In this document: positions 1 to 64,000 of the stretch, one piece after another
How positions within the stretch are numbered: the first letter of the stretch is position 1
How the letters are laid out: every line of letters starts with the position of its first letter
From: Draconibacterium sediminis
GTDB taxonomy: Bacteria > Bacteroidota > Bacteroidia > Bacteroidales > Prolixibacteraceae
NCBI RefSeq assembly: GCF_000949475.1
Contig: NZ_JRHC01000001.1
Span: 744,001 to 808,000, forward strand
Direction: 5' to 3'
Length of the DNA: 64,000 nt
Program-made: the position numbers and the translations under genes
Notes under the pieces: model-generated
Database searches by the model: none
Told to the model about the DNA's origin: nothing
What the model saw: the letters and a program-made list of their open reading frames with translations, nothing else

Positions 1-831
1 CAGAACCAAAATCAGCAATAGCAAAACCGACAAGGCAAAGTACGATAAACGTTCGTAGGTTTCGTTGGCCAGCAGCTCCGCTTCCTGCGATTGCCGCATA
101 AAACTTTCTTCTTCCTGTCGTTCCAGTTTTGTAATAATTTCCGAAAGATTTTCACTGATCTCAAGGTTTTTGCGCATGTAAACTGCTTCTGCCGAACTCA
201 TTCGTTGGTTACGTTGCTTCAGTTCCTTTTCAAGCGACTCAATTTCTTGTTGCAGGCGCTGTTTCTCTACAGTCCGGTCTACAATTATGGGTTTTGGCGG
301 TTCCTGTTTTTTCCCAAAAATACGTTTTATAAAACCTCTTTTCTCAGGTTCTTCAAAATGAATGGTATCCTGCACCGTCAATACGGTGTCAAGCGTTTCA
401 ACATATTGGTTAAAAGCTTCGTGCTCGTTTCCGCGCGAGAAATGAAGGTTTAGAATCTTTTCCCAAACAACCATTTTTTGCTGCGCCAGGATCAGCACCG
501 AATCAACCAGTATTTGCCGGTTGCTGTCTGGGTTGTAAATGGATTGTAATTCTTCAAATTTTGTTTCGAGCGACTCATTTACAGTTCTGTAATTCTCGAG
601 GTAATCATTGTCGTTGCTGAGCGAATAAAGCCTAACCATGTTTTCGGTTTCGTTCAAATCCATGGCCACATCTTTTACCAGGATAAGGGTGTTGTCGGGT
701 TTCGATTCGGAAAGCATGGAATTAACGATTTCGGATAAACTTTTGTACACAAAATTCCCCGACAAGCCCAACAACGAGATGATTATGATGGTAAGCAGAA
801 TAACCGGTATTTCAATCTTTATTCGTTTCAT
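1..831 (-). CDS. Sensor histidine kinase, N-terminal sensory part (truncated by window edge)
   Basis: The reading frame is open from an ATG at 829-831 down to base 1 (277 codons), so the protein continues outside the window. Residues about 6-28 form a membrane segment. Residues about 30-260 are a charged, coiled-coil-rich extracytoplasmic region. A second membrane segment starts near residue 264. This layout (TM, periplasmic helical sensor, TM) is that of the input part of a membrane-bound hybrid or classical histidine kinase, which is common in Bacteroidota. The kinase core itself is not in the window, so the function is inferred from architecture only. A methyl-accepting or GGDEF protein is an alternative. 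A 28-codon ORF ends 4 bp before this start. Confidence 0.6.
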   Translation of the reverse strand, partial: MKRIKIEIPVILLTIIIISLLGLSGNFVYKSLSEIVNSMLSESKPDNTLILVKDVAMDLNETENMVRLYSLSNDNDYLENYRTVNESLETKFEELQSIYNPDSNRQILVDSVLILAQQKMVVWEKILNLHFSRGNEHEAFNQYVETLDTVLTVQDTIHFEEPEKRGFIKRIFGKKQEPPKPIIVDRTVEKQRLQQEIESLEKELKQRNQRMSSAEAVYMRKNLEISENLSEIITKLERQEEESFMRQSQEAELLANETYERLSYFALSVLLLLILVL

Positions 832-877
832 CTCATCAAAATTGTCTATTTCTTTTGTATTCGATGTAACTCTCGAT

Positions 878-920
878 GAATTTTAATTCTTCCTGTTGTG
901 AATTTGAAGAATAAAAATTC
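878..920 (-). repeat. AT-rich inverted repeat in kinase leader
   Basis: Arms 878-892 and 906-920 pair over 14 of 15 positions around a 13-nt loop. It is not followed by a T-run on either strand, so it is not a normal terminator. It may be a leader structure or a protein-binding palindrome. It overlaps the 28-codon ORF at 836-922. Confidence 0.45.
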
Positions 921-1120
921 ATGTTCGTTTCATTTAAGTCTACTTCACAACTAAAACGGATACAGGCTTTAGAAGTTGCATGCTCAGAACAATTAACGGT
1001 GAACAGAGTTCTGCAAAGCACATCTGGCAAAATTAAATTAATAAGCTCAATTAATTCCAAAAGATTGTTAAATCATCCTGAACATATTGGCTGTAATTTC
1101 CTTAATGATTTTAAAAAGGA

Positions 1121-1128
1121 TATTTTTG
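1121..1128 (+). promoter_or_regulatory. Candidate -7 box for gpmI
   Basis: TATTTTTG matches the Bacteroidota -7 consensus TAnnTTTG and lies 38 bp before the gpmI start. No clear TTG -33 element is found 17-20 bp upstream, so this is a partial match. Confidence 0.4.
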
Positions 1129-1166
1129 TCCGTTCTAAAATTGATATTTAATAAAAACAGAATATA

Positions 1167-2699
1167 ATGGCTGATAATCAGAAGACTTTATTAATGATTC
1201 TCGATGGATGGGGAATCGGTGACGGATCGAAAAGCGACATTGTAGCAACTGCTCCAACTCCTTTTATCGATTCGTTGATGGAAAAATACCCGCACTCGCA
1301 ATTGTTGGCAAGTGGCGAAAATGTTGGTTTGCCAGATGGACAGATGGGTAACTCGGAAGTGGGTCACCTTAACATTGGAGCCGGTCGTGTTTTGTACCAG
1401 GACATGGTGAAAATTACACGTGCCATTAAAGACAAGTCGTTGTGGCAGCATCCGCAGATTTTAAAAGCGTACAACTACGCAAAAGACAATAAAAAGAAAG
1501 TTCACCTGATTGGTTTGATTGGCCCTGGTGGAGTTCATGCTTTAAGTTCGCACATGGTAGCGCTTTGTCAGATTGCTACCGACATGGGACTGGAAGATGT
1601 TTTTATCCATGGTTTAACTGACGGTCGTGATACTGACCCACGTTCAGGTTATGGTTTTATTGAAAACGACCTGAAAGCGTTGGAAGGAACCGTGGGTAAA
1701 TTTGCATCGTTGATCGGTCGTTACTACGGAATGGACCGCGACAATAACTACGATCGTTTGAAATTAGCTTACGATTTGTATACACAAGGTAAAGGCGAAA
1801 AATCAACTGATATTCTAGCTTCAATGCAGGCATCATACGATGCGGGTGTAACCGATGAGTTCCTGAAACCTTTAGTAATGGTTGACGAAGCCGGCGAGCC
1901 ACTGGCAAAAATCGAAGAAGAAGATGTGGTAATCTGCTTTAACTTCCGTACCGACCGTTTGCGTCAGACAACTATTGCCTTTACTCAGGAAGACAAACAT
2001 GAGTATGACATGCACACCATGAATCTGCAATGGTATACCATGACAACTTATAAAGCCGATTTTAAAGGTATTAACGTGATCTTCGAAAAAGATAACGTGA
2101 CCAACACCATGGGTGAGGTAATTGAAAGGGCTGGTAAAAAACAAATCCGTATTGCCGAGACCGAAAAATACGCGCACGTAACTTTCTTCTTTAGTGGCGG
2201 CCGCGAGGCAGAATTTGAAGGAGAAAGCCGTATCCTTATTCCTTCACCAAAAGTTCCTACTTACGATCTTCAGCCGGAAATGTCGGCTCCGGAAGTGGCA
2301 AAAGCTATAGTTCCGAAACTGGAAAACGGAGAGGCTGACTTTGTTTGTCTGAATTTTGCCAACGGTGATATGGTTGGTCACACAGGTGTTTACGAAGCTG
2401 TTTACAAAGCAGTTCAGGCGGTTGATGCTTGTGCAAAAGAGGTGGTTACTGCAGCTCAGAAAGGTGGTTACGATATCATGATCATTGCCGACCATGGTAA
2501 TGCCGACAATGCGGTTAACGATGACGGTTCGGAAAATACAGCTCACTCGTTAAATCCAGTTCCTTGTATTTTTGTTACTGAAAAAGAAGGAATAACATTG
2601 GAGAACGGTATTTTGGCTGATGTTGCACCAACATTATTAGCCGACATGGGACTTGAGGTTCCTGCCGAGATGACCGGTAAAAATCTTATTAAGAAGTAA
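1167..2699 (+). CDS. gpmI: 2,3-bisphosphoglycerate-independent phosphoglycerate mutase
   Basis: Interconverts 3- and 2-phosphoglycerate in cytosolic glycolysis and gluconeogenesis by a phosphoserine intermediate, using Mn2+. The 510-residue length is normal for the family. The first metal-binding motif LDGWG is at residues 12-16. The nucleophile serine is S63 in GQMGNSEVGH. The C-terminal metal site ADHGNAD is near residue 445. The central phosphate-transfer domain holds HGLTDGRDT. ATG at 1167 gives the expected N-terminus. A strong terminator follows, and the gene appears monocistronic. Confidence 0.97.
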   Translation: MADNQKTLLMILDGWGIGDGSKSDIVATAPTPFIDSLMEKYPHSQLLASGENVGLPDGQMGNSEVGHLNIGAGRVLYQDMVKITRAIKDKSLWQHPQILKAYNYAKDNKKKVHLIGLIGPGGVHALSSHMVALCQIATDMGLEDVFIHGLTDGRDTDPRSGYGFIENDLKALEGTVGKFASLIGRYYGMDRDNNYDRLKLAYDLYTQGKGEKSTDILASMQASYDAGVTDEFLKPLVMVDEAGEPLAKIEEEDVVICFNFRTDRLRQTTIAFTQEDKHEYDMHTMNLQWYTMTTYKADFKGINVIFEKDNVTNTMGEVIERAGKKQIRIAETEKYAHVTFFFSGGREAEFEGESRILIPSPKVPTYDLQPEMSAPEVAKAIVPKLENGEADFVCLNFANGDMVGHTGVYEAVYKAVQAVDACAKEVVTAAQKGGYDIMIIADHGNADNAVNDDGSENTAHSLNPVPCIFVTEKEGITLENGILADVAPTLLADMGLEVPAEMTGKNLIKK

Positions 2700-2721
2700 G
2701 ACGATACTTTAAATAAATTTT

Positions 2722-2758
2722 CAAACCTTACTTGTGCTGCAAGTAAGGTTTGTTTTTT
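2722..2758 (+). terminator. Intrinsic terminator of gpmI
   Basis: Perfect 13-bp stem (2722-2734 with 2740-2752), 5-nt loop, then six T at 2753-2758. It lies just before the DUF3109 gene, so that gene needs its own promoter or readthrough. Confidence 0.9.
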
Positions 2759-2788
2759 AATATTTGTACCAAAATAAATTTGAAAGAC

Positions 2789-3364
2789 GTGATAGAGATT
2801 GGTCGTGCCATAGTAAGCCGTGATGTTTTTGAGAAGCATTTTCTTTGTGATATACTAAAATGCAAAGGTGCTTGTTGTATTGAAGGTGATTCGGGGGCCC
2901 CGCTTACCGATGAAGAGGCTATTCTTATTGAAGAAGATTATCACACTTTTGAAGACTTGCTTCCCGAAAAACACAAACGCGAAGTGGAGAAACAGGGCTA
3001 CTCGGTTATTGATAGCGATGGCGATTTGGTAACGCCGCTTGTTGACGACCGTCAGTGTGTTTACTCCTATTACAATAAACAAGGTATTTTAAAATGTGCC
3101 ATCGAAAAAGCGCATTTTGAAGGGAAAACCAAGTTTCGTAAACCATTGTCGTGTCATTTGTTCCCCATTCGTATTACTGAATACAAACGTTTTGATGCCG
3201 TAAACTACCAGGAGCTCGATATCTGTAAACCCGGGCGTAAATGTGGTGCATCGGAAAAACTACCGCTTTACAAATTCTTAAAAGAGCCACTCACCGCTAA
3301 ATATGGTGCCGAGTGGTACAAAGAGCTGGAAATTGCAGCCGACTATATTCTGTCTGAAAAATAG
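2789..3364 (+). CDS. DUF3109 family cysteine-rich protein
   Basis: Conserved Bacteroidota protein of about 191 residues, related to the YkgJ metal/Fe-S-binding cysteine-cluster group. No reaction is established. Cysteines sit in a CDILKCKGACC motif near the N-terminus followed by GDSGAP, and further on in single-Cys motifs (CVYSYY, CAIEKA, CHLFPI, CKPGRKC), probably forming a metal site. The frame extends upstream to a TTG inside the gpmI terminator. I chose GTG at 2789 because it gives the family's usual start M-I-E-I-G. A second cysteine-cluster protein is at 42606-43106. Confidence 0.85.
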   Translation: MIEIGRAIVSRDVFEKHFLCDILKCKGACCIEGDSGAPLTDEEAILIEEDYHTFEDLLPEKHKREVEKQGYSVIDSDGDLVTPLVDDRQCVYSYYNKQGILKCAIEKAHFEGKTKFRKPLSCHLFPIRITEYKRFDAVNYQELDICKPGRKCGASEKLPLYKFLKEPLTAKYGAEWYKELEIAADYILSEK

Positions 3365-3402
3365 CTTGGTGCGAAGTAAAATCCCCAATAATTTTTATCT
3401 AG

Positions 3403-3463
3403 TCCCAATTGTCCCATAATGCTCAATTGTCCCAAATTATGAATATATGTCCCATTCAGGGAC
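3403..3463. promoter_or_regulatory. Reiterated TCCCA boxes upstream of the pilin-like locus
   Basis: TCCCA occurs at 3403, 3412, 3430 and 3450. The 11-mer CAATTGTCCCA is repeated exactly at 3406-3416 and 3424-3434, 18 bp apart. The last copy is half of the inverted repeat GTCCC-N5-GGGAC at 3449-3463. Helically phased direct repeats about 150-210 bp before the first subunit gene look like sites for a response regulator. A 6-bp hairpin (3547-3552 with 3562-3567) follows in the presumed leader. The regulator is unknown. Confidence 0.5.
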
Positions 3464-3615
3464 TTGAATTCGGGTTGCTACAATTGCTAAGATGTTGATA
3501 TTCAGTATTTGGCATGTTTTGGCATTTGTGTTGCTTATTAAAGGGCGTATCCGACCCTAAAGGATACAACAGCTTTTTGAAGAAAAAATTACAAACAAAT
3601 AAACAACACAACATC

Positions 3616-4173
3616 ATGAAAAAAGTTACATTTTTATTAGCAGCGATTTTAGTTCTGGGGGTTTCAAGCATTGCGAAAGCGCAAAAAAGTGATTCACACA
3701 ATTTGAATATTAAAATTGATAAGCAGGCATTGATTGCTATCGAGAGCGAAGGTTCGACTGATATTAGTTTTGACTCAAAAGCTTTTGTTAATGCCGGTGA
3801 AGAAATGACTTTCGCGGCCAGCGGAAGCAACAAGCAGCTGTGGTTAAACTACTCATCAATTGTTGGTACGGGAAGCACCAATACAATTTCTGCTAAAATT
3901 TCGAAATTACCTGAAGGTTTGAAGGTTAATGTAGCAACCAGTGAATCGGCTGCTAATTCATCGAAAAAAGGTAAAACAGGAAAAGGTTATACCGTTGATT
4001 TAACTGAAGGAGGCGTAACCGTTGTAGATAATATTGGAAGTTGTTATACCGGAATCGGTGCAAATAAAGGTCACAAGTTGGAGTATAGCGTTTCAGTTGA
4101 CGACAGTAACTACGAGAAACTGGTAGCCGCAGATCATACACTGGTGGTAACCTATACTATAACAGAGAATTAA
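3616..4173 (+). CDS. Pilin-like secreted subunit A of chaperone-usher-like locus
   Basis: 185 residues with a Sec signal peptide (cleavage after about residue 22, AKAQ). It is homologous to the products at 4294-4857 and 8725-9288. Shared motifs are W-x-NYSS (76-81), a PEGLKV strand (99-104), GKTG near 119-123, IGSCYTG (140-146), GH at 152-153, and a C-terminal alternating strand LVVTYTITEN. The C-terminal strand with a tyrosine near the end, and the alternating hydrophobic N-terminal stretch after the signal peptide, resemble fimbrial subunits joined by donor-strand exchange. That role is inferred. An upstream in-frame start at 3514 is rejected because ATG 3616 directly begins the signal peptide. 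It is first in the locus and followed by a terminator, as expected of a major subunit. Confidence 0.7.
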   Translation: MKKVTFLLAAILVLGVSSIAKAQKSDSHNLNIKIDKQALIAIESEGSTDISFDSKAFVNAGEEMTFAASGSNKQLWLNYSSIVGTGSTNTISAKISKLPEGLKVNVATSESAANSSKKGKTGKGYTVDLTEGGVTVVDNIGSCYTGIGANKGHKLEYSVSVDDSNYEKLVAADHTLVVTYTITEN

Positions 4174-4202
4174 TAAAGGGACAGAGATAAAAAATAAGGG
4201 GT

Positions 4203-4238
4203 GAACGGGTCAATCTACTGATTGGCCCGTTCTTTTTT
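4203..4238 (+). terminator. Terminator after first subunit gene
   Basis: 13-bp stem (4203-4215 with 4220-4232, one G-U pair), 4-nt loop TACT, then six T. It lies between subunit A and subunit B. If leaky, it would make the first subunit the most abundant transcript, as in many fimbrial operons. Confidence 0.85.
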
Positions 4239-4293
4239 GCTGATTTTTTATTCAGCTATTTCTTTTTAGCAGATTTCGCCGTAGATTTAAAAC

Positions 4294-4857
4294 ATGAAGT
4301 TGTTGGACGCAATATCATGTTTGATTTTTCTGGTTCTTTTTTCCTTGGCTGCGAGTGCGCAGGAAAGTATCAGTCATCAATTGGGAATAGATATTCCTGA
4401 AGTGGCTTTGTTGGCCTTACAGTCCGAAAATACCACGGATGTGAATCTTAGTGCTTTGCCGCCCAACACTGCCGGTCAGCAAATCAAAACAAACAAAGAA
4501 GAACAATCAGGCATCTGGATTAACTATTCTTCGGTTGTGAGGAAAAATCAAAAAAGAAAAGTGACAGCAACAGTTGTTGGTGAAATACCAGAGGGAATGG
4601 TGCTAAAAGTAATGGCATCGGAGAGTAGAGGAGAAGGAAAAGGGAAATTGGGAGAATCGTTATCGTGGGTAGCTCTCCGAAATGGTTCGGTTGATGTAAT
4701 CTCAGATATCGGAAGCTGCTATACCGGACGCGGAGCGCAGAATGGCCACTTGCTTACCTATAAAATTGAACTGGATGACGACGCGGATCAGTACGCAAAA
4801 TTGAAACAGTCAGAAACTTCACTGCAAATATTATATACATTAACCGACGACAATTAG
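4294..4857 (+). CDS. Pilin-like secreted subunit B
   Basis: 187 residues with a signal peptide (cleavage near ASAQ, residue 23). It is a paralogue of subunit A, with IWINYSS at 74-80, PEGMVLKV at 99-106, GKGKLG, DIGSCYTG at 138-145, GH at 151-152, and a C-terminal beta-strand SLQILYTLTDDN. A single cysteine at residue 142 is shared with subunit A but is alanine in subunit C, so an intramolecular disulfide is unlikely. Translation likely continues into the periplasmic Ig-like gene 42 bp downstream. Confidence 0.7.
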   Translation: MKLLDAISCLIFLVLFSLAASAQESISHQLGIDIPEVALLALQSENTTDVNLSALPPNTAGQQIKTNKEEQSGIWINYSSVVRKNQKRKVTATVVGEIPEGMVLKVMASESRGEGKGKLGESLSWVALRNGSVDVISDIGSCYTGRGAQNGHLLTYKIELDDDADQYAKLKQSETSLQILYTLTDDN

Positions 4858-4899
4858 TTTTTCATTAGTATTTTTAGCCGAAACTTATAAGTAGCTAAT

Positions 4900-5703
4900 A
4901 TGTTGATGAAAAGGTTTTTTCTCTGTTTTATTCCATTATTATTTATTTCCGGCATTTTTTCGAATAGAAGTTATGCAAATATTGTTGTGTTAAACGGGTT
5001 GACCCACGAAAACATTGCAATGGCCGGAGAGGGTTATCGGGGAGCTATTAAGATTCAAAATACAGGAACGGAACCGCAGAGTGTAAAAGTGTATCAGCGC
5101 GATTATTGGTATGCATTTTCGGGCGAAAGCCGCCACGATGACGCCGGAACCTTGGCACGTTCGAATGCCGCCTGGATAAAATACAGTCCGAATTTGTTTA
5201 CACTCCAGCCTAACGAAACCGCGGTGGTTGATTTTGAAGTGAGTGTTCCGGCCAATGACACACTGAAAGGAACCTACTGGAGCGTGATAATGGTGGAGGG
5301 AATACAGCCTGAAGAAACTGCTGCATCATCGGGTCTGAAAATTCATACCGCCATACGATATGCCGTGCAGGTTGTTACCAATATTGGCAATACCGGAAAA
5401 CGCGATCTGCAGTTTTTGGGCATGGAGCTAACTACCAACGAGGATGAAACACAAGTGCTTAATGTAGCAATTGAAAATACCGGCGAACGACTTTTAAAAC
5501 CTGAACTCAACCTGGAGTTGTTTAATGCTGAAGGAGAATCGATAGGTGTTTTTAAAGCCGAGCGAAGAAAGACTTACCCCACTACTTCTGTTTTATTATC
5601 GTTACCGCTTGAAGGTGTAAAGCCCGGCGAATATGCTGCTGTGCTGATTGCCGATTGTGATGAGGATAATATTTTTGGAACAAATTTAACACTCGAGTTG
5701 TAG
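4900..5703 (+). CDS. Periplasmic Ig-like, pilus chaperone-like protein
   Basis: 267 residues with a signal peptide (about residues 1-26). The mature part begins with beta-strand motifs typical of the N-terminal domain of pilus chaperones: a G1-like run ending in LTLQPNETAVVDFEVSVP (about residues 104-125) and a second domain with NTGERLLKPELNLELF. Pilus chaperones cap subunits in the periplasm and deliver them to an outer-membrane usher. The locus context (three pilin-like genes and a beta-barrel partner) supports this, but sequence similarity to FimC/PapD is only structural in feel. ATG 4906 is an alternative start. It is 2 bp from the next gene, so the two are translationally linked. Confidence 0.55.
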   Translation: MLMKRFFLCFIPLLFISGIFSNRSYANIVVLNGLTHENIAMAGEGYRGAIKIQNTGTEPQSVKVYQRDYWYAFSGESRHDDAGTLARSNAAWIKYSPNLFTLQPNETAVVDFEVSVPANDTLKGTYWSVIMVEGIQPEETAASSGLKIHTAIRYAVQVVTNIGNTGKRDLQFLGMELTTNEDETQVLNVAIENTGERLLKPELNLELFNAEGESIGVFKAERRKTYPTTSVLLSLPLEGVKPGEYAAVLIADCDEDNIFGTNLTLEL

Positions 5704-5705
5704 TT

Positions 5706-8700
5706 ATGCGCATAGAGACAAAGTTGATCTTTTTATTTCTTCTGACTTTGCCTCTTGAGCTTTTGTCTCAGCAAGTTCTGCAAACAACCTTTGTAAAAAA
5801 ACAAGCCCAATCACAGCCGGGAAAAGTTTGTAACATTGCCTTTTTTATTCAGAATAATTCGGAAAATGAGCTGCAGGCGATACCTACCTTTACTTTGCCT
5901 GACGGGTGGAAACTGGTTACCCAAACAAATACTATTCAGCTAAAACCTTCTGAAAAAAAGTTTAATATACTGTCGATGCAGATTCCTGTAGCTTATGCCG
6001 TTGGAAATTATACGGTGGGGGCGCAGTTTAAATCGGTAGTAAACGGTGCTGTTCTGCAACGTGATTCGATAAAAGTGCAGGTTTTAGAGCTTGAAAAAAT
6101 AGATGTCCAAAAACTGGACAAGCCAGACTATGTTTATGCCGGCGAAGAGATTCGTGCCAGCTACCTTCTGCAAAATAGAGGAAATACCGACAAAAGCTTT
6201 TTTATCGAAACCCAGAATTGCCAGGTGGAAGGCGGGGCTGAAGTACGGCTAAAAGTTGGCGAGTCGAAAACCATAACAGTGGTAAAACCTACTTCGGAGG
6301 AATTGGTGAACAGCGAAAGGGAATATTACTCCATCCGCGTAAGTTCCGGAAACCGTGTTTTGCAGAGTGTTAACAGTTGGTCGCAGATATTTCCATCGAA
6401 AAATATGAAAAAGGACCTGTTTTTTCGGTTTCCGGTTTCGGTTTCGGGAACCTACCTGGCAGTTAACAGGGATGAAAAATACGAGTCGACTTACCAACTG
6501 CAGGTCCAGGGGCAGGGAGCTTTAGACGAGGCAGGTAAACATCAGCTGGAGTTTCTGGCACGCGGGCCAAGTAGCACCAATTTGAGCTACCTCGGGTTGT
6601 ACGATCAGTATTACATGATGTACCAAAACCCTAATTTTATGCTATTCGGCGGTCAGAAGAATTATATGTTCACACCATTAACCGAGTCTTCCCGATACGG
6701 AATGGGTGTTGAAAGCCGGGTTCGGTTAAATAATGGTTTGGAGTTGGGATTTACCTATGTCGATCCGCGCTTCTTCGAAGAAATAAAGGACGAAATGGCC
6801 GGTGTGCTGGGGTATCATTTTAATGAGGGTAATAAAGTTGAAGCTTATTACATCTCGAAACAATTTGCGGTTAACGACGACCGGGCACAGTTGGTGAGTT
6901 TAATGTCGGAGTTCTCGCCTTTTAAAGGAACTGATGTTGAGCTGGAACTTTCGCGCGGTTATTTTAATAATGATGCTGACAACGCGTACCGGTTGAACAT
7001 CAACTCGCAGTTTTCGGTGTTTAATGTTGCCGGAAACTACTATAATGCCGGAAAGAATTACCCGGGATATTACAATAACTCAAAGTTTTATTCGGCCAAT
7101 GTTTCAGCAAGGATGAGCAAGAAACTGAATTTAAGTGTATACGCCCGACGCGATTTTATGAATGCACAGCTCGACACCTTTTTTGCAACGGCTCCGATAA
7201 CTGAATCGTATCAGGGAAGTGTTGATTATAAATTAGGTTTGCAAAGTCACCTTAAACTTTTTGTACGACAGTACGAGCGAAAAGACAGGTTGAGTTTTAA
7301 TAAATTTCATTATAAAACGCGTTCGGCAAATATCCGTTTCAGCCAGAAATATCGTTGGATTAGGTACAGTTTAACCGGAGAAGCCGGAAAAACGACCAAC
7401 TTTCTACTCGAACCGGGCGAGAATGAACAAAACAGCTTCAGGGGAACGGGTGATTTTACCATCAAAATAAATTCACGGCATTACATCAGTGCTTTTGGAA
7501 CCTGGTCGAATATCAACGAATTTGTGTCGGGGAAGCAGCAAAATCTAACAGCAGGTTTGTCGGCATCAAGCCAGATATCAGATAATTTTAACGCCAATTT
7601 TTACGTGCAAAACGCTTACGATATCGACGATTATTACAAAAACCGCAACCTGATGCAGCTCAGCCTTAATTACAATTTCCTGAAAAGCCATAGCATTTCG
7701 CTGCGTAGTTTCTACACCATTTTTAAAACCGAACTTGAAGAGGCCGAGTTTACCCTTTCGGCCACTTATGCCTACAAATTTGGTGTGCCGCTTAAGCAGG
7801 TAATAAAAGCCGGTGTTATCAGTGGTAGGGTAAGCAACGAGCAAGGCGAACCGGTTGAGGGCGTTTGGGTGCGACTGCTAAATCAAACGGCAGTTACCGA
7901 TAAAAACGGGGTTTATACGTTTGATTTAGTGCGGCCGGGAACACATTTGGTTTCGTTTGACGAAAGTAATTTTCAACTTGATGAATTAACAAATATTCCC
8001 AACCCGGTGGAAGTGAATGTTTTTGAAGATCAGGTTTCAACTATCGATGTACGGATTTTAAAAGGTGCCGTGCTCAAAGGAAAAATTCTACTCGAGGAAG
8101 CCAGATTAAAAGCAGCCGCAGATGAAAATGCCACTCCGGCGAACATCATTATCGAGGCAAAATCAGCGCTGGATGAATACCGGATAACCACCGAAAAAGA
8201 TGGATCATTTGTATTTCCATTGCTAAAACCGGGTGAGTTTACTTTTGAAATCTACGCCAATTCAATTCCGGGCGGGTATAAAATCGATCAATTGGAATAT
8301 AAGTTTTCGCTCTCCGAAGGCGAAACCAAAGAAATGGAGATTGTACTGCCCACCAAAAAGAACAATATAATTTTTAAGCCAGCCGGAAATACGATGCTAA
8401 AAAGTGGTTTAGGATTGAAGTTACAGTCGGAAGCAAAGAAGAAGGAACCTGAAGTATCGGAAGATGAAACGTTTTACAGTATACAGATTGGGGCTTTTAG
8501 CCGGAAGATTCCTGATGGAGATCCGTTTTTTCAGAATGAGCAGTTTTATTTCGAAAAACAAATTGATAACTTACACAAATATTATATTGGGCGCTATCCG
8601 GATAAAAAAACAGCGAGAAAAGAGCTAGGCCGATTAAAGGTTAAATTCAGTAATCCGTTTATAGTTGTGTTTGATAAGGGACAGGTATTTAACTTGTACC

Positions 8701-8714
8701 GTTACAAAAAATAG
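5706..8714 (+). CDS. Usher-like outer-membrane beta-barrel with C-terminal SPOR domain
   Basis: 1002 residues. Signal peptide 1-21; two Ig/NEW3-like domains about 22-230; a long beta-barrel-like region about 235-700 rich in alternating aromatic strands; two carboxypeptidase-regulatory (transthyretin-like) modules about 704-760 and 789-865; and a SPOR-like domain about 922-1002 (FYSIQIGAF to the C-terminus). Barrel plus transthyretin-like C-terminal domains is the plan of chaperone-usher ushers, and the neighbours are pilin- and chaperone-like. I therefore infer an usher that exports the subunits. The SPOR module, which binds denuded peptidoglycan in known proteins, is not part of any usher I know. 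A non-usher porin or assembly barrel is the alternative. Confidence 0.55.
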   Translation: MRIETKLIFLFLLTLPLELLSQQVLQTTFVKKQAQSQPGKVCNIAFFIQNNSENELQAIPTFTLPDGWKLVTQTNTIQLKPSEKKFNILSMQIPVAYAVGNYTVGAQFKSVVNGAVLQRDSIKVQVLELEKIDVQKLDKPDYVYAGEEIRASYLLQNRGNTDKSFFIETQNCQVEGGAEVRLKVGESKTITVVKPTSEELVNSEREYYSIRVSSGNRVLQSVNSWSQIFPSKNMKKDLFFRFPVSVSGTYLAVNRDEKYESTYQLQVQGQGALDEAGKHQLEFLARGPSSTNLSYLGLYDQYYMMYQNPNFMLFGGQKNYMFTPLTESSRYGMGVESRVRLNNGLELGFTYVDPRFFEEIKDEMAGVLGYHFNEGNKVEAYYISKQFAVNDDRAQLVSLMSEFSPFKGTDVELELSRGYFNNDADNAYRLNINSQFSVFNVAGNYYNAGKNYPGYYNNSKFYSANVSARMSKKLNLSVYARRDFMNAQLDTFFATAPITESYQGSVDYKLGLQSHLKLFVRQYERKDRLSFNKFHYKTRSANIRFSQKYRWIRYSLTGEAGKTTNFLLEPGENEQNSFRGTGDFTIKINSRHYISAFGTWSNINEFVSGKQQNLTAGLSASSQISDNFNANFYVQNAYDIDDYYKNRNLMQLSLNYNFLKSHSISLRSFYTIFKTELEEAEFTLSATYAYKFGVPLKQVIKAGVISGRVSNEQGEPVEGVWVRLLNQTAVTDKNGVYTFDLVRPGTHLVSFDESNFQLDELTNIPNPVEVNVFEDQVSTIDVRILKGAVLKGKILLEEARLKAAADENATPANIIIEAKSALDEYRITTEKDGSFVFPLLKPGEFTFEIYANSIPGGYKIDQLEYKFSLSEGETKEMEIVLPTKKNNIIFKPAGNTMLKSGLGLKLQSEAKKKEPEVSEDETFYSIQIGAFSRKIPDGDPFFQNEQFYFEKQIDNLHKYYIGRYPDKKTARKELGRLKVKFSNPFIVVFDKGQVFNLYRYKK

Positions 8715-8724
8715 GACAAAAGAA

Positions 8725-9288
8725 ATGAAGACAATAACTACCATAATAGTTGCTTTGTTATTGGGGCTGGTGTTGTGCCGGAATGCCAGCGCGCAGTTTG
8801 ATGAAAAAAATGTTCATATTGGATTTTCGCTTCCCGAAGTGGCTTTAATGGATGTTGAATACATTGGAAACGGGACCATCGAGTTTGAACTTTTGCCTGC
8901 TGCCGAATCTGGTGGATCTCCGGTGATACGTCAGTTAACATCACAGGAATTCTGGATTAACTATTCATCAGCATTAGGTAAATTCAGTCCCGATCGGTCA
9001 ATTGTGGCGCAGATCGCGGGAGGAACTGTGCCCGAAGGTCTGGAGTTGTATATTCTGGCTGCCGATTATTCGGGTAATGGGGAAGGAAAGACAGGTGCTT
9101 CAGCCGGTAAGGTGTTGGTTGGGAGCGATCCACGGCCAATAATAACCGGTATTGGAAGCGCTTATACCGGCAACGGAATTGGCAACGGGCACCAGCTAAA
9201 TTTCGAGATCGATATTAGCCAAATGGAAAAGGTTTCGGCAAGCGGCTCACACGATTTTACCATTTTGTATACCTTAACCGATAACTAA
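8725..9288 (+). CDS. Pilin-like secreted subunit C
   Basis: 187 residues, signal peptide cleaved near ASAQ (residue 24). It is a paralogue of subunits A and B: FWINYSS (76-82), PEGLELYI (103-110), GKTG (121-124), GIGSAYTG (142-149), GH (155-156), C-terminal strand DFTILYTLTDN. The cysteine of A and B is replaced by alanine. It starts 10 bp after the usher-like gene and is in the same operon. An upstream in-frame start inside the preceding gene is rejected. Position after the usher suggests a minor or tip subunit (inference). Confidence 0.7.
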   Translation: MKTITTIIVALLLGLVLCRNASAQFDEKNVHIGFSLPEVALMDVEYIGNGTIEFELLPAAESGGSPVIRQLTSQEFWINYSSALGKFSPDRSIVAQIAGGTVPEGLELYILAADYSGNGEGKTGASAGKVLVGSDPRPIITGIGSAYTGNGIGNGHQLNFEIDISQMEKVSASGSHDFTILYTLTDN

Positions 9289-9292
9289 TAGT

Positions 9293-9787
9293 ATGAAACG
9301 TTTTTCCTTTTTAATAGTGCTGTGTTTTTTTGCCTTTGGTATTTATGCCCAGGGTTTACAGTTGGCATTAACAGGCATGGTAACTTTTAACGAGGTGCAG
9401 ATAAAAGTTAGCGATCCGGGTGAGGATATAGAAGCAGTAATTACAGCTAATTCGGGCGTTCAGTTATCGGTAGAATCACAGAATTATTGGGAGCAGAATA
9501 ATGAAAAGTGGCGCATTTATGTGCACAAAACCAATGTGGAATGGGCAGATGAAATTAGGCTGGAGGTAAGACGTCAGGGCGATGGCGATAAATTAAATAA
9601 AAAGAGTGGAGGCAATGTACATGATGGATCCACTTTTGCGGAAATTAAAGACAATCCCACTTATTTTTTCCGTGGAATGGGATTGATTTCAAACATTCCG
9701 CTGGATTTCAGAATTAACGATATTTCGTTGTCGTTGGGAGCCAACAATTTTGAAACCGATGTGGTTTTTACCATTTATGATGATTAA
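9293..9787 (+). CDS. Small secreted beta-rich protein of the pilin-like locus
   Basis: 164 residues with a signal peptide (about 1-19, ending IYAQ). Predicted to be mostly beta-strand. The C-terminus (TDVVFTIYDD) has alternating hydrophobic residues and a tyrosine three from the end, like the three pilin-like subunits, but the W-x-NYSS and YTG motifs are missing. It starts 4 bp after subunit C. It could be a divergent tip adhesin or an initiating subunit. Its family is not recognised. Confidence 0.55.
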   Translation: MKRFSFLIVLCFFAFGIYAQGLQLALTGMVTFNEVQIKVSDPGEDIEAVITANSGVQLSVESQNYWEQNNEKWRIYVHKTNVEWADEIRLEVRRQGDGDKLNKKSGGNVHDGSTFAEIKDNPTYFFRGMGLISNIPLDFRINDISLSLGANNFETDVVFTIYDD

Positions 9788-9853
9788 CTTTATCGATAGT
9801 AAAGCGTTCTTGCTGAATAAGAAATCTTAACTTAGGAAAAAAGTAGTGAGCAC

Positions 9854-10189
9854 ATGCGAAAACTTCTCTACATAGCTCTTTTTATTGTTGCCATGCTGGC
9901 TTGCGAAGATCGCGAGCCGGAGCCAATTATTGTACCCAGTTGGATGAAAGCACAACTTGCTGAACTTGAAGATTCGGGCAATTGTTACGGGTGTAGGGTG
10001 CAGCGCTGGACCTACAACGAAGAATATTTCTATCACCTTTACTGCGATCACTGGTCGTGTTCCAATTGCGAAGTTTATCACAATAACGGAACTCTTGTGG
10101 AGTGGGGTGTTACGGTTGATCCGGTTGATTTTGATTCACTCAAGTATCGCCCCACCATAGTTTGGGAGTGTGGCGATGAACTGGAATAG
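9854..10189 (+). CDS. Small cysteine-rich lipoprotein
   Basis: 111 residues with a lipobox ending at C17 (MLAC). The mature part is acidic and has six further cysteines, including CYGC, CDHWSCSNC and a late WECG, which suggests disulfides or a small metal site. It is 66 bp after the pilin-like locus on the same strand and may belong to it. No family is recognised. The second minus-strand and plus-strand frames here are shadows. Confidence 0.5.
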   Translation: MRKLLYIALFIVAMLACEDREPEPIIVPSWMKAQLAELEDSGNCYGCRVQRWTYNEEYFYHLYCDHWSCSNCEVYHNNGTLVEWGVTVDPVDFDSLKYRPTIVWECGDELE

Positions 10190-10239
10190 GACATTCTTCT
10201 TATAGAGTCGTTGGACTTAAATCTGCGCGGAATACTAAA

Positions 10240-10629
10240 TCAGGCCATAATTTCAACCCGGTTCCCATCCGGATCTAAAATAATACTTTCGTAATATCCG
10301 TCGCCGGTTGAGCGTGGCTCACCAATAATCTTAAACCCATCTTTCCGAAGTGTATCAGTTAATTCATTTACTTTATCTCGCGAGCCCACTTTAATGGCAA
10401 AATGAATGAGTCCGGTAAACTGTTTTTGCGGATTATCTTTCGATTTCGGAATCCCCGGCATTTCCATCAGCTCAATACGGCAATCCCCGTTAAACGATAA
10501 AAAATACGAGCGATATTCGCGGCTGTGGTTGTGGTACACGTCACTCGACGATGCATCGAAATAGTGCATATAAAAACTGCGCATTCCCTCAAGGTTGTAG
10601 GTCCAAATGGCCAGATGTTCGACTTTCAT
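10240..10629 (-). CDS. VOC (glyoxalase-fold) family protein
   Basis: 129 residues, two beta-alpha-beta-beta-beta half domains. Candidate metal ligands are H5 (VEHLAIW), E in RIELME, H in LIHFAIK and E in NRVEIM at the C-terminus, the pattern of lactoylglutathione-lyase-like proteins. Family members are metal-dependent isomerases, lyases or dioxygenases; the substrate cannot be read from the sequence. It is convergent with the locus before it and in line with the HD gene upstream (63 bp apart). Confidence 0.8.
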   Translation of the reverse strand: MKVEHLAIWTYNLEGMRSFYMHYFDASSSDVYHNHSREYRSYFLSFNGDCRIELMEMPGIPKSKDNPQKQFTGLIHFAIKVGSRDKVNELTDTLRKDGFKIIGEPRSTGDGYYESIILDPDGNRVEIMA

Positions 10630-10692
10630 ACATAATTGTTTTTAGGCTTCCTAAATTTACAAAAGCAAACGCTTAAAAAACAATAGTGGCAC

Positions 10693-11349
10693 TTATTTTT
10701 TGCAATCCCATTCAGAAAAAAACTGTGCGAGGAAATTTTCCATAAAAACATGGCGTTTTTCAGCAATTTTCTGCGCGGCTTTTGTGTTCATGCGGTCTTT
10801 TAACAACAACAACTTTTCGTAGAAGTGATTGATGGTTGGCGCCGTGGTCTTTTTATATTCTTCAAAACTGTTGTGAAGTTGCGGCTCGATATCGGGGTGA
10901 TGGAGCAAACGCCCCTTATTGCCTCCGTAAGCGAATGTTCGTGCAATGCCTATGGCGCCAATGGCATCCAGCCGGTCGGCATCCTGAACAATTTGTGCTT
11001 CAAGGCTTGAGGTTTTTGTTTCAACACCGGCCCCCTTAAACGATACCTGTTCAATAATCTGTTCAATTTTATCCGCGTCTTTTTTGCTTATGGAAATCTG
11101 TTCTAACCAGCTTTTTGTTCTTGAAGAGTTTTCTCCATTGCCCAGCTTCCAGTCGTCGAGATCGTGAAGCAAAGCTGCCATTTCAATCAGAAAAAGATCA
11201 CCGCCTTCGTTTTCTGCCAGGTGAACAGCCATATTTCGTACCCGGTGAATATGCCACCAGTCGTGCCCCGAACTATCGGATGCAAAGTGCTGTTTTATAA
11301 AGTTTTCCGTGGCTGAAATCAGCTCATTTTGTTGAATATTAGACCCCAT
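10693..11349 (-). CDS. HD-domain metal-dependent phosphohydrolase (YedJ-like)
   Basis: 218 residues. The HD signature is split as usual: H29-D30 (GHDWWHIHRV), LLHDLDDWK near residue 78-86, and QDADRLDAIGAIGIAR near 133-149, followed by FAYGGNKG, which is typical of the YedJ group. Such proteins hydrolyse phosphate esters with a divalent metal; the physiological substrate is unknown. No signal peptide. Transcribed away from the acyl-CoA synthetase gene. Confidence 0.85.
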   Translation of the reverse strand: MGSNIQQNELISATENFIKQHFASDSSGHDWWHIHRVRNMAVHLAENEGGDLFLIEMAALLHDLDDWKLGNGENSSRTKSWLEQISISKKDADKIEQIIEQVSFKGAGVETKTSSLEAQIVQDADRLDAIGAIGIARTFAYGGNKGRLLHHPDIEPQLHNSFEEYKKTTAPTINHFYEKLLLLKDRMNTKAAQKIAEKRHVFMENFLAQFFSEWDCKK

Positions 11350-11484
11350 AATTCGAATTTTAGCTGTTAAAACTAGTGTTTTAAACCATAAAAAACGTTA
11401 ATATTTCATTCTGAATATTGTAATAGGCAGAAATTCAATACATTGGAAGTGGACGGTTTTTAGTGCTTAGTTATCGAAGTCACA

Positions 11485-11512
11485 TTGAAGAATTGATTTT
11501 TTGCTATTTTTG
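11485..11512 (+). promoter_or_regulatory. Promoter of acyl-CoA synthetase gene
   Basis: TTG at 11485-11487, 17-bp spacer, then TATTTTTG at 11505-11512, matching TTG / TAnnTTTG of Bacteroidota sigma factor promoters. It is 49 bp before the start codon at 11562. Confidence 0.6.
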
Positions 11513-11561
11513 CCGCGTTTATTTAAGCAGACAGACTTGCTTTAAGAGGGACAGAAAAAAT

Positions 11562-13226
11562 ATGATTGACAAAACAAGATTGACTTTGCCGGCATTGTTT
11601 TACAATTCGGTAGAGAAATTTGCAAATAATACCTCGGTAAAATTTGCCGGTGAGGAGGATTTCACCTACAGGCAAATGGGAGAGGATGTGGAACTTTTGG
11701 CCGAGCTTTTAGTTGAGCTGGGCATTGGAAAAGGCGATAAGGTTGCCATTTTAAGCGCCAACATGCCCAACTGGGGGAAAGCCTTTTTTGCCGTTTCGGT
11801 AATTGGAGCGGTGGCCGTTCCAATTTTACCTGATTTTCATTCGAACGAGATTGAAACCATTATAGAACATTCCGAATCGAAATTACTTTTTGTTTCCGAA
11901 GGTTTATATAAGTCGGTGAGCCAGGGAGTTACAGAGATTGTTCAACACATGATTTTGGTGGATAATTTTGCGGTTATTCCAAAAGAAACTCCGGCCGATC
12001 ATTTGAAAAAGTTAGAATCTTCGATACCGCAAACAACCCGGAAATTTTTGCCGGTAAATGTGGAGGAAGAAGAACTGGCTTCGATAATTTATACATCGGG
12101 TACCACGGGAAATTCAAAAGGTGTGATGTTAACGCACAAAAACCTGGCGTGGACAGCACAGCAAAGCCGCACTCTACAGGAAATTAATCCGGATGACCGG
12201 TTTATCTCAATCCTGCCATTGTCGCACACACTCGAAAATACCGTTGGATTTTTGTTGCCAATGATGTATGGTGCATCAGTGCATTACCTGCGTAAACCGC
12301 CGGTAGCCTCGGTATTAATGCCCGCTTTACAGCAGGTAAAACCTACAATAATGTTGTTGGTCCCGCTGATTATCGAAAAAGTATACAAAGGAAAAATTCA
12401 GCCGACTTTTGAAAAAAGCGGACTGATGCGTTTTTTAAGTTCCTTTGCTCCAACACGCAAATTATTGCACAAGGTTGCAGCTAAAAAATTGCATAAAACT
12501 TTTGGTGGCGAACTGCGCTTTTTCGGAATTGGAGGAGCAAAACTCGATCCAACAGTTGAGCGCTTTCTTTTTGAAGGAGGGTTTCCGTACGCTATTGGTT
12601 ACGGTTTAACCGAAACGGCACCTCTTTTGGCCGGAGCAGTTGGTAAAAACCGCAAAGTGGGGTCAACCGGAATTGCCATGAAAGGTGTTTCGCTGCGAAT
12701 TGCCAATCCCGATCCGTCAACCGGAGAAGGTGAAATTCAGGCCAAAGGCGAAAATGTAATGAAAGGTTATTACAAAGCACCGGACATTACAAAAGACGTG
12801 TTTACCGAAGATGGCTGGTTTCGAACCGGCGACCGTGGAATGTTCGATAAGAACAATTTGCTGTACATAAAAGGCCGCATCAAAACAATGATTGTTGGAG
12901 CCAGCGGCGAAAATATTTACCCGGAGGAAATCGAATCGGTGATCAACAAAATGCGTTTTGTATTGGAATCGCTGGTAGTGGAGAAAAAAGGTAAACTGGT
13001 TGCCATGATTCATTTGAACACCGAGGAAATTGAAGAACATTTTAAGCAGTTGAAAGAGGATGCTCAGAATTATATTTCGGAGCGATCGGAAGAAATTCTT
13101 GAGGAGATCATGAAAAAAGTGAACCAGGAAGTAAATAAGTTCTCGAGGATCAACAAGGTGGTGTTGCAGCCAAGTCCGTTTGAACGTACGCCAACACGAA
13201 AGATTAAGCGCTTTTTATACGCTTAG
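11562..13226 (+). CDS. Long-chain acyl-CoA synthetase (AMP-binding)
   Basis: 554 residues. It activates fatty acids through an acyl-adenylate to acyl-CoA in the cytoplasm. Motifs in order: the phosphate-binding loop IIYTSGTTGNSKG, GYGLTETAPL, the hinge GWFRTGDRG, and a C-terminal lysine loop GASGENIYPEEIE. The C-terminal region after about residue 480 is a longer helical tail (EEHFKQLKED), as in Bacteroidota FadD-like proteins. An in-frame start 33 codons upstream at 11463 is rejected because it lies upstream of and across the promoter. Followed by its own terminator. Confidence 0.92.
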   Translation: MIDKTRLTLPALFYNSVEKFANNTSVKFAGEEDFTYRQMGEDVELLAELLVELGIGKGDKVAILSANMPNWGKAFFAVSVIGAVAVPILPDFHSNEIETIIEHSESKLLFVSEGLYKSVSQGVTEIVQHMILVDNFAVIPKETPADHLKKLESSIPQTTRKFLPVNVEEEELASIIYTSGTTGNSKGVMLTHKNLAWTAQQSRTLQEINPDDRFISILPLSHTLENTVGFLLPMMYGASVHYLRKPPVASVLMPALQQVKPTIMLLVPLIIEKVYKGKIQPTFEKSGLMRFLSSFAPTRKLLHKVAAKKLHKTFGGELRFFGIGGAKLDPTVERFLFEGGFPYAIGYGLTETAPLLAGAVGKNRKVGSTGIAMKGVSLRIANPDPSTGEGEIQAKGENVMKGYYKAPDITKDVFTEDGWFRTGDRGMFDKNNLLYIKGRIKTMIVGASGENIYPEEIESVINKMRFVLESLVVEKKGKLVAMIHLNTEEIEEHFKQLKEDAQNYISERSEEILEEIMKKVNQEVNKFSRINKVVLQPSPFERTPTRKIKRFLYA

Positions 13227-13245
13227 CAATCACGATATTTTAACA

Positions 13246-13279
13246 AAAGGGAGAGACTTATGAAGTCTTTCCTTTTTTT
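13246..13279 (+). terminator. Terminator of acyl-CoA synthetase gene
   Basis: 13-bp stem with two G-U pairs (13247-13259 with 13263-13275), ATG loop, T-run to 13279. Confidence 0.8.
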
Positions 13280-13324
13280 GTTTGCCTGCAAAGGAATAAT
13301 TCAGGACAATCTATTAGAATTTGT

Positions 13325-13332
13325 TACTTTTG
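13325..13332 (+). promoter_or_regulatory. Candidate -7 box for purM operon
   Basis: TACTTTTG fits TAnnTTTG, 23 bp before the purM start. No good TTG is found at the right distance upstream. Confidence 0.4.
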
Positions 13333-13355
13333 TAGCCACAAAAATCACTTAGTAA

Positions 13356-14525
13356 ATGGTAACGGAATCAAGATATAGTGCAAGGGGTGTTTCGGCCTCG
13401 AAAGAAGATGTGCATGAAGCGATTAAGAATGTAGACAAAGGACTTTTCCCAAAGGCATTCTGTAAGATCGTTCCCGATATTTTAGGGGGCGACGACGAAT
13501 GGTGCAATATTATGCACGCCGATGGTGCAGGAACAAAGTCGGCATTGGCTTATATGTACTGGAAAGAAACCGGTGACGTATCAGTTTGGAAAGGAATTGC
13601 ACAGGATGCACTTATCATGAATGTTGACGACCTGCTTTGTGTGGGTGCCACCGATAATATTTTGGTGTCGTCGACCATTGGCCGCAACAAAAACAATATT
13701 CCGGGCGAGGTTATCGCAGCCATTATTAACGGAACCGAAGAGTTGTTGGCCAATCTTCGCGAAATGGGTGTTAGCATTTATTCAACCGGTGGCGAAACTG
13801 CCGATGTTGGCGATTTGGTTCGTACCATCATTGTTGATTCTACCGTTACCTGCCGCATGAAAAAAGCGGATGTGGTTTCGGCCGATAAAATTGCTGCCGG
13901 CGATGTAATTGTTGGTTTGTCATCGTCAGGAACCGCAAGCTATGAGACAGAGTACAACGGCGGAATGGGAAGCAACGGATTAACTTCAGCCCGTCACGAT
14001 GTTTTTGCCAATTACCTGGCCGAAAAATATCCGGAGAGTTTTGATCCGGCAGTGCCTGCGGATTTGGTTTATTCAGGAGGAAAGAAATTAACCGATGCTG
14101 TTGAAGGTTTGGATATTGATGCCGGGAAACTGGTGCTTTCACCAACACGTACTTATGCACCTGTAGTAAAAAAAGTACTGGATAAATACCGCTCACAAAT
14201 ATCAGGAATGATTCATTGTTCGGGTGGAGCTCAAACAAAAGTGCTGCATTTTGTCGACAATGTTCATGTGATTAAAGATAATATGTTTCCGGTGCCTCCG
14301 CTATTCAAATTGATTCAGGAGCAATCGGGAACCGACTGGAAAGAAATGTACAAGGTGTTCAACATGGGGCACCGTTACGAAATATACTGCAGTGCCGATG
14401 TGGCCGATGAGATCATTGAAATCTCAAAATCGTTTAACATCGATGCACAAATTATTGGAAAAGTTGAACCTTTCGACGGTAAGAAATTGACAATTAAGTC
14501 GGAGAAAGGCGAGTTTATTTATTAA
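13356..14525 (+). CDS. purM: Phosphoribosylformylglycinamidine cyclo-ligase
   Basis: Closes the imidazole ring of aminoimidazole ribotide with ATP in purine synthesis. Residues 1-60 include YSARGVSAS, and the motif MHADGAGTKS (about 54-63), typical of PurM. STGGETADVGD (about 148-158) is the second conserved acidic motif. At 389 residues it is longer than the roughly 345-residue E. coli-type protein, as is usual in Bacteroidota. It sits 8 bp before prfA and is probably co-transcribed with it. Confidence 0.93.
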   Translation: MVTESRYSARGVSASKEDVHEAIKNVDKGLFPKAFCKIVPDILGGDDEWCNIMHADGAGTKSALAYMYWKETGDVSVWKGIAQDALIMNVDDLLCVGATDNILVSSTIGRNKNNIPGEVIAAIINGTEELLANLREMGVSIYSTGGETADVGDLVRTIIVDSTVTCRMKKADVVSADKIAAGDVIVGLSSSGTASYETEYNGGMGSNGLTSARHDVFANYLAEKYPESFDPAVPADLVYSGGKKLTDAVEGLDIDAGKLVLSPTRTYAPVVKKVLDKYRSQISGMIHCSGGAQTKVLHFVDNVHVIKDNMFPVPPLFKLIQEQSGTDWKEMYKVFNMGHRYEIYCSADVADEIIEISKSFNIDAQIIGKVEPFDGKKLTIKSEKGEFIY

Positions 14526-14533
14526 AGAAAACC

Positions 14534-15619
14534 ATGGCAGAATACGCATTATTAGAAAAATTTGAATCGATAAAGCACCGCTTCGAGGAAGTAGAACAGC
14601 AGATTACCGATCCCGAGGTGATTGCTGATATGCAGCGTTACGTAAAGCTGAACCAGGAATATAAACACCTGCAGAAGTTAGTGGCTAAATTTCAGGAATA
14701 TAAGAACATGGTCGATAATATATTGACCGGAAAAGAAATGCTGGCCGAAGAAAGCGATGAAGAAATGCGCGAAATGGCGCGTGAGGAAATCGAGGAATCG
14801 GAAAAACGCATACCTGCTATTGAGAAAGAGGTTAAGTTATTGCTTGTTCCTGCTGATCCTGAAGACGCCAAAAATGCCATTCTTGAAATCCGTGCCGGTA
14901 CCGGTGGCGACGAGGCAAGTATTTTTGCCGGCGACCTGTTCCGTATGTACAGCAAGTTTTGCGAACAAAAAGGTTGGCGTATGGAAGTTACCAATGCCAA
15001 TGAAGGTACGGCTGGCGGTTTTAAAGAAATCGTTGCTAACATTACCGGCGAAGGTGTTTATGGCGTTATGAAATACGAATCGGGAGTACACCGTGTGCAA
15101 CGTGTACCACAAACCGAAACGCAGGGCCGTGTGCATACATCGGCAGCAACTGTGGCTGTTCTTCCTGAAGCTGACGAGTTTGATGTGGAATTAAGAACCG
15201 AAGATATCCGTCGTGATGAATACTGTTCGTCAGGTCCCGGTGGACAGTCGGTGAACACCACGTACTCGGCAATTCGTTTAACACACATTCCAACAGGAAT
15301 TGTGGTGACTTGTCAGGATCAGAAATCGAAATTGAAAAACCTCGACAAAGCAATGGCCGAATTACGTACGCGTTTGTACAACATGGAGTACCAGAAATAC
15401 ATCGACGAGATTTCATCGAAACGTAAAACGATGGTATCAACCGGCGACCGTTCGGCAAAAATCCGCACTTATAACTGGCCGCAAGGACGTGTAACCGATC
15501 ACCGAATTAACCTTACATTGTACAACCTGCAGGCAATTATTGGCGGCGAAATCGATGAGATTATCGACAAACTGATGATTGAAGAAAACGCCGCAAAACT
15601 AAAAGAAGCAGAAATTTAA
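14534..15619 (+). CDS. prfA: Peptide chain release factor 1
   Basis: 361 residues, normal length. It reads UAA and UAG and triggers peptide release at the ribosome. The GGQ catalytic motif is in SSGPGGQSVN. The codon-recognition motif is PxT in the form PQT (RVPQTETQGR), where E. coli has PAT, a variation tolerated in the middle position. The N-terminal third is helical and acidic, as expected. It is linked to purM upstream. A tandem heptamer repeat separates it from pyrF. Confidence 0.96.
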   Translation: MAEYALLEKFESIKHRFEEVEQQITDPEVIADMQRYVKLNQEYKHLQKLVAKFQEYKNMVDNILTGKEMLAEESDEEMREMAREEIEESEKRIPAIEKEVKLLLVPADPEDAKNAILEIRAGTGGDEASIFAGDLFRMYSKFCEQKGWRMEVTNANEGTAGGFKEIVANITGEGVYGVMKYESGVHRVQRVPQTETQGRVHTSAATVAVLPEADEFDVELRTEDIRRDEYCSSGPGGQSVNTTYSAIRLTHIPTGIVVTCQDQKSKLKNLDKAMAELRTRLYNMEYQKYIDEISSKRKTMVSTGDRSAKIRTYNWPQGRVTDHRINLTLYNLQAIIGGEIDEIIDKLMIEENAAKLKEAEI

Positions 15620-15635
15620 AAACAATAAAATGGGA

Positions 15636-15670
15636 GTCTTCGGACTTCGGTCTTCCGGCTTCCGACTTTT
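15636..15670. repeat. Five-unit degenerate tandem heptamer array (type 1)
   Basis: Five contiguous 7-mers in strict register: GTCTTCG, GACTTCG, GTCTTCC, GGCTTCC, GACTTTT. It fills the prfA-pyrF gap. The T-rich end and the AGTC-TTCG-GACT hairpin could also weakly terminate. See the two other heptamer arrays at 32634-32821 and 62695-62768. Confidence 0.7.
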
Positions 15671-15676
15671 TTAATC

Positions 15677-16510
15677 ATGAATCAACAGCAACTATTTGAG
15701 CAGATCCAAAAAAAGCGCAGTTTCCTTTGTGTAGGTTTGGATACCGATATTCAAAAAATCCCGCAACACCTGAAAGACACATCCGATCCGATCTTTTCAT
15801 TCAATAAAGAAATTATTGATTCAACCGCCGAATTCTCGGTGGCCTATAAACCCAACCTGGCGTTTTACGAAAGTTTGGGATCAAAAGGAATGGAAAGCCT
15901 GGAAAAAACGGTGATGTATGTGAAATCGAAATACCCTGAAATTTTTGTGATTGCCGATGCCAAACGTGGCGATATCGGTAACACATCAAATTTATATGCA
16001 AGGGCATTTTTCGATCATCAGGATTTTGATGCGGTAACAGTTGCACCTTACATGGGCGAAGATTCAGTAAAGCCGTTTATGACTTACCTCGACAAATGGG
16101 TGATTCTTTTGGCACTGACATCGAATAAAGGAGCTTACGATTTCCAGTTTATCGAAGACAAAGAAAGTGGTGACAAGCTGTTTGAAACTGTTTTAAAAAC
16201 ATCGCAAAACTGGGGAACTACAGAAAACCTGATGTATGTGGTTGGCGCTACAAAAGCGGAGAAGCTGAAAGAAATTCGTGAGATCGTTCCTGATCACTTT
16301 TTGTTGGTACCCGGCGTTGGCGCGCAGGGAGGCAGCTTGCAGGAAGTGGCTAAAAATGGAATGAACAGCAAATGTGGTTTATTGGTGAACTCATCGCGTG
16401 GAATCATTTATGCATCGTCGGAAGCTGATTTTGCAGAGAAAGCCGGTGCTGCTGCTGAAGAAGTTCAGAAAGAAATGGAAGTATTGCTGCAGGAAGCAGG
16501 ATTGATTTAG
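15677..16510 (+). CDS. pyrF: Orotidine-5'-phosphate decarboxylase
   Basis: 277 residues, the longer type-2 form. It decarboxylates OMP to UMP, the last step of pyrimidine synthesis. Catalytic motif DAKRGD at 94-99 provides the Asp-Lys-Asp network. LDTD at 21-24 and the C-terminal PGVGAQGG phosphate-gripper loop are present. The ATG lies right after the heptamer array, and a strong terminator follows. Confidence 0.95.
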
Positions 16511-16532
16511 ATCGTAAAAATACAAGCATAGA

Positions 16533-16565
16533 AAAGGGATGTCGTTTATTCGGCATCCCTTTTTA
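16533..16565. terminator. Bidirectional terminator between pyrF and the oxidoreductase
   Basis: 12-bp stem (16533-16544 with 16551-16562, one G-U), 6-nt loop, flanked by A-run and T-run. It serves the plus-strand pyrF and probably the convergent minus-strand gene as well. Confidence 0.8.
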
Positions 16566-16585
16566 TTTAAATCGAAATTATTATT

Positions 16586-18061
16586 CTAAATCTGCTCCCA
16601 ACCTCTTCGGTAAGTGTGCCTGATCCACTCTTCGGCCATTTTTAATGCAGGTAGTGTTTCGTATTGTTTATCAAATGTTGGGTCACCGTTTATTACCTCA
16701 AAATTGTCTTTTTTCAATACGCGGATAGTATCCGACGGGCTGATATTTTTAAAACGCATATTTGGACCGTCCCACTCCAGTTTGCGCTGAAGACTTTGCA
16801 AACGAACGGCCAGCACACCCATAACAACCATTTCGTTCAGTGGTCCGGCATACGAAAAGTTCGAAGAAGCTTCAACACGCGCGTCTTTACTTTCTTTGCA
16901 AGCTCTAATCCAGTCTTGTTCGTGGCCACCTTCCATGGCATTCGAAATACGTCGGATGGTTTTATCCGGCTCCTGGAAATGCGCCATCTCCGAAGTTGGT
17001 AACAAGGTTGGATTTGCCGCGTAAGTACCACACATAATTTTTCCACGTGTGCCGTAAAAAATACAACCGCCACCATCGTCACCCATTTGTTCGCCGTCTT
17101 TTAACTCATCGGGGCGGGGAGGCATAAAACCACCGTCGTACCAGTGAACGGTAACTTCGGGCATGGCAACTTTTGGCAGGTTATCGCGACGATCGAATTC
17201 GTAGCGAACAAACTCTGCATTTGGTGCCGAATCGTTGTTAAAAGGCGTTGAACTGCCTTCAACAGTTTTCGGATATTGTAAATTAAGTGCTTTAAAAACA
17301 GGATCGAGAATATGGCATCCCATATCGCCGAGTGCTCCGGTGCCAAAGTCCCACCAGCCACGCCAGTTCCACGGGTGGTAAATGGGGTTGTATTCGGTAA
17401 ATTTTGCCGGCCCGATAAACAAATCCCAATCCAGAGTTTTGGGAATACGTTTTCCTTTTTCGGGGCGTGTTAATCCTTGTGGCCAGATCGGGCGGTTCGT
17501 CCAGGTGTCAACATGCGTAACTTCGCCAATTTTGCCGGCCCAAATCCATTCGCAAATTTGACGGATACCGTCAGCCGAATTTCCCTGGTTACCCATTTGT
17601 GTGGCAACGCCGTAACGTGTTGCTGTTTCAGTCATAATCCGCGATTCGTAAACTGAATGCGTCAATGGCTTTTGCAGAAAAACATGTTTCCCTTCTCGCA
17701 TGGCCATTAAAGCCGGAAGGGCGTGCGTATGATCCGGAGTGGCAATCATCACTGCATCAATATCTTTCCGCTCTTCCAGCATCACCCTGAAATCTTTGTA
17801 CTGTTTGGCGCGGTACCAACGCTCAAAAGCATTACGTCCGGCGTATTCCCAATCCACATCGCATAAAGCCACGATGTTTTCGGTTTCCATAAATTTCAGG
17901 TTGGTAAAACCTTTTCCGCCAACACCAATTCCGGCAATGTTGAGTTTGTCGCTGGGAGCTTTATGCCCCAAACCAGCTATAACGTTTGATGGAAGAATTG
18001 TGGCAGCAGCAATACTCGTTGCTGTTGTGCCTATGAATTTTCTGCGTGATAAATTGCTCAT
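16586..18061 (-). CDS. Tat-exported Gfo/Idh/MocA family oxidoreductase
   Basis: 491 residues. The N-terminus has a twin-arginine signal (SRRKFIG, residues 5-11) followed by a hydrophobic stretch. It then has a Rossmann NAD(P) motif GIGVGGKG (about 45-52) and the conserved lysine-proline step FLQKPLTHSV, which carries the catalytic lysine. These enzymes oxidise or reduce sugars or glycosides with bound NAD(P). Tat export suggests it folds with its cofactor and works in the periplasm. The substrate is unknown; glycan degradation is likely. It is monocistronic. Confidence 0.88.
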   Translation of the reverse strand: MSNLSRRKFIGTTATSIAAATILPSNVIAGLGHKAPSDKLNIAGIGVGGKGFTNLKFMETENIVALCDVDWEYAGRNAFERWYRAKQYKDFRVMLEERKDIDAVMIATPDHTHALPALMAMREGKHVFLQKPLTHSVYESRIMTETATRYGVATQMGNQGNSADGIRQICEWIWAGKIGEVTHVDTWTNRPIWPQGLTRPEKGKRIPKTLDWDLFIGPAKFTEYNPIYHPWNWRGWWDFGTGALGDMGCHILDPVFKALNLQYPKTVEGSSTPFNNDSAPNAEFVRYEFDRRDNLPKVAMPEVTVHWYDGGFMPPRPDELKDGEQMGDDGGGCIFYGTRGKIMCGTYAANPTLLPTSEMAHFQEPDKTIRRISNAMEGGHEQDWIRACKESKDARVEASSNFSYAGPLNEMVVMGVLAVRLQSLQRKLEWDGPNMRFKNISPSDTIRVLKKDNFEVINGDPTFDKQYETLPALKMAEEWIRHTYRRGWEQI

Positions 18062-18162
18062 TTTCTTGTTTTCGAAAAAATACCCGGAAAAATAGAAAAA
18101 ATCTTAGGCTTAACCTACTGTTTAAGGTTTTTGAAGAAAGATTAACACTAATTTGCTGTCAG

Positions 18163-18199
18163 CAAAAAAAAAGAAGCGACTGTTAACAGTCGCTTCTTT
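18163..18199 (-). terminator. Terminator of fasciclin gene
   Basis: Perfect 13-bp stem (18170-18182 with 18187-18199), TTAA loop. The A-run at 18163-18172 is the minus-strand T-tract. Confidence 0.9.
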
Positions 18200-18229
18200 G
18201 AAGTTTCATGGCGTTGAAATTATTTTAGA

Positions 18230-18856
18230 CTATTCAATTGGCAGAATAACTGCATCAATTACATGGATGATTCCATTTGATGCTGAGATGTTCACAAAAC
18301 CGGGTACCAGCATCGCGGTATTTCCAACTGCCCAAATTTTCAGGTCCTTGTCAACATTAAATGTAGCACCTTCCAGTAGTGTTTCAATTGTTTTCGGATT
18401 CTTTTTAGGAACTACACTGTTTGCAGCTCTTCTTCCGTCAGTTACATGATATAATAAAACATTCAAAACTAAATCGGCCGGTAGATCATTAATGCTATCC
18501 ACTCCCAAAGCATCGTAAAGGGCCATAAATGCGTCGTTTGTCGGAGCAAATACGGTGTATTGGTCGGTACCGTTTAAAAACATGTCAACCAATCCGGTTC
18601 CCAATTCCCCGTCAACATAAAAAAGTGCACCAACTAATTCTGAAAAACCAGCATCAATTGCAATTGCAGCAATAGAAGCATCACCCGGAGGTAACGATTT
18701 TCCGGCTTTTAGCATCGAGTCATCACTAAGTTCACTTTGAGGGATGTAATCATCGTTTTCTTTTTCGCAGCTAACAAATGCCATACTTACAATTATTGCT
18801 GCGGCGAAAGCCAAACTTCTTAAGTTTAACATGTTCTTAAAATTTACTGTTTTCAT
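18230..18856 (-). CDS. Fasciclin (FAS1) domain lipoprotein
   Basis: 208 residues. Signal peptide with lipobox near residue 30 (FVSCEK). A FAS1 adhesion domain spans about residues 60-207, with YTVFAPTNDAF, VLLYHVTDGR and a final NGIIHVIDAVILP, all hallmark strands of the fold. FAS1 proteins mediate cell or matrix adhesion and polysaccharide contact. It is a single gene with its own terminator. The 260-bp upstream region shows no obvious promoter. Confidence 0.85.
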   Translation of the reverse strand: MKTVNFKNMLNLRSLAFAAAIIVSMAFVSCEKENDDYIPQSELSDDSMLKAGKSLPPGDASIAAIAIDAGFSELVGALFYVDGELGTGLVDMFLNGTDQYTVFAPTNDAFMALYDALGVDSINDLPADLVLNVLLYHVTDGRRAANSVVPKKNPKTIETLLEGATFNVDKDLKIWAVGNTAMLVPGFVNISASNGIIHVIDAVILPIE

Positions 18857-19063
18857 TGTTGTAGATATTTAATGAGTATTAAAAGTATTTACCTGAACAA
18901 CAAAAATTTCTTTAATAATGTTTAAGAAAAAATGTAAAACAGTAAACAAAAAATATAAAATTGCCTGAGTAATAATCTATAATACCTATTAATACCGGCT
19001 TTTGGTTTAAATGTTAAGAAAAGTTAAAAATGCATTATGCATGCATGCTGGATTAACAACAAT

Positions 19064-19095
19064 AAAAAAACCGAACTAAAAAGTCCGGTTTTTTT
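19064..19095 (-). terminator. Terminator of the clpP-clpX operon
   Basis: 9-bp stem (19069-19077 with 19082-19090). It forms fully only in the minus-strand transcript, where one G-U pair replaces an A-C mismatch. The A-run at 19064-19070 is the T-tract for clpX. Confidence 0.8.
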
Positions 19096-19116
19096 GCTGC
19101 GATATTTTATAAGCTA

Positions 19117-20349
19117 TTAGCTTGCTTTTAAACGTCTGATACCCGATTTGTCGATCTGACTTTCGGCGTATTCTTTGGTAATGCGTAGCTCTGATATTTC
19201 ATCTGAAGGCGCATCAAACATGGCATCGTTCATAATGTTCTCGCAAATCGAACGCAAACCACGTGCACCGAGTTTAAACTCTATGGCTTTGTCAACAATG
19301 TATTCCAACGCCTCTTCGTCAAATTCCAATTCTATGTCATCCAGCTTAAAAAGTTTTTTGTACTGCTTGATAACTGAGTTTTTTGGCTCGGTTAAAATGT
19401 TGCGCAGCGTTTCTTTGTCTAATGGATTCAGGTAGGTGAGCACCGGCAAACGACCGATGATCTCCGGAATCAGACCGAAAGATTTTAAATCCTGTGGCGA
19501 AACATACTGAAGCAGGTTTTCGCGCTCGATGCGGTCGGCATCTTTTGCGGCGCTGTAACCAATTACTTTTGTATTCAGTCGGTTGGCAATTTTGCGCTCG
19601 ATACCGTCAAACGCACCACCACAAACAAACAATATGTTTTTAGTATCAACAGGAATTAGCTTTTGTTCCGGGTGTTTACGTCCTCCCTGCGGCGGAACAT
19701 TTACAATGGAGCCTTCAAGCAGTTTTAGTAAACCTTGCTGAACACCTTCGCCTGAAACATCACGCGTTATCGATGGATTATCACTTTTGCGTGCGATCTT
19801 ATCAATTTCATCAACAAACACAATTCCGCGCTCGGCAGCTTCCACATTGTAGTCGGCAGCTTGTAACAAGCGTGTTAACAAACTTTCAATGTCTTCGCCA
19901 ACATAACCGGCTTCGGTAAGTACAGTTGCGTCAACTATTGTAAACGGAACGTGCAGCATTTTTGCAATGGTGCGTGCCAGCAACGTTTTCCCTGTTCCGG
20001 TTTCGCCAACCATGATGATGTTCGACTTTTCGATCTCGGTCTCGTCGTCTTCAACTTTTTGAGTCAATCGTTTATAATGATTGTAAACCGAAACCGAAAG
20101 CACACGTTTGGCACGATCTTGCCCGATAACGTATTGATCAAGAAAATCCTTGATCTCTTTTGGCTTAAGCAGTTTGATGTCATCCAGGTCGAAAGAGTTT
20201 GATGTTTTTACCTCTTCCTGGATAATTGAATGAGCCTGATCGGCACAACGGTCGCAAATGTGTCCGTCAATCCCTGCAATCAGAAGATTTACTTCCTTCT
20301 TTTCCCGTCCGCAAAACGAACACTTATCCATCTTCTCTTTATTTGACAT
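19117..20349 (-). CDS. clpX: ATP-dependent Clp protease ATPase subunit ClpX
   Basis: 410 residues, typical. It unfolds tagged proteins and feeds them to ClpP. The N-terminal zinc finger has four cysteines (CSFC at 9-12 and CDRC near 32-35). Walker A is GETGTGKT near residue 115-122; Walker B is VFVDEIDK. The ClpP-binding loop region and sensor-2 (LGARGLRSI) are present. Its start overlaps the clpP stop by one base (TAATG), so the two genes are translationally coupled. Confidence 0.97.
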
Positions 20350-21023
20350 TATTTGTTATTTCTAACTAAAATTTCATCAATCATACCATAGTCTACTGCC
20401 TCTTGTGCGGTCATCCAGTAGTCGCGGTCTGAATCTTTTTCAATTTGTTCTAGTGTTTGTCCCGAGTGGTCGGCAATTATGGTATACAATTCTTTTTTGA
20501 TCTTCATGATCTCGCGGGCTGTGATCTCAATATCTGAAGCCTGTCCCTGAGCACCGCCCATTGGTTGGTGAATCATTATGCGGGAATGTGTTAATGCCGA
20601 ACGTTTTCCTTTCTGTCCGGCTGTCATCAACACGGCAGCCATCGATGCAGCCATACCTGTACAAATGGTTGCAACATCGGCCGAAATGTATTGCATGGTA
20701 TCGTAAATACCTAAACCGGCATAAACAGAACCTCCGGGCGAGTTAAAATAGATCTGAATGTCTTTCGACGGATCGGTTGACTCGAGGAACAGCAACTGTG
20801 CCTGAATAATGTTAGCTACAGTATCGTCGATTGGTACACCGAGGAAAATAATACGGTCCATCATCAAACGCGAAAACACATCCATTGACGCGATGTTTAA
20901 CTGGCGCTCTTCAATAATTGTTGGCGAAATATAGTTGCCATAGGCCGATGTATATCTGTCCATTGTTAAGCTGCTGATACCGGCATGCTTAGTTGCGTAT
21001 TTTCTAAATTCGTTGTTGTCCAT
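20349..21023 (-). CDS. clpP: ATP-dependent Clp protease proteolytic subunit
   Basis: 224 residues. Serine protease that forms the tetradecameric degradation chamber with ClpX. The catalytic triad reads S127 (MAASMAAV), H152 (MIHQPMG) and D201 (DRDYWM). The first 40 residues probably carry the processed propeptide. Operon order is clpP then clpX, with tig further upstream on the same strand, the arrangement seen in many bacteria. Confidence 0.97.
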
Positions 21024-21143
21024 TTTTTATAAGTGCTTGTGTAAAAAAAATAACTTTGCAAATACGTTTATCACGATTCACAAAGTTATAAAAAAGATTC
21101 ATGCTGATGCACTCAGCAAAATATTTTCAGATGATTGCAGCGC

Positions 21144-22505
21144 CTATTGGGCAGTTTGCATCATTTCGTTGAATTTTTCCTGCGATACTTCTTCTTCCTG
21201 AATGGTAACTTTCTCTTTCACCACTTCTACCACTTTGTCTTCCAACAATTTTTTGTAGATGCGTTCTTTTTCTTCAGGTTTTTCAAGCATCATTTTTGCG
21301 AACGATTCCAGCTGTTCCTCCGGTGCATCGTAGATTCCGTACTGTTGAAACTGTGCCATTGCCATTTTCTTGGCAAAGTCTTCAGCTTCTTCAGCGTCAA
21401 CTTTCAGTTCGTTTTCTTTTGCGATGGCATCTTTAATCAATTGCCATTTCAAATCAAGAATAAATGCAGGGAATTCGTTTTCGATTTGCTCCTGTGTTAA
21501 TTCTTTGTTTACTGCCACCAACCAACGCTTCAAAAATTCCTCCGGCATTTCCAGCTCAGCTTTTTCAACCAGCGCGTCGCGGGTGTCTAATGCAAATTTA
21601 TGATCAGATGAGAATACCAGGTTTTTAGACAGGTCTTCTTTGATTTTTGCTTTGAAATCCTCAAGCGTTTTAATTTCAGTCTCTTCGCCGTAAAGCTTTT
21701 TAAACAACTCTTCGTTTAATTCAGCTTTTTGGAACTGAAGAATTTCGGTAACAGTGTATCTGAATTCGCTTTCCAAAGTTTCGGCTTCTTCAGGCTTAAT
21801 GTTAAGCATGTGCGCAACTTCGTGGTTATTTTCGAACGCTTTTACCGGGTTGAAAACGATGATATCGTCTTTTTTGCAACCAACAAATGCGTTTTTAATT
21901 TCTTCGTCTTTGATTTTGTCAACCGCTAAAAGTACACCTTCAGGAGCAATTCCGCCTTCCACTTCGTTGCCTTCAGCATCAAGCAGAACAAAGTTACCGC
22001 GAACAGTGCTGTCTTCTTTTGCTTCGTCGGCAGGAAGATTTTCTCCCAGCTGAGAAGCTGCCATGTCAACCTGTTGTTGAACCATCTCGTCAGAAACGGC
22101 AATATTGTAATAAGTGTATTTGTTGCGTTTGTCGAGCGAAACTTTTACTTCAGGAGCCAAAGCCACATCGAAAGCAAACTCAAACGACTCATCTTTTTCC
22201 CAGTCGATTGGTTTTTGTTTTTCCTCGTTTGGCATTGGCTCACCAAGTATCGGAAGTTTTTCATCAATCATATATTTCGACAGGTTTTGAGAGATCAGTT
22301 TATTTACCTCTTCAACCAAAACAGCTGTTCCAAATCTTTTCTTGATAAGGCCTGCCGGAACTTTTCCGGGGCGGAATCCTGGAATTGAAGCTTTTTGACG
22401 ATAGTCTTTTAAAACATCGGCAACTTGTTTTTCATAATCAGTTTTTTCGATGGTAAGGTTGATTACCGCATTAACCTGGTCGATGTTTTCTAAATTAATA
22501 TTCAT
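21144..22505 (-). CDS. tig: Trigger factor
   Basis: 453 residues. A ribosome-bound chaperone and prolyl isomerase that meets nascent chains. The N-terminal ribosome-binding domain contains GFRPGKVP (about 41-48), the signature loop. The middle domain is FKBP-like but weakly conserved, and the C-terminal domain is long and helical and ends in an acidic tail. The start at 22503-22505 (MNINLENID) is chosen over an upstream in-frame ATG at 22553, which would run through the tRNA terminator. 120 bp separate it from clpP. Confidence 0.93.
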   Translation of the reverse strand: MNINLENIDQVNAVINLTIEKTDYEKQVADVLKDYRQKASIPGFRPGKVPAGLIKKRFGTAVLVEEVNKLISQNLSKYMIDEKLPILGEPMPNEEKQKPIDWEKDESFEFAFDVALAPEVKVSLDKRNKYTYYNIAVSDEMVQQQVDMAASQLGENLPADEAKEDSTVRGNFVLLDAEGNEVEGGIAPEGVLLAVDKIKDEEIKNAFVGCKKDDIIVFNPVKAFENNHEVAHMLNIKPEEAETLESEFRYTVTEILQFQKAELNEELFKKLYGEETEIKTLEDFKAKIKEDLSKNLVFSSDHKFALDTRDALVEKAELEMPEEFLKRWLVAVNKELTQEQIENEFPAFILDLKWQLIKDAIAKENELKVDAEEAEDFAKKMAMAQFQQYGIYDAPEEQLESFAKMMLEKPEEKERIYKKLLEDKVVEVVKEKVTIQEEEVSQEKFNEMMQTAQ

Positions 22506-22536
22506 GATGATAAATTTATTTATACCCCTAAAATGC

Positions 22537-22580
22537 AAAAAACGCCAACCCATTTTAAAAATTAGGGTCGGCGGTTTTTT
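22537..22580 (-). terminator. Terminator after tRNA-Leu
   Basis: 9-bp stem (22543-22551 with 22565-22573, one G-U in the minus transcript), 13-nt loop, T-tract from the A-run 22537-22542. The complementary plus-strand T-run is at 22574-22581. It separates tRNA-Leu from tig. Confidence 0.7.
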
Positions 22581-22586
22581 TTGAGT

Positions 22587-22666
22587 GCGGATGAAGGGAC
22601 TCGAACCCCCACACCATAGGTACTAGATCCTAAGTCTAGCGCGTCTACCAATTCCGCCACATCCGC
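22587..22666 (-). tRNA. tRNA-Leu (anticodon TAG)
   Basis: The minus strand folds as a type II tRNA: 7-bp acceptor stem GCGGATG/CATCCGC, D-arm with AATTGGTAGA, anticodon stem CTAGA/TCTAG with loop CTTAGGA (anticodon TAG, reads CUA), a short variable arm ACC-TAT-GGT, and a T-arm with TTCGAGT. The 3' CCA is not encoded, as usual in Bacteroidota. Confidence 0.95.
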
Positions 22667-22677
22667 GAATTGCGGCG

Positions 22678-22706
22678 CAAAGATATATAAAAAATTTATT
22701 CTGCAA
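22678..22706 (-). promoter_or_regulatory. tRNA-Leu promoter
   Basis: On the minus strand: TTG (22704-22706), 18-bp spacer, TATCTTTG (22678-22685), 11 bp before the tRNA 5' end. Same layout and spacing as the tRNA-His promoter at 49669-49697. Confidence 0.75.
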
Positions 22707-22806
22707 TAGCTTCCGCAAGAAAAATTCGGAAGTAAGATTTATTTAACAATCAATTCTTTCTTCTGAACGTTCTTTTTTGAAAATCCTGCCTCTTCAATTA
22801 CATTAT

Positions 22807-22850
22807 ATCCTCCGGCTTCCTTCGTCAGCCAACTTCTTCAAAAGGAGGAT
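22807..22850. repeat. Weak inverted repeat in the tRNA-Leu/oxyR gap
   Basis: ATCCTCC (22807-22813) and GGAGGAT (22844-22850) pair across 30 bases. The 296-bp gap (22667-22962) otherwise holds only the tRNA promoter and GA-rich low-complexity sequence. No gene is seen. Confidence 0.35.
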
Positions 22851-22962
22851 TATCCAATTTCTACTGCACCGAGTTAGTGCGAATTCCTCGTCGAAGGGGA
22901 AAAGAAGGGGATGAAAAAATAGCCATTTCTAATCCGTATTCTTCGGTTTAATTAATTTTACG

Positions 22963-23904
22963 CTAGCGCCATTCTACAATCGTTCCGCGGTTTTCATCCT
23001 GCAATTCTTTTGGAACCGAGTCTTTAATTTCGCGCCAAAGCAGGTTAATTAATTTGTGTTTTGCATAGTGCCGCGAGTACACCAGGCTAACTTCACGCAA
23101 GGGTTTTATGCTGGTGAAATTCTCCACGTTGTAAGCTCTTTTTTGCGACATGGTAGCTTTTGCCAACTCTGGAATAAGTGTTATTCCACCTTCACGGTCA
23201 ACAATGTTCATCAATGTCTCCAACGAGCCGGCTTCAAAATGGAATGGCAACTGGCTATCGGTTGTTCCCAGGTACGAACACAGGTTAATTACCTGGTCGC
23301 GGAAACAGTGCCCGTCGCTCAGCAGCCATATTTCGGGTGTTGCAATATCTTCAACCGTAATTTCTTTTTGCTTGTGCAATTTGTGTCCGCTATTGGCATA
23401 AATCAGCATTTCCTCGTAAAACAGTGGTTTCTCCAATATTTTTTCTTCATGCAGCGGAGTTACCAGAATACCAACGTCGATAAGGTCTTTGTGCAAAAGA
23501 TTGATAATATTTTCGGTGGTTGCTTCCACCACCTTTATAAAAATATTCGGGTATTTCTTTTTGTAGTTTCCAACAAAAATAGGAAGTAAGTAGGGCGCCA
23601 GCGTTGGAATAATGCCAATGCGCAACATGCCTGAAACCTGGTTTTTATGGTCTTTTACAATATTGTTTATTTCTTCGGCCTGTTTTAAAACCACCCGCGC
23701 CTGTTCAATTATTCGAACACCAACATCGGTTGGGATAAGCGGTTGTTTACTCCTGTCGAAAATGATGATTTCGAGGTCTTCTTCCAGCTTTTTAATTTGC
23801 ATGGAAAGTGTTGGCTGAGTTATAAAACAAGCCTCAGCAGCTTTGCCAAAATGACGATGAGTGTCAACGGCAGTAATGTACTCTAATTGGGTTAGGGTAA
23901 TCAT
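22963..23904 (-). CDS. oxyR: Hydrogen peroxide sensor, LysR family
   Basis: 313 residues. N-terminal winged helix (FGKAAEACFITQPTLSMQIK), then a periplasmic-binding-like effector domain. The redox switch of OxyR is recognised: C200 in SDGHCFRDQ and C209 in INLCSYLG, with the nine-residue spacing of E. coli C199 and C208. Oxidised OxyR activates catalase, peroxiredoxin and related genes. None of these targets is adjacent here, so it acts elsewhere. Confidence 0.93.
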   Translation of the reverse strand: MITLTQLEYITAVDTHRHFGKAAEACFITQPTLSMQIKKLEEDLEIIIFDRSKQPLIPTDVGVRIIEQARVVLKQAEEINNIVKDHKNQVSGMLRIGIIPTLAPYLLPIFVGNYKKKYPNIFIKVVEATTENIINLLHKDLIDVGILVTPLHEEKILEKPLFYEEMLIYANSGHKLHKQKEITVEDIATPEIWLLSDGHCFRDQVINLCSYLGTTDSQLPFHFEAGSLETLMNIVDREGGITLIPELAKATMSQKRAYNVENFTSIKPLREVSLVYSRHYAKHKLINLLWREIKDSVPKELQDENRGTIVEWR

Positions 23905-24020
23905 GGCGTAAGTCGATTTTTGATTTAAAGATAGAAAAAATCTATTATTCCGAGCACGAAGCCGGGTTTATTTTAATATTGTAAAATGATAACGGTTTGA
24001 CTGGCAATGGAATCACTGTT

Positions 24021-24536
24021 TTAAACTCGGGTCTGCTGGCGGTACCACTCGAATGCCGCAACCGACAATGCATTGGAAATATTTAACGATTTGCAGCCTC
24101 CGGGCATGGGAATATAAACACTTTTATTAGCCATTTTAATAATATTTTCCGGAAGGCCGTGCGATTCGCTTCCGGCAAGCAATATGGTTTTCTGTGGTAG
24201 ATTTTCGCGGTAAATATTTGTGGCTCCGTCGCAGGTTTCAACAATGGTAAGCTGAAAACCGGAACCCAGCAGTTCAATAAAATCGTTTTCCGAAATAAAA
24301 CGCCAATTCATCTGGTCGTACGAAAATCCGGCCGTCTTTTTAATTTTCGATTCACGATGATTTTCCGATTCGCGAACAAACAAAGCTTCAGTGGCTCCCA
24401 GGTTATGAGCCAGCCGAATGATTTTGCCGATATTCTCAGAATTCGACAGGTGCCAGGCCGCAATTATTATGGCGCTGGTATCAGGGAATTTTTCGTTGTC
24501 TTTGGTATTAAAAAACTCTACAGAATTGGTGTTCAT
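24021..24536 (-). CDS. SpoU/TrmH-family RNA 2'-O-methyltransferase
   Basis: 171 residues. It transfers a methyl group from S-adenosylmethionine to a ribose 2'-OH in tRNA or rRNA. Knot-forming motifs are present: NSENIGKIIRLAHNLGA (motif 1), LAGSESHGLPENI (motif 2) and IPMPGGCKSLNISNALSVA (motif 3). The N-terminal extension up to 24686 is rejected because it crosses the divergent promoter region. The target nucleotide cannot be told from sequence. Confidence 0.88.
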   Translation of the reverse strand: MNTNSVEFFNTKDNEKFPDTSAIIIAAWHLSNSENIGKIIRLAHNLGATEALFVRESENHRESKIKKTAGFSYDQMNWRFISENDFIELLGSGFQLTIVETCDGATNIYRENLPQKTILLAGSESHGLPENIIKMANKSVYIPMPGGCKSLNISNALSVAAFEWYRQQTRV

Positions 24537-24583
24537 GATAATAAACCGGCTTTTCTTCGTTACTGTAAATAGTATTAAAATAC

Positions 24584-24591
24584 TACTTTTG
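24584..24591 (+). promoter_or_regulatory. Candidate -7 box for lipoprotein gene
   Basis: TACTTTTG matches TAnnTTTG, 40 bp before the start codon at 24632. The -33 TTG is not obvious. Confidence 0.4.
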
Positions 24592-24631
24592 TACAAATGG
24601 TGAATTGCCAAAAATAAACAATAATATACGA

Positions 24632-25426
24632 ATGAAGATTTCTGTTCAATACCTGTTGCTTTTAGTGCTAATAATTTTTGTTTCATGCGGCCCGTCGGAT
24701 GAAGATAAGGCGCGTGTAAAGATCGATCTGGCTAAAAACCTGCTGGCTAAAAACGATACGGCTGAAGCGATTCGTCAGTTAGACAGTATTCCAAAACTTT
24801 ACCCCGAAGCAATGTATTCGGCCAATGCGGCAAAAAATCTGTTACAGGAAGTTCGTTTTGAGGTGATGCAGCGGAAGGAGGCTGAACTTGATTCGTTAGA
24901 AGTTCAGGTTGCAGAGCTGGAAAAATCGTTTGTAAAAGAAAAGACTGAATTCGACCGGTATACTCAATATACACACAAACGCCAGACTTTTACCCGGGCG
25001 TGGGACCGTTCGTATATTCAGGTGCATTTGGATGAGCGCGGCGAATTGTATTTAAGCAGTAATTACCACGGAGAAAACTGGTTGAATCACACCGGGCTTC
25101 GGGTGTACGACAGTGGAGACGATGCTAAAACCGAAGAGATTCCGATTGGTTCGGTTGATAACCACCGCAGCGATTTTATGGAAGCGAAATGGGAAAAGGT
25201 ATCGTACCGAAACGGTAAAGACAATGGCGTAATTGAGTTTATTGCCAATCATGTCGACCGCAACCTTAAAGCTGTTTTTCTGGGTAAAGAGTACTATTAT
25301 ATTATTCTGGAAACCTACGACAAAGAAGCTGTTCGCGATGCACTGGCTTTATCGAAAGCCATAAAAAAACGCAATAAACTGGAGCAGGAGATAAAAGCGC
25401 TGGGGCAGAAGATTAATATTCAATAG
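24632..25426 (+). CDS. Lipoprotein with coiled coil, unknown function
   Basis: 264 residues. Lipobox VSC at residue 19 followed by an acidic stretch, so likely membrane-anchored and facing the periplasm. Residues about 30-75 resemble a short TPR-like helical repeat (LAKNDTAEAIRQLDSI), residues about 80-115 are coiled coil, and the rest is beta-rich with an N-x-GE-LYLSSNYHG strand. The C-terminus is again helical (KAIKKRNKLEQEIKALGQ). No known family is recognised. A start 9 codons upstream is possible but lacks the signal-peptide context. Confidence 0.65.
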   Translation: MKISVQYLLLLVLIIFVSCGPSDEDKARVKIDLAKNLLAKNDTAEAIRQLDSIPKLYPEAMYSANAAKNLLQEVRFEVMQRKEAELDSLEVQVAELEKSFVKEKTEFDRYTQYTHKRQTFTRAWDRSYIQVHLDERGELYLSSNYHGENWLNHTGLRVYDSGDDAKTEEIPIGSVDNHRSDFMEAKWEKVSYRNGKDNGVIEFIANHVDRNLKAVFLGKEYYYIILETYDKEAVRDALALSKAIKKRNKLEQEIKALGQKINIQ

Positions 25427-25510
25427 CTTCACAGGAATAATTGTAAGTGTTTATATGAGTTTTTTTGTATAAACCATGCGCGTTATTTTTCAACCAATAA
25501 ATCGAATAAA

Positions 25511-26731
25511 ATGCAAAAGAACGTATTGTACATTTTTATCGGGTTTATTTTTCTCCTTGCCATTTCAGGATGTAACAATAAAAGCTCTGAAAAATTAAGT
25601 ATTGAGGCATTGCCGATTGATGCTGTGGTTAATGGAAATATTCTTACCGGGCCTTCAGTGCTTAACGATCCCGATCGTTTTGTTTGGGGTGGTAGCGTAT
25701 TAAAAGGCGACGACGGCAAATACCACATGATTTACAATGTTTTTGAATGTGGCGACTCATTGCCGGCATTTACCGATGGTTGGGTGCTGCATTCGAAACT
25801 GGCTTATGCCGTTTCTGATTATCCCGACCGTGATTTTAAGTTAAAAAAAATAGTATTGCGCGGGCAGGCGCTCAATGGCGACAGCACAGCCTGGGACGCT
25901 CAAATGGTGTCGAATCCGCACCTCAAAAAATTCAAAGGGAAATATTACCTGTATTATATTGGCTCGAAAGATCCGGGGGTGCAGCCCGTAGGTTCGCCCG
26001 GCGAAAAGCTGAGTAAACGCAACCGTGTTCAGCAAAACCAAAAAATTGCAGTAATTGAATTTGATAGTTTCGAGGATCTGATGGAAGGTAATTTTAGCCG
26101 CCCCGACGAGCCATTGTTGTCGCCCCGAACCCGGGTAAAACCGGATAATATTGTTAATCCGTCGCCGGAAGGAACGCAACCAAAACCCGACAATATTATT
26201 GTGGTGAATCCGGCAGTGACTTACCGCCCGGCTGATGGAAAATACCTGCTGTACTTTAAAGGAAACCTTTACGATCCGAACTGGCGCGGCGTGCATGGTG
26301 TGGCACTTTCCGACTCTCCAACAGGGCCGTTTACGCCACTTGATGATATTATTTTTGATTTCAGAACTGAGGATGGGAAAATCGCATCGGCCGAAGACCC
26401 GTATGTTTGGTACCACAAAACGCAGCAGAAATTTTATGCAGTGTTCAAGGATTTTTCGGGCAAAATAACCGGAGCAGATCCGGGTTTGGCAATTCTTGAA
26501 TCAATCGACGGAATAAAATGGACAAAACCTGCCGATCCGTTTTTTATGAAAAAACAAGTGGTGCTGCAATCGGGCGACACTATAAAGGTCGATCGTTTGG
26601 AGCGTCCACAAATGTTAATTGACGAAGAAGGAAATCCACAGGTTCTCTACGCAGCTTGTTCCATCATCAATATCAACCCGACAAAGAAAGGTGAGTCGTT
26701 TAATGTGCAAATCCCACTTCAGGTAAAATAA
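25511..26731 (+). CDS. Beta-propeller glycosidase-like lipoprotein
   Basis: 406 residues. Lipobox SGC at residue about 21. The mature protein looks like a five-bladed propeller of the GH43/GH117/GH130-like clan. Blade motifs are FVWGGSVLKGDDGKYHMIY, MVSNPHLKKFKGKYYLYY, VVNPAVTYRPADGKYLLYF and SAEDPYVWY, with acidic residues in the usual positions. Family members cleave or phosphorolyse plant or algal sugars. It is lipid-anchored, probably periplasmic or surface. No SusC/D pair is nearby, so it is not a complete polysaccharide utilisation locus. The exact GH family is uncertain. Confidence 0.65.
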   Translation: MQKNVLYIFIGFIFLLAISGCNNKSSEKLSIEALPIDAVVNGNILTGPSVLNDPDRFVWGGSVLKGDDGKYHMIYNVFECGDSLPAFTDGWVLHSKLAYAVSDYPDRDFKLKKIVLRGQALNGDSTAWDAQMVSNPHLKKFKGKYYLYYIGSKDPGVQPVGSPGEKLSKRNRVQQNQKIAVIEFDSFEDLMEGNFSRPDEPLLSPRTRVKPDNIVNPSPEGTQPKPDNIIVVNPAVTYRPADGKYLLYFKGNLYDPNWRGVHGVALSDSPTGPFTPLDDIIFDFRTEDGKIASAEDPYVWYHKTQQKFYAVFKDFSGKITGADPGLAILESIDGIKWTKPADPFFMKKQVVLQSGDTIKVDRLERPQMLIDEEGNPQVLYAACSIININPTKKGESFNVQIPLQVK

Positions 26732-26815
26732 GGCGAAATTCTGTTATTTTTGGCTCCAAAATTATAGCCGGAAAACCAAAAAGAGTTACGGCCAACTAAC
26801 CATTTGTTTATTCGT

Positions 26816-27388
26816 ATGAGCCAAAATCCCAGCAGAGCAAAACAAGCAAAACTGATTCGGAATTTCAGAAAGATACACCGGATTACAGGCCTTGTATTAT
26901 TTGTATTTTTTTTATTCGTTGCCATTTCCGGAATTTTATTGACGTGGAAAAAGAACAGTGGCGGTCTTATTCTGCCCAAATCGCAAAAGGGAACTTCAAC
27001 CGAGTTGAGCGAATGGCTGCCCCTGGAACGACTGCAAAGTATTGCGCTTCAGGTTTACCGTGACTCTATTTCTGCTGAAACCGTACCCGAGTTGGATAAA
27101 ATTGATGTTCGGCAAAAGAAGGGGATGGTAAAATTTGTGTTTAACGAAGGCTACTGGGGTATTCAGTTAGACGGTGCAACGGGGGCGGTTTTACAAATTG
27201 AACGCCGCTGGTCGGATTTAATTGAAAATATACACGATGGCTCGGTGCTCGATCACTGGTTCAGGACCGATGGCGGGCTAAAACTTTTTTATTCCAGCAT
27301 TACCGGTTTGGCGTTATTGTTGTTTAGTGTAACCGGATTTTGGTTGTGGTACGGGCCAAAACGTATGCGGAAGAAGTTGGCACGCTGA
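26816..27388 (+). CDS. PepSY-associated membrane protein
   Basis: 190 residues. A first membrane helix (about 26-46, IHRITGLVLFVFFLFVAISG), a periplasmic PepSY-like region with GYWGIQLDGATGAVL and RRWSDLIENIHDGS, and a second helix (about 160-180) ending in WLWYGPKRMRKKL. Single-copy two-helix PepSY proteins occur with iron-reductase-like or siderophore systems in Bacteroidota. The TTG start 4 codons earlier is less likely than ATG 26816. The TGA stop lies inside a dispersed repeat (27385-27413). Confidence 0.75.
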   Translation: MSQNPSRAKQAKLIRNFRKIHRITGLVLFVFFLFVAISGILLTWKKNSGGLILPKSQKGTSTELSEWLPLERLQSIALQVYRDSISAETVPELDKIDVRQKKGMVKFVFNEGYWGIQLDGATGAVLQIERRWSDLIENIHDGSVLDHWFRTDGGLKLFYSSITGLALLLFSVTGFWLWYGPKRMRKKLAR

Positions 27389-27413
27389 TGACACAGATTT
27401 TTGGGATATTCGC
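27385..27413. repeat. Copy 1 of a dispersed 29-bp intergenic repeat
   Basis: CTGATGAC-n-C-n-GATT-N5-GATATTCGC. It shares 22 of 29 positions with the copy at 38090-38118 with the same spacing, and is related to 38649-38677 and 39571-39592. It overlaps the stop codon of the PepSY gene. Confidence 0.6.
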
Positions 27414-27423
27414 CGATTTTGAA

Positions 27424-29013
27424 TTACCCTTTACGTTTGATCTTTAATTTCTGCCCAATATACAATCCGCGGTCGTTTTTCAGCTCATTTAACCGCATAA
27501 TCTCATCAGCCGAAATTCCTGCATATTTCTGGGCAATGTCCCATAAGGTATCGCCTTTACGCACGGTGTAATATTCAAAATTCGGATCAAGAGGTTTTGT
27601 TGTACGCGTTGTGTTTGGTGTTGACGATTTCCCGATCGAAGCCTGTTTTTCAGCAAAACTCATACTGGCAACCTGCTCGTATTTTTCCTTGTCTTTTTCA
27701 GGAACGTAAATGGCCAGTTTCTGGCCCACACGAATGATATCGCGGTTAATGTTGTTCCAATACCGTAAATCGGAAGTACGCACATGAAACCACGACGATA
27801 TAAATCCAACATTGTCGCCTGCTTTAACGGTGTAAACCACCTTTGCTTTCCCTTTAATGTCAACAGGCGTAAAGTAACTGCTGTTGCTGCTTGTTGGGTC
27901 CATTAAGGTATTGTTGGGGAAGTATTTGTTGCGTTCGAAAGCAAAAATTGCAGTATCCTGATCAACAAAATCAAGGATCACATCATTGGGCAGCACCAAA
28001 GGATAAGGTTTGTTTGCTTTGGCCGGAATCACATCGCGGCGATACATTGGGTTAAGCGCGCGCAGTTGTTCCTTTTCGATATGCAGTTTTGCACTTACCT
28101 GGTCAAAGTGCAGGTAGTCGTTCACCATTACGGTATCAACCGACAGTTCGATCTCCGGGAAACGTGGTACTAAGTTGTGCTCCTTGTAATATTCGAAAGT
28201 ATAAGTTGCCGCAATAAATGCCGGTACGTAACCTCTGGTTTCGCGTGGCAACCGATAATAGATTTCCCAGTAATTTCTTTTTCCTCCCGAGCGGCGGATG
28301 GCACGGTTTACGTTTCCGGGGCCACAGTTATAGGCTGCAATGGCTAAATGCCAGTCGCCATATATATCATGAAGTTTTGTAAGATAACGGGCAGCGGCAT
28401 CGGTGGCTTTTATCGGGTCGCGGCGCTCGTCAACAAACGAGGTAATTTCCAGTTTCATGTTGCGGGCAGTGCCGTACATAAATTGCCACAGTCCGTTTGC
28501 GCCAACCCGCGAGCGTGCCGTTGGATTTAGTGCCGACTCAATAATAGCCAGGTATTTAATTTCCAGCGGCATATCGTATTTGTCCAGCGTTTCCTCAAAA
28601 ATAGGGAAGTAATAGGCCGATAAACCAAGCATCACTTCAACCAGGTCGCGACGTTTTTCGGTGTACATCTTTATGTAGTTATTTACCACCGAATTGTAAG
28701 AAAGATCAACAACCTGTTCAATTTCTTTAAAACGGTTGATGTAAACCGAGTCGGGCAGGTTTTTTGGGTAATCGAGTGTTCTTACTTCCGAATTGTCGAA
28801 ATGAAAACGGTTCTGAATATCCCACGAGCTCATCATGCTGTCCATCTGATCCGAGAAAATAGGATTCAGCATGTCATCAACATCCAATGCGTTAAAACCG
28901 GTAGTGTCTGCTTCCAGTTGCAGGTCATCTAAAGTATGTGCGGTGTCAGCTTCCTGCGCCAAGGCGTTGGTAAAAAGTAGTAGCGAAAATATATAAATGA
29001 TAATGTGTTTCAT
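27424..29013 (-). CDS. Membrane-bound lytic transglycosylase with two LysM repeats
   Basis: 529 residues. Signal peptide 1-19. A Slt/MltD-type domain at about 150-290 with catalytic glutamate in IIESALNPTARS, followed by GLWQFMYGTAR and AAYNCGPGNVNRAIR. Two LysM modules follow, near residues 390-435 and 480-528 (YTVRKGDTLWDIAQKY). It cleaves the glycan strand of peptidoglycan in the periplasm. It is last in the parA-parB-DUF5683 operon, one base after DUF5683, a gene order common in Bacteroidota. Confidence 0.92.
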   Translation of the reverse strand: MKHIIIYIFSLLLFTNALAQEADTAHTLDDLQLEADTTGFNALDVDDMLNPIFSDQMDSMMSSWDIQNRFHFDNSEVRTLDYPKNLPDSVYINRFKEIEQVVDLSYNSVVNNYIKMYTEKRRDLVEVMLGLSAYYFPIFEETLDKYDMPLEIKYLAIIESALNPTARSRVGANGLWQFMYGTARNMKLEITSFVDERRDPIKATDAAARYLTKLHDIYGDWHLAIAAYNCGPGNVNRAIRRSGGKRNYWEIYYRLPRETRGYVPAFIAATYTFEYYKEHNLVPRFPEIELSVDTVMVNDYLHFDQVSAKLHIEKEQLRALNPMYRRDVIPAKANKPYPLVLPNDVILDFVDQDTAIFAFERNKYFPNNTLMDPTSSNSSYFTPVDIKGKAKVVYTVKAGDNVGFISSWFHVRTSDLRYWNNINRDIIRVGQKLAIYVPEKDKEKYEQVASMSFAEKQASIGKSSTPNTTRTTKPLDPNFEYYTVRKGDTLWDIAQKYAGISADEIMRLNELKNDRGLYIGQKLKIKRKG

Positions 29014-29014
29014 C

Positions 29015-29674
29015 TTAAAAAGTAAAAGTACAACTTACACCATAAACGTATTGAAAATCCTGGTATTGCATTGTAGGCTGCCAGTTAAATGTAAGGTCTT
29101 CGCTGATATCAAAATCGTACAGGTGCGCATCTACGCTGGCATCGATAATGTTCAGTCCGTAAAATCCAATAATACTGATAATTAGCAAATCGCGATTACG
29201 CCGGTAATAACTTCGTTGTTTGTCGAGCCCGGTTTTAAAATTGTTGTAATACGTAGGATTATTTAAATCGTAATACTGCGTGGCTTCCAAATCCATATAT
29301 GAATTTGTTGGATCCTCTGGTCCGTATGGTCCGGGGCCGTCGGTTAAATCTGCATAGGCCTGACGCATAATTTTATAGTTGTCGTTGTTCCAGTGAATAA
29401 AATAACCGATGGTTCCAAAACCGGCATAAATCAACGGAATCTTCCAGTATTTTTTGTTGTAGGCCTGTCCAAGTCCCGGTAAAAAAGTTGAATAAAGGGT
29501 AGCTTTTTTAGGCGAATGTTCAACCTTCGTGGTTACTTCATTTGCCTGTGCAATAAAAGCAGAATCCTGCGCAGTGGTTTGCCCCAGCAAATTAAAACTG
29601 AAAAACAATGGCAGGCTAAAAAGCAATATTTTTGAAAAAAAACCGCGTTTAATCACACTAATAATTTTGCGCAA
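29015..29674 (-). CDS. DUF5683 domain protein
   Basis: 219 residues. Signal peptide, then a short conserved core (STFLPGLGQAYNKKYWKIP) and hydrophobic GTIGYFIHW segments, ending in a membrane-associated beta-strand-like region. Function unknown; the family is nearly confined to Bacteroidota and usually lies between parB and a lytic transglycosylase gene, as here, which hints at a link to envelope or chromosome maintenance. Confidence 0.85.
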   Translation of the reverse strand: MRKIISVIKRGFFSKILLFSLPLFFSFNLLGQTTAQDSAFIAQANEVTTKVEHSPKKATLYSTFLPGLGQAYNKKYWKIPLIYAGFGTIGYFIHWNNDNYKIMRQAYADLTDGPGPYGPEDPTNSYMDLEATQYYDLNNPTYYNNFKTGLDKQRSYYRRNRDLLIISIIGFYGLNIIDASVDAHLYDFDISEDLTFNWQPTMQYQDFQYVYGVSCTFTF

Positions 29675-29714
29675 AAATAGAAAATACCCTTAGTAATTGT
29701 GTGATTCTTAAGGT

Positions 29715-30581
29715 TTATTTTTGATTTTCAAATATTTTAACAATTCTTTCCAGATCAGCTTCCGAGGTAAAAGGAATGGTAATCTTTCCTTTTCCTTTGT
29801 CGTTCATCGAAAAATCGATACGTCGGCTGAAAATCTTGTCAAGCTGCGTTTTTATTAGCTTAAACTCTTTTGGGAACTTAGGTTTTTTAGTCTCGATTGT
29901 TTTTTCTTCGCCTGAATTTAAATCGCGAACAACCTCTTCCACTTTCCGAACCGAAAGCCCGTGTTTTATAATCTGTTCGAAGATCATGATCTGCGTATCG
30001 GCATCATCAATGTTAATGATGGCACGTGCATGACCCATCGATATTTCTTTGTCGATCAATCCCTTTTGTACAATGGCCGGAAGTTTTAACAAACGCAGGT
30101 AGTTGGCAATTGTAGAGCGTTTTTTACCTACACGGCCACTCAGTTCTTCCTGCGTGTATTCCAACTCGTCCATCAGGCGTTGGTAGCTTAGCGCAATCTC
30201 AATGGAGTCGAGGTCTTCGCGCTGAATGTTTTCAACCAGCGCCATTTCCAGCATACCATCGTCTTTGGCTTTGCGCACATAAGCCGGTATTTTATTCAGT
30301 CCTGCCAGTTGCGATGCTCTGAAACGACGCTCTCCGGCAATGATCTGGTATTTGTTGTCGCCAACTTTTCGTAAGGTAATGGGCTGTATCAATCCAATTT
30401 CTTTGATCGAAGCTGAAAGCTCTGCCAGTGCCTCTTCGTCAAATTTTGTGCGGGGTTGAAAAGGATTTGCTTCAATCTTGCTTAATTCAATTTCATCCAG
30501 TCCGGCGCCTTGCTGCATTTTCTCAGCATCGTCGATCAATGCGCCTAATCCTCTTCCAAGTGCATTCCTTTTTGCCATCAT
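29715..30581 (-). CDS. parB: Chromosome partitioning protein ParB
   Basis: 288 residues. Binds parS and spreads as a CTP-dependent clamp to organise the origin. N-terminal KRNALGRGLGALI is the ParA-contact segment. The CTPase region has NPFQPRTKFDEEAL and GERRFRAS, and a helix-turn-helix follows (KKRSTIANYLRLL). The C-terminus dimerises. ATG 30578 is an alternative start. No parS-like 16-mer was noticed in the window. The gene overlaps no neighbour and is 16 bp from parA. Confidence 0.95.
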   Translation of the reverse strand: MMAKRNALGRGLGALIDDAEKMQQGAGLDEIELSKIEANPFQPRTKFDEEALAELSASIKEIGLIQPITLRKVGDNKYQIIAGERRFRASQLAGLNKIPAYVRKAKDDGMLEMALVENIQREDLDSIEIALSYQRLMDELEYTQEELSGRVGKKRSTIANYLRLLKLPAIVQKGLIDKEISMGHARAIINIDDADTQIMIFEQIIKHGLSVRKVEEVVRDLNSGEEKTIETKKPKFPKEFKLIKTQLDKIFSRRIDFSMNDKGKGKITIPFTSEADLERIVKIFENQK

Positions 30582-30597
30582 ACTTACTTAAGAATGT

Positions 30598-31398
30598 TTA
30601 ATTTATAACAACATTGTCTTTCGACATTTTAGTCATGGCATTGCGCTGTAATATTTCGCGCGCCAGGTTCATGTGGTTAATTGCTCCTTTTGAGCTTGCA
30701 TCGTAAAGTACCACAGGTTTTCCGTAGCTGGGTGCTTCACTTAATTTTACGTTACGCTGAATTACAGTGTCGAATACCATTTCCTGGAAGTGGTGTTTTA
30801 CTTCTTCCAAAACCTGGTTCGACAGGTTTAAACGGCCGTCGTACATGGTAAGCAGGAATCCTTCGATTTCCAGTTCCGGGTTCAAACGGTTCTGAATAAT
30901 CTTAATTGTATTCAGCAGTTTTCCAAGTCCTTCCAGTGCAAAATATTCGCACTGAACGGGAATGATAACAGAATCAGACGCGGTAAGGGCATTTACCGTA
31001 ATTAATCCCAATGATGGTGAGCAGTCGATAAAAATAAAATCGTACTTGTCTTTTATCGTTTCCAATGCTGATTTTAACACTTTCTCGCGGTTTGGCAGGT
31101 TTAGCATCTCAATTTCAGCACCAACCAAATCAATGTGAGACGGAATTAAATCCAGGTTATCGATACCTGTGTGTAAAACCGCTTTTTCGGCTTCGATTTC
31201 ATTTACAATACATTCGTAAATACTCGATTGTACATTCCTCAGGTCGAATCCTAAACCCGACGTGGCATTTGCCTGCGGGTCGGCGTCAATAATCAGAACC
31301 TTCTGTTCAAGTACTGCCAGACTTGCAGCCAGATTAATTGTTGTGGTTGTTTTACCAACTCCTCCCTTCTGGTTTGCTAACGAAATTATTTTTCCCAT
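30598..31398 (-). CDS. parA: Chromosome partitioning ATPase ParA (Soj)
   Basis: 266 residues. Deviant Walker A KGGVGKTTTTINLA with the signature lysine near residue 11, Walker B FIFIDCSPSLGL, and a DADPQ motif at about 39-43. A P-loop ATPase that moves origin regions by interaction with ParB. First gene of a four-gene operon. Confidence 0.96.
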   Translation of the reverse strand: MGKIISLANQKGGVGKTTTTINLAASLAVLEQKVLIIDADPQANATSGLGFDLRNVQSSIYECIVNEIEAEKAVLHTGIDNLDLIPSHIDLVGAEIEMLNLPNREKVLKSALETIKDKYDFIFIDCSPSLGLITVNALTASDSVIIPVQCEYFALEGLGKLLNTIKIIQNRLNPELEIEGFLLTMYDGRLNLSNQVLEEVKHHFQEMVFDTVIQRNVKLSEAPSYGKPVVLYDASSKGAINHMNLAREILQRNAMTKMSKDNVVIN

Positions 31399-31521
31399 TT
31401 ATAGCGTCTTTTTTATTCTTGAGCGGTTTCAAAGTTAACAATTTACCATTAACCAAAGTGAAATTTTAGGGGTAGCCCGGGGGATAATTTGGTAAGCGCT
31501 TGGATTTGAACAGAAAAGCGC

Positions 31522-32517
31522 TCAAATTTTTTGAGATTTCATCTCTTTTTTTAGCTGTGTTTGATCAACCGGAACGACCCCGACTTTCTCGCAAACCAAT
31601 CCGCCTGCCAGGTTCGACAGCAGTGCGATTATTTTTGGCGGAAGGCCTGCTGCCATTGCCAGACTGGCCACTGCGATTACCGTATCGCCGGCACCTGAAA
31701 CATCAGCAATATCGCGAATGGCAACCGGGTAATATTGTTCTTCTTCACCATTGATGATAAAAACTCCCAGTTCTGAAAGTGTTATGAGTATCAACTTTAA
31801 CTGGTGCTCTGCTTTAAAGGTTTCAGCTGCCTTTTTCAGGTTTTCGAGGTCGCCTTTTTTTAGCGGGAACCTTGTACCTTCAACAAACTCTTTAAAGTTG
31901 GGCTTAAAAAGCGATACATTTTTATAGTTGCTAAAGTTTCGTTTCTTTGGATCAACAGAAGTCGGGATGCCTTTTTCCTGCGCCAGTTCGTTAATGGTTT
32001 TGAATAAATTTGGCGTAACCACACCTTTGTCGTAATCAACAAAAACGATCACATCAACCTGATGTGTTTCCATTTCTGTTTTTATGGCATCGATCAATTT
32101 GTTTTCCATTTCTTCCGAAATGTAATCAATTGATTCTTCGTCGATTCGAACGATTTGTTTGCCGGAACTAATTACCCGGTTTTTTACCGTTGTATTTCGC
32201 GACGGATCGATAAATATCCCCTCGGAAGAGACTTTGCGTTTGTCTAAAAGATTTAGGAATTCTTTACCGTTGTCGTCGTCGCCAACCACCGCAAAAAGTT
32301 TTGGAGTAGCTCCCAGTTCCTGAATATTCCGGGATACGTTTGCCGCGCCGCCAAGACGGTTTTCGCGTGTTGTAACGGATACAATCGGTACCGGAGCTTC
32401 AGGAGATAAGCGGTCAACTTTTCCCCAAAGATAGGTGTCAACCATAGCGTCGCCAATTACAATGGCGCGTATTTTTGAAAACCGGTTGAATATTTCGTCT
32501 ACTTCTGCTTTATTCAC
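31522..32517 (-). CDS. rfaE1: D-glycero-beta-D-manno-heptose-7-phosphate kinase (RfaE domain 1)
   Basis: 331 residues. PfkB-fold sugar kinase. N-terminal MVDTYLWG and GGAANVSRN, and the C-terminal catalytic motif DVSGAGDTVIAV, identify the heptose kinase branch. It phosphorylates D-glycero-D-manno-heptose 7-phosphate at position 1 in LPS inner-core heptose synthesis. The nucleotidyltransferase half (RfaE2) is not fused here and must be elsewhere. Not in an operon with its neighbours. Confidence 0.85.
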   Translation of the reverse strand: MNKAEVDEIFNRFSKIRAIVIGDAMVDTYLWGKVDRLSPEAPVPIVSVTTRENRLGGAANVSRNIQELGATPKLFAVVGDDDNGKEFLNLLDKRKVSSEGIFIDPSRNTTVKNRVISSGKQIVRIDEESIDYISEEMENKLIDAIKTEMETHQVDVIVFVDYDKGVVTPNLFKTINELAQEKGIPTSVDPKKRNFSNYKNVSLFKPNFKEFVEGTRFPLKKGDLENLKKAAETFKAEHQLKLILITLSELGVFIINGEEEQYYPVAIRDIADVSGAGDTVIAVASLAMAAGLPPKIIALLSNLAGGLVCEKVGVVPVDQTQLKKEMKSQKI

Positions 32518-32829
32518 ACAACGATGTTATGAGCACAAAATTAAGAAAAAACAACGGTAGGCAAATGTAAAAACCAGAAACTTATTCTGTTTTTATAAAA
32601 TTGTTGAGCGTAAAATGTTTTGTGGGAGAGTTTGATACTGGATACTTGATGCTGGTTACTGGATTTTGGATGCTAGATCATTGATACAGGAGACTAGAAG
32701 TTATTAAAATGTTGAATATCCAATTTTCAATGTAGAATTTCCAAAGCAGAACTTGTTGGATATTGAATATTGATCATTCAATATTGGTTATTTATTCTTG
32801 ATACTTGATGCTGGATCATCCTGTGTTTG
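32518..32829. other. 312-bp intergenic region dominated by a heptamer array
   Basis: Between rfaE1 and priA, both on the minus strand, priA upstream. It contains the 26-unit heptamer array at 32634-32821 and no open frame of note. Confidence 0.6.
32634..32821. repeat. 26-unit degenerate tandem heptamer array (type 2)
   Basis: Written in 7-mers from 32634 the register holds to about 32815: GATACTG, GATACTT, GATGCTG, GTTACTG, GATTTTG, GATGCTA ... then GTTGAAT, ATCCAAT, TTTCAAT, GTAGAAT ... then ATATTGA, TCATTCA, ATATTGG ... ending TACTTGA, TGCTGGA. Units differ yet the 7-base phase and A/T-rich columns persist. It is not CRISPR: the unit is too short and has no spacers. Confidence 0.7.
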
Positions 32830-35301
32830 TTATGCAGGATCAACATCAATATTAAAAACGCAGCTGCTGTTTGATGGAAGATGCCTGACTGCTTTTACGG
32901 CAGCGGTGATTTCTTTTTTTACCAGATCGAGGTTAAGTTTTCGATCAATTTTTATCCAGATCTCTTTGTGGTGCCACAGTTGTATACGGCTAATCAGTGG
33001 ATATTCCGGCCCCATAACAATTAGCTGTTTATGTTTTTTTAGTTCTTGTGCCAGTTGGTTGGCAGCCCTGTCGACGCTTTGAACATTTTTGTGTTTCACC
33101 ACAATTTTCACCAGGCGGTAAAAAGGCGGATATTTAAACAGCTGACGTTCTTCAAACTGTTCTTTTAGCGTGGCCTGGTAGTTTTGTTCGCGAATCAATC
33201 CAATAAGCGGATGATCGGGTTGCGAGGTCTGAATCACTACTTTTCCCTGTTTGTGTTTTCGTCCGGCGCGGCCGGCTACCTGCGAAATAAGCTGGTAAGC
33301 ACGCTCGTGTGCCCTGAAATCGGGGAAGTTGATCAGGTTATCGGCATTTAAAATTCCCACTACACTTACATGTTCAAAATCCAGTCCTTTGGTTACCATT
33401 TGAGTCCCGATCAGGATATCCGTTTTTCGGTCCTCCAGGTTTTTAACGATTTTGGCAAATGCATTTTTCGATTGCGTGGTGTCCAAATCCATGCGCGCAA
33501 TCCGAGCATTTCGGAACAAGGGTTTCAGCTCGTCCTCAATTTTCTCGGTACCGTAACCCCGGGTTTTTAATTCGGGCGAACCGCAATTATCGCATTTATC
33601 AGGCAATTGGTAACTAAAACCACAGTAATGGCAACTTAACCTCCGCTTGTATTTATGATAGGTGAGACTTACGTCGCAATTGCGGCATTTGGGAATATCG
33701 CCACAGGAGAAACATTCAACGTACGGCGAATAACCCCGCCGGTTTTGGAAAAGGATGATCTGTTCGTTTTTCTCCAGCGCAGTTTCCATCATTTCAAACA
33801 GCTCGGGCGTTAAAAACGAACGCATTTGTTTGCGTTTATAAGCACGTTTTATGTCGGCAACAAGAATCTCAGGAAGTTCCATTTCCGAGTGGCGCTTCAT
33901 CAGATTTACCAGTCCGTATTTGTTCTTTAGTGCGTTGTAATACGATTCGAACGAAGGAGTTGCCGAACCCAGCAAAACTTTTGCATCGTTTTGGTAACCC
34001 AGAACTACGGCCATATCGCGGGCGTTGTAGCGTGGTGCCGGATCGAATTGTTTGAACGAATTTTCGTGTTCCTCGTCAACAATTACAATTCCCAGTTTCG
34101 AGAAGGGTAAAAACACCGCCGAACGTGCACCTAAAACCACCTGATAACCTTCTTTAGGATTGTCGTTGAATTGCAATACTTTCTCCCAAATCTCAACACG
34201 TTCCTGGCTGTTTAGTTTCGAGTGGTAAATGCCTACTTTGTTGCCAAAAACATTTTTTAAGCGTTTTACAATTTGCGTGGTAAGCGCTATTTCCGGAACA
34301 AGGTACAATGCCTGCCTTCCGGTTTTTATCATCTCATCGATAAGATGAATGTAAATCTCTGTTTTGCCGCTGGCCGTAATTCCGTGAATCAGCGTAACCT
34401 GCTGCGTTTCGAAAGTGGTTTTAATCTCCTCGTAAGCTTTTGCCTGGTATTTGTTTAGCAGATTAATGCTTACCTGTTCTATTTTTTCTTCCTCCAACCT
34501 CGAAACCTGTTTCTGGCGCTCAGTAAGTATTTTCTTTTTTACCAGCTCCTTTACAAGGTTAGGAGAAAAAGCAGTACCAACCAGCAACTCCTTTTTTGGA
34601 ATTTCATTAATCTGATCGTCAGAAAAAGCATTGGTAAGCGAGCAAAAATGAAAAAGTAATTCCTGTTGTTTTTTTGCACGCTTCAACGAGTCGGACTTTT
34701 CCTGAAGCACTTTTTCGGAAGAAATGCTGCTGTGCAGTTTTATAAAAGCCTCGGTTTTGGGTTTGTATTTGCTGCTGATCTTTTCTTCGGCATAAACCAC
34801 TTTTTTATCCATCAGCGAGCGCAATGCCTGGAACGAAAATTCAGTTCCCAGCTTGTGCTCGATATCCGAAAGTTGCGAAACATCTTCCTGCAGTTGCCGA
34901 ATGATGAGCTCTTCCTTCGGACTCAGTTGTACCGGTTCGTCAACCCCGGTTAAAAAAAGTTTCGATTTGCTTTCGAGTTTTAACCCCGTTGGCAGCGCTG
35001 CCCGAAACACATCGCCCAGCGTACAGCAATAATACTGCGCGAGCCATTGCCACAGTTTAAAATTTACCGGAAAAATTATGGGATGGTCATCAAGGATTTC
35101 CTGAACTTCCTTTATTTCCATATCATCCGGCTTTTTATCCGAAAGCGAGATGACCAGAGCCGCATACAATTTCCTTTTGCCAAACTGCACAATTACCCGT
35201 TTCCCCGGAGCAATTTCGTTCTCCAGCGATGCAGGTACCTTGTAGGTAAAGCTATCGTGCAACGACAGGGGTAATATTACTTGTGCAAAAAGTTCAGGCA
35301 T
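32830..35301 (-). CDS. priA: Primosomal protein N' (replication restart helicase)
   Basis: 823 residues. An ATP-dependent helicase that reloads DnaB at collapsed forks. N-terminal fork-binding domain, Walker A GITASGKTEIY near residue 300, DEEH Walker B, then eight zinc-ligand cysteines in paired motifs (CFSCG, CRNC, CHYCG, CDNCG) inserted in the helicase core, and motifs V-VI (QVAGRAGR). Start ATG at 35299-35301. It stands alone, 51 bp from ispH. Confidence 0.95.
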   Translation of the reverse strand: MPELFAQVILPLSLHDSFTYKVPASLENEIAPGKRVIVQFGKRKLYAALVISLSDKKPDDMEIKEVQEILDDHPIIFPVNFKLWQWLAQYYCCTLGDVFRAALPTGLKLESKSKLFLTGVDEPVQLSPKEELIIRQLQEDVSQLSDIEHKLGTEFSFQALRSLMDKKVVYAEEKISSKYKPKTEAFIKLHSSISSEKVLQEKSDSLKRAKKQQELLFHFCSLTNAFSDDQINEIPKKELLVGTAFSPNLVKELVKKKILTERQKQVSRLEEEKIEQVSINLLNKYQAKAYEEIKTTFETQQVTLIHGITASGKTEIYIHLIDEMIKTGRQALYLVPEIALTTQIVKRLKNVFGNKVGIYHSKLNSQERVEIWEKVLQFNDNPKEGYQVVLGARSAVFLPFSKLGIVIVDEEHENSFKQFDPAPRYNARDMAVVLGYQNDAKVLLGSATPSFESYYNALKNKYGLVNLMKRHSEMELPEILVADIKRAYKRKQMRSFLTPELFEMMETALEKNEQIILFQNRRGYSPYVECFSCGDIPKCRNCDVSLTYHKYKRRLSCHYCGFSYQLPDKCDNCGSPELKTRGYGTEKIEDELKPLFRNARIARMDLDTTQSKNAFAKIVKNLEDRKTDILIGTQMVTKGLDFEHVSVVGILNADNLINFPDFRAHERAYQLISQVAGRAGRKHKQGKVVIQTSQPDHPLIGLIREQNYQATLKEQFEERQLFKYPPFYRLVKIVVKHKNVQSVDRAANQLAQELKKHKQLIVMGPEYPLISRIQLWHHKEIWIKIDRKLNLDLVKKEITAAVKAVRHLPSNSSCVFNIDVDPA

Positions 35302-35352
35302 AAAAAATATTTGCCTAAAAGTACGGGATTTTATGGAATGCGCTTAATAATC

Positions 35353-36216
35353 TTAACCGAAGTTGGTGTGGATCCATTTTTCCACATCTTCCATCAGCCA
35401 GTTAGGTGTTGAGGTAGCACCACAGATACCCACCGACTTAACGCCATCAAACCATTCCTGTTTTATTTCGTCGAGATTTGAAATGAAATACGAATCGTCA
35501 TTCACCTCTTTACAAATGGTGTAAAGGTATTGTCCGTTCGAGCTTTTTCGCCCGGCAACAAACAGGATCATATCAAAACGTTCTGCAAACTTTTTCAGGT
35601 TAGGAACGCGGTTCGACACCTGACGGCAAATGGTATCCTTTATTTCAACCGGAACTCCCGGCTCGGTGGTTTCTTTTACTTTTTGGGCAATTTCATGAAA
35701 GTCTTCTATTCGCTTGGTAGTTTGAGAATACAACGAAACCGGTCGGCTTTTGTCGATCTTGTCTACATCGGCAATACTTTCAATAATGATGGCATTGTGT
35801 TTGGTTTGCCCGTTGAGGCCTTCAATTTCGGCGTGCCCTTTTTTACCGTAGATAACTACCTGCCCTTCAATTTGCGAATGTTTGGAATACGAGCTTTTAA
35901 CCTTTTCCTGTAAGGTTAGTACAACCGGACAGGTTGCATCAATTAGTTCCACGTTATTGGCTTTGGCATACTCGTAAGTCTCCGGCGGTTCTCCATGGGC
36001 GCGGATTAAAACTTTGCAGTTGCTGAGGGTAAAAAATTCCTCCTTCGAGATCGATTTTAATCCCATTCTCTCGAGGCGTTCCACTTCCATTCCGTTGTGA
36101 ACGATATCGCCCAAACAATACAGTTGCTTCGCCTGCTTCAATTCATCCTCCGCTGCTTTGATTGCGTTGATCACGCCAAAACAGAATCCCGATCTTCTAT
36201 CTATCTCAACAATCAT
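35353..36216 (-). CDS. ispH: 4-hydroxy-3-methylbut-2-enyl diphosphate reductase
   Basis: 287 residues. Last step of the MEP pathway, giving IPP and DMAPP. The three conserved Fe-S cysteines are visible in GFCFGV (C12), DATCPVV (about C95) and DTICRQ (about C195). LGDIVHNG and GATSTPNWL contact the substrate. Its ATG overlaps the stop of cmk by four bases (ATGA), so the two are coupled. Confidence 0.95.
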   Translation of the reverse strand: MIVEIDRRSGFCFGVINAIKAAEDELKQAKQLYCLGDIVHNGMEVERLERMGLKSISKEEFFTLSNCKVLIRAHGEPPETYEYAKANNVELIDATCPVVLTLQEKVKSSYSKHSQIEGQVVIYGKKGHAEIEGLNGQTKHNAIIIESIADVDKIDKSRPVSLYSQTTKRIEDFHEIAQKVKETTEPGVPVEIKDTICRQVSNRVPNLKKFAERFDMILFVAGRKSSNGQYLYTICKEVNDDSYFISNLDEIKQEWFDGVKSVGICGATSTPNWLMEDVEKWIHTNFG

Positions 36217-36911
36217 TTTCCTTCAGTAATTTCTTTTACTTTCTTAACGGCCCAATCCAATTGTTGTTCGCGCGTTAGCTCACTATTATCAAGAATTAAT
36301 GCATCGTCGGCTCGTTTTAAGGGACTTACGGCCCGTGTAGAATCAATTTTATCGCGCCCCTCAACATTAGCCAAAATCTCTTCGAAGTTTACGTTGTCGC
36401 CTTTTTCAGTGAGTTCGAGGTAACGTCGCTGTGCACGAATTTCGGGCGAGGCAGTCATAAATATTTTTAGTTCGGCATCGGGGAAGACCACGGTGCCAAT
36501 ATCGCGCCCATCCATAACAATGCCTTTGTTTATCCCGTTTTCGCGCTGCTGGCGTACCATTTCATGGCGCACTTCGGCAATGGTACTAATAGGGCTTACA
36601 TTCTCTGAAACTTCCAACTGGCGGATCTCATCTTCCACATTTTCACCATTCAGGAAAGTGGTGTTTTTTCCGGCTTTTTCATCCCATTGAAATGTAATTT
36701 TAATGTCTTTCAATCCATCGATAACTTTTTGTGTGTCGGGAATCTTATTCTCAATCCATCCGTTGCGAAGGGCAACCAAAGTTACCACACGGTACATGGC
36801 TCCGGTGTCGATATAAACGTATCCAAGTCGCTGAGCAAGTGACTTGGCCATGGTGCTTTTGCCGCAAGACGAATGGCCATCAATGGCGATGATAATCTTT
36901 TTGTCGTTCAT
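36213..36911 (-). CDS. cmk: Cytidylate kinase
   Basis: 232 residues. Phosphorylates CMP and dCMP. P-loop GHSSCGKST (about 12-20), then YIDTGAMYR and MDGRDIGTVVFPDA, the nucleoside-binding segments of bacterial CMP kinases. First of the cmk-ispH pair. Confidence 0.95.
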   Translation of the reverse strand: MNDKKIIIAIDGHSSCGKSTMAKSLAQRLGYVYIDTGAMYRVVTLVALRNGWIENKIPDTQKVIDGLKDIKITFQWDEKAGKNTTFLNGENVEDEIRQLEVSENVSPISTIAEVRHEMVRQQRENGINKGIVMDGRDIGTVVFPDAELKIFMTASPEIRAQRRYLELTEKGDNVNFEEILANVEGRDKIDSTRAVSPLKRADDALILDNSELTREQQLDWAVKKVKEITEGK

Positions 36912-36972
36912 GTTTCTTTAGGAATTTGGAGCAAATATGGGGAAATTTTAATTAAGATTCAATTGTCTGATT

Positions 36973-38001
36973 TTAGAAATTATTGTTCAGGTTAACCGAC
37001 ACCGAAAACAGGTTAGATGAGCCAGCTAAATGAAATCTGGAAATGGCATAATCAAAATGAAAACGTTTGATTTTTAAGCCGAACCCGGCAGAAAACCCAA
37101 CAGTTGATGCTTTGTTGTCGAATTTTAGCTCTTGACGCCGTTGGTAATTGTAACCCACTCGCAGGGTAAAATTTTCGGAAGGAAGAATCTCTGCTCCCAG
37201 CACCAGGTGACGCATCGTTTGTTTGGCAAAACCCTCCTCGCGCTGGTGAATGGTTTCGCCGTTAAAGTCCTTCTCTTCATCGCTTGATGCCAGATCCCAG
37301 TGGTTAAGGTGTTGCAAAGTAGCCGAAAAAACAAGCGGAGCGTGTTGTAAGCGTTTGCTGATTCCTGCCTGAATGTTCAGCGGAATGCGTTCGCTATCGG
37401 CTCCATCGTAGTACTTTGATATTTGTGTACCGAAGTTGCGCACCACAAAAGCCAGGTTTGTATAACCGTCTTTGCTGGCAAAACTTACCCCCAGGTCGGC
37501 AGCAATTCCAAACGACTGGTAGGTTTCGAACGACGATAAAATAGGTTTCAGGTTGATCCCGTAATTCAGCCTCTTGTAGCTGTTCGAATAAATGAGGTTA
37601 AGTGCGTATTCTGCCGCTTTAAAAGTGATTCCGGTAAGTTCGCCGGCTTCTGTGGCTTCATCGAACTGCCCGTAATTGATGTAGTGCATGCCCACCGCAA
37701 AATTTCCAATTCCATCGTAGGTTTTGGCGTACGAAGCATAACCATAATTTACATCGGCAAGGTAATTTACGTAATTTACCAAAAGGCGGTGGTCCATGTC
37801 TTCGTGAAGTAGTGCCGGGTTGGCGTAGGGCAGGTTCAGATCGCTTGAATCGTTTATGGCAATTTGAGTACCTCCCAAAGCAGCAATACGCGCCGAGTTC
37901 GTCAGCTCCAGAAACTGGTAGGTATATTCACCTCCAATTTGGGCCTTTCCCGCAAACATCGAAAAACAAAAGAATATAAAAAGGTAAATTTTTCGCTTCA
38001 T
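36973..38001 (-). CDS. porQ: Type IX secretion system outer-membrane protein PorQ
   Basis: 342 residues with a signal peptide (1-20). The mature part starts QIGGEYTYQFLELTNSARIAALGG, a PorV/PorQ-like N-terminal motif, and then alternates strands of an outer-membrane beta-barrel to a final aromatic-N-F terminus (NLNNNF). PorQ tethers part of the type IX attachment complex with PorZ. Its position directly before cmk is the usual Bacteroidota arrangement. Other T9SS core genes are not in the window. Confidence 0.85.
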   Translation of the reverse strand: MKRKIYLFIFFCFSMFAGKAQIGGEYTYQFLELTNSARIAALGGTQIAINDSSDLNLPYANPALLHEDMDHRLLVNYVNYLADVNYGYASYAKTYDGIGNFAVGMHYINYGQFDEATEAGELTGITFKAAEYALNLIYSNSYKRLNYGINLKPILSSFETYQSFGIAADLGVSFASKDGYTNLAFVVRNFGTQISKYYDGADSERIPLNIQAGISKRLQHAPLVFSATLQHLNHWDLASSDEEKDFNGETIHQREEGFAKQTMRHLVLGAEILPSENFTLRVGYNYQRRQELKFDNKASTVGFSAGFGLKIKRFHFDYAISRFHLAGSSNLFSVSVNLNNNF

Positions 38002-38028
38002 GCGCGATCGTCATTTTTTCTAAAACGC

Positions 38029-38036
38029 CAAAGGTA
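38029..38036 (-). promoter_or_regulatory. Candidate -7 box of porQ
   Basis: TACCTTTG on the minus strand, 27 bp before the porQ start at 38001; the -33 element is unclear. Confidence 0.4.
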
Positions 38037-38089
38037 TTTAATTATTATTATAGGGGAAACACATTGGAGGAATTATCGGTATTGGAACA

Positions 38090-38118
38090 CTGATGACGCG
38101 GATTGAAAAGATATTCGC
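38090..38118. repeat. Copy 2 of the dispersed 29-bp repeat
   Basis: CTGATGACGCGGATT then N5 then GATATTCGC, between porQ and the GNAT gene. 22 of 29 positions match copy 1. Confidence 0.6.
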
Positions 38119-38140
38119 TGTAATGTAACGATCAAAACAT

Positions 38141-38617
38141 TTAATTGCCGTTAGTAAGCATATCTTTTCTCATTAAGGCATTTTCCAGCTCAACTCCTCT
38201 GACTTCAACTTTTTTACTTCTTATCGTTTTGAACCCAAAATTTTTAAAGAATGGCTGAGCTGCCAAACTAACATCAGAGCTTAATTCTGTTATGTCTTTC
38301 TTTTTAGCTTTTTGGAGAAGAAAATTCATTAGCTGTTTTCCAATTCCTCTGCCTGAATATCCTCCGCGCACAAAAAAATGATCGATATAACCTGAGGACT
38401 GCAAATCGGCGTATCCAAGAATTTTGTCATTATCGAGTATTACAAATGGATTGATTCGATGCATTTTATTTTTCCATTCTTCACGATCAATAGAATTGGG
38501 AGCCCATGCTTGTAACTGTTCCCGGTTGTAATAATTTGCTGCATTTTCTCTTACTGATGAAACAAAAACCTCCATCAGCTGAATTTCTTCCCCGGGTTTA
38601 TATCTTCTAATCTTCAT
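38141..38617 (-). CDS. GNAT-family N-acetyltransferase
   Basis: 158 residues from ATG 38615-38617. Acetyl-CoA-binding fold with the motif A segment VRGGYSGRGIGKQLMNF (the R/Q-x-x-G-x-G/A pyrophosphate loop) and the motif B tail FFKNFGFKT. The substrate is unknown. An ATG ten codons upstream is in frame but lies in a repeat. It stands alone and is flanked by repeats on both sides. Confidence 0.88.
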   Translation of the reverse strand: MKIRRYKPGEEIQLMEVFVSSVRENAANYYNREQLQAWAPNSIDREEWKNKMHRINPFVILDNDKILGYADLQSSGYIDHFFVRGGYSGRGIGKQLMNFLLQKAKKKDITELSSDVSLAAQPFFKNFGFKTIRSKKVEVRGVELENALMRKDMLTNGN

Positions 38618-38648
38618 TGGAGTGGTATGATATTTCGGTATTTGCACA

Positions 38649-38677
38649 CTGATAACGCGGGTTGTAATGATAGTCTT
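38649..38677. repeat. Copy 3 (degenerate) of the dispersed repeat
   Basis: CTGATAACGCGGGTTGTAAT then GATAG; keeps the spacing of copies 1-2 with more substitutions. Confidence 0.45.
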
Positions 38678-38700
38678 ACTCCGGGTGAGACCATCAGCAG

Positions 38701-39552
38701 TTAATCAACCGGAAGCCGCTCCGGCCAGATATTGGGCAGCTCACCACTAAAACCAATTTCAGGGAGATTGTCGATTAAGTTCATCTCTTCCTTAGTAAGT
38801 TCGAAATCGAATAAGTTCAGATTGTCAAGAATTCGTTCGTGGGTAGTTGATTTTGGAATAACCACCACATGGTGTTGAGTGATCCAACGCAGGCAAACTT
38901 TTGCAATCGATTGATTATGGTTTTTTGCAATTTGCTGCAAGGTTTTATTATCGAACACACGCCCACGCGCCAGTGGCGACCAGGCTTCAATTACAATGTT
39001 GTATTTCTGGCAAAACGCTGTCAGTTCCGGCTGCCAGTACCCGGGGTGAAACTCAATTTGGTTTACCGCCGGTTTTACATTGGCAGTCTTAAAAAGTGCA
39101 TCTAAATGTTCCTGCCAGAAATTACTTACACCAATCGATTTTATTTTTCCTTCGGCCTGCAGTTCTTCCATGGCACGCCAGGTGTCGGCATTGGCTTTTT
39201 GCCAGTTGTTGTAGTTTTTTGCATTGGCCGGCCAGTGTATCAGGTAGAGGTCGATGTAATCCAGGTCGAGCTTTTTTAGCGATTTTTCGAATTCTTTTTT
39301 GGCGGATCCGTATCCTAAACAATCGCGCCATAATTTAGTGGTTACAATAATCTCTTCGCGCGGAATACCACTGGCTTTTATGCCTTTGCCAACGGCTTCT
39401 TCGTTAAAGTAAAAGGCCGCCGTATCAATTAAACGGTAACCGTTTTGCAGGGCAAATTTTACCGCATCAACTCCTTCTTCTTCGTTTGATTTATAGGTTC
39501 CGAAACCAATTATTGGTAGTTCGTTTCCGTCGTTTAATAGTAGTTTTTTCAT
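38701..39552 (-). CDS. Aldo/keto reductase
   Basis: 283 residues. NADPH-dependent TIM-barrel enzyme. The catalytic tetrad reads D in LIDTAAFYFNE (with the Tyr in the same motif), K in TTKLW and H in LIHWP. C-terminal PKSTTHERI contacts the 2'-phosphate of NADP. It reduces small aldehydes or ketones, and the exact substrate is unknown. Preceded by a short tail-anchored gene. Confidence 0.9.
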   Translation of the reverse strand: MKKLLLNDGNELPIIGFGTYKSNEEEGVDAVKFALQNGYRLIDTAAFYFNEEAVGKGIKASGIPREEIIVTTKLWRDCLGYGSAKKEFEKSLKKLDLDYIDLYLIHWPANAKNYNNWQKANADTWRAMEELQAEGKIKSIGVSNFWQEHLDALFKTANVKPAVNQIEFHPGYWQPELTAFCQKYNIVIEAWSPLARGRVFDNKTLQQIAKNHNQSIAKVCLRWITQHHVVVIPKSTTHERILDNLNLFDFELTKEEMNLIDNLPEIGFSGELPNIWPERLPVD

Positions 39553-39570
39553 AGGGTGTAATTTTTAGGT

Positions 39571-39592
39571 GGATGACGGGGATTTTAAAATA
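39571..39592. repeat. Copy 4 (degenerate) of the dispersed repeat
   Basis: GGATGACGGGGATT plus an A/T tail, overlapping the 3' end of the gene at 39585-39908. The most diverged member, included because of the shared GATGAC-n-n-n-GATT core. Confidence 0.35.
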
Positions 39593-39908
39593 AATCGAAG
39601 TGGTCGTTAAAGTATACAAATATTAGAAATACTATTACCAGTCCAATTGCAACACTCATCATTATCTTCCAATTGTTGATTCTTGTCTCTTCTTGCAGTT
39701 TCGATTGAAGTTCTTTTTTGTAGCTATCGGAATAAGTTTTGTTTTTTAGAAAGGTAAAGTCGCGTTTTTTTATGTGGTAGTAGCTGTTTACTTCCGGACC
39801 TACTGATGCAGCACCGCCACCTCCATCAGGTTTACTGCGTCTTCCAAGGTATTTTCTGGGTTTCATCGTTGAAATCCAGCGTTGCATTCCGAGGCCGTTG
39901 TATCCCAT
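39585..39908 (-). CDS. Small tail-anchored membrane protein, unknown function
   Basis: 107 residues, with basic N-terminus (MGYNGLGMQRWISTMKPRK) and one membrane helix near residues 82-101 close to the C-terminus. The middle is helical and charged. No family is recognised. The consistent codon use and the conserved-looking head suggest a real gene rather than chance. Confidence 0.55.
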   Translation of the reverse strand: MGYNGLGMQRWISTMKPRKYLGRRSKPDGGGGAASVGPEVNSYYHIKKRDFTFLKNKTYSDSYKKELQSKLQEETRINNWKIMMSVAIGLVIVFLIFVYFNDHFDLF

Positions 39909-40146
39909 GGTGTTGGTTTTTATGATTTGCCTTAAAGTTAGAAATTTTCTATTTAATCTGTTTGTCGATTGCTCCGACTCACATCCTTTCGGGAATAGTT
40001 TGACTTAGTTACTGATTTATAAAAAGATGGTGTATAACATAAAGAAAAGACTGAAAATAAGGTTATTCACGGATAAAAGCAATTGAACATTGTATTATTT
40101 ATTTCTACATTTATAGCTGAATCAACAGAAACTAAAAAATAAACCA
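39909..40146. other. 238-bp intergenic region, nothing distinct
   Basis: Divergent promoter region between the small membrane protein and the outer-membrane protein gene. A weak TTG-N13-TACATTTA is the only promoter-like match, with too short a spacer. I see no other structure. Confidence 0.3.
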
Positions 40147-42585
40147 ATGCGCTCTCCTTTAACATGGTTATTTCTGTTTTTACTCTCCACTCATAACCTT
40201 TACTCACAAGGTAATCCGGATTTCGATGCTGCTAAAAACCGTCCTGATTTTCAAAAACTGTATGTACAAACCGACCGTGAGATCTACTTTTTGGGCGATA
40301 CCATTTGGTTGAGTGCTTATCTGCTCGACGCGAAAACGCATATTCCGGTTAAAAATGATCAGAACTTGCATGTTGATTTAATTGACTCAACAGGAACGAT
40401 AGTGAAGTCTGAAATTTTTCCTGTGTGCAACGGATTCGGGGAAGGGAATATTCCAATTGCCGATTCGGTGCTCACCGGTAATTTTGTATTCCGGGCTTAC
40501 ACCAACTACCTCCGAAACTTTGGCGACGATAGTTATTTTTACAAATCGCTGCCCATTGAGCGAACCAAAAACTCGTTTGAGATTGAAGATGATGCCCCGG
40601 ATGAAAATAACAGATCGGAAGTGGAACCTCTGGTTCGTTTTTTCCCTGAAGGTGGTATTTTGCTGGAACATACCCCGAATATTATTGGCGTAAAAATTAC
40701 GGGGAAGAATGGTGAAAGTATAAACACCAATGGAGTAGTGTTGAATGAAGACAAAAAAACTGTAGCCCGTTTCGAGACCAACTACAAAGGGCTGGGCAAG
40801 TTTGATTTTTACCCAAACAGCGGCGAAAAATACACCGTGGTTTTAAATGCCTTTCCAAGGTTAAAAGTTGCGTTTTGGGAACCGGAGGAAGAGGGCATAA
40901 AACTTCAGCTGTATAACAATTCCGAAGATCTTTTGCATGTTGGTATTTTAAGTAACTCTAAAAATTATTTGCGCGAGAAATACACGCTGGCCTGCATGAA
41001 TCGGGGAGAAGTTATCTTCTACAAAAAGGTAAAACCAAGCCAAAACGATTTTAGTGTAAAAATTGAGAAGACTAAATTTGGCGCCGGAATAAACCGCCTC
41101 GTGTTATTAAACGAAGATTTAAATCCGGTTTCGGAACGTTTGTATTTTAACAACCATGTTGAAACAAATTCCATCCGGGTGGCATTGCAGGATCAAGTTT
41201 ATTCAAATCGTAGTTTGGTAAATTTTAAGTTGATTCCCGATGAAAAATTCCTATCGGATAGCGTGAGGCTTTCCGTTGCTGTTGTTAACGAAAATAGTTT
41301 GAATGCTTTCGGTGAATCGCAAACCATGTTGTCGCAGTTGTACCTCGATGCTGAGCTTATTGGCCGCATTGAATCGCCGGCCGATTATTTCAACGATGAA
41401 CCCGAAATTTCTTCCGAACAAAAACTCGATTTACTGATGTTAACGCACGGCTGGAGCAGCTATTTCTGGAATAAAATTGAGGACTCCGATGAAAAGGATT
41501 TTAAGTATCCTCTTACTGCAGGTTTTACTATTGAAGGTTATGTAACAAACTTGTGGAATAAGAAACGGGTGGGCAATAGTGAAGTACTTCTTATGGTGCA
41601 AAACGATAGTTTATTTACCTCATGGGAAACCACTGACGAAGAAGGCCGCTTCGTTTTTCAGCATATCAATCTGGCCGATTCGGCAGCTATTACCTTGCAG
41701 GCCCGAAAAAGTGATGAAAGTGAAAACACAAGGGTAACGCTTGAACCGTTGACTACCATTTCGGCGGCCTTTAATCCGAATATATTCAAACAGTATTCAG
41801 AACGAAATAAAATTCCGCTCGAACTCTACCGACAGAACTATTATGCAAGTATGGCCGAAAAGGAATTTGAACCTGAAAAAGATGTGATAATGATTGATGT
41901 GGTAGAAGTTACGGCCAATGCCCCGGAGCAGGAGGAAGTAAAATTTTCGCAGATTTATTCGGAACCTGATATAATGATTAAACCCAAAGAGGGTGATTTT
42001 ATGGCTAATTATTTAGAGGATTTTCTACTCGAAAAAGCGCCTGCATTTTTTGGGAATAATATGCCAATGTCGTTGCTTGGTGGAAGTGCTAAATTTAGTT
42101 TTATCGTATACTTGGATGGTATTCTTTGGACGAATGAATTTAATCCAATATTACCTCCGATATCTGTTAGCAATATTGATAGGGTAGATATAATTGATAC
42201 GCATAACCCAACAGGCATGGCTTTGTTGGGTTCCAGAGGATCAGGAGGTGCCGTTTTTATTTACACCAAACGTGGTGCTCCGGATGAGGTGCGTGAAAAA
42301 CATTTAAAAGGGGTAATCAAACAAAAGATAAATGGTTTTTCGAAATACCGGGAGTTTTATTCTCCAATTTATACCGCCGAAAACAGGAATTCGGAAAAAC
42401 CGGATTACCGAACCACGCTATACTGGAATCCTTCGGTGAAACTTTATAACGGAGAGGCGAATATTTCGTTTTTTACATCGGATGATATTGCCCGCTACAA
42501 AGTTTTGGTGGAAGGGATTACAACTACTGGTACCGTATGTTTTGGAGAAATGAATTTTGAGGTTACACCGGAAGCAGAAAATTAG
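40147..42585 (+). CDS. MG2-like outer-membrane protein with TonB-plug-like C-terminus
   Basis: 812 residues with a signal peptide (1-20). Residues about 30-130 match the macroglobulin-type MG2 strand pattern (KLYVQTDREIYFLGDTIWLSAYLLD). Beta-rich middle. Residues about 640-720 hold a TonB-plug-like segment (SNIDRVDIIDTHN, then GSRGSGGAVFIYTKRG). Only about 100 residues follow the plug, so no receptor barrel is present. This is a known odd architecture in Bacteroidota and the cargo is unknown. Gene stands alone. Confidence 0.65.
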   Translation: MRSPLTWLFLFLLSTHNLYSQGNPDFDAAKNRPDFQKLYVQTDREIYFLGDTIWLSAYLLDAKTHIPVKNDQNLHVDLIDSTGTIVKSEIFPVCNGFGEGNIPIADSVLTGNFVFRAYTNYLRNFGDDSYFYKSLPIERTKNSFEIEDDAPDENNRSEVEPLVRFFPEGGILLEHTPNIIGVKITGKNGESINTNGVVLNEDKKTVARFETNYKGLGKFDFYPNSGEKYTVVLNAFPRLKVAFWEPEEEGIKLQLYNNSEDLLHVGILSNSKNYLREKYTLACMNRGEVIFYKKVKPSQNDFSVKIEKTKFGAGINRLVLLNEDLNPVSERLYFNNHVETNSIRVALQDQVYSNRSLVNFKLIPDEKFLSDSVRLSVAVVNENSLNAFGESQTMLSQLYLDAELIGRIESPADYFNDEPEISSEQKLDLLMLTHGWSSYFWNKIEDSDEKDFKYPLTAGFTIEGYVTNLWNKKRVGNSEVLLMVQNDSLFTSWETTDEEGRFVFQHINLADSAAITLQARKSDESENTRVTLEPLTTISAAFNPNIFKQYSERNKIPLELYRQNYYASMAEKEFEPEKDVIMIDVVEVTANAPEQEEVKFSQIYSEPDIMIKPKEGDFMANYLEDFLLEKAPAFFGNNMPMSLLGGSAKFSFIVYLDGILWTNEFNPILPPISVSNIDRVDIIDTHNPTGMALLGSRGSGGAVFIYTKRGAPDEVREKHLKGVIKQKINGFSKYREFYSPIYTAENRNSEKPDYRTTLYWNPSVKLYNGEANISFFTSDDIARYKVLVEGITTTGTVCFGEMNFEVTPEAEN

Positions 42586-42605
42586 CATTGTTCCCGGAGT
42601 AACTC

Positions 42606-43106
42606 TTAAAAATTTTCCTTCTTCAGCTCTTCAAAAACGTCCAAAACCACCGGGCAGGTTTCGCAGTTTTTGTGCGACAGATCGAGAATCTGGTAAAAAC
42701 GTTTTCGGTCGGTGTGTGGGTATTCGCGACAGGCTTTTGGCCGGCTTTCGTACACCATGCAGTAGTTGTCGGGCATCAGAAAAGGGCAGGGGTGCTCATT
42801 AAAAACAAAGTCGCCGTCTTCGTCAGTCTTTATGTATTGCCCCATAAAATCGGGCACTTTCATTTTCAGGTGTTTGGCCAGTCGTTCAATGTCTTTGTCA
42901 ATCAGCCGCGGGCCGATAGTTTTGCAACAGTTGGCGCAATCCAGGCAATCGAAATTATCAAAGGCTTCGTAATGCAGGGCATGCACCACGTCATCAAGCC
43001 GCCTGGGTTTTTTCTTTTTCAGCTTTTTCAACAAAGCATTGGTTTCCGGCCGGCTTTTGTCGGTCAGCAGTTTTAATTCTTCCGGTGTTTTATAATTGAT
43101 GTTCAT
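42606..43106 (-). CDS. YkgJ-family cysteine-cluster protein
   Basis: 166 residues. Two cysteine groups: CLDCANCCK (about 55-63) and later CMVYESRPKACREYPHTD, with CETCP near the C-terminus. The CxxCxxCC signature is that of the zinc- or iron-sulfur-binding YkgJ family. No catalytic role is known. Overlaps no other gene and is 12 bp from the EamA gene upstream, so they may be co-transcribed. Confidence 0.88.
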   Translation of the reverse strand: MNINYKTPEELKLLTDKSRPETNALLKKLKKKKPRRLDDVVHALHYEAFDNFDCLDCANCCKTIGPRLIDKDIERLAKHLKMKVPDFMGQYIKTDEDGDFVFNEHPCPFLMPDNYCMVYESRPKACREYPHTDRKRFYQILDLSHKNCETCPVVLDVFEELKKENF

Positions 43107-43118
43107 TTGTGCTGCTAT

Positions 43119-44042
43119 TTATTTCCGGTGTACTTCAACCGCTTTTAGGCGTCCGTTCGTATCTTTTTTCTTTATTTGAGAAAGGAATAGCCCCGAGACA
43201 ACCACAATAATACCAACGATTTTTTGAAGTCCCAGTTCATCTTTCAGAATAAAAAATGATAAAACGGCCACAAACACCGGTATAAGGTTTATAAACGTAT
43301 TTGTGCGCGTAACTCCAATTTGTCGTACACTTTGGGTGAAAAATACAAAGGCCAGCGTTGACGAGAAAACGGCCAGCAAAACAATTGCCCGGAAGGCCTG
43401 CGGATGGAAAGGAGTTTGAATAAAGTCTTTTACATCAACAATAAGCCAGATGGGTAAAAACAATACTACACCGATAAAATTCTGATAAGCAATAATGGTT
43501 AGCGTGTTATAGCGCGATGCCAGATTTTTAAGAATAATGGCATAAGCTATTGCTGATAAAACGGCCATAAATTCAAGCCCAACGCCCAATGGCGAAGCAT
43601 CGAACCTAAAACTGCCGTTTAGCACAACAAGAGCAACACCGACAAATGAAAAAAGGAGCCCTAAAAGGTTCATCGCTCTTACTTTTTCTTTGTGGAAATA
43701 CCAGGCGGCTACGGGTGTAAGTAATGGAATTGTAGCCACAATTACTGCGGCCACTGTTGACGACACGTATTGCAATCCGTAACTTTCTCCTAAAAAGTAC
43801 AGGAAGGGTTCGAACATCGACATAAAGAAAAACAGTTTGTAGTCTCGTTTTTCAGGCCTTTGTAAGCGTTTTAAGAACCATGCAATTACAGTTATAAGCA
43901 GCGCGGCTATGGCCAGCCTTAGTATTACCACTGTTATTGGTTTGTAGGCAATAAACGCTATTTTGAACCATACAAACGAGAAACTCCAGAAAAAAGCGGC
44001 GCCCAAGGCTGAAAGTATCGCTGTCAGGTCTTTATTTTTCAT
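43119..44042 (-). CDS. EamA-type drug/metabolite transporter
   Basis: 307 residues, ten predicted membrane helices in two five-helix repeats, each starting with an aromatic-rich helix (AFFWSFSFVWFK). Inner-membrane DMT family; exports or exchanges small organic molecules. The second half carries the tell-tale STLAFVFFTQSV. ATG 44040-44042 is chosen over one seven codons upstream. Confidence 0.88.
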   Translation of the reverse strand: MKNKDLTAILSALGAAFFWSFSFVWFKIAFIAYKPITVVILRLAIAALLITVIAWFLKRLQRPEKRDYKLFFFMSMFEPFLYFLGESYGLQYVSSTVAAVIVATIPLLTPVAAWYFHKEKVRAMNLLGLLFSFVGVALVVLNGSFRFDASPLGVGLEFMAVLSAIAYAIILKNLASRYNTLTIIAYQNFIGVVLFLPIWLIVDVKDFIQTPFHPQAFRAIVLLAVFSSTLAFVFFTQSVRQIGVTRTNTFINLIPVFVAVLSFFILKDELGLQKIVGIIVVVSGLFLSQIKKKDTNGRLKAVEVHRK

Positions 44043-44173
44043 GTGGTAAATTTGAAGAAGCAAAAGTAGCGATTAAGTGTGCTCGATTGTGGGAATAATA
44101 GCTGAAAAAAGCCATCTTTGTGACAAAATCACTTTTTTGTGATAAGATTTAAATACCTAAAACCAATTTAAAA

Positions 44174-45088
44174 ATGATTTCAAAAAGAATTAGTTTAAAA
44201 TTAGTGGCAGTAGTTGCTGTTGCTGCGTTGTTTATGCAGGGACTTACTTCTTGCAATTCTGCACCCAAAAAAGCCGAAGAAAAAAGTACTGAGGTTGAAA
44301 AAGAATTATTTATCGGGCTACAACTCTGGTCGGTAAGAAACAACATGGGAGAGGATGTTGCCGCCACCTTGAAAGCAGTGGGCGAAAGCGGATACAAATT
44401 TGTTGAAACCGCGGGTTATGGCGATGGAAAAATGTATGGCATCGATCCGGTAGAGTTTAAAAACCTGTGTGAAAGTAGTGGCCTGCAGTTTTTGGGAGCG
44501 CACACCGGTCAATCGGTTCCAACTGAAGAAACCTGGGACGAAACCATGGCCTGGTGGGATACCTGTATTGCCGCACACAAAGCAGCGGGTGTAAAATGGA
44601 TCGTTCAGCCATCGATGGGTGGTTCGGCTTACGAAAGTCTCGACGGAATTAAAGCATACTGTGACTATTTTAATGCAGTTGGTGAAAAATGTAATGCCGC
44701 CGGCATTCGTTTTGGCTACCATAATCATGATAAAGAATTTACTACAGAATACGAAGGCAAACCACTTTACGACTGGATGTTGGAATTGACTGATCCTGAA
44801 AAGGTGATGTTTCAGCTTGACCTTTACTGGATTGCAGAAGGTGGTAAAAACGCCGTTGATTATTTTGAAAAATATCCCGGACGTTTTGAGCTTTGGCACA
44901 TAAAAGACGAAAAAGAACTGGGCGAAAGCGGAAAAATGGATTTTGCTTCGGTTTTTGCTGAGCGCGAAAAATCAGGTGCTAAATACGGTATTGTGGAGGT
45001 TGAGCGTTACAATTTCGAGCCGCTTGAAAGCTGTAAAAAAAGCTTTGAGTATTTGAAAACTCAAGATTACGTTGATTTTTACGAATAA
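44174..45088 (+). CDS. Xylose-isomerase-like TIM-barrel lipoprotein
   Basis: 304 residues. Lipobox LTSC at residue 27, so exported. The mature part is a sugar phosphate isomerase/epimerase fold (AP endonuclease family 2): IGLQLWSVRNNM, a GAHTG strand, GYHNHDKEF, a metal-binding acidic pair near QLDLYW, and LWHIKDEK. The fold normally binds divalent metal and isomerises sugars. It may act on glycosides in the periplasm. A strong terminator follows. Confidence 0.82.
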   Translation: MISKRISLKLVAVVAVAALFMQGLTSCNSAPKKAEEKSTEVEKELFIGLQLWSVRNNMGEDVAATLKAVGESGYKFVETAGYGDGKMYGIDPVEFKNLCESSGLQFLGAHTGQSVPTEETWDETMAWWDTCIAAHKAAGVKWIVQPSMGGSAYESLDGIKAYCDYFNAVGEKCNAAGIRFGYHNHDKEFTTEYEGKPLYDWMLELTDPEKVMFQLDLYWIAEGGKNAVDYFEKYPGRFELWHIKDEKELGESGKMDFASVFAEREKSGAKYGIVEVERYNFEPLESCKKSFEYLKTQDYVDFYE

Positions 45089-45112
45089 ACGGAATTATAC
45101 CAATTGAAATAA

Positions 45113-45151
45113 AAAAGCGGTTGCCCGATAAATGTCGGGCAACCGCTTTTT
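45113..45151 (+). terminator. Terminator of the TIM-barrel gene
   Basis: Perfect 16-bp stem (45113-45128 with 45135-45150), loop TAAATG, then T-rich tail. Long and GC-rich. Confidence 0.9.
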
Positions 45152-45202
45152 GTTTTTAGGGAGTATCCTGTCTATATCCAAAAATGTATGATCATTCCGG
45201 AG

Positions 45203-45282
45203 ATCAATTCGTTTACCCTTATCCGCCAGCTGGCGGAAGCGAATTGATTGTTGCTGCTCGGGGTATTCAGCGACAATCAATT
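45203..45282. repeat. Nested palindromic element
   Basis: Three overlapping inverted repeats: ATCAATTCG (45203-45211) with CGAATTGAT (45240-45248); a perfect 16-bp palindrome TCCGCCAGCTGGCGGA (45222-45237); and a 15-bp stem (45242-45256 with 45268-45282, one mismatch). The first and third share the arm at 45242-45248, so they are mutually exclusive. REP- or MITE-like. Open frames across it are chance. Confidence 0.65.
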
Positions 45283-45327
45283 TGCGGATTGGATAATAAA
45301 CCGGAACTCATTCTGTTATCAGAAAAT

Positions 45328-45960
45328 TTAAAACTTCCCAAATTTAAATGTCATTCCCACATTAAAACCTCGCAGTACATCCGGATTGGTATCGTATAAT
45401 TCAATGTCGGAAGTGAGGCGGTAACTTCCGTAGGCTGCCATGCGGAAAAAGCGGGTAAGGTTGAATTCCAACTCTACACCGGGTTCGAAAACAAAAAACA
45501 GGTCAGTGTCGTATTCCTGGTAATCGTGGTAGTAATCCCGGTCCCAGTTGGTGTGTTCTACCAGCGATATTCCTCCCATTCCCACTACAATTGGAAAAGA
45601 AACATGTACAGGTTTTGTGCCTCCAACAATAGGCTCGAAAAATACACCGCCGTAACCACCGGCCAAAAAGAAGCGGTCTTCCGGATTTGACTGGTAGTTG
45701 TGGTACTCCAGGTCGTTAACAAAACCGTATCCGGCCACTCCAATGGCAAATGAGTGGTCGAAAATAAAAGCACCACGCGCTCCGGCAACCATGGCATCGC
45801 GCCCGTCAATTTGAGTATAACCAATTGTAAAAGCACCGTAACCTCCGTTACTTCTTTGGTTCGAAAAAATGGTTTCTACCTCGTGGTTTTGATAATCGTC
45901 TTGCGCAAAGGCAAAACCGGCGGCCATTAAAAAGGCCAGTAAAAGTGTTAATGTCTTCAT
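45328..45960 (-). CDS. Small outer-membrane beta-barrel protein
   Basis: 210 residues with a signal peptide (1-20, ending FAQD). Glycine/aromatic alternation (GYGAFTIGYTQIDG, GYGGVFFEPIVGG) and a C-terminal GFNVGMTFKFGKF, the pattern of eight-to-ten-stranded outer-membrane barrels ending in an aromatic residue. Last in a run of surface genes. Specific function unknown. Confidence 0.65.
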   Translation of the reverse strand: MKTLTLLLAFLMAAGFAFAQDDYQNHEVETIFSNQRSNGGYGAFTIGYTQIDGRDAMVAGARGAFIFDHSFAIGVAGYGFVNDLEYHNYQSNPEDRFFLAGGYGGVFFEPIVGGTKPVHVSFPIVVGMGGISLVEHTNWDRDYYHDYQEYDTDLFFVFEPGVELEFNLTRFFRMAAYGSYRLTSDIELYDTNPDVLRGFNVGMTFKFGKF

Positions 45961-45991
45961 TTTTCTGAATGTGTTAAATAGTTGTTTTGGC

Positions 45992-46483
45992 TTAAAAATG
46001 ATATTTTATGGTAAAGGCAAAATCGAATAGTTCGAGGTCGAAAAAATCGCGTCCCAGCACATCAACATAAGGTTTTACCTCGAATCCGATGGAGAGCGGT
46101 ACCTCGTAGAACAGGTATTCAACGCCAACAACGGCGTCGACACCTGCCAGCAGTGCTGTTCGTTCTTCGTACCAGCTGGTATTGTTTTGCACATAGTGTT
46201 TGTCCCATTGTTCGTAACCGAAATGGACTCCCAGTCCGTAGAACAGCGATAATTGCTCGGAGAAGGTAAACAGATCGTACTCGTGAAATTCTTTCATTGC
46301 ATGTAGCTGAATCCCATCGTCGCGGGTGGCCAAAAGGAATTTGTACGAATTGGCATCGTCGGTGTAAAAGCGGTATTCGAAACCCGCCGAGTATCCACCG
46401 CGGATACCGATTGCTTTATCAAAAGTTTGAGCAGACAAGGCCAGTGGCAGGCAAAATAACAAGATAATGAGGAAACGTTTCAT
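45992..46483 (-). CDS. Small outer-membrane beta-barrel protein (OmpW/OprF-like size)
   Basis: 163 residues, signal peptide 1-18. Alternating strands (GIRGGYSAGFEYRFY, LSLFYGLGVHFGYEQW) and C-terminal IKYHF, the aromatic terminal residue recognised by BAM. Same strand as the neighbours, 31 bp after the DUF2807 gene's downstream end. No family is assigned. Confidence 0.65.
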   Translation of the reverse strand: MKRFLIILLFCLPLALSAQTFDKAIGIRGGYSAGFEYRFYTDDANSYKFLLATRDDGIQLHAMKEFHEYDLFTFSEQLSLFYGLGVHFGYEQWDKHYVQNNTSWYEERTALLAGVDAVVGVEYLFYEVPLSIGFEVKPYVDVLGRDFFDLELFDFAFTIKYHF

Positions 46484-46494
46484 AGTGGTTATTT

Positions 46495-47211
46495 TTAGTT
46501 TTCGCTGATTACACTGCCTGAGCCCGAAATATGGGTTTCAATGTCCGGATTCCCGGAATAAAATACATTCCCGCTTCCTGAAATATTTGAGCGAAGGTGC
46601 CGCGAAACAGTAACATACATATCGCCCGATCCGGATGTGGAAGTGGTGCAATTGTACAGATCGAGCTGGTGGGCATCAATCGTTCCCGATCCGCTGATTA
46701 CAAAATCAGCATCGTCGGCAAAGCCCGAGAATTCAATGGTTCCCGATCCTGAGAGTAAAGCATCAACTTCTTCGGCTTCAAAGGCAGTAACTATACTTCC
46801 CGATCCGGACAGGACTACATCCATTTCGTTGCTCACAAAATAATCGGTGGTAATAATTCCCGATCCACTTTGTTTAATCCCTCGCAGGGTTGGAGTCGAG
46901 ATAAATACTTCCATGGGTAAACGGTTTTTCAAATTCCGGATTCCTTTTACATCAATGTGCAAAGTTTCGCCCGAAACATACGTTTCAATGTACTGCAACA
47001 GGTTTTCCTCGGCACTTATTAACACATCGTGGCTTTGTGCTTCGGTAATGTGTACCTCAAAATCTCCAGATGATTTTACTTTTTCAAAGGAGGTAACAAT
47101 ACGGCTTTCCGATTCGCGGATTCCATTTCCTTCAACAGTAAATTCATCGATACAACTGGTGGCGCTAAAGAATATAGCAAGCCCACAAATGAATAGTTTA
47201 ATCGTTTTCAT
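46495..47211 (-). CDS. DUF2807 (GIN) head-domain lipoprotein
   Basis: 238 residues. Lipobox TSCID near residue 20. The body is a right-handed beta-helix made of repeated SGSG turns (KQSGSG, VLSGSGS, LLSGSGT, VISGSGT, STSGSG, NISGSG, HISGSG), the hallmark of the DUF2807 family. Likely surface-exposed or periplasmic adhesin of unknown partner. It lies in the ECF sigma operon neighbourhood. Confidence 0.85.
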   Translation of the reverse strand: MKTIKLFICGLAIFFSATSCIDEFTVEGNGIRESESRIVTSFEKVKSSGDFEVHITEAQSHDVLISAEENLLQYIETYVSGETLHIDVKGIRNLKNRLPMEVFISTPTLRGIKQSGSGIITTDYFVSNEMDVVLSGSGSIVTAFEAEEVDALLSGSGTIEFSGFADDADFVISGSGTIDAHQLDLYNCTTSTSGSGDMYVTVSRHLRSNISGSGNVFYSGNPDIETHISGSGSVISEN

Positions 47212-47357
47212 AACAAGTAGTTTTCTGGTGGGAAGTTTGCTTAATTGTTTTCATGGCTTTGGCAAACAATTCCCGTGTGGTTAATAATTGTTTTCTTTCT
47301 GCTTTTAAAAGACAGGTGTTTTTGGGAGAGGTTGCAAAATGCGTGCTAAAAATTTAT

Positions 47358-48455
47358 TTAATAGGTGGTACGCAGGTTAATATTGCCCGAGTTCGCCCTG
47401 ATATAAAGCTTTTCAGAAGGATTTTGTGTTTCTCTAAAATTTCCGGTAATCTTTATTTCATTTTCTTTTTCATCCAGCACGTCTTCCTTTTCTATTGAAA
47501 AATCGGAGTCAAAACTTACATCAGCTTTTGTATGCTGAATATCGAAACTGAATGCTGATTCGCTGTTAAAATACAGGTTAATGTCGGTTGACCGCGATTC
47601 GATATTTACGCCACTAAAATCAGCCTCGGTTCCTTCCATTTCAATATCTCCGTATTCCGCCTGAATTTTTGCGCGGTCAACAAGCTTGTTTATTCGGAAC
47701 GTGGTAAAACTGCTTTGTGCATCAAGAAGTTCAATCTGGCGGATTCTGAATTTATCGCGGCGCGATGACGCCGAAAGGCTTTCCACTTCCTGGAACTCAA
47801 ACTCGGTTGATTTGCTTTGCAGGTGTATGGTTCCCATTTCTTTGGTGAACAGCTCGCTGAAATTACAATCAAGGCGCCCCTTTTCTATTTTGTTGATGGT
47901 GGCATCTGCAAAGTTCAGCGTAAGATTCAGGTGGCGGAAATCGTGAGCTTTCATGTTTCCATTCGACAGGGTGATGTCGGCTTCTCCCTTGTAGTCGCCA
48001 ATGTAGATGTCGCCAAATTTATTGTCCACTTTCAAGCGGTTCGAGTCGGGCAGCCAAACCGTGTAATCCACCTGGATATTTCCATCCGAGCTTAGTAAGG
48101 TCTCCTTAAACTTTTTGATCTCGCGGCCCAGTGTGCCCAGGTTTTTTTCAACTATTGTGCGCACTATCAGGTAGTGTTCGCTGTTGGTAATGTCAAAATC
48201 AATCTCTTCAATCGATTCTTCCAGCTTCGACAGTTTTTTTTCTTCAACCCTGATGTTGATGAGGAATTTTACCGAGTCCTTGTCCCAGCTCTTGAAATCG
48301 ATTTTCCCGTATTTGTTGGTAATTTCAATTTGTGTTTCGGGTGTAATGGCATACGATTTCCGAATCTCTTTGGTGTCGGTAAACTGGGCATTTACCAATA
48401 ACGGAGCAAGTAAAACAAACAATCCGGCAACTAATTTCCACTTTATTTTTATCAT
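47358..48455 (-). CDS. DUF4097-like beta-helix surface protein
   Basis: 365 residues, signal peptide 1-23. A beta-helix of short rungs (ITNKYGKIDFKSW, VDNKFGDIYIGDYKGEAD, IQAEYGDIEMEGTEAD), similar to the DUF4097/adhesin group. It is downstream of the sigma/anti-sigma pair, 13 bp from the anti-sigma gene. Proposed role in envelope stress or adhesion is inference. Confidence 0.7.
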   Translation of the reverse strand: MIKIKWKLVAGLFVLLAPLLVNAQFTDTKEIRKSYAITPETQIEITNKYGKIDFKSWDKDSVKFLINIRVEEKKLSKLEESIEEIDFDITNSEHYLIVRTIVEKNLGTLGREIKKFKETLLSSDGNIQVDYTVWLPDSNRLKVDNKFGDIYIGDYKGEADITLSNGNMKAHDFRHLNLTLNFADATINKIEKGRLDCNFSELFTKEMGTIHLQSKSTEFEFQEVESLSASSRRDKFRIRQIELLDAQSSFTTFRINKLVDRAKIQAEYGDIEMEGTEADFSGVNIESRSTDINLYFNSESAFSFDIQHTKADVSFDSDFSIEKEDVLDEKENEIKITGNFRETQNPSEKLYIRANSGNINLRTTY

Positions 48456-48468
48456 TTTTCCTCCTTGT

Positions 48469-48975
48469 CTAACATTTAACCTGGTTCAGCACATCGTCGC
48501 AAAGTTGCAGCCTGTATCGGTTGTTTTCAATCATTGCTTCAATTACGCTTTTATTCGAAATATTTTCTTCCAAATCGTTTTTAAGCAGCTGGTACATACC
48601 TTCCAGTTCGTTTAAATCGGTTTCAATTTCGTGTTTCAGCTCCGGAAAAGTATAGTAACATTTTTGTATTTCTTTCAGTTTCTGATTCACCTGCGACGAG
48701 TAAAATGCTTCAGCTTCGATTAGTTCCTTTAGTTCCGGATCTGCATTCTCTGCAAGGCGCACAGGATTGTTCAGATTGTTTTGCCAAAGTATCACTCCCG
48801 TTGCGATTAGAATAACCGCTACAGCTGCTGCGCGAATAAAATAGTGGCGCAGCGAAACAACTTTTGTCTCCTTTGTGGCAGTGTTAATTTTGTCCCACAC
48901 TTCCGGCGATGGTGTTCTGAAATCGAACTCCCCGCGGTTTGCTTTTATAAATTCCTCTAATCTATTCTTCTCCAT
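48469..48975 (-). CDS. Putative anti-sigma factor (membrane)
   Basis: 168 residues. N-terminal cytoplasmic domain (1-43, with a SPEVWDKIN motif), one membrane helix (about 46-64), and a periplasmic helical coiled coil with two cysteines. Located 5 bp after the ECF sigma gene, the usual place of an anti-sigma factor that holds its sigma until a signal arrives. No zinc-binding HxxxCxxC motif is present, so it is not of the ZAS type. Confidence 0.7.
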   Translation of the reverse strand: MEKNRLEEFIKANRGEFDFRTPSPEVWDKINTATKETKVVSLRHYFIRAAAVAVILIATGVILWQNNLNNPVRLAENADPELKELIEAEAFYSSQVNQKLKEIQKCYYTFPELKHEIETDLNELEGMYQLLKNDLEENISNKSVIEAMIENNRYRLQLCDDVLNQVKC

Positions 48976-48980
48976 ATGGC

Positions 48981-49559
48981 TTATATTTTATCCATAGCAT
49001 CTCCATGGGTTTGTTTTAATAGTTCAACAACACGGCGTTTGGCGCGCATAAACTGGGTTTTCGATGTTGATTCTTTAATCTTCAGTATTTGCGCAATTTC
49101 GCCGTGATCGTACCCCTCGAGCAGATAAAGTGAAAAAATCATTCGTCCGCCTTCGGGTAATTGTTCCATTGCCTGTGTAATATTTGCTATTGTATATTCC
49201 GGCTCGTATTCGTTGTTTTCCTCTTCACTGTCGTAGTCGTAAATCTCCTCGCAATAGGTAAGATCCACTTTTCGTTTGTTAATGGCATTAATGCAGGTAT
49301 TTACAACTATTCGTTTTAGCCACGACCCGAAATTCGATTCGTAACGGAACGATTCCAGTTTGGTAAATGCCTGTGTAAATGCTTCCTGCAACATGTCTTC
49401 GGCCTCCTCCCGGTTATTCATCATCCGGTAACAAATATTGAACATGGCTTTAGAGTACAATCCATATAGCTCGTATCGTGCCCGGTTATCTCCCTTCTTA
49501 CTGGCCTCGATAATTTTTTTATGTATGTGCTCTTTTTGTCTCAACTGTTCATCTTTCAA
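48981..49559 (-). CDS. ECF-type RNA polymerase sigma factor
   Basis: 192 residues from TTG at 49557-49559. Sigma region 2 (AMFNICYRMMNNREEAEDMLQEAF) and region 4 (EGYDHGEIAQILKIKESTSKTQFMRAKRRV) are clear. The upstream ATG at 49646 is rejected because the gene's own -7 box (49635-49642) lies downstream of it. Directs RNA polymerase to envelope-stress or surface genes; the operon ends with surface beta-helix and barrel genes. Confidence 0.88.
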   Translation of the reverse strand: MKDEQLRQKEHIHKKIIEASKKGDNRARYELYGLYSKAMFNICYRMMNNREEAEDMLQEAFTQAFTKLESFRYESNFGSWLKRIVVNTCINAINKRKVDLTYCEEIYDYDSEEENNEYEPEYTIANITQAMEQLPEGGRMIFSLYLLEGYDHGEIAQILKIKESTSKTQFMRAKRRVVELLKQTHGDAMDKI

Positions 49560-49634
49560 TTTTAATGACAGGAATATTTTGCAGTGGTTGCAAAATGCAG
49601 GATTTCTTTTTTTGATATGGAAAACAATCTTAAA

Positions 49635-49642
49635 CAAAAATA
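49635..49642 (-). promoter_or_regulatory. Candidate -7 box for the sigma factor operon
   Basis: TATTTTTG on the minus strand, about 75 bp before the proposed TTG start. It decides against the ATG at 49646. No obvious -33. Confidence 0.4.
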
Positions 49643-49668
49643 CCATTCAAAATTTAATTCATTTTGAA

Positions 49669-49697
49669 TTGTAGAAAGAATAAAATATTTATATTTG
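49669..49697 (+). promoter_or_regulatory. tRNA-His promoter
   Basis: TTG (49669-49671), 18-bp spacer, TATATTTG (49690-49697), 16 bp before the tRNA 5' end. Very good match to TTG-N18-TAnnTTTG. Confidence 0.8.
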
Positions 49698-49713
49698 CAC
49701 CCGCAAACAAAAT

Positions 49714-49788
49714 GGTGGTTGTAGTTCAGTTGGTTAGAACGCCGGATTGTGGTTCCGGAGGTCGTGGGTTCAAATCCCATCATCCACC
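49714..49788 (+). tRNA. tRNA-His (anticodon GTG)
   Basis: Cloverleaf with D-arm GTTC-AGTTGGTTA-GAAC, anticodon stem CCGGA/TCCGG with loop TTGTGGT (anticodon GTG), T-arm with TTCAAAT, and the extra G at -1 (49714) facing C73 (49788), the histidine identity feature. The acceptor stem has a U5-U68 mismatch. CCA is not encoded. Confidence 0.95.
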
Positions 49789-49792
49789 CGAT

Positions 49793-49823
49793 AAAAGCTT
49801 CAGATTTTTCTGAAGCTTTTTTT
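49793..49823 (+). terminator. Terminator of tRNA-His
   Basis: 12-bp stem (49793-49804 with 49809-49820), TTTT loop, T-run to 49823. Confidence 0.85.
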
Positions 49824-49842
49824 ATTTCTGTACATTTAGCAC

Positions 49843-50394
49843 ATGCAAATAACCACAATAATTCTTGCCGGCGGCTTAAGTAAACGAATGGGCACCGACA
49901 AAGCCTTGTTGGAACTCGATGGAAGAACTTTGCTCGAACGTGCAATAGACCTTTGCAAACCTTTTTCTTCTGAGTTACTAATCAGTTCAAATCATCAGGC
50001 TCACACAACTTTTGGTTACCCTGTTATCGAGGACGAGATTAAAAACTGTGGACCGATTGGCGGCATTTATTCCTGTTTAAAGCGCTCTTCAAATGATTGG
50101 AATTTAGTGTTGAGTGTTGACACCCCTTTTGTTCAAAAAAGTTTTATTGACTTTTTGAAAGAAGAAACCCGCAATTTTGAGGCAGTGGTTCCGGTTCATG
50201 AAGGAAAGAAAGAACCATTGATTGCATTTTACCATAAAAGTACATTGCCGGAAATTAGAACAATGATAGAGGGTGGTGATTATAAACTTCATTTTCTTTT
50301 GCAACGGCTTAATACAAACTTTGTAGAGTCGGGGGAGTGGTTGGAAAAGTATCCCAAATTATTTCAAAACCTGAATTGTCCAGAAGATATATAA
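49843..50394 (+). CDS. mobA: Molybdenum cofactor guanylyltransferase
   Basis: 183 residues. Attaches GMP to molybdopterin to make the bis-MGD cofactor used by DMSO reductase-type enzymes. N-terminal ILAGGLSKRMGTDKAL is the nucleotide-binding motif. CGPIGGIYSCL and SVDTPFV supply further nucleotide and metal contacts. The PsrA/PhsA-like enzyme at 58386 needs this cofactor. No other moa/moe genes are in the window. Confidence 0.9.
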   Translation: MQITTIILAGGLSKRMGTDKALLELDGRTLLERAIDLCKPFSSELLISSNHQAHTTFGYPVIEDEIKNCGPIGGIYSCLKRSSNDWNLVLSVDTPFVQKSFIDFLKEETRNFEAVVPVHEGKKEPLIAFYHKSTLPEIRTMIEGGDYKLHFLLQRLNTNFVESGEWLEKYPKLFQNLNCPEDI

Positions 50395-50475
50395 TAATAT
50401 GTTATATAGCTTGTTTTAGACAGAACAATTATTATATCTTTATAACCCTCAACTTTGAACCTAATAAATATTATT

Positions 50476-50922
50476 ATGAAACTCAAAACACTCATTCTTT
50501 TTGCACTGATTCTTACTCTTTTTAGTTTTAAAAGTGAGAAAACAAAACTCAACGGTACATGGAAACTTATCAGCCAGGAATTGGTAAGGAACGGGCAAAG
50601 CCAGATATCAATTCTGGATCAGGCCAATGGCAGTCAACTAAAAACCTGGTCGGATAAATATTTTATGTTTGTTGGCGCCAGTGTACACGGGCAACAAAAG
50701 ATGCATAATTTTGGTGGTGGAACCTACGATTTATCGGGGCATCTTTATACCGAAGAAGTTCTCTATCACAATGTGCCTTCTTTCCTTGGAAGAAAAGTTC
50801 AACAATATCTCGAAATAAAGGGAGATACCCTATATTAGGTTTACCTGTTTTCTCCACTCGATGAAAATGGCAATTATGACAAGGACAATTGCAACATAGA
50901 AAAATACGTTCGTGTCGATTAG
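50476..50922 (+). pseudogene. Lipocalin-like secreted protein interrupted by an in-frame TAG
   Basis: The frame starts at ATG 50476 with a signal-like hydrophobic head and GTWKLISQELV, a lipocalin-like first strand common in Bacteroidota small proteins. An in-frame TAG at 50836-50838 ends it after GDTLY (120 codons). The same frame then continues for 27 sense codons (VYLFSPLDENGNY ... YVRVD) to a TAG at 50920-50922, giving a normal-looking C-terminus. A CAG to TAG change, a recent nonsense mutation or a base-calling error fits best. Confidence 0.55.
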
Positions 50923-51029
50923 GTAGGGGTGTTTCGTTAAATTCCAAAGTTTTTTGTTAGTAATTAGAAGTCACCTTTGTGCAAAGATGGCTTCTAAAAT
51001 TAACCTAATTGATTTTTATCATTACGGAA

Positions 51030-51719
51030 TCATCCAAAATCTGAAATGCTCTTCAGGCGTTTTTTATCGGCAATAAGAATGTCCTTTCCAAATATTTTAA
51101 TGATTTCATCTTTCCTGAATTCAGATAAGGTGCGGATCACATTTTCAGTCGTCATTCCGATATATTCGGCAATTTCGCGCCTCGAAATGGGAAGTTCAAA
51201 CTCATCCTTTTTATATATGTAGTCGGAAAAATACAGCAGTACATGCGCAATGCGTCCTTTCAGGTGTTTGCGTTTTATCTCCAGGTTGTCGAGGATAATT
51301 TTATCGGTCATCTGACTAATATTCGACATCATATCCATCGCAAACAGTGCATTTTCTTCGGCATATTTTCGCACCACATCCAATTGCAAAATACAAACCG
51401 TAGTTTGCTCAATGGCCGTAACTGAATATTTGTACTGTGTGGATGAAAATACCGACAAAAGGCTGACAAAGTCGAAAGGTTTCGAGAAACTGATAATTTG
51501 GTCTTTGCCGTCGATTGAAGCTTTTGAGAGTTTCACCAACCCTTTTTTCATGTATACAAATTCTGTAATCGGGTCGCCTTCCTGTATAATCGATTCTCCT
51601 TTAGAGTAACTTCTTTCTACTTTTAAATCGCAAATATTGGTGAGTTCATCACTTTTTACATGTGCAAAAAAAATGTTTTTTAACTGGCAATATTCGCAAG
51701 TGCAAGATGTGTTTCCCAT
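51030..51719 (-). CDS. Crp/Fnr-family transcriptional regulator
   Basis: 229 residues from ATG 51717-51719. Cyclic-nucleotide-like sensor domain (GESIIQEGDPITEFVYMKKG), long dimer helix and a C-terminal winged helix (ISRREIAEYIGMTTENVIRTLSEF). Cysteines 6, 8 and 11 near the N-terminus could bind an Fe-S cluster as in FNR, though spacing differs from E. coli. An in-frame ATG at 51752 would add 11 residues. The divergent gap carries an FNR-like palindrome at 51785-51796. Confidence 0.85.
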   Translation of the reverse strand: MGNTSCTCEYCQLKNIFFAHVKSDELTNICDLKVERSYSKGESIIQEGDPITEFVYMKKGLVKLSKASIDGKDQIISFSKPFDFVSLLSVFSSTQYKYSVTAIEQTTVCILQLDVVRKYAEENALFAMDMMSNISQMTDKIILDNLEIKRKHLKGRIAHVLLYFSDYIYKKDEFELPISRREIAEYIGMTTENVIRTLSEFRKDEIIKIFGKDILIADKKRLKSISDFG

Positions 51720-51784
51720 AGCCCGGTTTACTCGTGTTTCATTAACCCGCAATGTACCAATTTATTATGATATTTATTACTCTC

Positions 51785-51796
51785 TGATAATTATCA
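51785..51796. promoter_or_regulatory. FNR-like operator
   Basis: Perfect palindrome TGAT-AATT-ATCA, the core of TTGAT-N4-ATCAA, with outer bases C and T instead of T and A. It is between the regulator and the sulfide:quinone oxidoreductase operon, which are divergent. Confidence 0.6.
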
Positions 51797-51869
51797 TAGC
51801 AGGTTTTACAGCACATTGTTCGCCCGCACATAACTTTAAAACGCAGATAAACCAATAGAACGATTCAAA

Positions 51870-53105
51870 ATGAAGAAGATAGTAATTCTTGGCGCCGGGA
51901 CTGCGGGAACAATGATGGCGAATAAACTACGAAAAGCCCTCGACAGAGAAGAATGGGAGATTACCATTGTCGACCAGTTTAAAACACATTACTACCAACC
52001 CGGATTTTTGTTTATTCCTTTTGGTATTTACCAGAAGGAAGATGTGATAAAACCAAAGGCTGATTTTATTCCGGCCGGTGTGAACATGATTTATTCTGCA
52101 ATTGACAGAATTGAGGGCGAGGCCAATAAAGTGCATCTTGAAGGAGGGCAGGTATTGAATTACGATTTCCTGATCGTGGCAACCGGTACCAAAACCAATC
52201 CGGATGAAACTGCGGGTTTGAAAGACAAACTGTGGTACAAGGAGATATTCGATTTTTATACCATCGACGGAGCTGTGGCGCTGCAAAAGTTCTTAAAAGG
52301 CTGGGAAGGTGGAAAACTGGTAATGGCCATTACCGAATTGCCTTACAAATGCCCGGTTGCACCACTGGAGTTTGTGTTTCTGGCCGACGCTTATTTTACC
52401 GAACTGGGCATGCGCGATAAGGTGGAGATAGCCTACGTTACGCCAATGCCGGGAGCTTTTACCAAACCGGTAGCCACCAAAATGCTTTCGGAGCTGTTGG
52501 CTGAAAAAAACATCGAAGTAATTCCTGATTTTTACATCGAAAGGGTGGACAACGACCAGAAGAAACTTATTTCGTACGACGAAAAGGAAATTGATTTTGA
52601 TGTGCTTACCGTAGTGCCTGTGAACATGGGCGACGAAATGATTGAAAGAAGCGGTTTGGGCGACGATCTGAATTTTGTTCCAACCGATAAACACACGCTG
52701 CAGTCGGTGGCACACGAAAATATTTTTGTGTTGGGCGATGCTTCAAATATTCCAACATCGAAAGCCGGATCGGTAGCTCACTTTGCCGCCGATATCTTAT
52801 TCGAGAATCTGATGAGCGCCATTGAAGGCCGTCCGTTGCACGCCAAATTCGATGGCCATGCCAACTGTTATATCGAGACAGGTTTTGGTAAAGGCGCACT
52901 TATCGATTTTAATTACGATACAGAACCACTTCCGGGAACTTTCCCGCTGCCGGGCATCGGGCCGTTTGGCTTGCTGAAAAATACCAAAATCAACCACTAC
53001 GGCAAGGTTATGTTCCGCTGGATTTACTGGCACATCCTGCTAAAAGGAAAAGAGTTGCCGGTGGAACCATTGATGACCATGGCCGGGAAAAAGAAGGTGA
53101 ATTAA
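51870..53105 (+). CDS. Sulfide:quinone oxidoreductase-like flavoprotein
   Basis: 411 residues. FAD-binding GAGTAG (8-13), a second nucleotide motif ATGTKTN, and FVLGDASN (286-293). C161 (KCPVAP) and C333 (ANCYIE) correspond to the redox-active pair of SQR enzymes, which carry the persulfide from sulfide to quinone. First of a four-gene operon with DUF1641, TusE/DsrC-like and DsrE-like proteins, which fits handling of sulfane sulfur. Whether it acts on sulfide itself is not provable here. Confidence 0.82.
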   Translation: MKKIVILGAGTAGTMMANKLRKALDREEWEITIVDQFKTHYYQPGFLFIPFGIYQKEDVIKPKADFIPAGVNMIYSAIDRIEGEANKVHLEGGQVLNYDFLIVATGTKTNPDETAGLKDKLWYKEIFDFYTIDGAVALQKFLKGWEGGKLVMAITELPYKCPVAPLEFVFLADAYFTELGMRDKVEIAYVTPMPGAFTKPVATKMLSELLAEKNIEVIPDFYIERVDNDQKKLISYDEKEIDFDVLTVVPVNMGDEMIERSGLGDDLNFVPTDKHTLQSVAHENIFVLGDASNIPTSKAGSVAHFAADILFENLMSAIEGRPLHAKFDGHANCYIETGFGKGALIDFNYDTEPLPGTFPLPGIGPFGLLKNTKINHYGKVMFRWIYWHILLKGKELPVEPLMTMAGKKKVN

Positions 53106-53121
53106 TTAAAGGAGCCTGATT

Positions 53122-53802
53122 ATGGAAGAGAAATCATTACAAGTACAAATATCGGAGCTGAACCAAAAGGTTGACTTGCTGCTGGAGTACGTAAACCAGC
53201 AGCGGCTTAAAACCAACGAGGTTGAAGATTTAATCTCCGATCTGTCGATAGTGGGAAAGGACATGTACGATACAGCGGTGGAAGATCTGGATAACCGGAT
53301 GGTACATCTTGATATTGATGAGGTGAAGGGGCTAATGCTGCGTATTCTGCGTAACATCGATAACATGAACCGCTTTCTGGAACTATTCGAAAGTATGAAT
53401 GATCTGGTTAAAGATGCCTCGCCAATTCTTAACGAGGTGATCATCGACTTCTCCAAAAAACTGAATGAGCTGGATCAAAAAGGCTACTTCGAATTCTTTG
53501 TCGAGGCCGGACAGATCTTTGATAATATTATTACCCACTACAAACCGTCGGATGTGAAAGAGCTGGCAGATAACATTGTAACGATTATGGAGACGGTGCG
53601 CTCGGCAACGCAGCCCGAAATGATGAGTGCGATGAACAATGGCCTTAAAATTTACGGAAGTATGGAAATGGAAAATGTTCCCGAGTATTCCATTTTTAAG
53701 GTTATGCGCGAAATGAATCAACCGGAGATGAAACGTGCACTGGGATTCTTTGTAACCTTTATGAAGAACATGGCTGCAGAAACCAATAAAAACAACAATT
53801 AA
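53122..53802 (+). CDS. DUF1641 domain protein
   Basis: 226 residues, all helical, no signal peptide. N-terminal coiled coil (SELNQKVDLLLEYVNQQ), and a DUF1641-like repeat region (about 110-210: PSDVKELADNIVTIMETVRSA). Function unknown; DUF1641 proteins often follow SQR-like oxidoreductase genes, probably as a scaffold. 16 bp after the SQR-like gene. Confidence 0.8.
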   Translation: MEEKSLQVQISELNQKVDLLLEYVNQQRLKTNEVEDLISDLSIVGKDMYDTAVEDLDNRMVHLDIDEVKGLMLRILRNIDNMNRFLELFESMNDLVKDASPILNEVIIDFSKKLNELDQKGYFEFFVEAGQIFDNIITHYKPSDVKELADNIVTIMETVRSATQPEMMSAMNNGLKIYGSMEMENVPEYSIFKVMREMNQPEMKRALGFFVTFMKNMAAETNKNNN

Positions 53803-53812
53803 AAATAAAATT

Positions 53813-54124
53813 ATGGCAGAAAAAACTTTCGCAGGAAAAACTGTTGAGGTAACCGCAGAAGGCTACCTGGTAAACAAATCGGACTGGAGCAAGGAAGTTG
53901 CTGCAGAAATGGCAAAAGAAGATGGTATTGAACTGACCGATAAACACTACGAGGTGTTGGATTATTTGCGTGAGCAGGAGGCATCAGGTGCCAGCCTTAC
54001 AATACGAAAAGTTGGTAAATCGGGTATTGTTGATATTAAGGGATTGTACGAATTGTTTCCCGGTGGTCCGCTAAAACTATCTTCGAAATACGCTGGTATT
54101 TCCAAACCGGCAAGCTGCGTTTAA
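53813..54124 (+). CDS. TusE/DsrC-family sulfur relay protein
   Basis: 103 residues. DsrC fold, with WSKEVAAEMAKEDGIELTDKH and the C-terminal arm ending KPASCV. The penultimate cysteine (C102) is conserved; the second DsrC cysteine, eleven residues upstream, is a serine (S91). That is the single-cysteine TusE-like state: it can carry a persulfide but not form the internal disulfide. 10 bp after DUF1641. Confidence 0.85.
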   Translation: MAEKTFAGKTVEVTAEGYLVNKSDWSKEVAAEMAKEDGIELTDKHYEVLDYLREQEASGASLTIRKVGKSGIVDIKGLYELFPGGPLKLSSKYAGISKPASCV

Positions 54125-54143
54125 AAACCAAAAACTTAAGAAT

Positions 54144-54647
54144 ATGACTGAAGTAAAAGAAACGCCTTTAAAAAAGGTGATGATAATTGTAGCCAAAGCC
54201 AATATTGAAGATGTATATGCAGGTTTGATAATGGCGAATGGAGCAGTCATGGAAGGTATTGAGGCCAAGTTGTTTTTTACATTTTTTGGGCTGGATGCCA
54301 TTACCAAAAAGCAGATGAACAAGTTGCACACGGCAACAGTTGGCAATCCGGGAATGCGAATGCCAAACGGATGGGCTTTCCCAACTTTGCTTGGAGCGAT
54401 TCCCGGAGTGGAAGCCGGAGTTTCGGCCATGATGAAAAAACAAATGGACGAGCTGGATGTGCCACCCGTTGACGAATTTTTGGATATGATAACCGCAGGC
54501 GGCGGCGAGATTTATGCCTGTAAAATGGCCGCTGATATGTTCAAACTCACAAAAGACGACTTGTGTGAGCATGTAAAAGCTATTATAACAGTTGGAGACT
54601 TATACGCTATGTCGGGAGGCGACGGAACACAGATTATTTTTACTTAA
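54144..54647 (+). CDS. DsrE-like sulfur-carrier protein
   Basis: 167 residues, DsrE/DsrF/DrsH-like family. C126 (YACKMAA) is the conserved persulfide-bearing cysteine; C141 is a second cysteine. NGWAFPTL and the final GGDGTQIIFT are family features. Works with the TusE/DsrC-like partner in moving sulfane sulfur. Last gene of the operon, ended by a terminator. Confidence 0.82.
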   Translation: MTEVKETPLKKVMIIVAKANIEDVYAGLIMANGAVMEGIEAKLFFTFFGLDAITKKQMNKLHTATVGNPGMRMPNGWAFPTLLGAIPGVEAGVSAMMKKQMDELDVPPVDEFLDMITAGGGEIYACKMAADMFKLTKDDLCEHVKAIITVGDLYAMSGGDGTQIIFT

Positions 54648-54667
54648 TCTAGTATACGAGGAAGTTA

Positions 54668-54699
54668 AGCGTCATCTGTTTTCAGGTGGCGCTTTTTTT
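54668..54699 (+). terminator. Terminator of the SQR operon
   Basis: 11-bp stem with two G-U pairs (54668-54678 with 54683-54693), TTTT loop, T-run to 54699. It overlaps the end of the convergent cytochrome gene. Confidence 0.8.
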
Positions 54700-57403
54700 A
54701 TTTCCATTCGGGAAGAATACAGGCAGAGCTTCGTTTTTGTAGCTGCTCTTCAAAATTGTTAAGCGTGGCTTGCATTATTTTCGAGTCATCATCATGGCAG
54801 GTAAGGCAGGCGCCAACAGTTAATATGGCCTGTTGTTGTTTAACACTTAGCGGAGAAACGTTGGAGCGTGTTGCTACTTTTCCGGTTCGTGTTTGCAGAA
54901 AATCGATCCATGCATCGGCAGGCAAACCATCGTTTACATCGCGTTGGTAAAGCGGAGAAAAGGTCCATTTACCCTTTCCGTCTGCCATTTCGTATTCCAG
55001 TTTCCCTTCGCCGTAGCCAATCGCAAGCGAACTATTATGGCAGCTTTTGCAATCTCGTCCTTCTTTGGTGGTGGTATGCGGTGCAACCGGCGCATACAAA
55101 CGATGAAAAATAGTAGAATTATCAGCGTCGTCGGTGTACGCGCTTTTGTCGATGGTAAGAATCATTCCCGGTGCAACAGGTATAACTTCTGATTTTTCGC
55201 CTTCAGTCCGCATTCCCAACGACGGAAGTTTGGCTTCATACTCGCCAAAAAATTCAACCCAGCCGCCGGTTTGCTCTTTGTTGGCTACCATGTTGTACGA
55301 TGGCTCATTCGGATCGTATTCGTTGTGGCAGCCAATACAAGTTGGTACCCACGACGAGTGACAGCTTGAACAGGCCAGGTCAGAGTGGGCATTGCTTCTT
55401 GTACAAACTTCTGCCGGACGGGTTAACGCCATTTTAATCTTGCTGTTTTTGGTTTGCAGAAACGCCGTGTCGTTTTCAACAAAAGTATTTACCAGCGCGT
55501 GGTTGCGTTTGCCGGTTAGCAAAAATTCTTTCCCTGAAATATTGCCAAGGCGCAAGGCAGCAATTATTGCCGATTCATTGTCAAGATTTTCAGCTTTTAT
55601 CGTTTTTGCATCGCCGTCAAAATGGCAATCAATACATTGCACATCAGCCTGATCTTCCTGGTGGGCATAAAGTGTTCCGTCGCCCATAACTTCATACGAG
55701 TGGTGGCAATCGATACATTCCATTCCCAGCTCGTGGTGCACATCTTGCTGTTTTTTTATAAATACACGTTCACCCTCAATCAGGCGATAGTTATTGTCGT
55801 TAGTAGGCATTTGTTTGGCTTCAAGTGTTGTTTCATGCCATCCTTCGTAGCTGGTAGAAATCCTGCCCGAGCGGCTGTGGCATCCAAAACAGTGGTTGTT
55901 GCTAATGGCCAAACTAATCGACGGGTGTGCATTAATAATGGTGTCGCGAACCATGGCGAGTGCTGCTTCTGCCTCGGGGCTGTAATTCAGGTGGCAGGCC
56001 AGGCAACCTCCGCCGCGGCTGCCTTCGTTAACCGGGCCATATTCTGTTTTTGGATTTCCAAGATGGCAGCGAACGCATAAATTACGCAGATGCTCGTCGG
56101 CAGCCGAATTCCCGAGATGGTGCACATTGGCCAGTTCATCGGGATTATCCTGTTCGTTGAAGACAAAACGATCAACACTGATCATTCCGCTCAGTGTCGC
56201 CATTAAACCGGTGGGTACACGTTCAACAATTTCCGGATGACACTGCGTTGTTCCGCACGATTGTGGCGCGGTAGCCAGATTTCCCGGAATAAGGATCATA
56301 TTATTATGCGACTGATTTTTACCCGTTGCAAACGGATTTCCGCCATGACAGGAAACACAACCAATGGCTTCAGGCGAATGCGAATCGGTAAGGCCATGCG
56401 TTTCCGAGTGGCAGGCCAGGCAGCTTTCTTTTCGTCCCTGGATAACCGGGGAGACAATTGCAGTTCTCAGTTCAAATTGGGGAGTAAGCTTTACTCGCGG
56501 CGATTTAAAATTATTCAGTACTTCGTAGCGGTAATTTTCCTGCCACGGATTTTTCCATTGCCAGCGCTCTCCTCTGAAAAACAAACCGATTATCGTTAAA
56601 ACCAGGTAGAAAGCGGTAAAAACCAATAAACTTCGTTTGCTGAGAAACATGGTTTTTCCCTGCGCTGAATTAACCAGGTAAAGTAAAACGAGCAAAAGCA
56701 GAAAAAGCAGTAACGACCAGGCCGGGTGGCTCAGCCAATGCAATATTTCCTGGAAACCGACAAAGTACCACGGGCCTTTTACTGCAGGATTCAGATTGTC
56801 GTGCAAGGGTGCGCTGAAAAGATAGCTAAATGCCAAAACGGCAACTGCCGAAACTACAAAATCAAGCACCGGCGGCCAGTATTTTCTTCGGCTGTGCTCA
56901 ATCATTATTACCGCAATAAAAACGGTAAATGTGGCTATGTGGTGCACGTAAATTAACTGGTAACTTTCCGGGTGCCCCAGCAATGAAAATGCCAGCGACT
57001 GGCCAATTAACGGAACGCGCTCGGCAAGTGTTTGTAATATTTGTCGGGCCTGCTCACTGTCGGAATCGCCTTTCAGCAAAAAGCCGGTGATCATGGCCAG
57101 GAATATGATTAAAACACCAATGCTCAGCCGGAATGCCATTCCTTTTTTGAGGCCGATTTTTTCTTTGTAATGAAAATGATCGTAAAGGTGAATAAGGCTG
57201 AAAACAATGAAGAACTGCGAGCTCCAGTAATGGTAGTTACGGATAAGCGCAGCCCACGGATTGGCGACGATCATTGTGCTTACACTCAGGTAAGGCGATT
57301 CCACATTAAAAGGAACGGCAAGCAGAATGCCGGATAAAATAACCAGCCAGAACAGGGCCACTGCCACTGTCCCAAATGTTGTTTTATCATTCTTCTTTGC
57401 CAT
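54698..57403 (-). CDS. Cytochrome b6-like membrane protein fused to a dodecaheme cytochrome c
   Basis: 901 residues. Residues 1-290 hold membrane helices with the haem-b ligand pairs H58/H72 (spacing 14) and H155/H170 (spacing 15). The longer second spacing is that of cytochrome b6, not bc1. Then a large periplasmic domain (about 327-866) with eleven CxxCH motifs and one CX4CH (CGTTQCH), giving up to twelve c-haems. It shares an operon with a Rieske protein (1 bp gap), so a Rieske/b quinol-oxidising complex feeding a multihaem wire is likely. No periplasmic partner reductase is identified. Confidence 0.85.
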   Translation of the reverse strand: MAKKNDKTTFGTVAVALFWLVILSGILLAVPFNVESPYLSVSTMIVANPWAALIRNYHYWSSQFFIVFSLIHLYDHFHYKEKIGLKKGMAFRLSIGVLIIFLAMITGFLLKGDSDSEQARQILQTLAERVPLIGQSLAFSLLGHPESYQLIYVHHIATFTVFIAVIMIEHSRRKYWPPVLDFVVSAVAVLAFSYLFSAPLHDNLNPAVKGPWYFVGFQEILHWLSHPAWSLLLFLLLLVLLYLVNSAQGKTMFLSKRSLLVFTAFYLVLTIIGLFFRGERWQWKNPWQENYRYEVLNNFKSPRVKLTPQFELRTAIVSPVIQGRKESCLACHSETHGLTDSHSPEAIGCVSCHGGNPFATGKNQSHNNMILIPGNLATAPQSCGTTQCHPEIVERVPTGLMATLSGMISVDRFVFNEQDNPDELANVHHLGNSAADEHLRNLCVRCHLGNPKTEYGPVNEGSRGGGCLACHLNYSPEAEAALAMVRDTIINAHPSISLAISNNHCFGCHSRSGRISTSYEGWHETTLEAKQMPTNDNNYRLIEGERVFIKKQQDVHHELGMECIDCHHSYEVMGDGTLYAHQEDQADVQCIDCHFDGDAKTIKAENLDNESAIIAALRLGNISGKEFLLTGKRNHALVNTFVENDTAFLQTKNSKIKMALTRPAEVCTRSNAHSDLACSSCHSSWVPTCIGCHNEYDPNEPSYNMVANKEQTGGWVEFFGEYEAKLPSLGMRTEGEKSEVIPVAPGMILTIDKSAYTDDADNSTIFHRLYAPVAPHTTTKEGRDCKSCHNSSLAIGYGEGKLEYEMADGKGKWTFSPLYQRDVNDGLPADAWIDFLQTRTGKVATRSNVSPLSVKQQQAILTVGACLTCHDDDSKIMQATLNNFEEQLQKRSSACILPEWK

Positions 57404-57404
57404 T

Positions 57405-57803
57405 TTATCCTTTAATTGTTATTGATTTTCCGTCGTCGGAAACCGATGAGTCGAGTATCGTAAGATTTTTGTATGCCGGTCCTTTTATAACCTGCCCTTG
57501 CAGATCGTATTCCGAACCATGACAGGGACAAACCAGTTTGCCGCTTTCCATTTTATCAATTTTACATCCCAGGTGGCTGCAATGCGATGAAAAAACCTTT
57601 GTTTGATGATCTGAATTTACAATAATGTATTTGTCGAAAAACTGCACTTCCTTGTTCATGTTCAGCGGAACCGACACTTCTTCAGCACCGGAAGTTGCAA
57701 TATGTTGGAGCGTTAATTTATTCCAGACGAATGCAAAAAACGAAACAAATCCTACCGCCGCAACTTTCAAAAAAACTCTTCGGTTTTTGGTTTTCATTCC
57801 CAT
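57405..57803 (-). CDS. Rieske iron-sulfur protein
   Basis: 132 residues. Twin-arginine-like anchor (NRRVFLKV, 7-14) with a single membrane segment, then a Rieske fold: C75-H77 (CSH), C80, and C92-C94-H95 (CPCH), providing the [2Fe-2S] ligands (C75, H77, C92, H95) and disulfide (C80, C94). It transfers electrons from quinol via the cytochrome b partner downstream, one base away. Confidence 0.9.
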   Translation of the reverse strand: MGMKTKNRRVFLKVAAVGFVSFFAFVWNKLTLQHIATSGAEEVSVPLNMNKEVQFFDKYIIVNSDHQTKVFSSHCSHLGCKIDKMESGKLVCPCHGSEYDLQGQVIKGPAYKNLTILDSSVSDDGKSITIKG

Positions 57804-57878
57804 TTTCTTTGAGACAAATGTAATAAATTGAGAAAACTAGGAAATTGGAAATTTTTCTGTTTAATAAATGTTAAGAAA

Positions 57879-57892
57879 GTGACCCAGATCAC
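57879..57892. promoter_or_regulatory. CRP-like palindrome
   Basis: GTGA-CCCAGA-TCAC, the GTGA-N6-TCAC core of the Crp consensus. Distinct from the TGAT-N4-ATCA box at 51785. Sits 76 bp before the Rieske start. Confidence 0.55.
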
Positions 57893-58095
57893 ATAGTGCT
57901 ATTAAGTCAAATTTTATGACTAAACAGATCAAATAAACTCTGTTTCGAAAGAATGGGCTATATGTTAAAAAACCTGTTTCCCGATAAGGTCGCACTGTTA
58001 TTTATGGCTATTTTTATCTCCTCTTAATGATTAGGGTAAGTGTTTGTAAATAAGTGCTATGGAATTGGTAGGATGAGATGTTCCTTCAAAGATAT

Positions 58096-58129
58096 CGTGC
58101 TTATTTTTAATGGTTTCAAATTAAGCACG
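58096..58129. repeat. 8-bp inverted repeat upstream of psr-like operon
   Basis: CGTGCTTA (58096-58103) and TAAGCACG (58122-58129) pair perfectly across 18 bases, about 28 bp before the -7 box. Candidate operator for a dimeric regulator. Confidence 0.45.
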
Positions 58130-58156
58130 TTAATAACCATTGTACAAAATGATTTC

Positions 58157-58164
58157 TATATTTG
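58157..58164 (+). promoter_or_regulatory. -7 box of the molybdopterin operon
   Basis: TATATTTG matches TAnnTTTG exactly. The nearest TTG (58140-58142) is only 14 bp upstream, so the -33 is doubtful. The leader to the start codon would be about 215 bp. Confidence 0.5.
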
Positions 58165-58385
58165 CGCCCATATCTAAAAATATAGATAGGTATATATGAA
58201 TAACTGTAAAAAGATGCTAAACTCTTATTCTTTGGCGCTTTTTAGAAACAGTTTTGGAAGAATGAGAAACGTGTTCAACATTAAAGAAATAGAAAGATAA
58301 ATAACCATGTGAGAAAGCATTTTTCATGCTGAGTTTGAAGAAAGCGTGTTACATGAGTTACCAATAAAATAAACTATTTAGACGA

Positions 58386-60641
58386 ATGAAGACAAGACGG
58401 GATTTTATCAAAATTTCAACTGCCGGTGCCGGAGCTGCTGCCATAAGTTTTAAGGCTTTGGGATCAAAAGGTTTCGGGCTCTTCGAATCGAAGACCGAAG
58501 GTCCGGTAAGTGATGAGGATCTTACTCCGTATCCAACTTATTGCGAAGTATGTTTTTGGAAATGTGCTGCGTGGGCTTATGTCGATAAAAACGGAACTAT
58601 ACGAAAAGTTGTTGGTAATAAGAACGACCCGCATTGTAACGGTCGTTTGTGTCCGCGAGGAACAGGCGGCGTTGGTATGGTTTACGACGAAGATCGTTTA
58701 AAAACACCGCTGATAAGAGATACGCGCAAGGATGGTACTCAATATTTCAGAGAAGCAACATGGGATGAGGCACTGAACAAAGTTGCCGATAAGATGAAGG
58801 AAGTTAAAGAAAAGTACGGTCCTGAAGCTTTTGGTTTGTTCAATCACGGAACTCCCGGAGGTCATTTTCACCATTTGCTACGTGCTTATGGTTCGGAAAG
58901 TAATGCCGAGCCTGCGTTTGCCAATTGTCGTGGTCCGCGTTCGTCGGCTTATTTTTCAACTTTTGGAGCCTATGTTGGCTCGCCCGAATGTACCGATATC
59001 AGAGATACCAAATGTTTGGTGTTAATTGGTTCGCACCTTGGCGAAAACATGCACAACTCGCAGGTGCAGGAAATGTCGGATGCCATTGATAACGGCGCAA
59101 CCATTATTACGGTTGATCCACGTTTCTCAACGGCAGCAGCGCATTCAAATCACTGGTTGCCAATCAAACCGTCAACCGATATCGCTTTGTTAATGGCATG
59201 GATTCATGTGCTGATTTACGAAGGTTTATACGATAAAGATTACGTTGAGCAATATACATTTGGTCTTGATTATTTAAAAGATCATGTGAAAAATATGACT
59301 CCGGAGTGGGCTTATGGCATCACTACCATCGAGCCGGAAGAAATCAGAAGAACTGCACGCGCAATGGCTGATGCAGCTCCGGCGGTAATCATTCACCCGG
59401 GACGCCACGTTGTTTGGTACGGCGACGATACACAACGCGGACGCGCCATGGCAATTCTTACTGCCTTGTTGGGATCATGGGGAAAACGCGGAGGATTATA
59501 TTTCCCTGAGGGCGTTTCTGTTCCAGCTTACCCGCACCCACATTTCCCTGAACCGAAATGGACATGGAAAGACTGGAATGCCGGTCGTTACCCGCTGGCA
59601 ACAATGGGAATTACCACCGAGGCTTTAAAAGCATCAATTCCAAGATACAATTATAAACACCAGCTAAAAGCATGGTTGGTGGCCGGAACAAACCTGCCAC
59701 TGTCGATGCCGGATAAACCCTTGTTTAAAGAAGCTGCTGATTCAGTTGAGTTTATTGCGGTAATGGATACCATGCCTATGGACATTACGGGTTATGCCGA
59801 TGTGATTTTCCCGGAAGCAACTTACCTGGAGCGTTACGATGTAATACGTTCGGCCGCTAACCGCGAGCCAAACATTGCATTGCGTATGCCGGCTATCGAA
59901 CCAAAATACGATTCGAAACCGGGTTGGTGGATTGCCAAACAAATTGGCGAACGTTTGGGTTTGCACGATTACTTTAACTACGATGACTATTCGGAAGTAA
60001 TCGACTGGCAGTTAAAACAGCTGGGAACTTCGCTGGAAGAGATGAAAAAAATTGGTGTTAAAAAATACCCGAGAAAAACCGGCCCGCTTTATTTGGGTGA
60101 TGGCGAAGATTATGATTTCAATACCACAACCGGAAAAATTGAACTGTATTCAGTTGATTTTGCCGACCACGGTTTTGATCCGATTCCAAATTATACGAAA
60201 CATCCGGAGCCACCACAGAATTTCTACCGTTTGATTTATGGTCGTGCGCCAATGCACACTTTTAGCCGCACATCGAACAATCCGCATTTATCAGATCTGA
60301 TGAGCGAAAACAGCGTTTGGGTAAATCCAAAAGTTGCCGACTTGTGGGGACTGAAAAACGGACAGGAAGTGTGGTTGAAAAACCAGGACGATGCGATTAC
60401 TTCGTTCCCTGTAAAAGTTCGGGTAACCGAACGAATTCGCTGGGACTCGGTGTACATGGTTCACGGATTTGGTCATAAAAACAAAAAACTCTCGAGGGCT
60501 TTTGGAAAAGGAGCCGCCGATACCGAAATGATTACCAACGTTGCCGTTGACCCGATTATGGGCGGTACCGGAATGAGAGGAAACTTTATAACATTTTTAA
60601 CAGAAGATCCTGCACTGGAAGAAAAGGAGGTTAAAGCATGA
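58386..60641 (+). CDS. Molybdopterin oxidoreductase, Psr/Phs-type catalytic subunit
   Basis: 751 residues. Twin-arginine signal (RRDFIK, 4-9). [4Fe-4S] ligands C53, C56, C60 and C89. Predicted Mo ligand cysteine C181 in ANCRGPRSS. Further MGD contacts in IGSHLGEN, TVDPRF, ALLGSWGKRGG and TGKIEL. Belongs to the polysulfide/thiosulfate reductase group of the DMSO reductase superfamily. Tat export puts it in the periplasm. The genes after it encode its ferredoxin and membrane subunits. Direction of the reaction is unknown. Confidence 0.85.
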   Translation: MKTRRDFIKISTAGAGAAAISFKALGSKGFGLFESKTEGPVSDEDLTPYPTYCEVCFWKCAAWAYVDKNGTIRKVVGNKNDPHCNGRLCPRGTGGVGMVYDEDRLKTPLIRDTRKDGTQYFREATWDEALNKVADKMKEVKEKYGPEAFGLFNHGTPGGHFHHLLRAYGSESNAEPAFANCRGPRSSAYFSTFGAYVGSPECTDIRDTKCLVLIGSHLGENMHNSQVQEMSDAIDNGATIITVDPRFSTAAAHSNHWLPIKPSTDIALLMAWIHVLIYEGLYDKDYVEQYTFGLDYLKDHVKNMTPEWAYGITTIEPEEIRRTARAMADAAPAVIIHPGRHVVWYGDDTQRGRAMAILTALLGSWGKRGGLYFPEGVSVPAYPHPHFPEPKWTWKDWNAGRYPLATMGITTEALKASIPRYNYKHQLKAWLVAGTNLPLSMPDKPLFKEAADSVEFIAVMDTMPMDITGYADVIFPEATYLERYDVIRSAANREPNIALRMPAIEPKYDSKPGWWIAKQIGERLGLHDYFNYDDYSEVIDWQLKQLGTSLEEMKKIGVKKYPRKTGPLYLGDGEDYDFNTTTGKIELYSVDFADHGFDPIPNYTKHPEPPQNFYRLIYGRAPMHTFSRTSNNPHLSDLMSENSVWVNPKVADLWGLKNGQEVWLKNQDDAITSFPVKVRVTERIRWDSVYMVHGFGHKNKKLSRAFGKGAADTEMITNVAVDPIMGGTGMRGNFITFLTEDPALEEKEVKA

Positions 60642-61171
60642 GATATGCAATGGCGATCGACACAAAAAAATGTGTTGGGTGTGGCGACTGTGTAGTGGCC
60701 TGTCAAACAGAAAATAATGTACCGCATGGTTACTGTCGCGACTGGATAGTTGAACGCGTTGACGGAACTTACCCAAGTTTAAGTCTCGAATTTCGTTCGG
60801 AGCGTTGTAATCACTGCGATAATTCTCCGTGTGTGAGATGCTGTCCAACCGGGGCAAGTCATATCGAAGAAGGGGGAATTGTTTCCGTAACTCCCCATAA
60901 ATGTATTGGTTGTGGCGCCTGTATTCAGTCGTGCCCGTACGATGCACGTTACTCGCATCCTGATGGTTATGTTGATAAATGTACCTTCTGTTTGCACCGC
61001 GTTCAGAAAGGACAAAAAACGGCTTGTGTTGATGTGTGTCCTACCAAGTGTTTGCATTTTGGCGATTTGGACGATCCGAACAGCGATGTTTCGCTGGCTA
61101 TCAAAGACCGTTCATGGAAAGTACTGGCTCCGGAAGCCGGAACAAAACCACAATTGTATTTTCTTACCTAA
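60638..61171 (+). CDS. Four-cluster ferredoxin subunit, PsrB/PhsB-like
   Basis: 177 residues. Four cysteine groups: CVGCGDCVVAC, CNHCDNSPCVRCC, CIGCGACIQSC and CTFCLHRVQ...CVDVCPTKC. Carries electrons between the molybdenum subunit and the membrane quinone site. ATG overlaps the previous stop (ATGA). No signal peptide, so it hitchhikes with the Tat-exported subunit. Confidence 0.9.
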   Translation: MRYAMAIDTKKCVGCGDCVVACQTENNVPHGYCRDWIVERVDGTYPSLSLEFRSERCNHCDNSPCVRCCPTGASHIEEGGIVSVTPHKCIGCGACIQSCPYDARYSHPDGYVDKCTFCLHRVQKGQKTACVDVCPTKCLHFGDLDDPNSDVSLAIKDRSWKVLAPEAGTKPQLYFLT

Positions 61172-61190
61172 CACTTAAACCTGATAGAAA

Positions 61191-62132
61191 ATGAAAGAAG
61201 AATTATTTGTAAGCGGACGAAATATTCCGAACATCGATCCATACCTTAATATATGGCACTGGCAAATTCCACTCTATTTGTTTTTAGGTGGTTTGGCCGC
61301 AGGCATATTGTTTTTTGCCGGATATTTTGTTGTCAGGGGGAAAGAGAAAGAAATGAAAACAACCGTAAAAATTGCGCCAATCATTGCTCCAATAGCACTG
61401 ATATTGGGCTTATTTGCGCTGTTTCTTGATTTAAAACACAAACTTTTCTTTTGGCAATTGTACACCACCATCCGATTGGAATCGCCAATGGGTTGGGGAG
61501 CCTGGACATTGATGATCATTACTCCGATATCGTTTATCTGGGTTGCCAGTTACATGAAAGAACTGATACCGGGCTGGAACTGGAAATTTGATTTCCTGGA
61601 GAAGTTCGAAGCTTTTGTAATAAAACACAGAGTTAGCTTGGCGTGGATTATGATGATTTATGCAATCATCCTGGGTGTTTATACCGGTATATTGCTTTCA
61701 GCATTTAATGCGCGTCCGTTGTGGAATACATCCATACTTGGGCCACTGTTCCTTGTTTCGGGATTCTCTACCGGACTTGCAACCATCATTTGGATGAGTA
61801 AAGACGCCAACGAACGGAAAATACTAAGCCGGATCGACCTTGTTTTTATTATCATCGAAATCTTTCTCATCGTTCACCTTTTTATGGGATTCCTGGCCGG
61901 TTCAGAAACAGCAATCGAAGCTGCAAACTTGTTCCTTGGCGGAGAATTTACTGTAAGTTTCTGGGTGTTTGTGGTGGTTATCGGATTAATCTTTCCTGCA
62001 TTATTCGAGACACTCGAAATTTGGGGAATGCACGTACCAAAATGGTTACCTCCGGTAATGATATTGTTTGGTGGTTTTATGTTCCGTTTTATTATGGTTG
62101 AAGCCGGACAGATAACACGTTACCTCTATTGA
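61191..62132 (+). CDS. NrfD/PsrC-like membrane quinone subunit
   Basis: 313 residues, about eight membrane helices. NrfD family (PsrC): IPLYLFLGGLAAGILFF, IRLESPMGWGAW and a conserved acidic pair in the C-terminal half (ETLEIWGMH). Exchanges electrons with the quinone pool. 19 bp after the ferredoxin gene. Confidence 0.88.
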   Translation: MKEELFVSGRNIPNIDPYLNIWHWQIPLYLFLGGLAAGILFFAGYFVVRGKEKEMKTTVKIAPIIAPIALILGLFALFLDLKHKLFFWQLYTTIRLESPMGWGAWTLMIITPISFIWVASYMKELIPGWNWKFDFLEKFEAFVIKHRVSLAWIMMIYAIILGVYTGILLSAFNARPLWNTSILGPLFLVSGFSTGLATIIWMSKDANERKILSRIDLVFIIIEIFLIVHLFMGFLAGSETAIEAANLFLGGEFTVSFWVFVVVIGLIFPALFETLEIWGMHVPKWLPPVMILFGGFMFRFIMVEAGQITRYLY

Positions 62133-62152
62133 TAATTTTATAAGTATAGAAA

Positions 62153-62689
62153 ATGAATTTAGAAAAAGATACAATACAACAACCGAAATACATCAATCCT
62201 TATCTGGGTGGTGTTTTACTCGGGTTAGTGGTTCTGGCAACCGTATTTATTACCGGTCGTGGGTTGGGTGCCAGCGGAGCAGTTAAAAGTGCAGTTGTAA
62301 CAACATCAAATACTATTGCGCCAAAAGCTACTGAGGCAAACCATTATATGAGCCAGTTTATTAGCGACGATCATTCGCCAATGTATACCTGGCTGGTATT
62401 CGAATCGCTGGGGCTTTTACTGGGTGGTGTTCTTTCGGGAATTGTCTTCGGAAGGATCAAGAAATTCAGAATTGACAAAGGACCTCGTATTTCCAATAGA
62501 AAGCGACTCATTTTGGCCCTTATCGGCGGAGCACTTTTTGGATTGGGAAGTCAGTTTGGCCGCGGATGTACCAGTGGAGCCGCATTAAGTGGTACAGCAA
62601 CTTTTGCCTTGGGGGGCGTAATTGTAATGTTTGCCATTTTTGGTACCGGGTACGCAGTGGCTTACTTTTTCAGAAAATATTGGATCTAA
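62153..62689 (+). CDS. YeeE/YedE-type thiosulfate/sulfur transporter, half 1
   Basis: 178 residues, about four membrane helices, first half of a YeeE/YedE protein. The conserved cysteine motif GRGCTSGAALSG lies near residue 140. Known members carry thiosulfate or a related sulfur species. It follows the Psr-like operon and is followed by a second half gene, separated by a heptamer array. Confidence 0.85.
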   Translation: MNLEKDTIQQPKYINPYLGGVLLGLVVLATVFITGRGLGASGAVKSAVVTTSNTIAPKATEANHYMSQFISDDHSPMYTWLVFESLGLLLGGVLSGIVFGRIKKFRIDKGPRISNRKRLILALIGGALFGLGSQFGRGCTSGAALSGTATFALGGVIVMFAIFGTGYAVAYFFRKYWI

Positions 62690-62694
62690 GGAAA

Positions 62695-62768
62695 GTTGAC
62701 AGTTAACAGTAGCAGTTACCAGTAATTTCTGAAAACTGAGACTGAAAACTGAAACTGAGAACTGAATA
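62695..62768. repeat. Eleven-unit degenerate tandem heptamer array (type 3)
   Basis: GTTGACA, GTTAACA, GTAGCA, GTTACCA, GTAATTT, CTGAAAA, CTGAGA, CTGAAAA, CTGAAA, CTGAGAA, CTGAATA. Six- and seven-base units in two blocks with different consensus. It fills the gap between the two transporter halves. Confidence 0.65.
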
Positions 62769-62829
62769 CCGGGTATCAAAAAAAAAGATGAATTATCATT
62801 CAAACAATAGAACATTAAAAAAATAAGAT

Positions 62830-63432
62830 ATGGGACCTTTAATTCCTAATGGTGTAATTGGCGGCGGATGGGATTTTGTTATCGCAATTTTGCTGGGAGT
62901 CGCTTTTGGATTTGTTCTCGAAGCATCAGGATTTTCTTCTTCAAGAAACCTGGCCGGTGTATTTTACGGCTACAACTTTGTTGTGCTTCGCGTATTTTTT
63001 ACTGCCTTAATCGTAGCAATGGTTGGTCTGCTGTATTTCGATTATGTGGGTTGGCTGAATCTCTCGCAAATATTTATTCTACCAACGTTTTTAACCCCAA
63101 TGATAGTTGGTGGCGTAATAATGGGAGTTGGTTTTGTGCTGGGGGGCTTTTGCCCGGGAACCAGCTTTACCGGAATTGCAATTGGTAAACTCGATGCATT
63201 GTTTTTTACAATAGGACTTTATCTGGGAATCTTCGGATTTTCACTGGCATATCCTCTTTTCGAAGACTTCTTTACCAGCGGAGACATGGGAAATGTAACG
63301 CTTATGGAAATCACCGGACTTCCGGCTCCGTACTTTGCCGTGGCATTTACAGTGGTGGCACTTGCTGCCTTTTGGGGAACAATGTTTGTCGAGAAGCGCG
63401 TGCGTAAAAACATGAAGCAGTATAAATTCTAA
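62830..63432 (+). CDS. YeeE/YedE-type thiosulfate/sulfur transporter, half 2
   Basis: 200 residues, about five membrane helices. Motif GGFCPGTSFTGIAIGKLDA carries the second conserved cysteine. Pairs with the half at 62153-62689. In single-chain homologues both halves are fused. Followed 13 bp later by the rhodanese-like gene. Confidence 0.85.
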   Translation: MGPLIPNGVIGGGWDFVIAILLGVAFGFVLEASGFSSSRNLAGVFYGYNFVVLRVFFTALIVAMVGLLYFDYVGWLNLSQIFILPTFLTPMIVGGVIMGVGFVLGGFCPGTSFTGIAIGKLDALFFTIGLYLGIFGFSLAYPLFEDFFTSGDMGNVTLMEITGLPAPYFAVAFTVVALAAFWGTMFVEKRVRKNMKQYKF

Positions 63433-63445
63433 ACGACTGAAAAAG

Positions 63446-64000
63446 ATGAATAGAAACTATATTTTACTAACCGTACTTATGCTTGTGTTGGCGGTAGGCA
63501 CCTTGTTTTTAACCACTGATGACGAGCCAAAACAAATTGCTCCGGAGGAGTTGTTGCAGCAAATTATTCAGCCTACACGATATGTAACAACCGACCAGGT
63601 AGCTAAGATGATCATTCAGGGCGACCCTTCGTTGTTGATGGTTGACGTACGTTCGGCAGATGAGTATGACGAATATGCATTGCCGGGTTCGGTAAATATT
63701 CCTCTTGAGGAACTTTTAAACGAAGGCAATATGGGATACTTCGGAGTACCCGGAGTTAAAGTGGTATTTATTTCCAACGACGATATCCGCGCCGATCAAA
63801 CTTGGGTGTTAACCAAACGTTTGGGAGTTGATGGCACGTACGTAATGAAAGGTGGCTTAAACTGCTGGATGCAAACCATAATTGAGCCTTCGCAACCTGA
63901 TGCCGATGCACCTTCTGTTGACCATGCGCTTTATGCCTTTCGCAAGGGAGCACAAATTTATTTCACAGGCGCCGAGTCGGCAACTACCGACGACGGTAAT
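63446..64000 (+). CDS. Rhodanese-like protein without the usual active-site cysteine (truncated by window edge)
   Basis: 185 codons to the window end. N-terminal hydrophobic segment (8-23), so membrane-anchored or exported. Rhodanese domain with LLMVDVRSADEY and LPGSVNIPLEE (residues about 71-93). The loop that normally holds the catalytic cysteine reads VVFISNDDIRAD, with serine in place of cysteine. A cysteine does occur in GGLNCWMQ. It is likely a sulfur-species binder rather than a transferase. Its position after the YeeE/YedE halves fits a sulfur-handling role. Confidence 0.75.
   Translation, partial: MNRNYILLTVLMLVLAVGTLFLTTDDEPKQIAPEELLQQIIQPTRYVTTDQVAKMIIQGDPSLLMVDVRSADEYDEYALPGSVNIPLEELLNEGNMGYFGVPGVKVVFISNDDIRADQTWVLTKRLGVDGTYVMKGGLNCWMQTIIEPSQPDADAPSVDHALYAFRKGAQIYFTGAESATTDDGN

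What the first reader, a model, noticed from the sequence alone, without database searches (positions are those of the whole stretch)
3616..10189. Chaperone-usher-like secretion locus with a SPOR-tailed usher
Three paralogous pilin-like proteins (3616, 4294, 8725), a periplasmic Ig-like chaperone-like protein (4900), a 1002-residue barrel with transthyretin-like C-terminal modules (5706), and two extra secreted proteins lie in one unit. The subunits share W-x-NYSS, an IGS(C/A)YTG strand and an alternating C-terminal strand with a tyrosine, as in donor-strand pilins. The barrel ends in a SPOR-like domain, which would tie it to denuded peptidoglycan. That combination does not match any chaperone-usher subtype I know.
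Basis: partly seen in the sequence, partly recalled or inferred. Interest (0 to 1): 0.85.

Follow-up and report, generated by a model that had tools for sequence, protein, structure and literature searches.

The report
Wall-anchored pilus-building gene cluster
A Bacteroidota genome carries a gene cluster that most likely builds hair-like surface fibres, with a chaperone from a family that links E. coli pilus chaperones to a Gram-positive wall protein and an outer-membrane protein whose tail looks made to grip the cell wall; the fibre and the pore's role are inferred, not shown.

Summary
Window 3616-9787 encodes three paralogous pilin-like proteins, a fourth divergent one (9293), a two-Ig-domain chaperone-like protein, and a 1002-aa protein (Ig-like N-terminus, barrel-like middle, two transthyretin-like domains, SPOR tail). 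The order is complete in 23 of 26 loci; the other 3 meet contig ends. The 9854 protein is probably a neighbour.

The chaperone is the firmest link. Its phylum-wide profile matches a solved WxL-interacting protein (E 4.6e-15); of 32 members two pass Pfam's WxLIP_HBD cut-off and one passes PapD_N's. No PapD-type solved chain is matched, and the profile link to E. coli chaperones hangs on relatives far from the window. Some of those stand beside barrels that do match E. coli ushers (95.7%). The window's barrel does not (14%; Pfam Usher not met), so its usher role rests on gene order. SPOR or LysM tails occur on 9 of 26 relatives outside the window's family, with at least five changes on the chaperone tree. 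The pilin model was undiscriminating; the barrel model failed.

Best reading: a divergent chaperone-usher-type system with a wall-anchored usher.

The parts
3616..4173 (+). P1, shaft-pilin candidate (185 aa); up to four P1-like copies in relatives
   Evidence: frame 3514-4173, ATG at 3616; alignment; copies
4203..4232 (+). intrinsic-terminator-like hairpin just after P1
   Evidence: 13-bp stem and T run (the number of such sites in the region, 7, is that of shuffles, 7.2), -22.7 kcal/mol, z -5.5; counterpart 21-38 bases into the same gap in 17 of 21 loci
4294..4857 (+). P2, pilin-like subunit (187 aa)
   Evidence: AlphaFold2 model pLDDT 63.7
4900..5703 (+). CHP, two-Ig-domain periplasmic chaperone candidate (267 aa)
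5706..8714 (+). USH, usher candidate (1002 aa)
5769..6401 (+). Ig/NEW3-like N-terminal part of USH (about residues 22-232)
   Evidence: hhalign of the USH family to CHP 92.6%; NPCBM_assoc (NEW3) touched by 12 of 26 usher candidates at E<=0.1
6402..7802 (+). barrel-like part of USH (about residues 233-699); no plug-like insert seen; 24-26 strands counted by eye
   Evidence: alignment; Pfam; count by eye on the sequence; structure not obtained
7803..8360 (+). two transthyretin-like (CarboxypepD_reg/SpaA) domains of USH
8466..8675 (+). SPOR tail of USH
   Evidence: Pfam SPOR 22.9 bits, cut-off 21; family profile matches CwlC SPOR 1x60, E 0.0016
8725..9288 (+). P3, pilin-like subunit (187 aa)
   Evidence: frame 8665-9288, ATG at 8725
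9293..9787 (+). X6, fourth divergent subunit (164 aa)
   Evidence: hhalign to pilins 95.4 and 96.5%; present wherever the contig reaches, except L058
9854..10189 (+). X7, Cys-rich lipoprotein-like neighbour; probably not part of the unit
   Evidence: 17 of 26 loci

Best explanation
The locus is a chaperone-usher-type fibre assembly unit of Bacteroidota, outside the described classical, alternative and archaic classes. P1, P2, P3 and X6 leave the cytoplasm by signal peptides (read by eye) and are held in the periplasm by CHP, which lends a strand of its first Ig domain (around residues 147-158, with invariant R153, Y154, Q157) to an incomplete subunit fold (inferred). USH receives the complexes through its Ig-like N-terminus; subunits swap the chaperone's strand for the N-terminal extension of the next subunit, and the fibre leaves through the barrel (all inferred). 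The transthyretin-like domains stand for the usher's C-terminal domains and perhaps for the missing plug (inferred). The SPOR tail binds peptidoglycan stripped of stem peptides (property of SPOR domains, recalled) and so pins the usher to the cell wall (inferred). P1 is made in excess, because most transcripts stop at the hairpin behind it (hairpin shown, attenuation inferred).
For: Order complete in 23 of 26 loci. Of 31 further loci of the chaperone family, 27 have a large barrel-candidate gene beside it, one of them cut off. Chaperone family: solved WxLIP at 4.6e-15; of 32 members, L095 and L103, which sit in window-type operons, pass WxLIP_HBD (36.2 and 30.8 vs 28.9) and L117 passes PapD_N (29.0 vs 23). 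Chain without L117: window family to L108-L110, 99.7%; L108-L110 to E. coli chaperones, 85.7% over 212 columns. Members also stand beside barrels that match E. coli ushers (95.7%, E 9.2e-9, 216 columns), so the slot after the chaperone is an usher's slot. Known relatives score low in this test too: classical with ECP ushers 23.5%, chaperones 6.8%. CooC_C (usher C-terminal family) is touched by 3 of 26 barrels, best 1.3e-5. SPOR or LysM above cut-off on 9 of 26 usher candidates outside the window's family. Hairpin behind P1: 17 of 21 loci near its stop, 2 of 21 in the gap before CHP.
Against: Window barrel: no Pfam Usher hit; 14%, E 0.0019 with E. coli ushers, 9.7% with the narrower profile, 2.1 and 0.3% with the Bacteroidota usher group; L108-L110 barrels 0.1% with E. 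coli ushers, so the chain breaks there; single ushers score like single porins. Chaperone: window-family profile 0.8% with E. coli chaperones; the broad profile falls from 78.3 to 2.7% without the L113-L117/L124 rows; no PapD-type chain among PDB matches at E<=10; fn3_5 is the commonest Pfam touch (19 of 32); CHP matches even USH's own N-terminus at 92.6%, so Ig pairs cross-match. Pilin model: no Foldseek match at E<=0.001, best VIA row tied with viral jelly rolls. Classical and archaic anchor residues are not seen in CHP (by eye). Four of 31 loci have no barrel gene (L099, L101, L107, L119). No fibre has been seen.
Confidence: 0.65

Rival explanations
1. A Gram-negative counterpart of the WxL system: small beta-sandwich proteins are stabilised by a WxLIP-like partner and coat the surface or wall; USH exports and anchors them; no polymer is built.
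For: The only significant solved match of the chaperone profiles is EfmWxLIP1; two members in window-type operons pass WxLIP_HBD; WxLIP_PGBD is touched by 12 of 32 members, PapD_N by 6; WxLIP is predicted to insert a strand into WxL (PMC10599100, abstract).
Against: No subunit hits a WxL domain; no member passes WxLIP_PGBD (best 22.6 vs 27.3); relatives stand beside barrels that match E. coli ushers, one with a DUF4402 subunit; P1 multiplies and has its own hairpin.
Confidence: 0.2
2. A loose neighbourhood of secreted beta-sandwich proteins and a generic outer-membrane channel with transthyretin-like and SPOR domains.
For: No sequence proof that the barrel is an usher; pilin fold undiscriminating.
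Against: Same order in 23 of 26 loci and again in other classes of the phylum; X6 is related to the pilins.
Confidence: 0.08
3. A type V (FimA/Mfa1-like) pilus locus: lipoprotein subunits polymerised after protease cleavage.
For: Same phylum; beta-sandwich subunit model.
Against: Subunits show signal peptides ending AQ and no lipobox (by eye); no fimbrillin family among the Pfam hits; type V loci have no Ig chaperone or usher (recalled).
Confidence: 0.02

Closest known systems
Chaperone-usher pili, archaic (Csu-like) and alternative (CFA/I, ECP) classes
   Same: small secreted subunits, two-Ig chaperone linked to the PapD family, one large outer-membrane protein with transthyretin-like C-terminal domains (CooC_C touched by 3 of 26)
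   Different: no Pfam Usher match, no plug-like insert seen, Ig-like N-terminus, SPOR tail, anchor residues not seen; the paper's introduction lists archaic systems in Proteobacteria, Cyanobacteria and Deinococcus-Thermus (PMC4654587, passages)
WxL / WxLIP (DUF916-DUF3324) clusters of Gram-positive bacteria
   Same: two-Ig partner protein, two-domain match, two members over the WxLIP_HBD cut-off
   Different: no outer membrane or usher; subunits hit no WxL domain
Bacteroidota usher-like barrels beside the same chaperone family (L113-L117, L124)
   Same: chaperone family and operon slot, C-terminal transthyretin-like touches, SPOR tails on L113-L115
   Different: E. coli-type barrel part with, by my reading, the plug; window barrel does not match them; DUF4402 subunit in L117
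Type V pili (P. gingivalis FimA/Mfa1)
   Same: phylum; beta-sandwich subunits
   Different: lipoprotein precursors, protease-driven exchange, no chaperone or usher (recalled; abstract starts seen)

Membership tests
Chaperone-usher pathway (as a kind) | PapD-superfamily periplasmic chaperone | tested here: inconclusive
   family level: the 25-row window profile finds L117's chaperone (E 9e-8), which passes PapD_N (29.0 vs 23). Window level: no PapD_N hit, window-family profile 0.8% with E. coli chaperones, no PapD-type PDB match, 2.7% without the L113-L117/L124 rows
Chaperone-usher pathway (as a kind) | outer-membrane usher of family PF00577 | tested here: not met
   no PF00577 hit for the window protein at E<=1; G000 without match, 0 of 198 genomes over cut-off; hhalign 14%
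Chaperone-usher pathway (as a kind) | plug domain inserted in the barrel | tested here: inconclusive
   no domain hit over cut-off and no insert in the alignment within residues 233-699; structure failed
Chaperone-usher pathway (as a kind) | subunits with incomplete Ig fold, completed by a donor strand | tested here: inconclusive
   model pLDDT 63.7, pTM 0.61; best row 6k73_C Z 6.2, tied with viral jelly rolls
Archaic/alternative class | D1 arginine that anchors the subunit C-terminus (CsuC Arg89) | tested here: inconclusive
   by eye W127 stands near that place (feature from PMC4654587 passages); CsuC was not aligned
Classical class | two basic anchor residues in strands A1 and G1 | tested here: inconclusive
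   by eye the G1 lysine falls on Gln157, invariant in 25 rows
WxL system | WxLIP: DUF916 (PGBD) plus DUF3324 (HBD) domains | tested here: inconclusive
   PDB WxLIP 4.6e-15 with the 32-row profile; WxLIP_HBD passed by 2 of 32 members, WxLIP_PGBD by none; the window protein passes neither
WxL system | WxL-domain proteins in the cluster | tested here: not met
   no WxL hit for any subunit at E<=1
SPOR-domain proteins | PF05036 match over cut-off | tested here: met
   22.9 vs 21 bits; the region is in 25 of 27 family rows, L057 and L058 lack it
SPOR-domain proteins | binding to denuded peptidoglycan | not testable with these tools
   needs sacculus binding

The most novel reading that the evidence does not exclude
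The Bacteroidota chaperone family is the missing middle between the PapD chaperones of Gram-negative pili and the WxL-interacting proteins of Gram-positive walls: one end passes Pfam's WxLIP_HBD, the other PapD_N. One strand-lending chaperone-subunit pair would then be older than the split of the envelopes; in Bacteroidota it serves a new usher class, repeatedly tied to the cell wall by SPOR or LysM tails.
Probability: 0.37. Interest if true: 0.88.

Novelty: new variant of a known kind. Interest (0 to 1): 0.72.

Why it matters
Chaperone-usher pili are described from Proteobacteria and a few other phyla; the passage read does not list Bacteroidota (PMC4654587), and an abstract says very little is known of how Bacteroidota fimbriae are assembled (PMC5789003, start of abstract). 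The chaperone family is matched in 130 of 395 sampled genomes (neighbourhoods of only some were looked at), which would make fibre assembly in this phylum testable. Wall-anchored ushers would answer how a pore in a fluid membrane bears the pull of a fibre. A link to WxLIP would join two systems that no paper listed was seen to connect.

Tried and rejected
Having chosen the barrel for the second of two jobs, I did not predict the chaperone. Foldseek for the pilin: nothing at E<=0.001. Strand counting by hydrophobic alternation did not give 24 even for FimD; the 24-26 strands are a count by eye. Merging the window's barrel family with L108-L110 did not raise the usher score (13.0%). Pilin profile against solved structures: best E 0.085, unrelated. 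The X6 profile, grown by iteration, took in the pilins, so the first X6 alignment was used. Viral-contig scans with USH and pilins found no relative, with CHP one. X7 was considered a part and set aside.

Literature (library lacks most subscription journals and preprints; listings only unless said): chaperone-usher + Bacteroidetes + SPOR domain 0 papers; chaperone-usher + Bacteroidetes + fimbriae 23, 15 listed; WxL + chaperone-usher 2; chaperone-usher + Bacteroidota 2; DUF916 or PapD 2,175, 10 listed; WxLIP or WxL 464, 20 listed; chaperone-usher + archaic + Deinococcus 2; usher + SPOR domain + peptidoglycan 4; 29, 12 listed; 388, 8 listed. No listed title or abstract start described this system.

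Full report
What is there. The window lies in a Bacteroidota genome; the nearest named record is an uncultured Draconibacterium (usher candidate 92% identical). Between a phosphoglycerate mutase-like and a glyoxalase-like gene, on the + strand, stand P1 (3616), P2 (4294), CHP (4900), USH (5706), P3 (8725), X6 (9293) and X7 (9854). The names are mine; the two flanking gene names are recalled from their sequences.

Conservation. Of 101 genomes searched (own included), 28 hold a long USH match (E 4e-105 or better); the 43 of the tally include matches to the SPOR tail alone. I fetched flanks for 25 of the 28 and used L006 besides. The order pilin-CHP-USH-P3-X6 is complete in 23 of these 26 loci; L058, L059 and L060 meet contig ends, though L058 reaches far enough to show no X6. 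There are up to four P1-like copies upstream. X7 is in 17 of 26, all of the window's genus.

Subunits. P1, P2 and P3 share W-x-NYSS, IGS(C/A)YTG and a C-terminal strand with an invariant tyrosine in 44 of 44 rows. No Pfam or NCBIfam family passes its cut-off for P1, P2, P3 or X6, and no solved structure matches below E 0.085. X6 aligns with the pilins (95.4 and 96.5%). The P2 model (six sequences of window and L006) has mean pLDDT 63.7 and pTM 0.61; residues 1-70 average 31-53. Its best VIA-align row is 6k73_C, residues 201-359, which I take to be the pilin domain of the CFA/I tip protein (Z 6.2, rmsd 3.3, 108 aligned); virus capsids follow within 1 Z unit, and such Z values are common. So: a beta-sandwich compatible with a pilin, no more.

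Chaperone. The 25-row family profile matches one solved protein below E 10, EfmWxLIP1 (two chains, 2.2e-5); the 32-row phylum profile matches it at 4.6e-15 over both Ig domains. No PapD-type chain appears in either list. Scanned singly (for the tally), of 32 members 19 touch fn3_5, 12 WxLIP_PGBD, 6 PapD_N and 4 WxLIP_HBD at E<=0.1; of these, over cut-off are WxLIP_HBD in L095 and L103, PapD_N in L117 and fn3_5 in L115. L095 and L103 stand in operons of the window's kind, with pilins, USH and X6. Profile comparison with seven E. coli chaperones: broad family 78.3%, L113-L117/L124 87.1%, L108-L110 85.7% over 212 columns to the C-terminal D-Y-G; window family alone 0.8%. Without L117 the broad family keeps 79.4%; without the L113-L117/L124 rows it drops to 2.7%. 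The window family joins L108-L110 at 99.7% and L113-L117/L124 at 98.9%. hhalign values are for single pairs without secondary structure; CHP against the N-terminus of USH gives 92.6%, a warning that Ig pairs cross-match. So the link to PapD is a chain, the link to WxLIP direct.

Spread. With the 25-row profile 32 of 395 phylum genomes match (20 of 171 genera), with the 32-row profile 130 of 395 (48 of 171). The second profile holds rows from some of these same genomes, and I looked at neighbourhoods of 30 of the 35 outside matches, plus L124, fetched because of a sub-threshold Usher hit.

Neighbours. Of these 31 loci, 27 have a barrel-candidate gene beside the chaperone (910-1340 aa; L092's is cut off), most with small secreted proteins that match the pilin profile or look alike; four have none (L099, L101, L107, L119). 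Three kinds of barrel occur: the window's; L108-L110, which match it (98.7%, E 1.5e-16); and L113-L117 with L124, which match E. coli ushers (95.7%, E 9.2e-9). L117 has a DUF4402 subunit. Pfam Usher is over its cut-off in 0 of 198 genomes; the one hit below it is L124's.

Is the window's barrel an usher? By sequence, not shown. It scores 14.1% (E 0.0019; narrow profile 9.7%) with six E. coli ushers, and L108-L110 score 0.1%. The profile of reversed ushers gives 0.4-0.6%, single LptD, BamA, FhuA, OmpF at most 1.6%, but single ushers only 0.1-1.2%; so the 14% is above its like-for-like control and still not significant. Known kin score low too (classical with ECP ushers 23.5%). CooC_C is touched by 3 of 26 barrels, below its cut-off in L096 (26.7 vs 29) and the window (15.2). 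I see no insert where the plug should be. The structure job failed. The case is positional: the same chaperone family serves both kinds of barrel in the same slot.

Peptidoglycan tails. In the window's family 25 of 27 rows carry the SPOR region. Outside it, of 26 usher candidates with a readable C-terminus, SPOR is over cut-off in L093, L105, L111, L113, L114, L115 and LysM in L102, L112, L120; L091 has SPOR just below (18.4 vs 21) and was counted as without. On a quick tree of 41 chaperones (window-family rows thinned; L006 stands for the window; 34 with a tail state) the tail state changes at least 5 times. 13 of 38 inner branches are open and several rows are long, so this is rough.

Expression. 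A hairpin with a T run follows P1 (4203-4232; -22.7 kcal/mol, z -5.5), though the region holds no more terminator-like sites than shuffles (7 vs 7.2). In 17 of 21 loci such a hairpin lies 21-38 bases into the gap between the last two upstream pilins; in L037-L039 the best one overlaps the start of P2 and may be chance; L056 has none. The gap before CHP, which is mostly shorter, has one in 2 of 21.

Mechanism, shown and inferred. Shown: order, families, tails, hairpin. Inferred: strand lending by CHP, exchange, passage through USH, wall anchoring. The chaperone's G1 region alternates hydrophobic residues and carries invariant R153, Y154, Q157; in archaic CsuC the donor motif starts with a conserved tyrosine (PMC4654587, passages), and by eye the window's Y154 falls on the tyrosine of L117's chaperone.

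Known or new. Papers seen: PMC4654587 (passages), PMC10599100 (abstract, first part of Results, Discussion), all others as listings. None listed describes chaperone-usher systems in Bacteroidota, SPOR-tailed ushers, or kinship of WxLIP with pilus chaperones. Verdict: works like a chaperone-usher system (0.65), not a member of a described subtype; new variant of a known kind.

Noticed in passing
window 3410-3470: Three TGTCCC motifs (3410, 3428, 3448) and an inverted GGGAC upstream of P1; the whole window holds 10 and 4 copies on its two strands. Possibly an operator.
   Followed up: partly
L047 11579-16468: Four P1-like genes in a row with partial copies of the upstream D3109 gene between them: a repeated duplication unit.
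   Followed up: no
L131 300-7079: A chaperone relative on an IMG/VR contig at the edge of phage-like genes; the reading frame after it stops at 100 aa.
   Followed up: no
L097, L098, L104, L111 upstream of the pilins: Secreted proteins of 992-1384 aa whose ends look like T9SS cargo stand before the pilin genes (by eye).
   Followed up: no
L099, L101, L119: Members of the chaperone family without pilin or barrel genes; in L099 and L101 beside a response-regulator-like and a PIG-L-like gene (names recalled).
   Followed up: no
window 9854-10189: 111-aa lipoprotein-like, cysteine-rich protein, found next to the unit in the window's genus only.
   Followed up: partly
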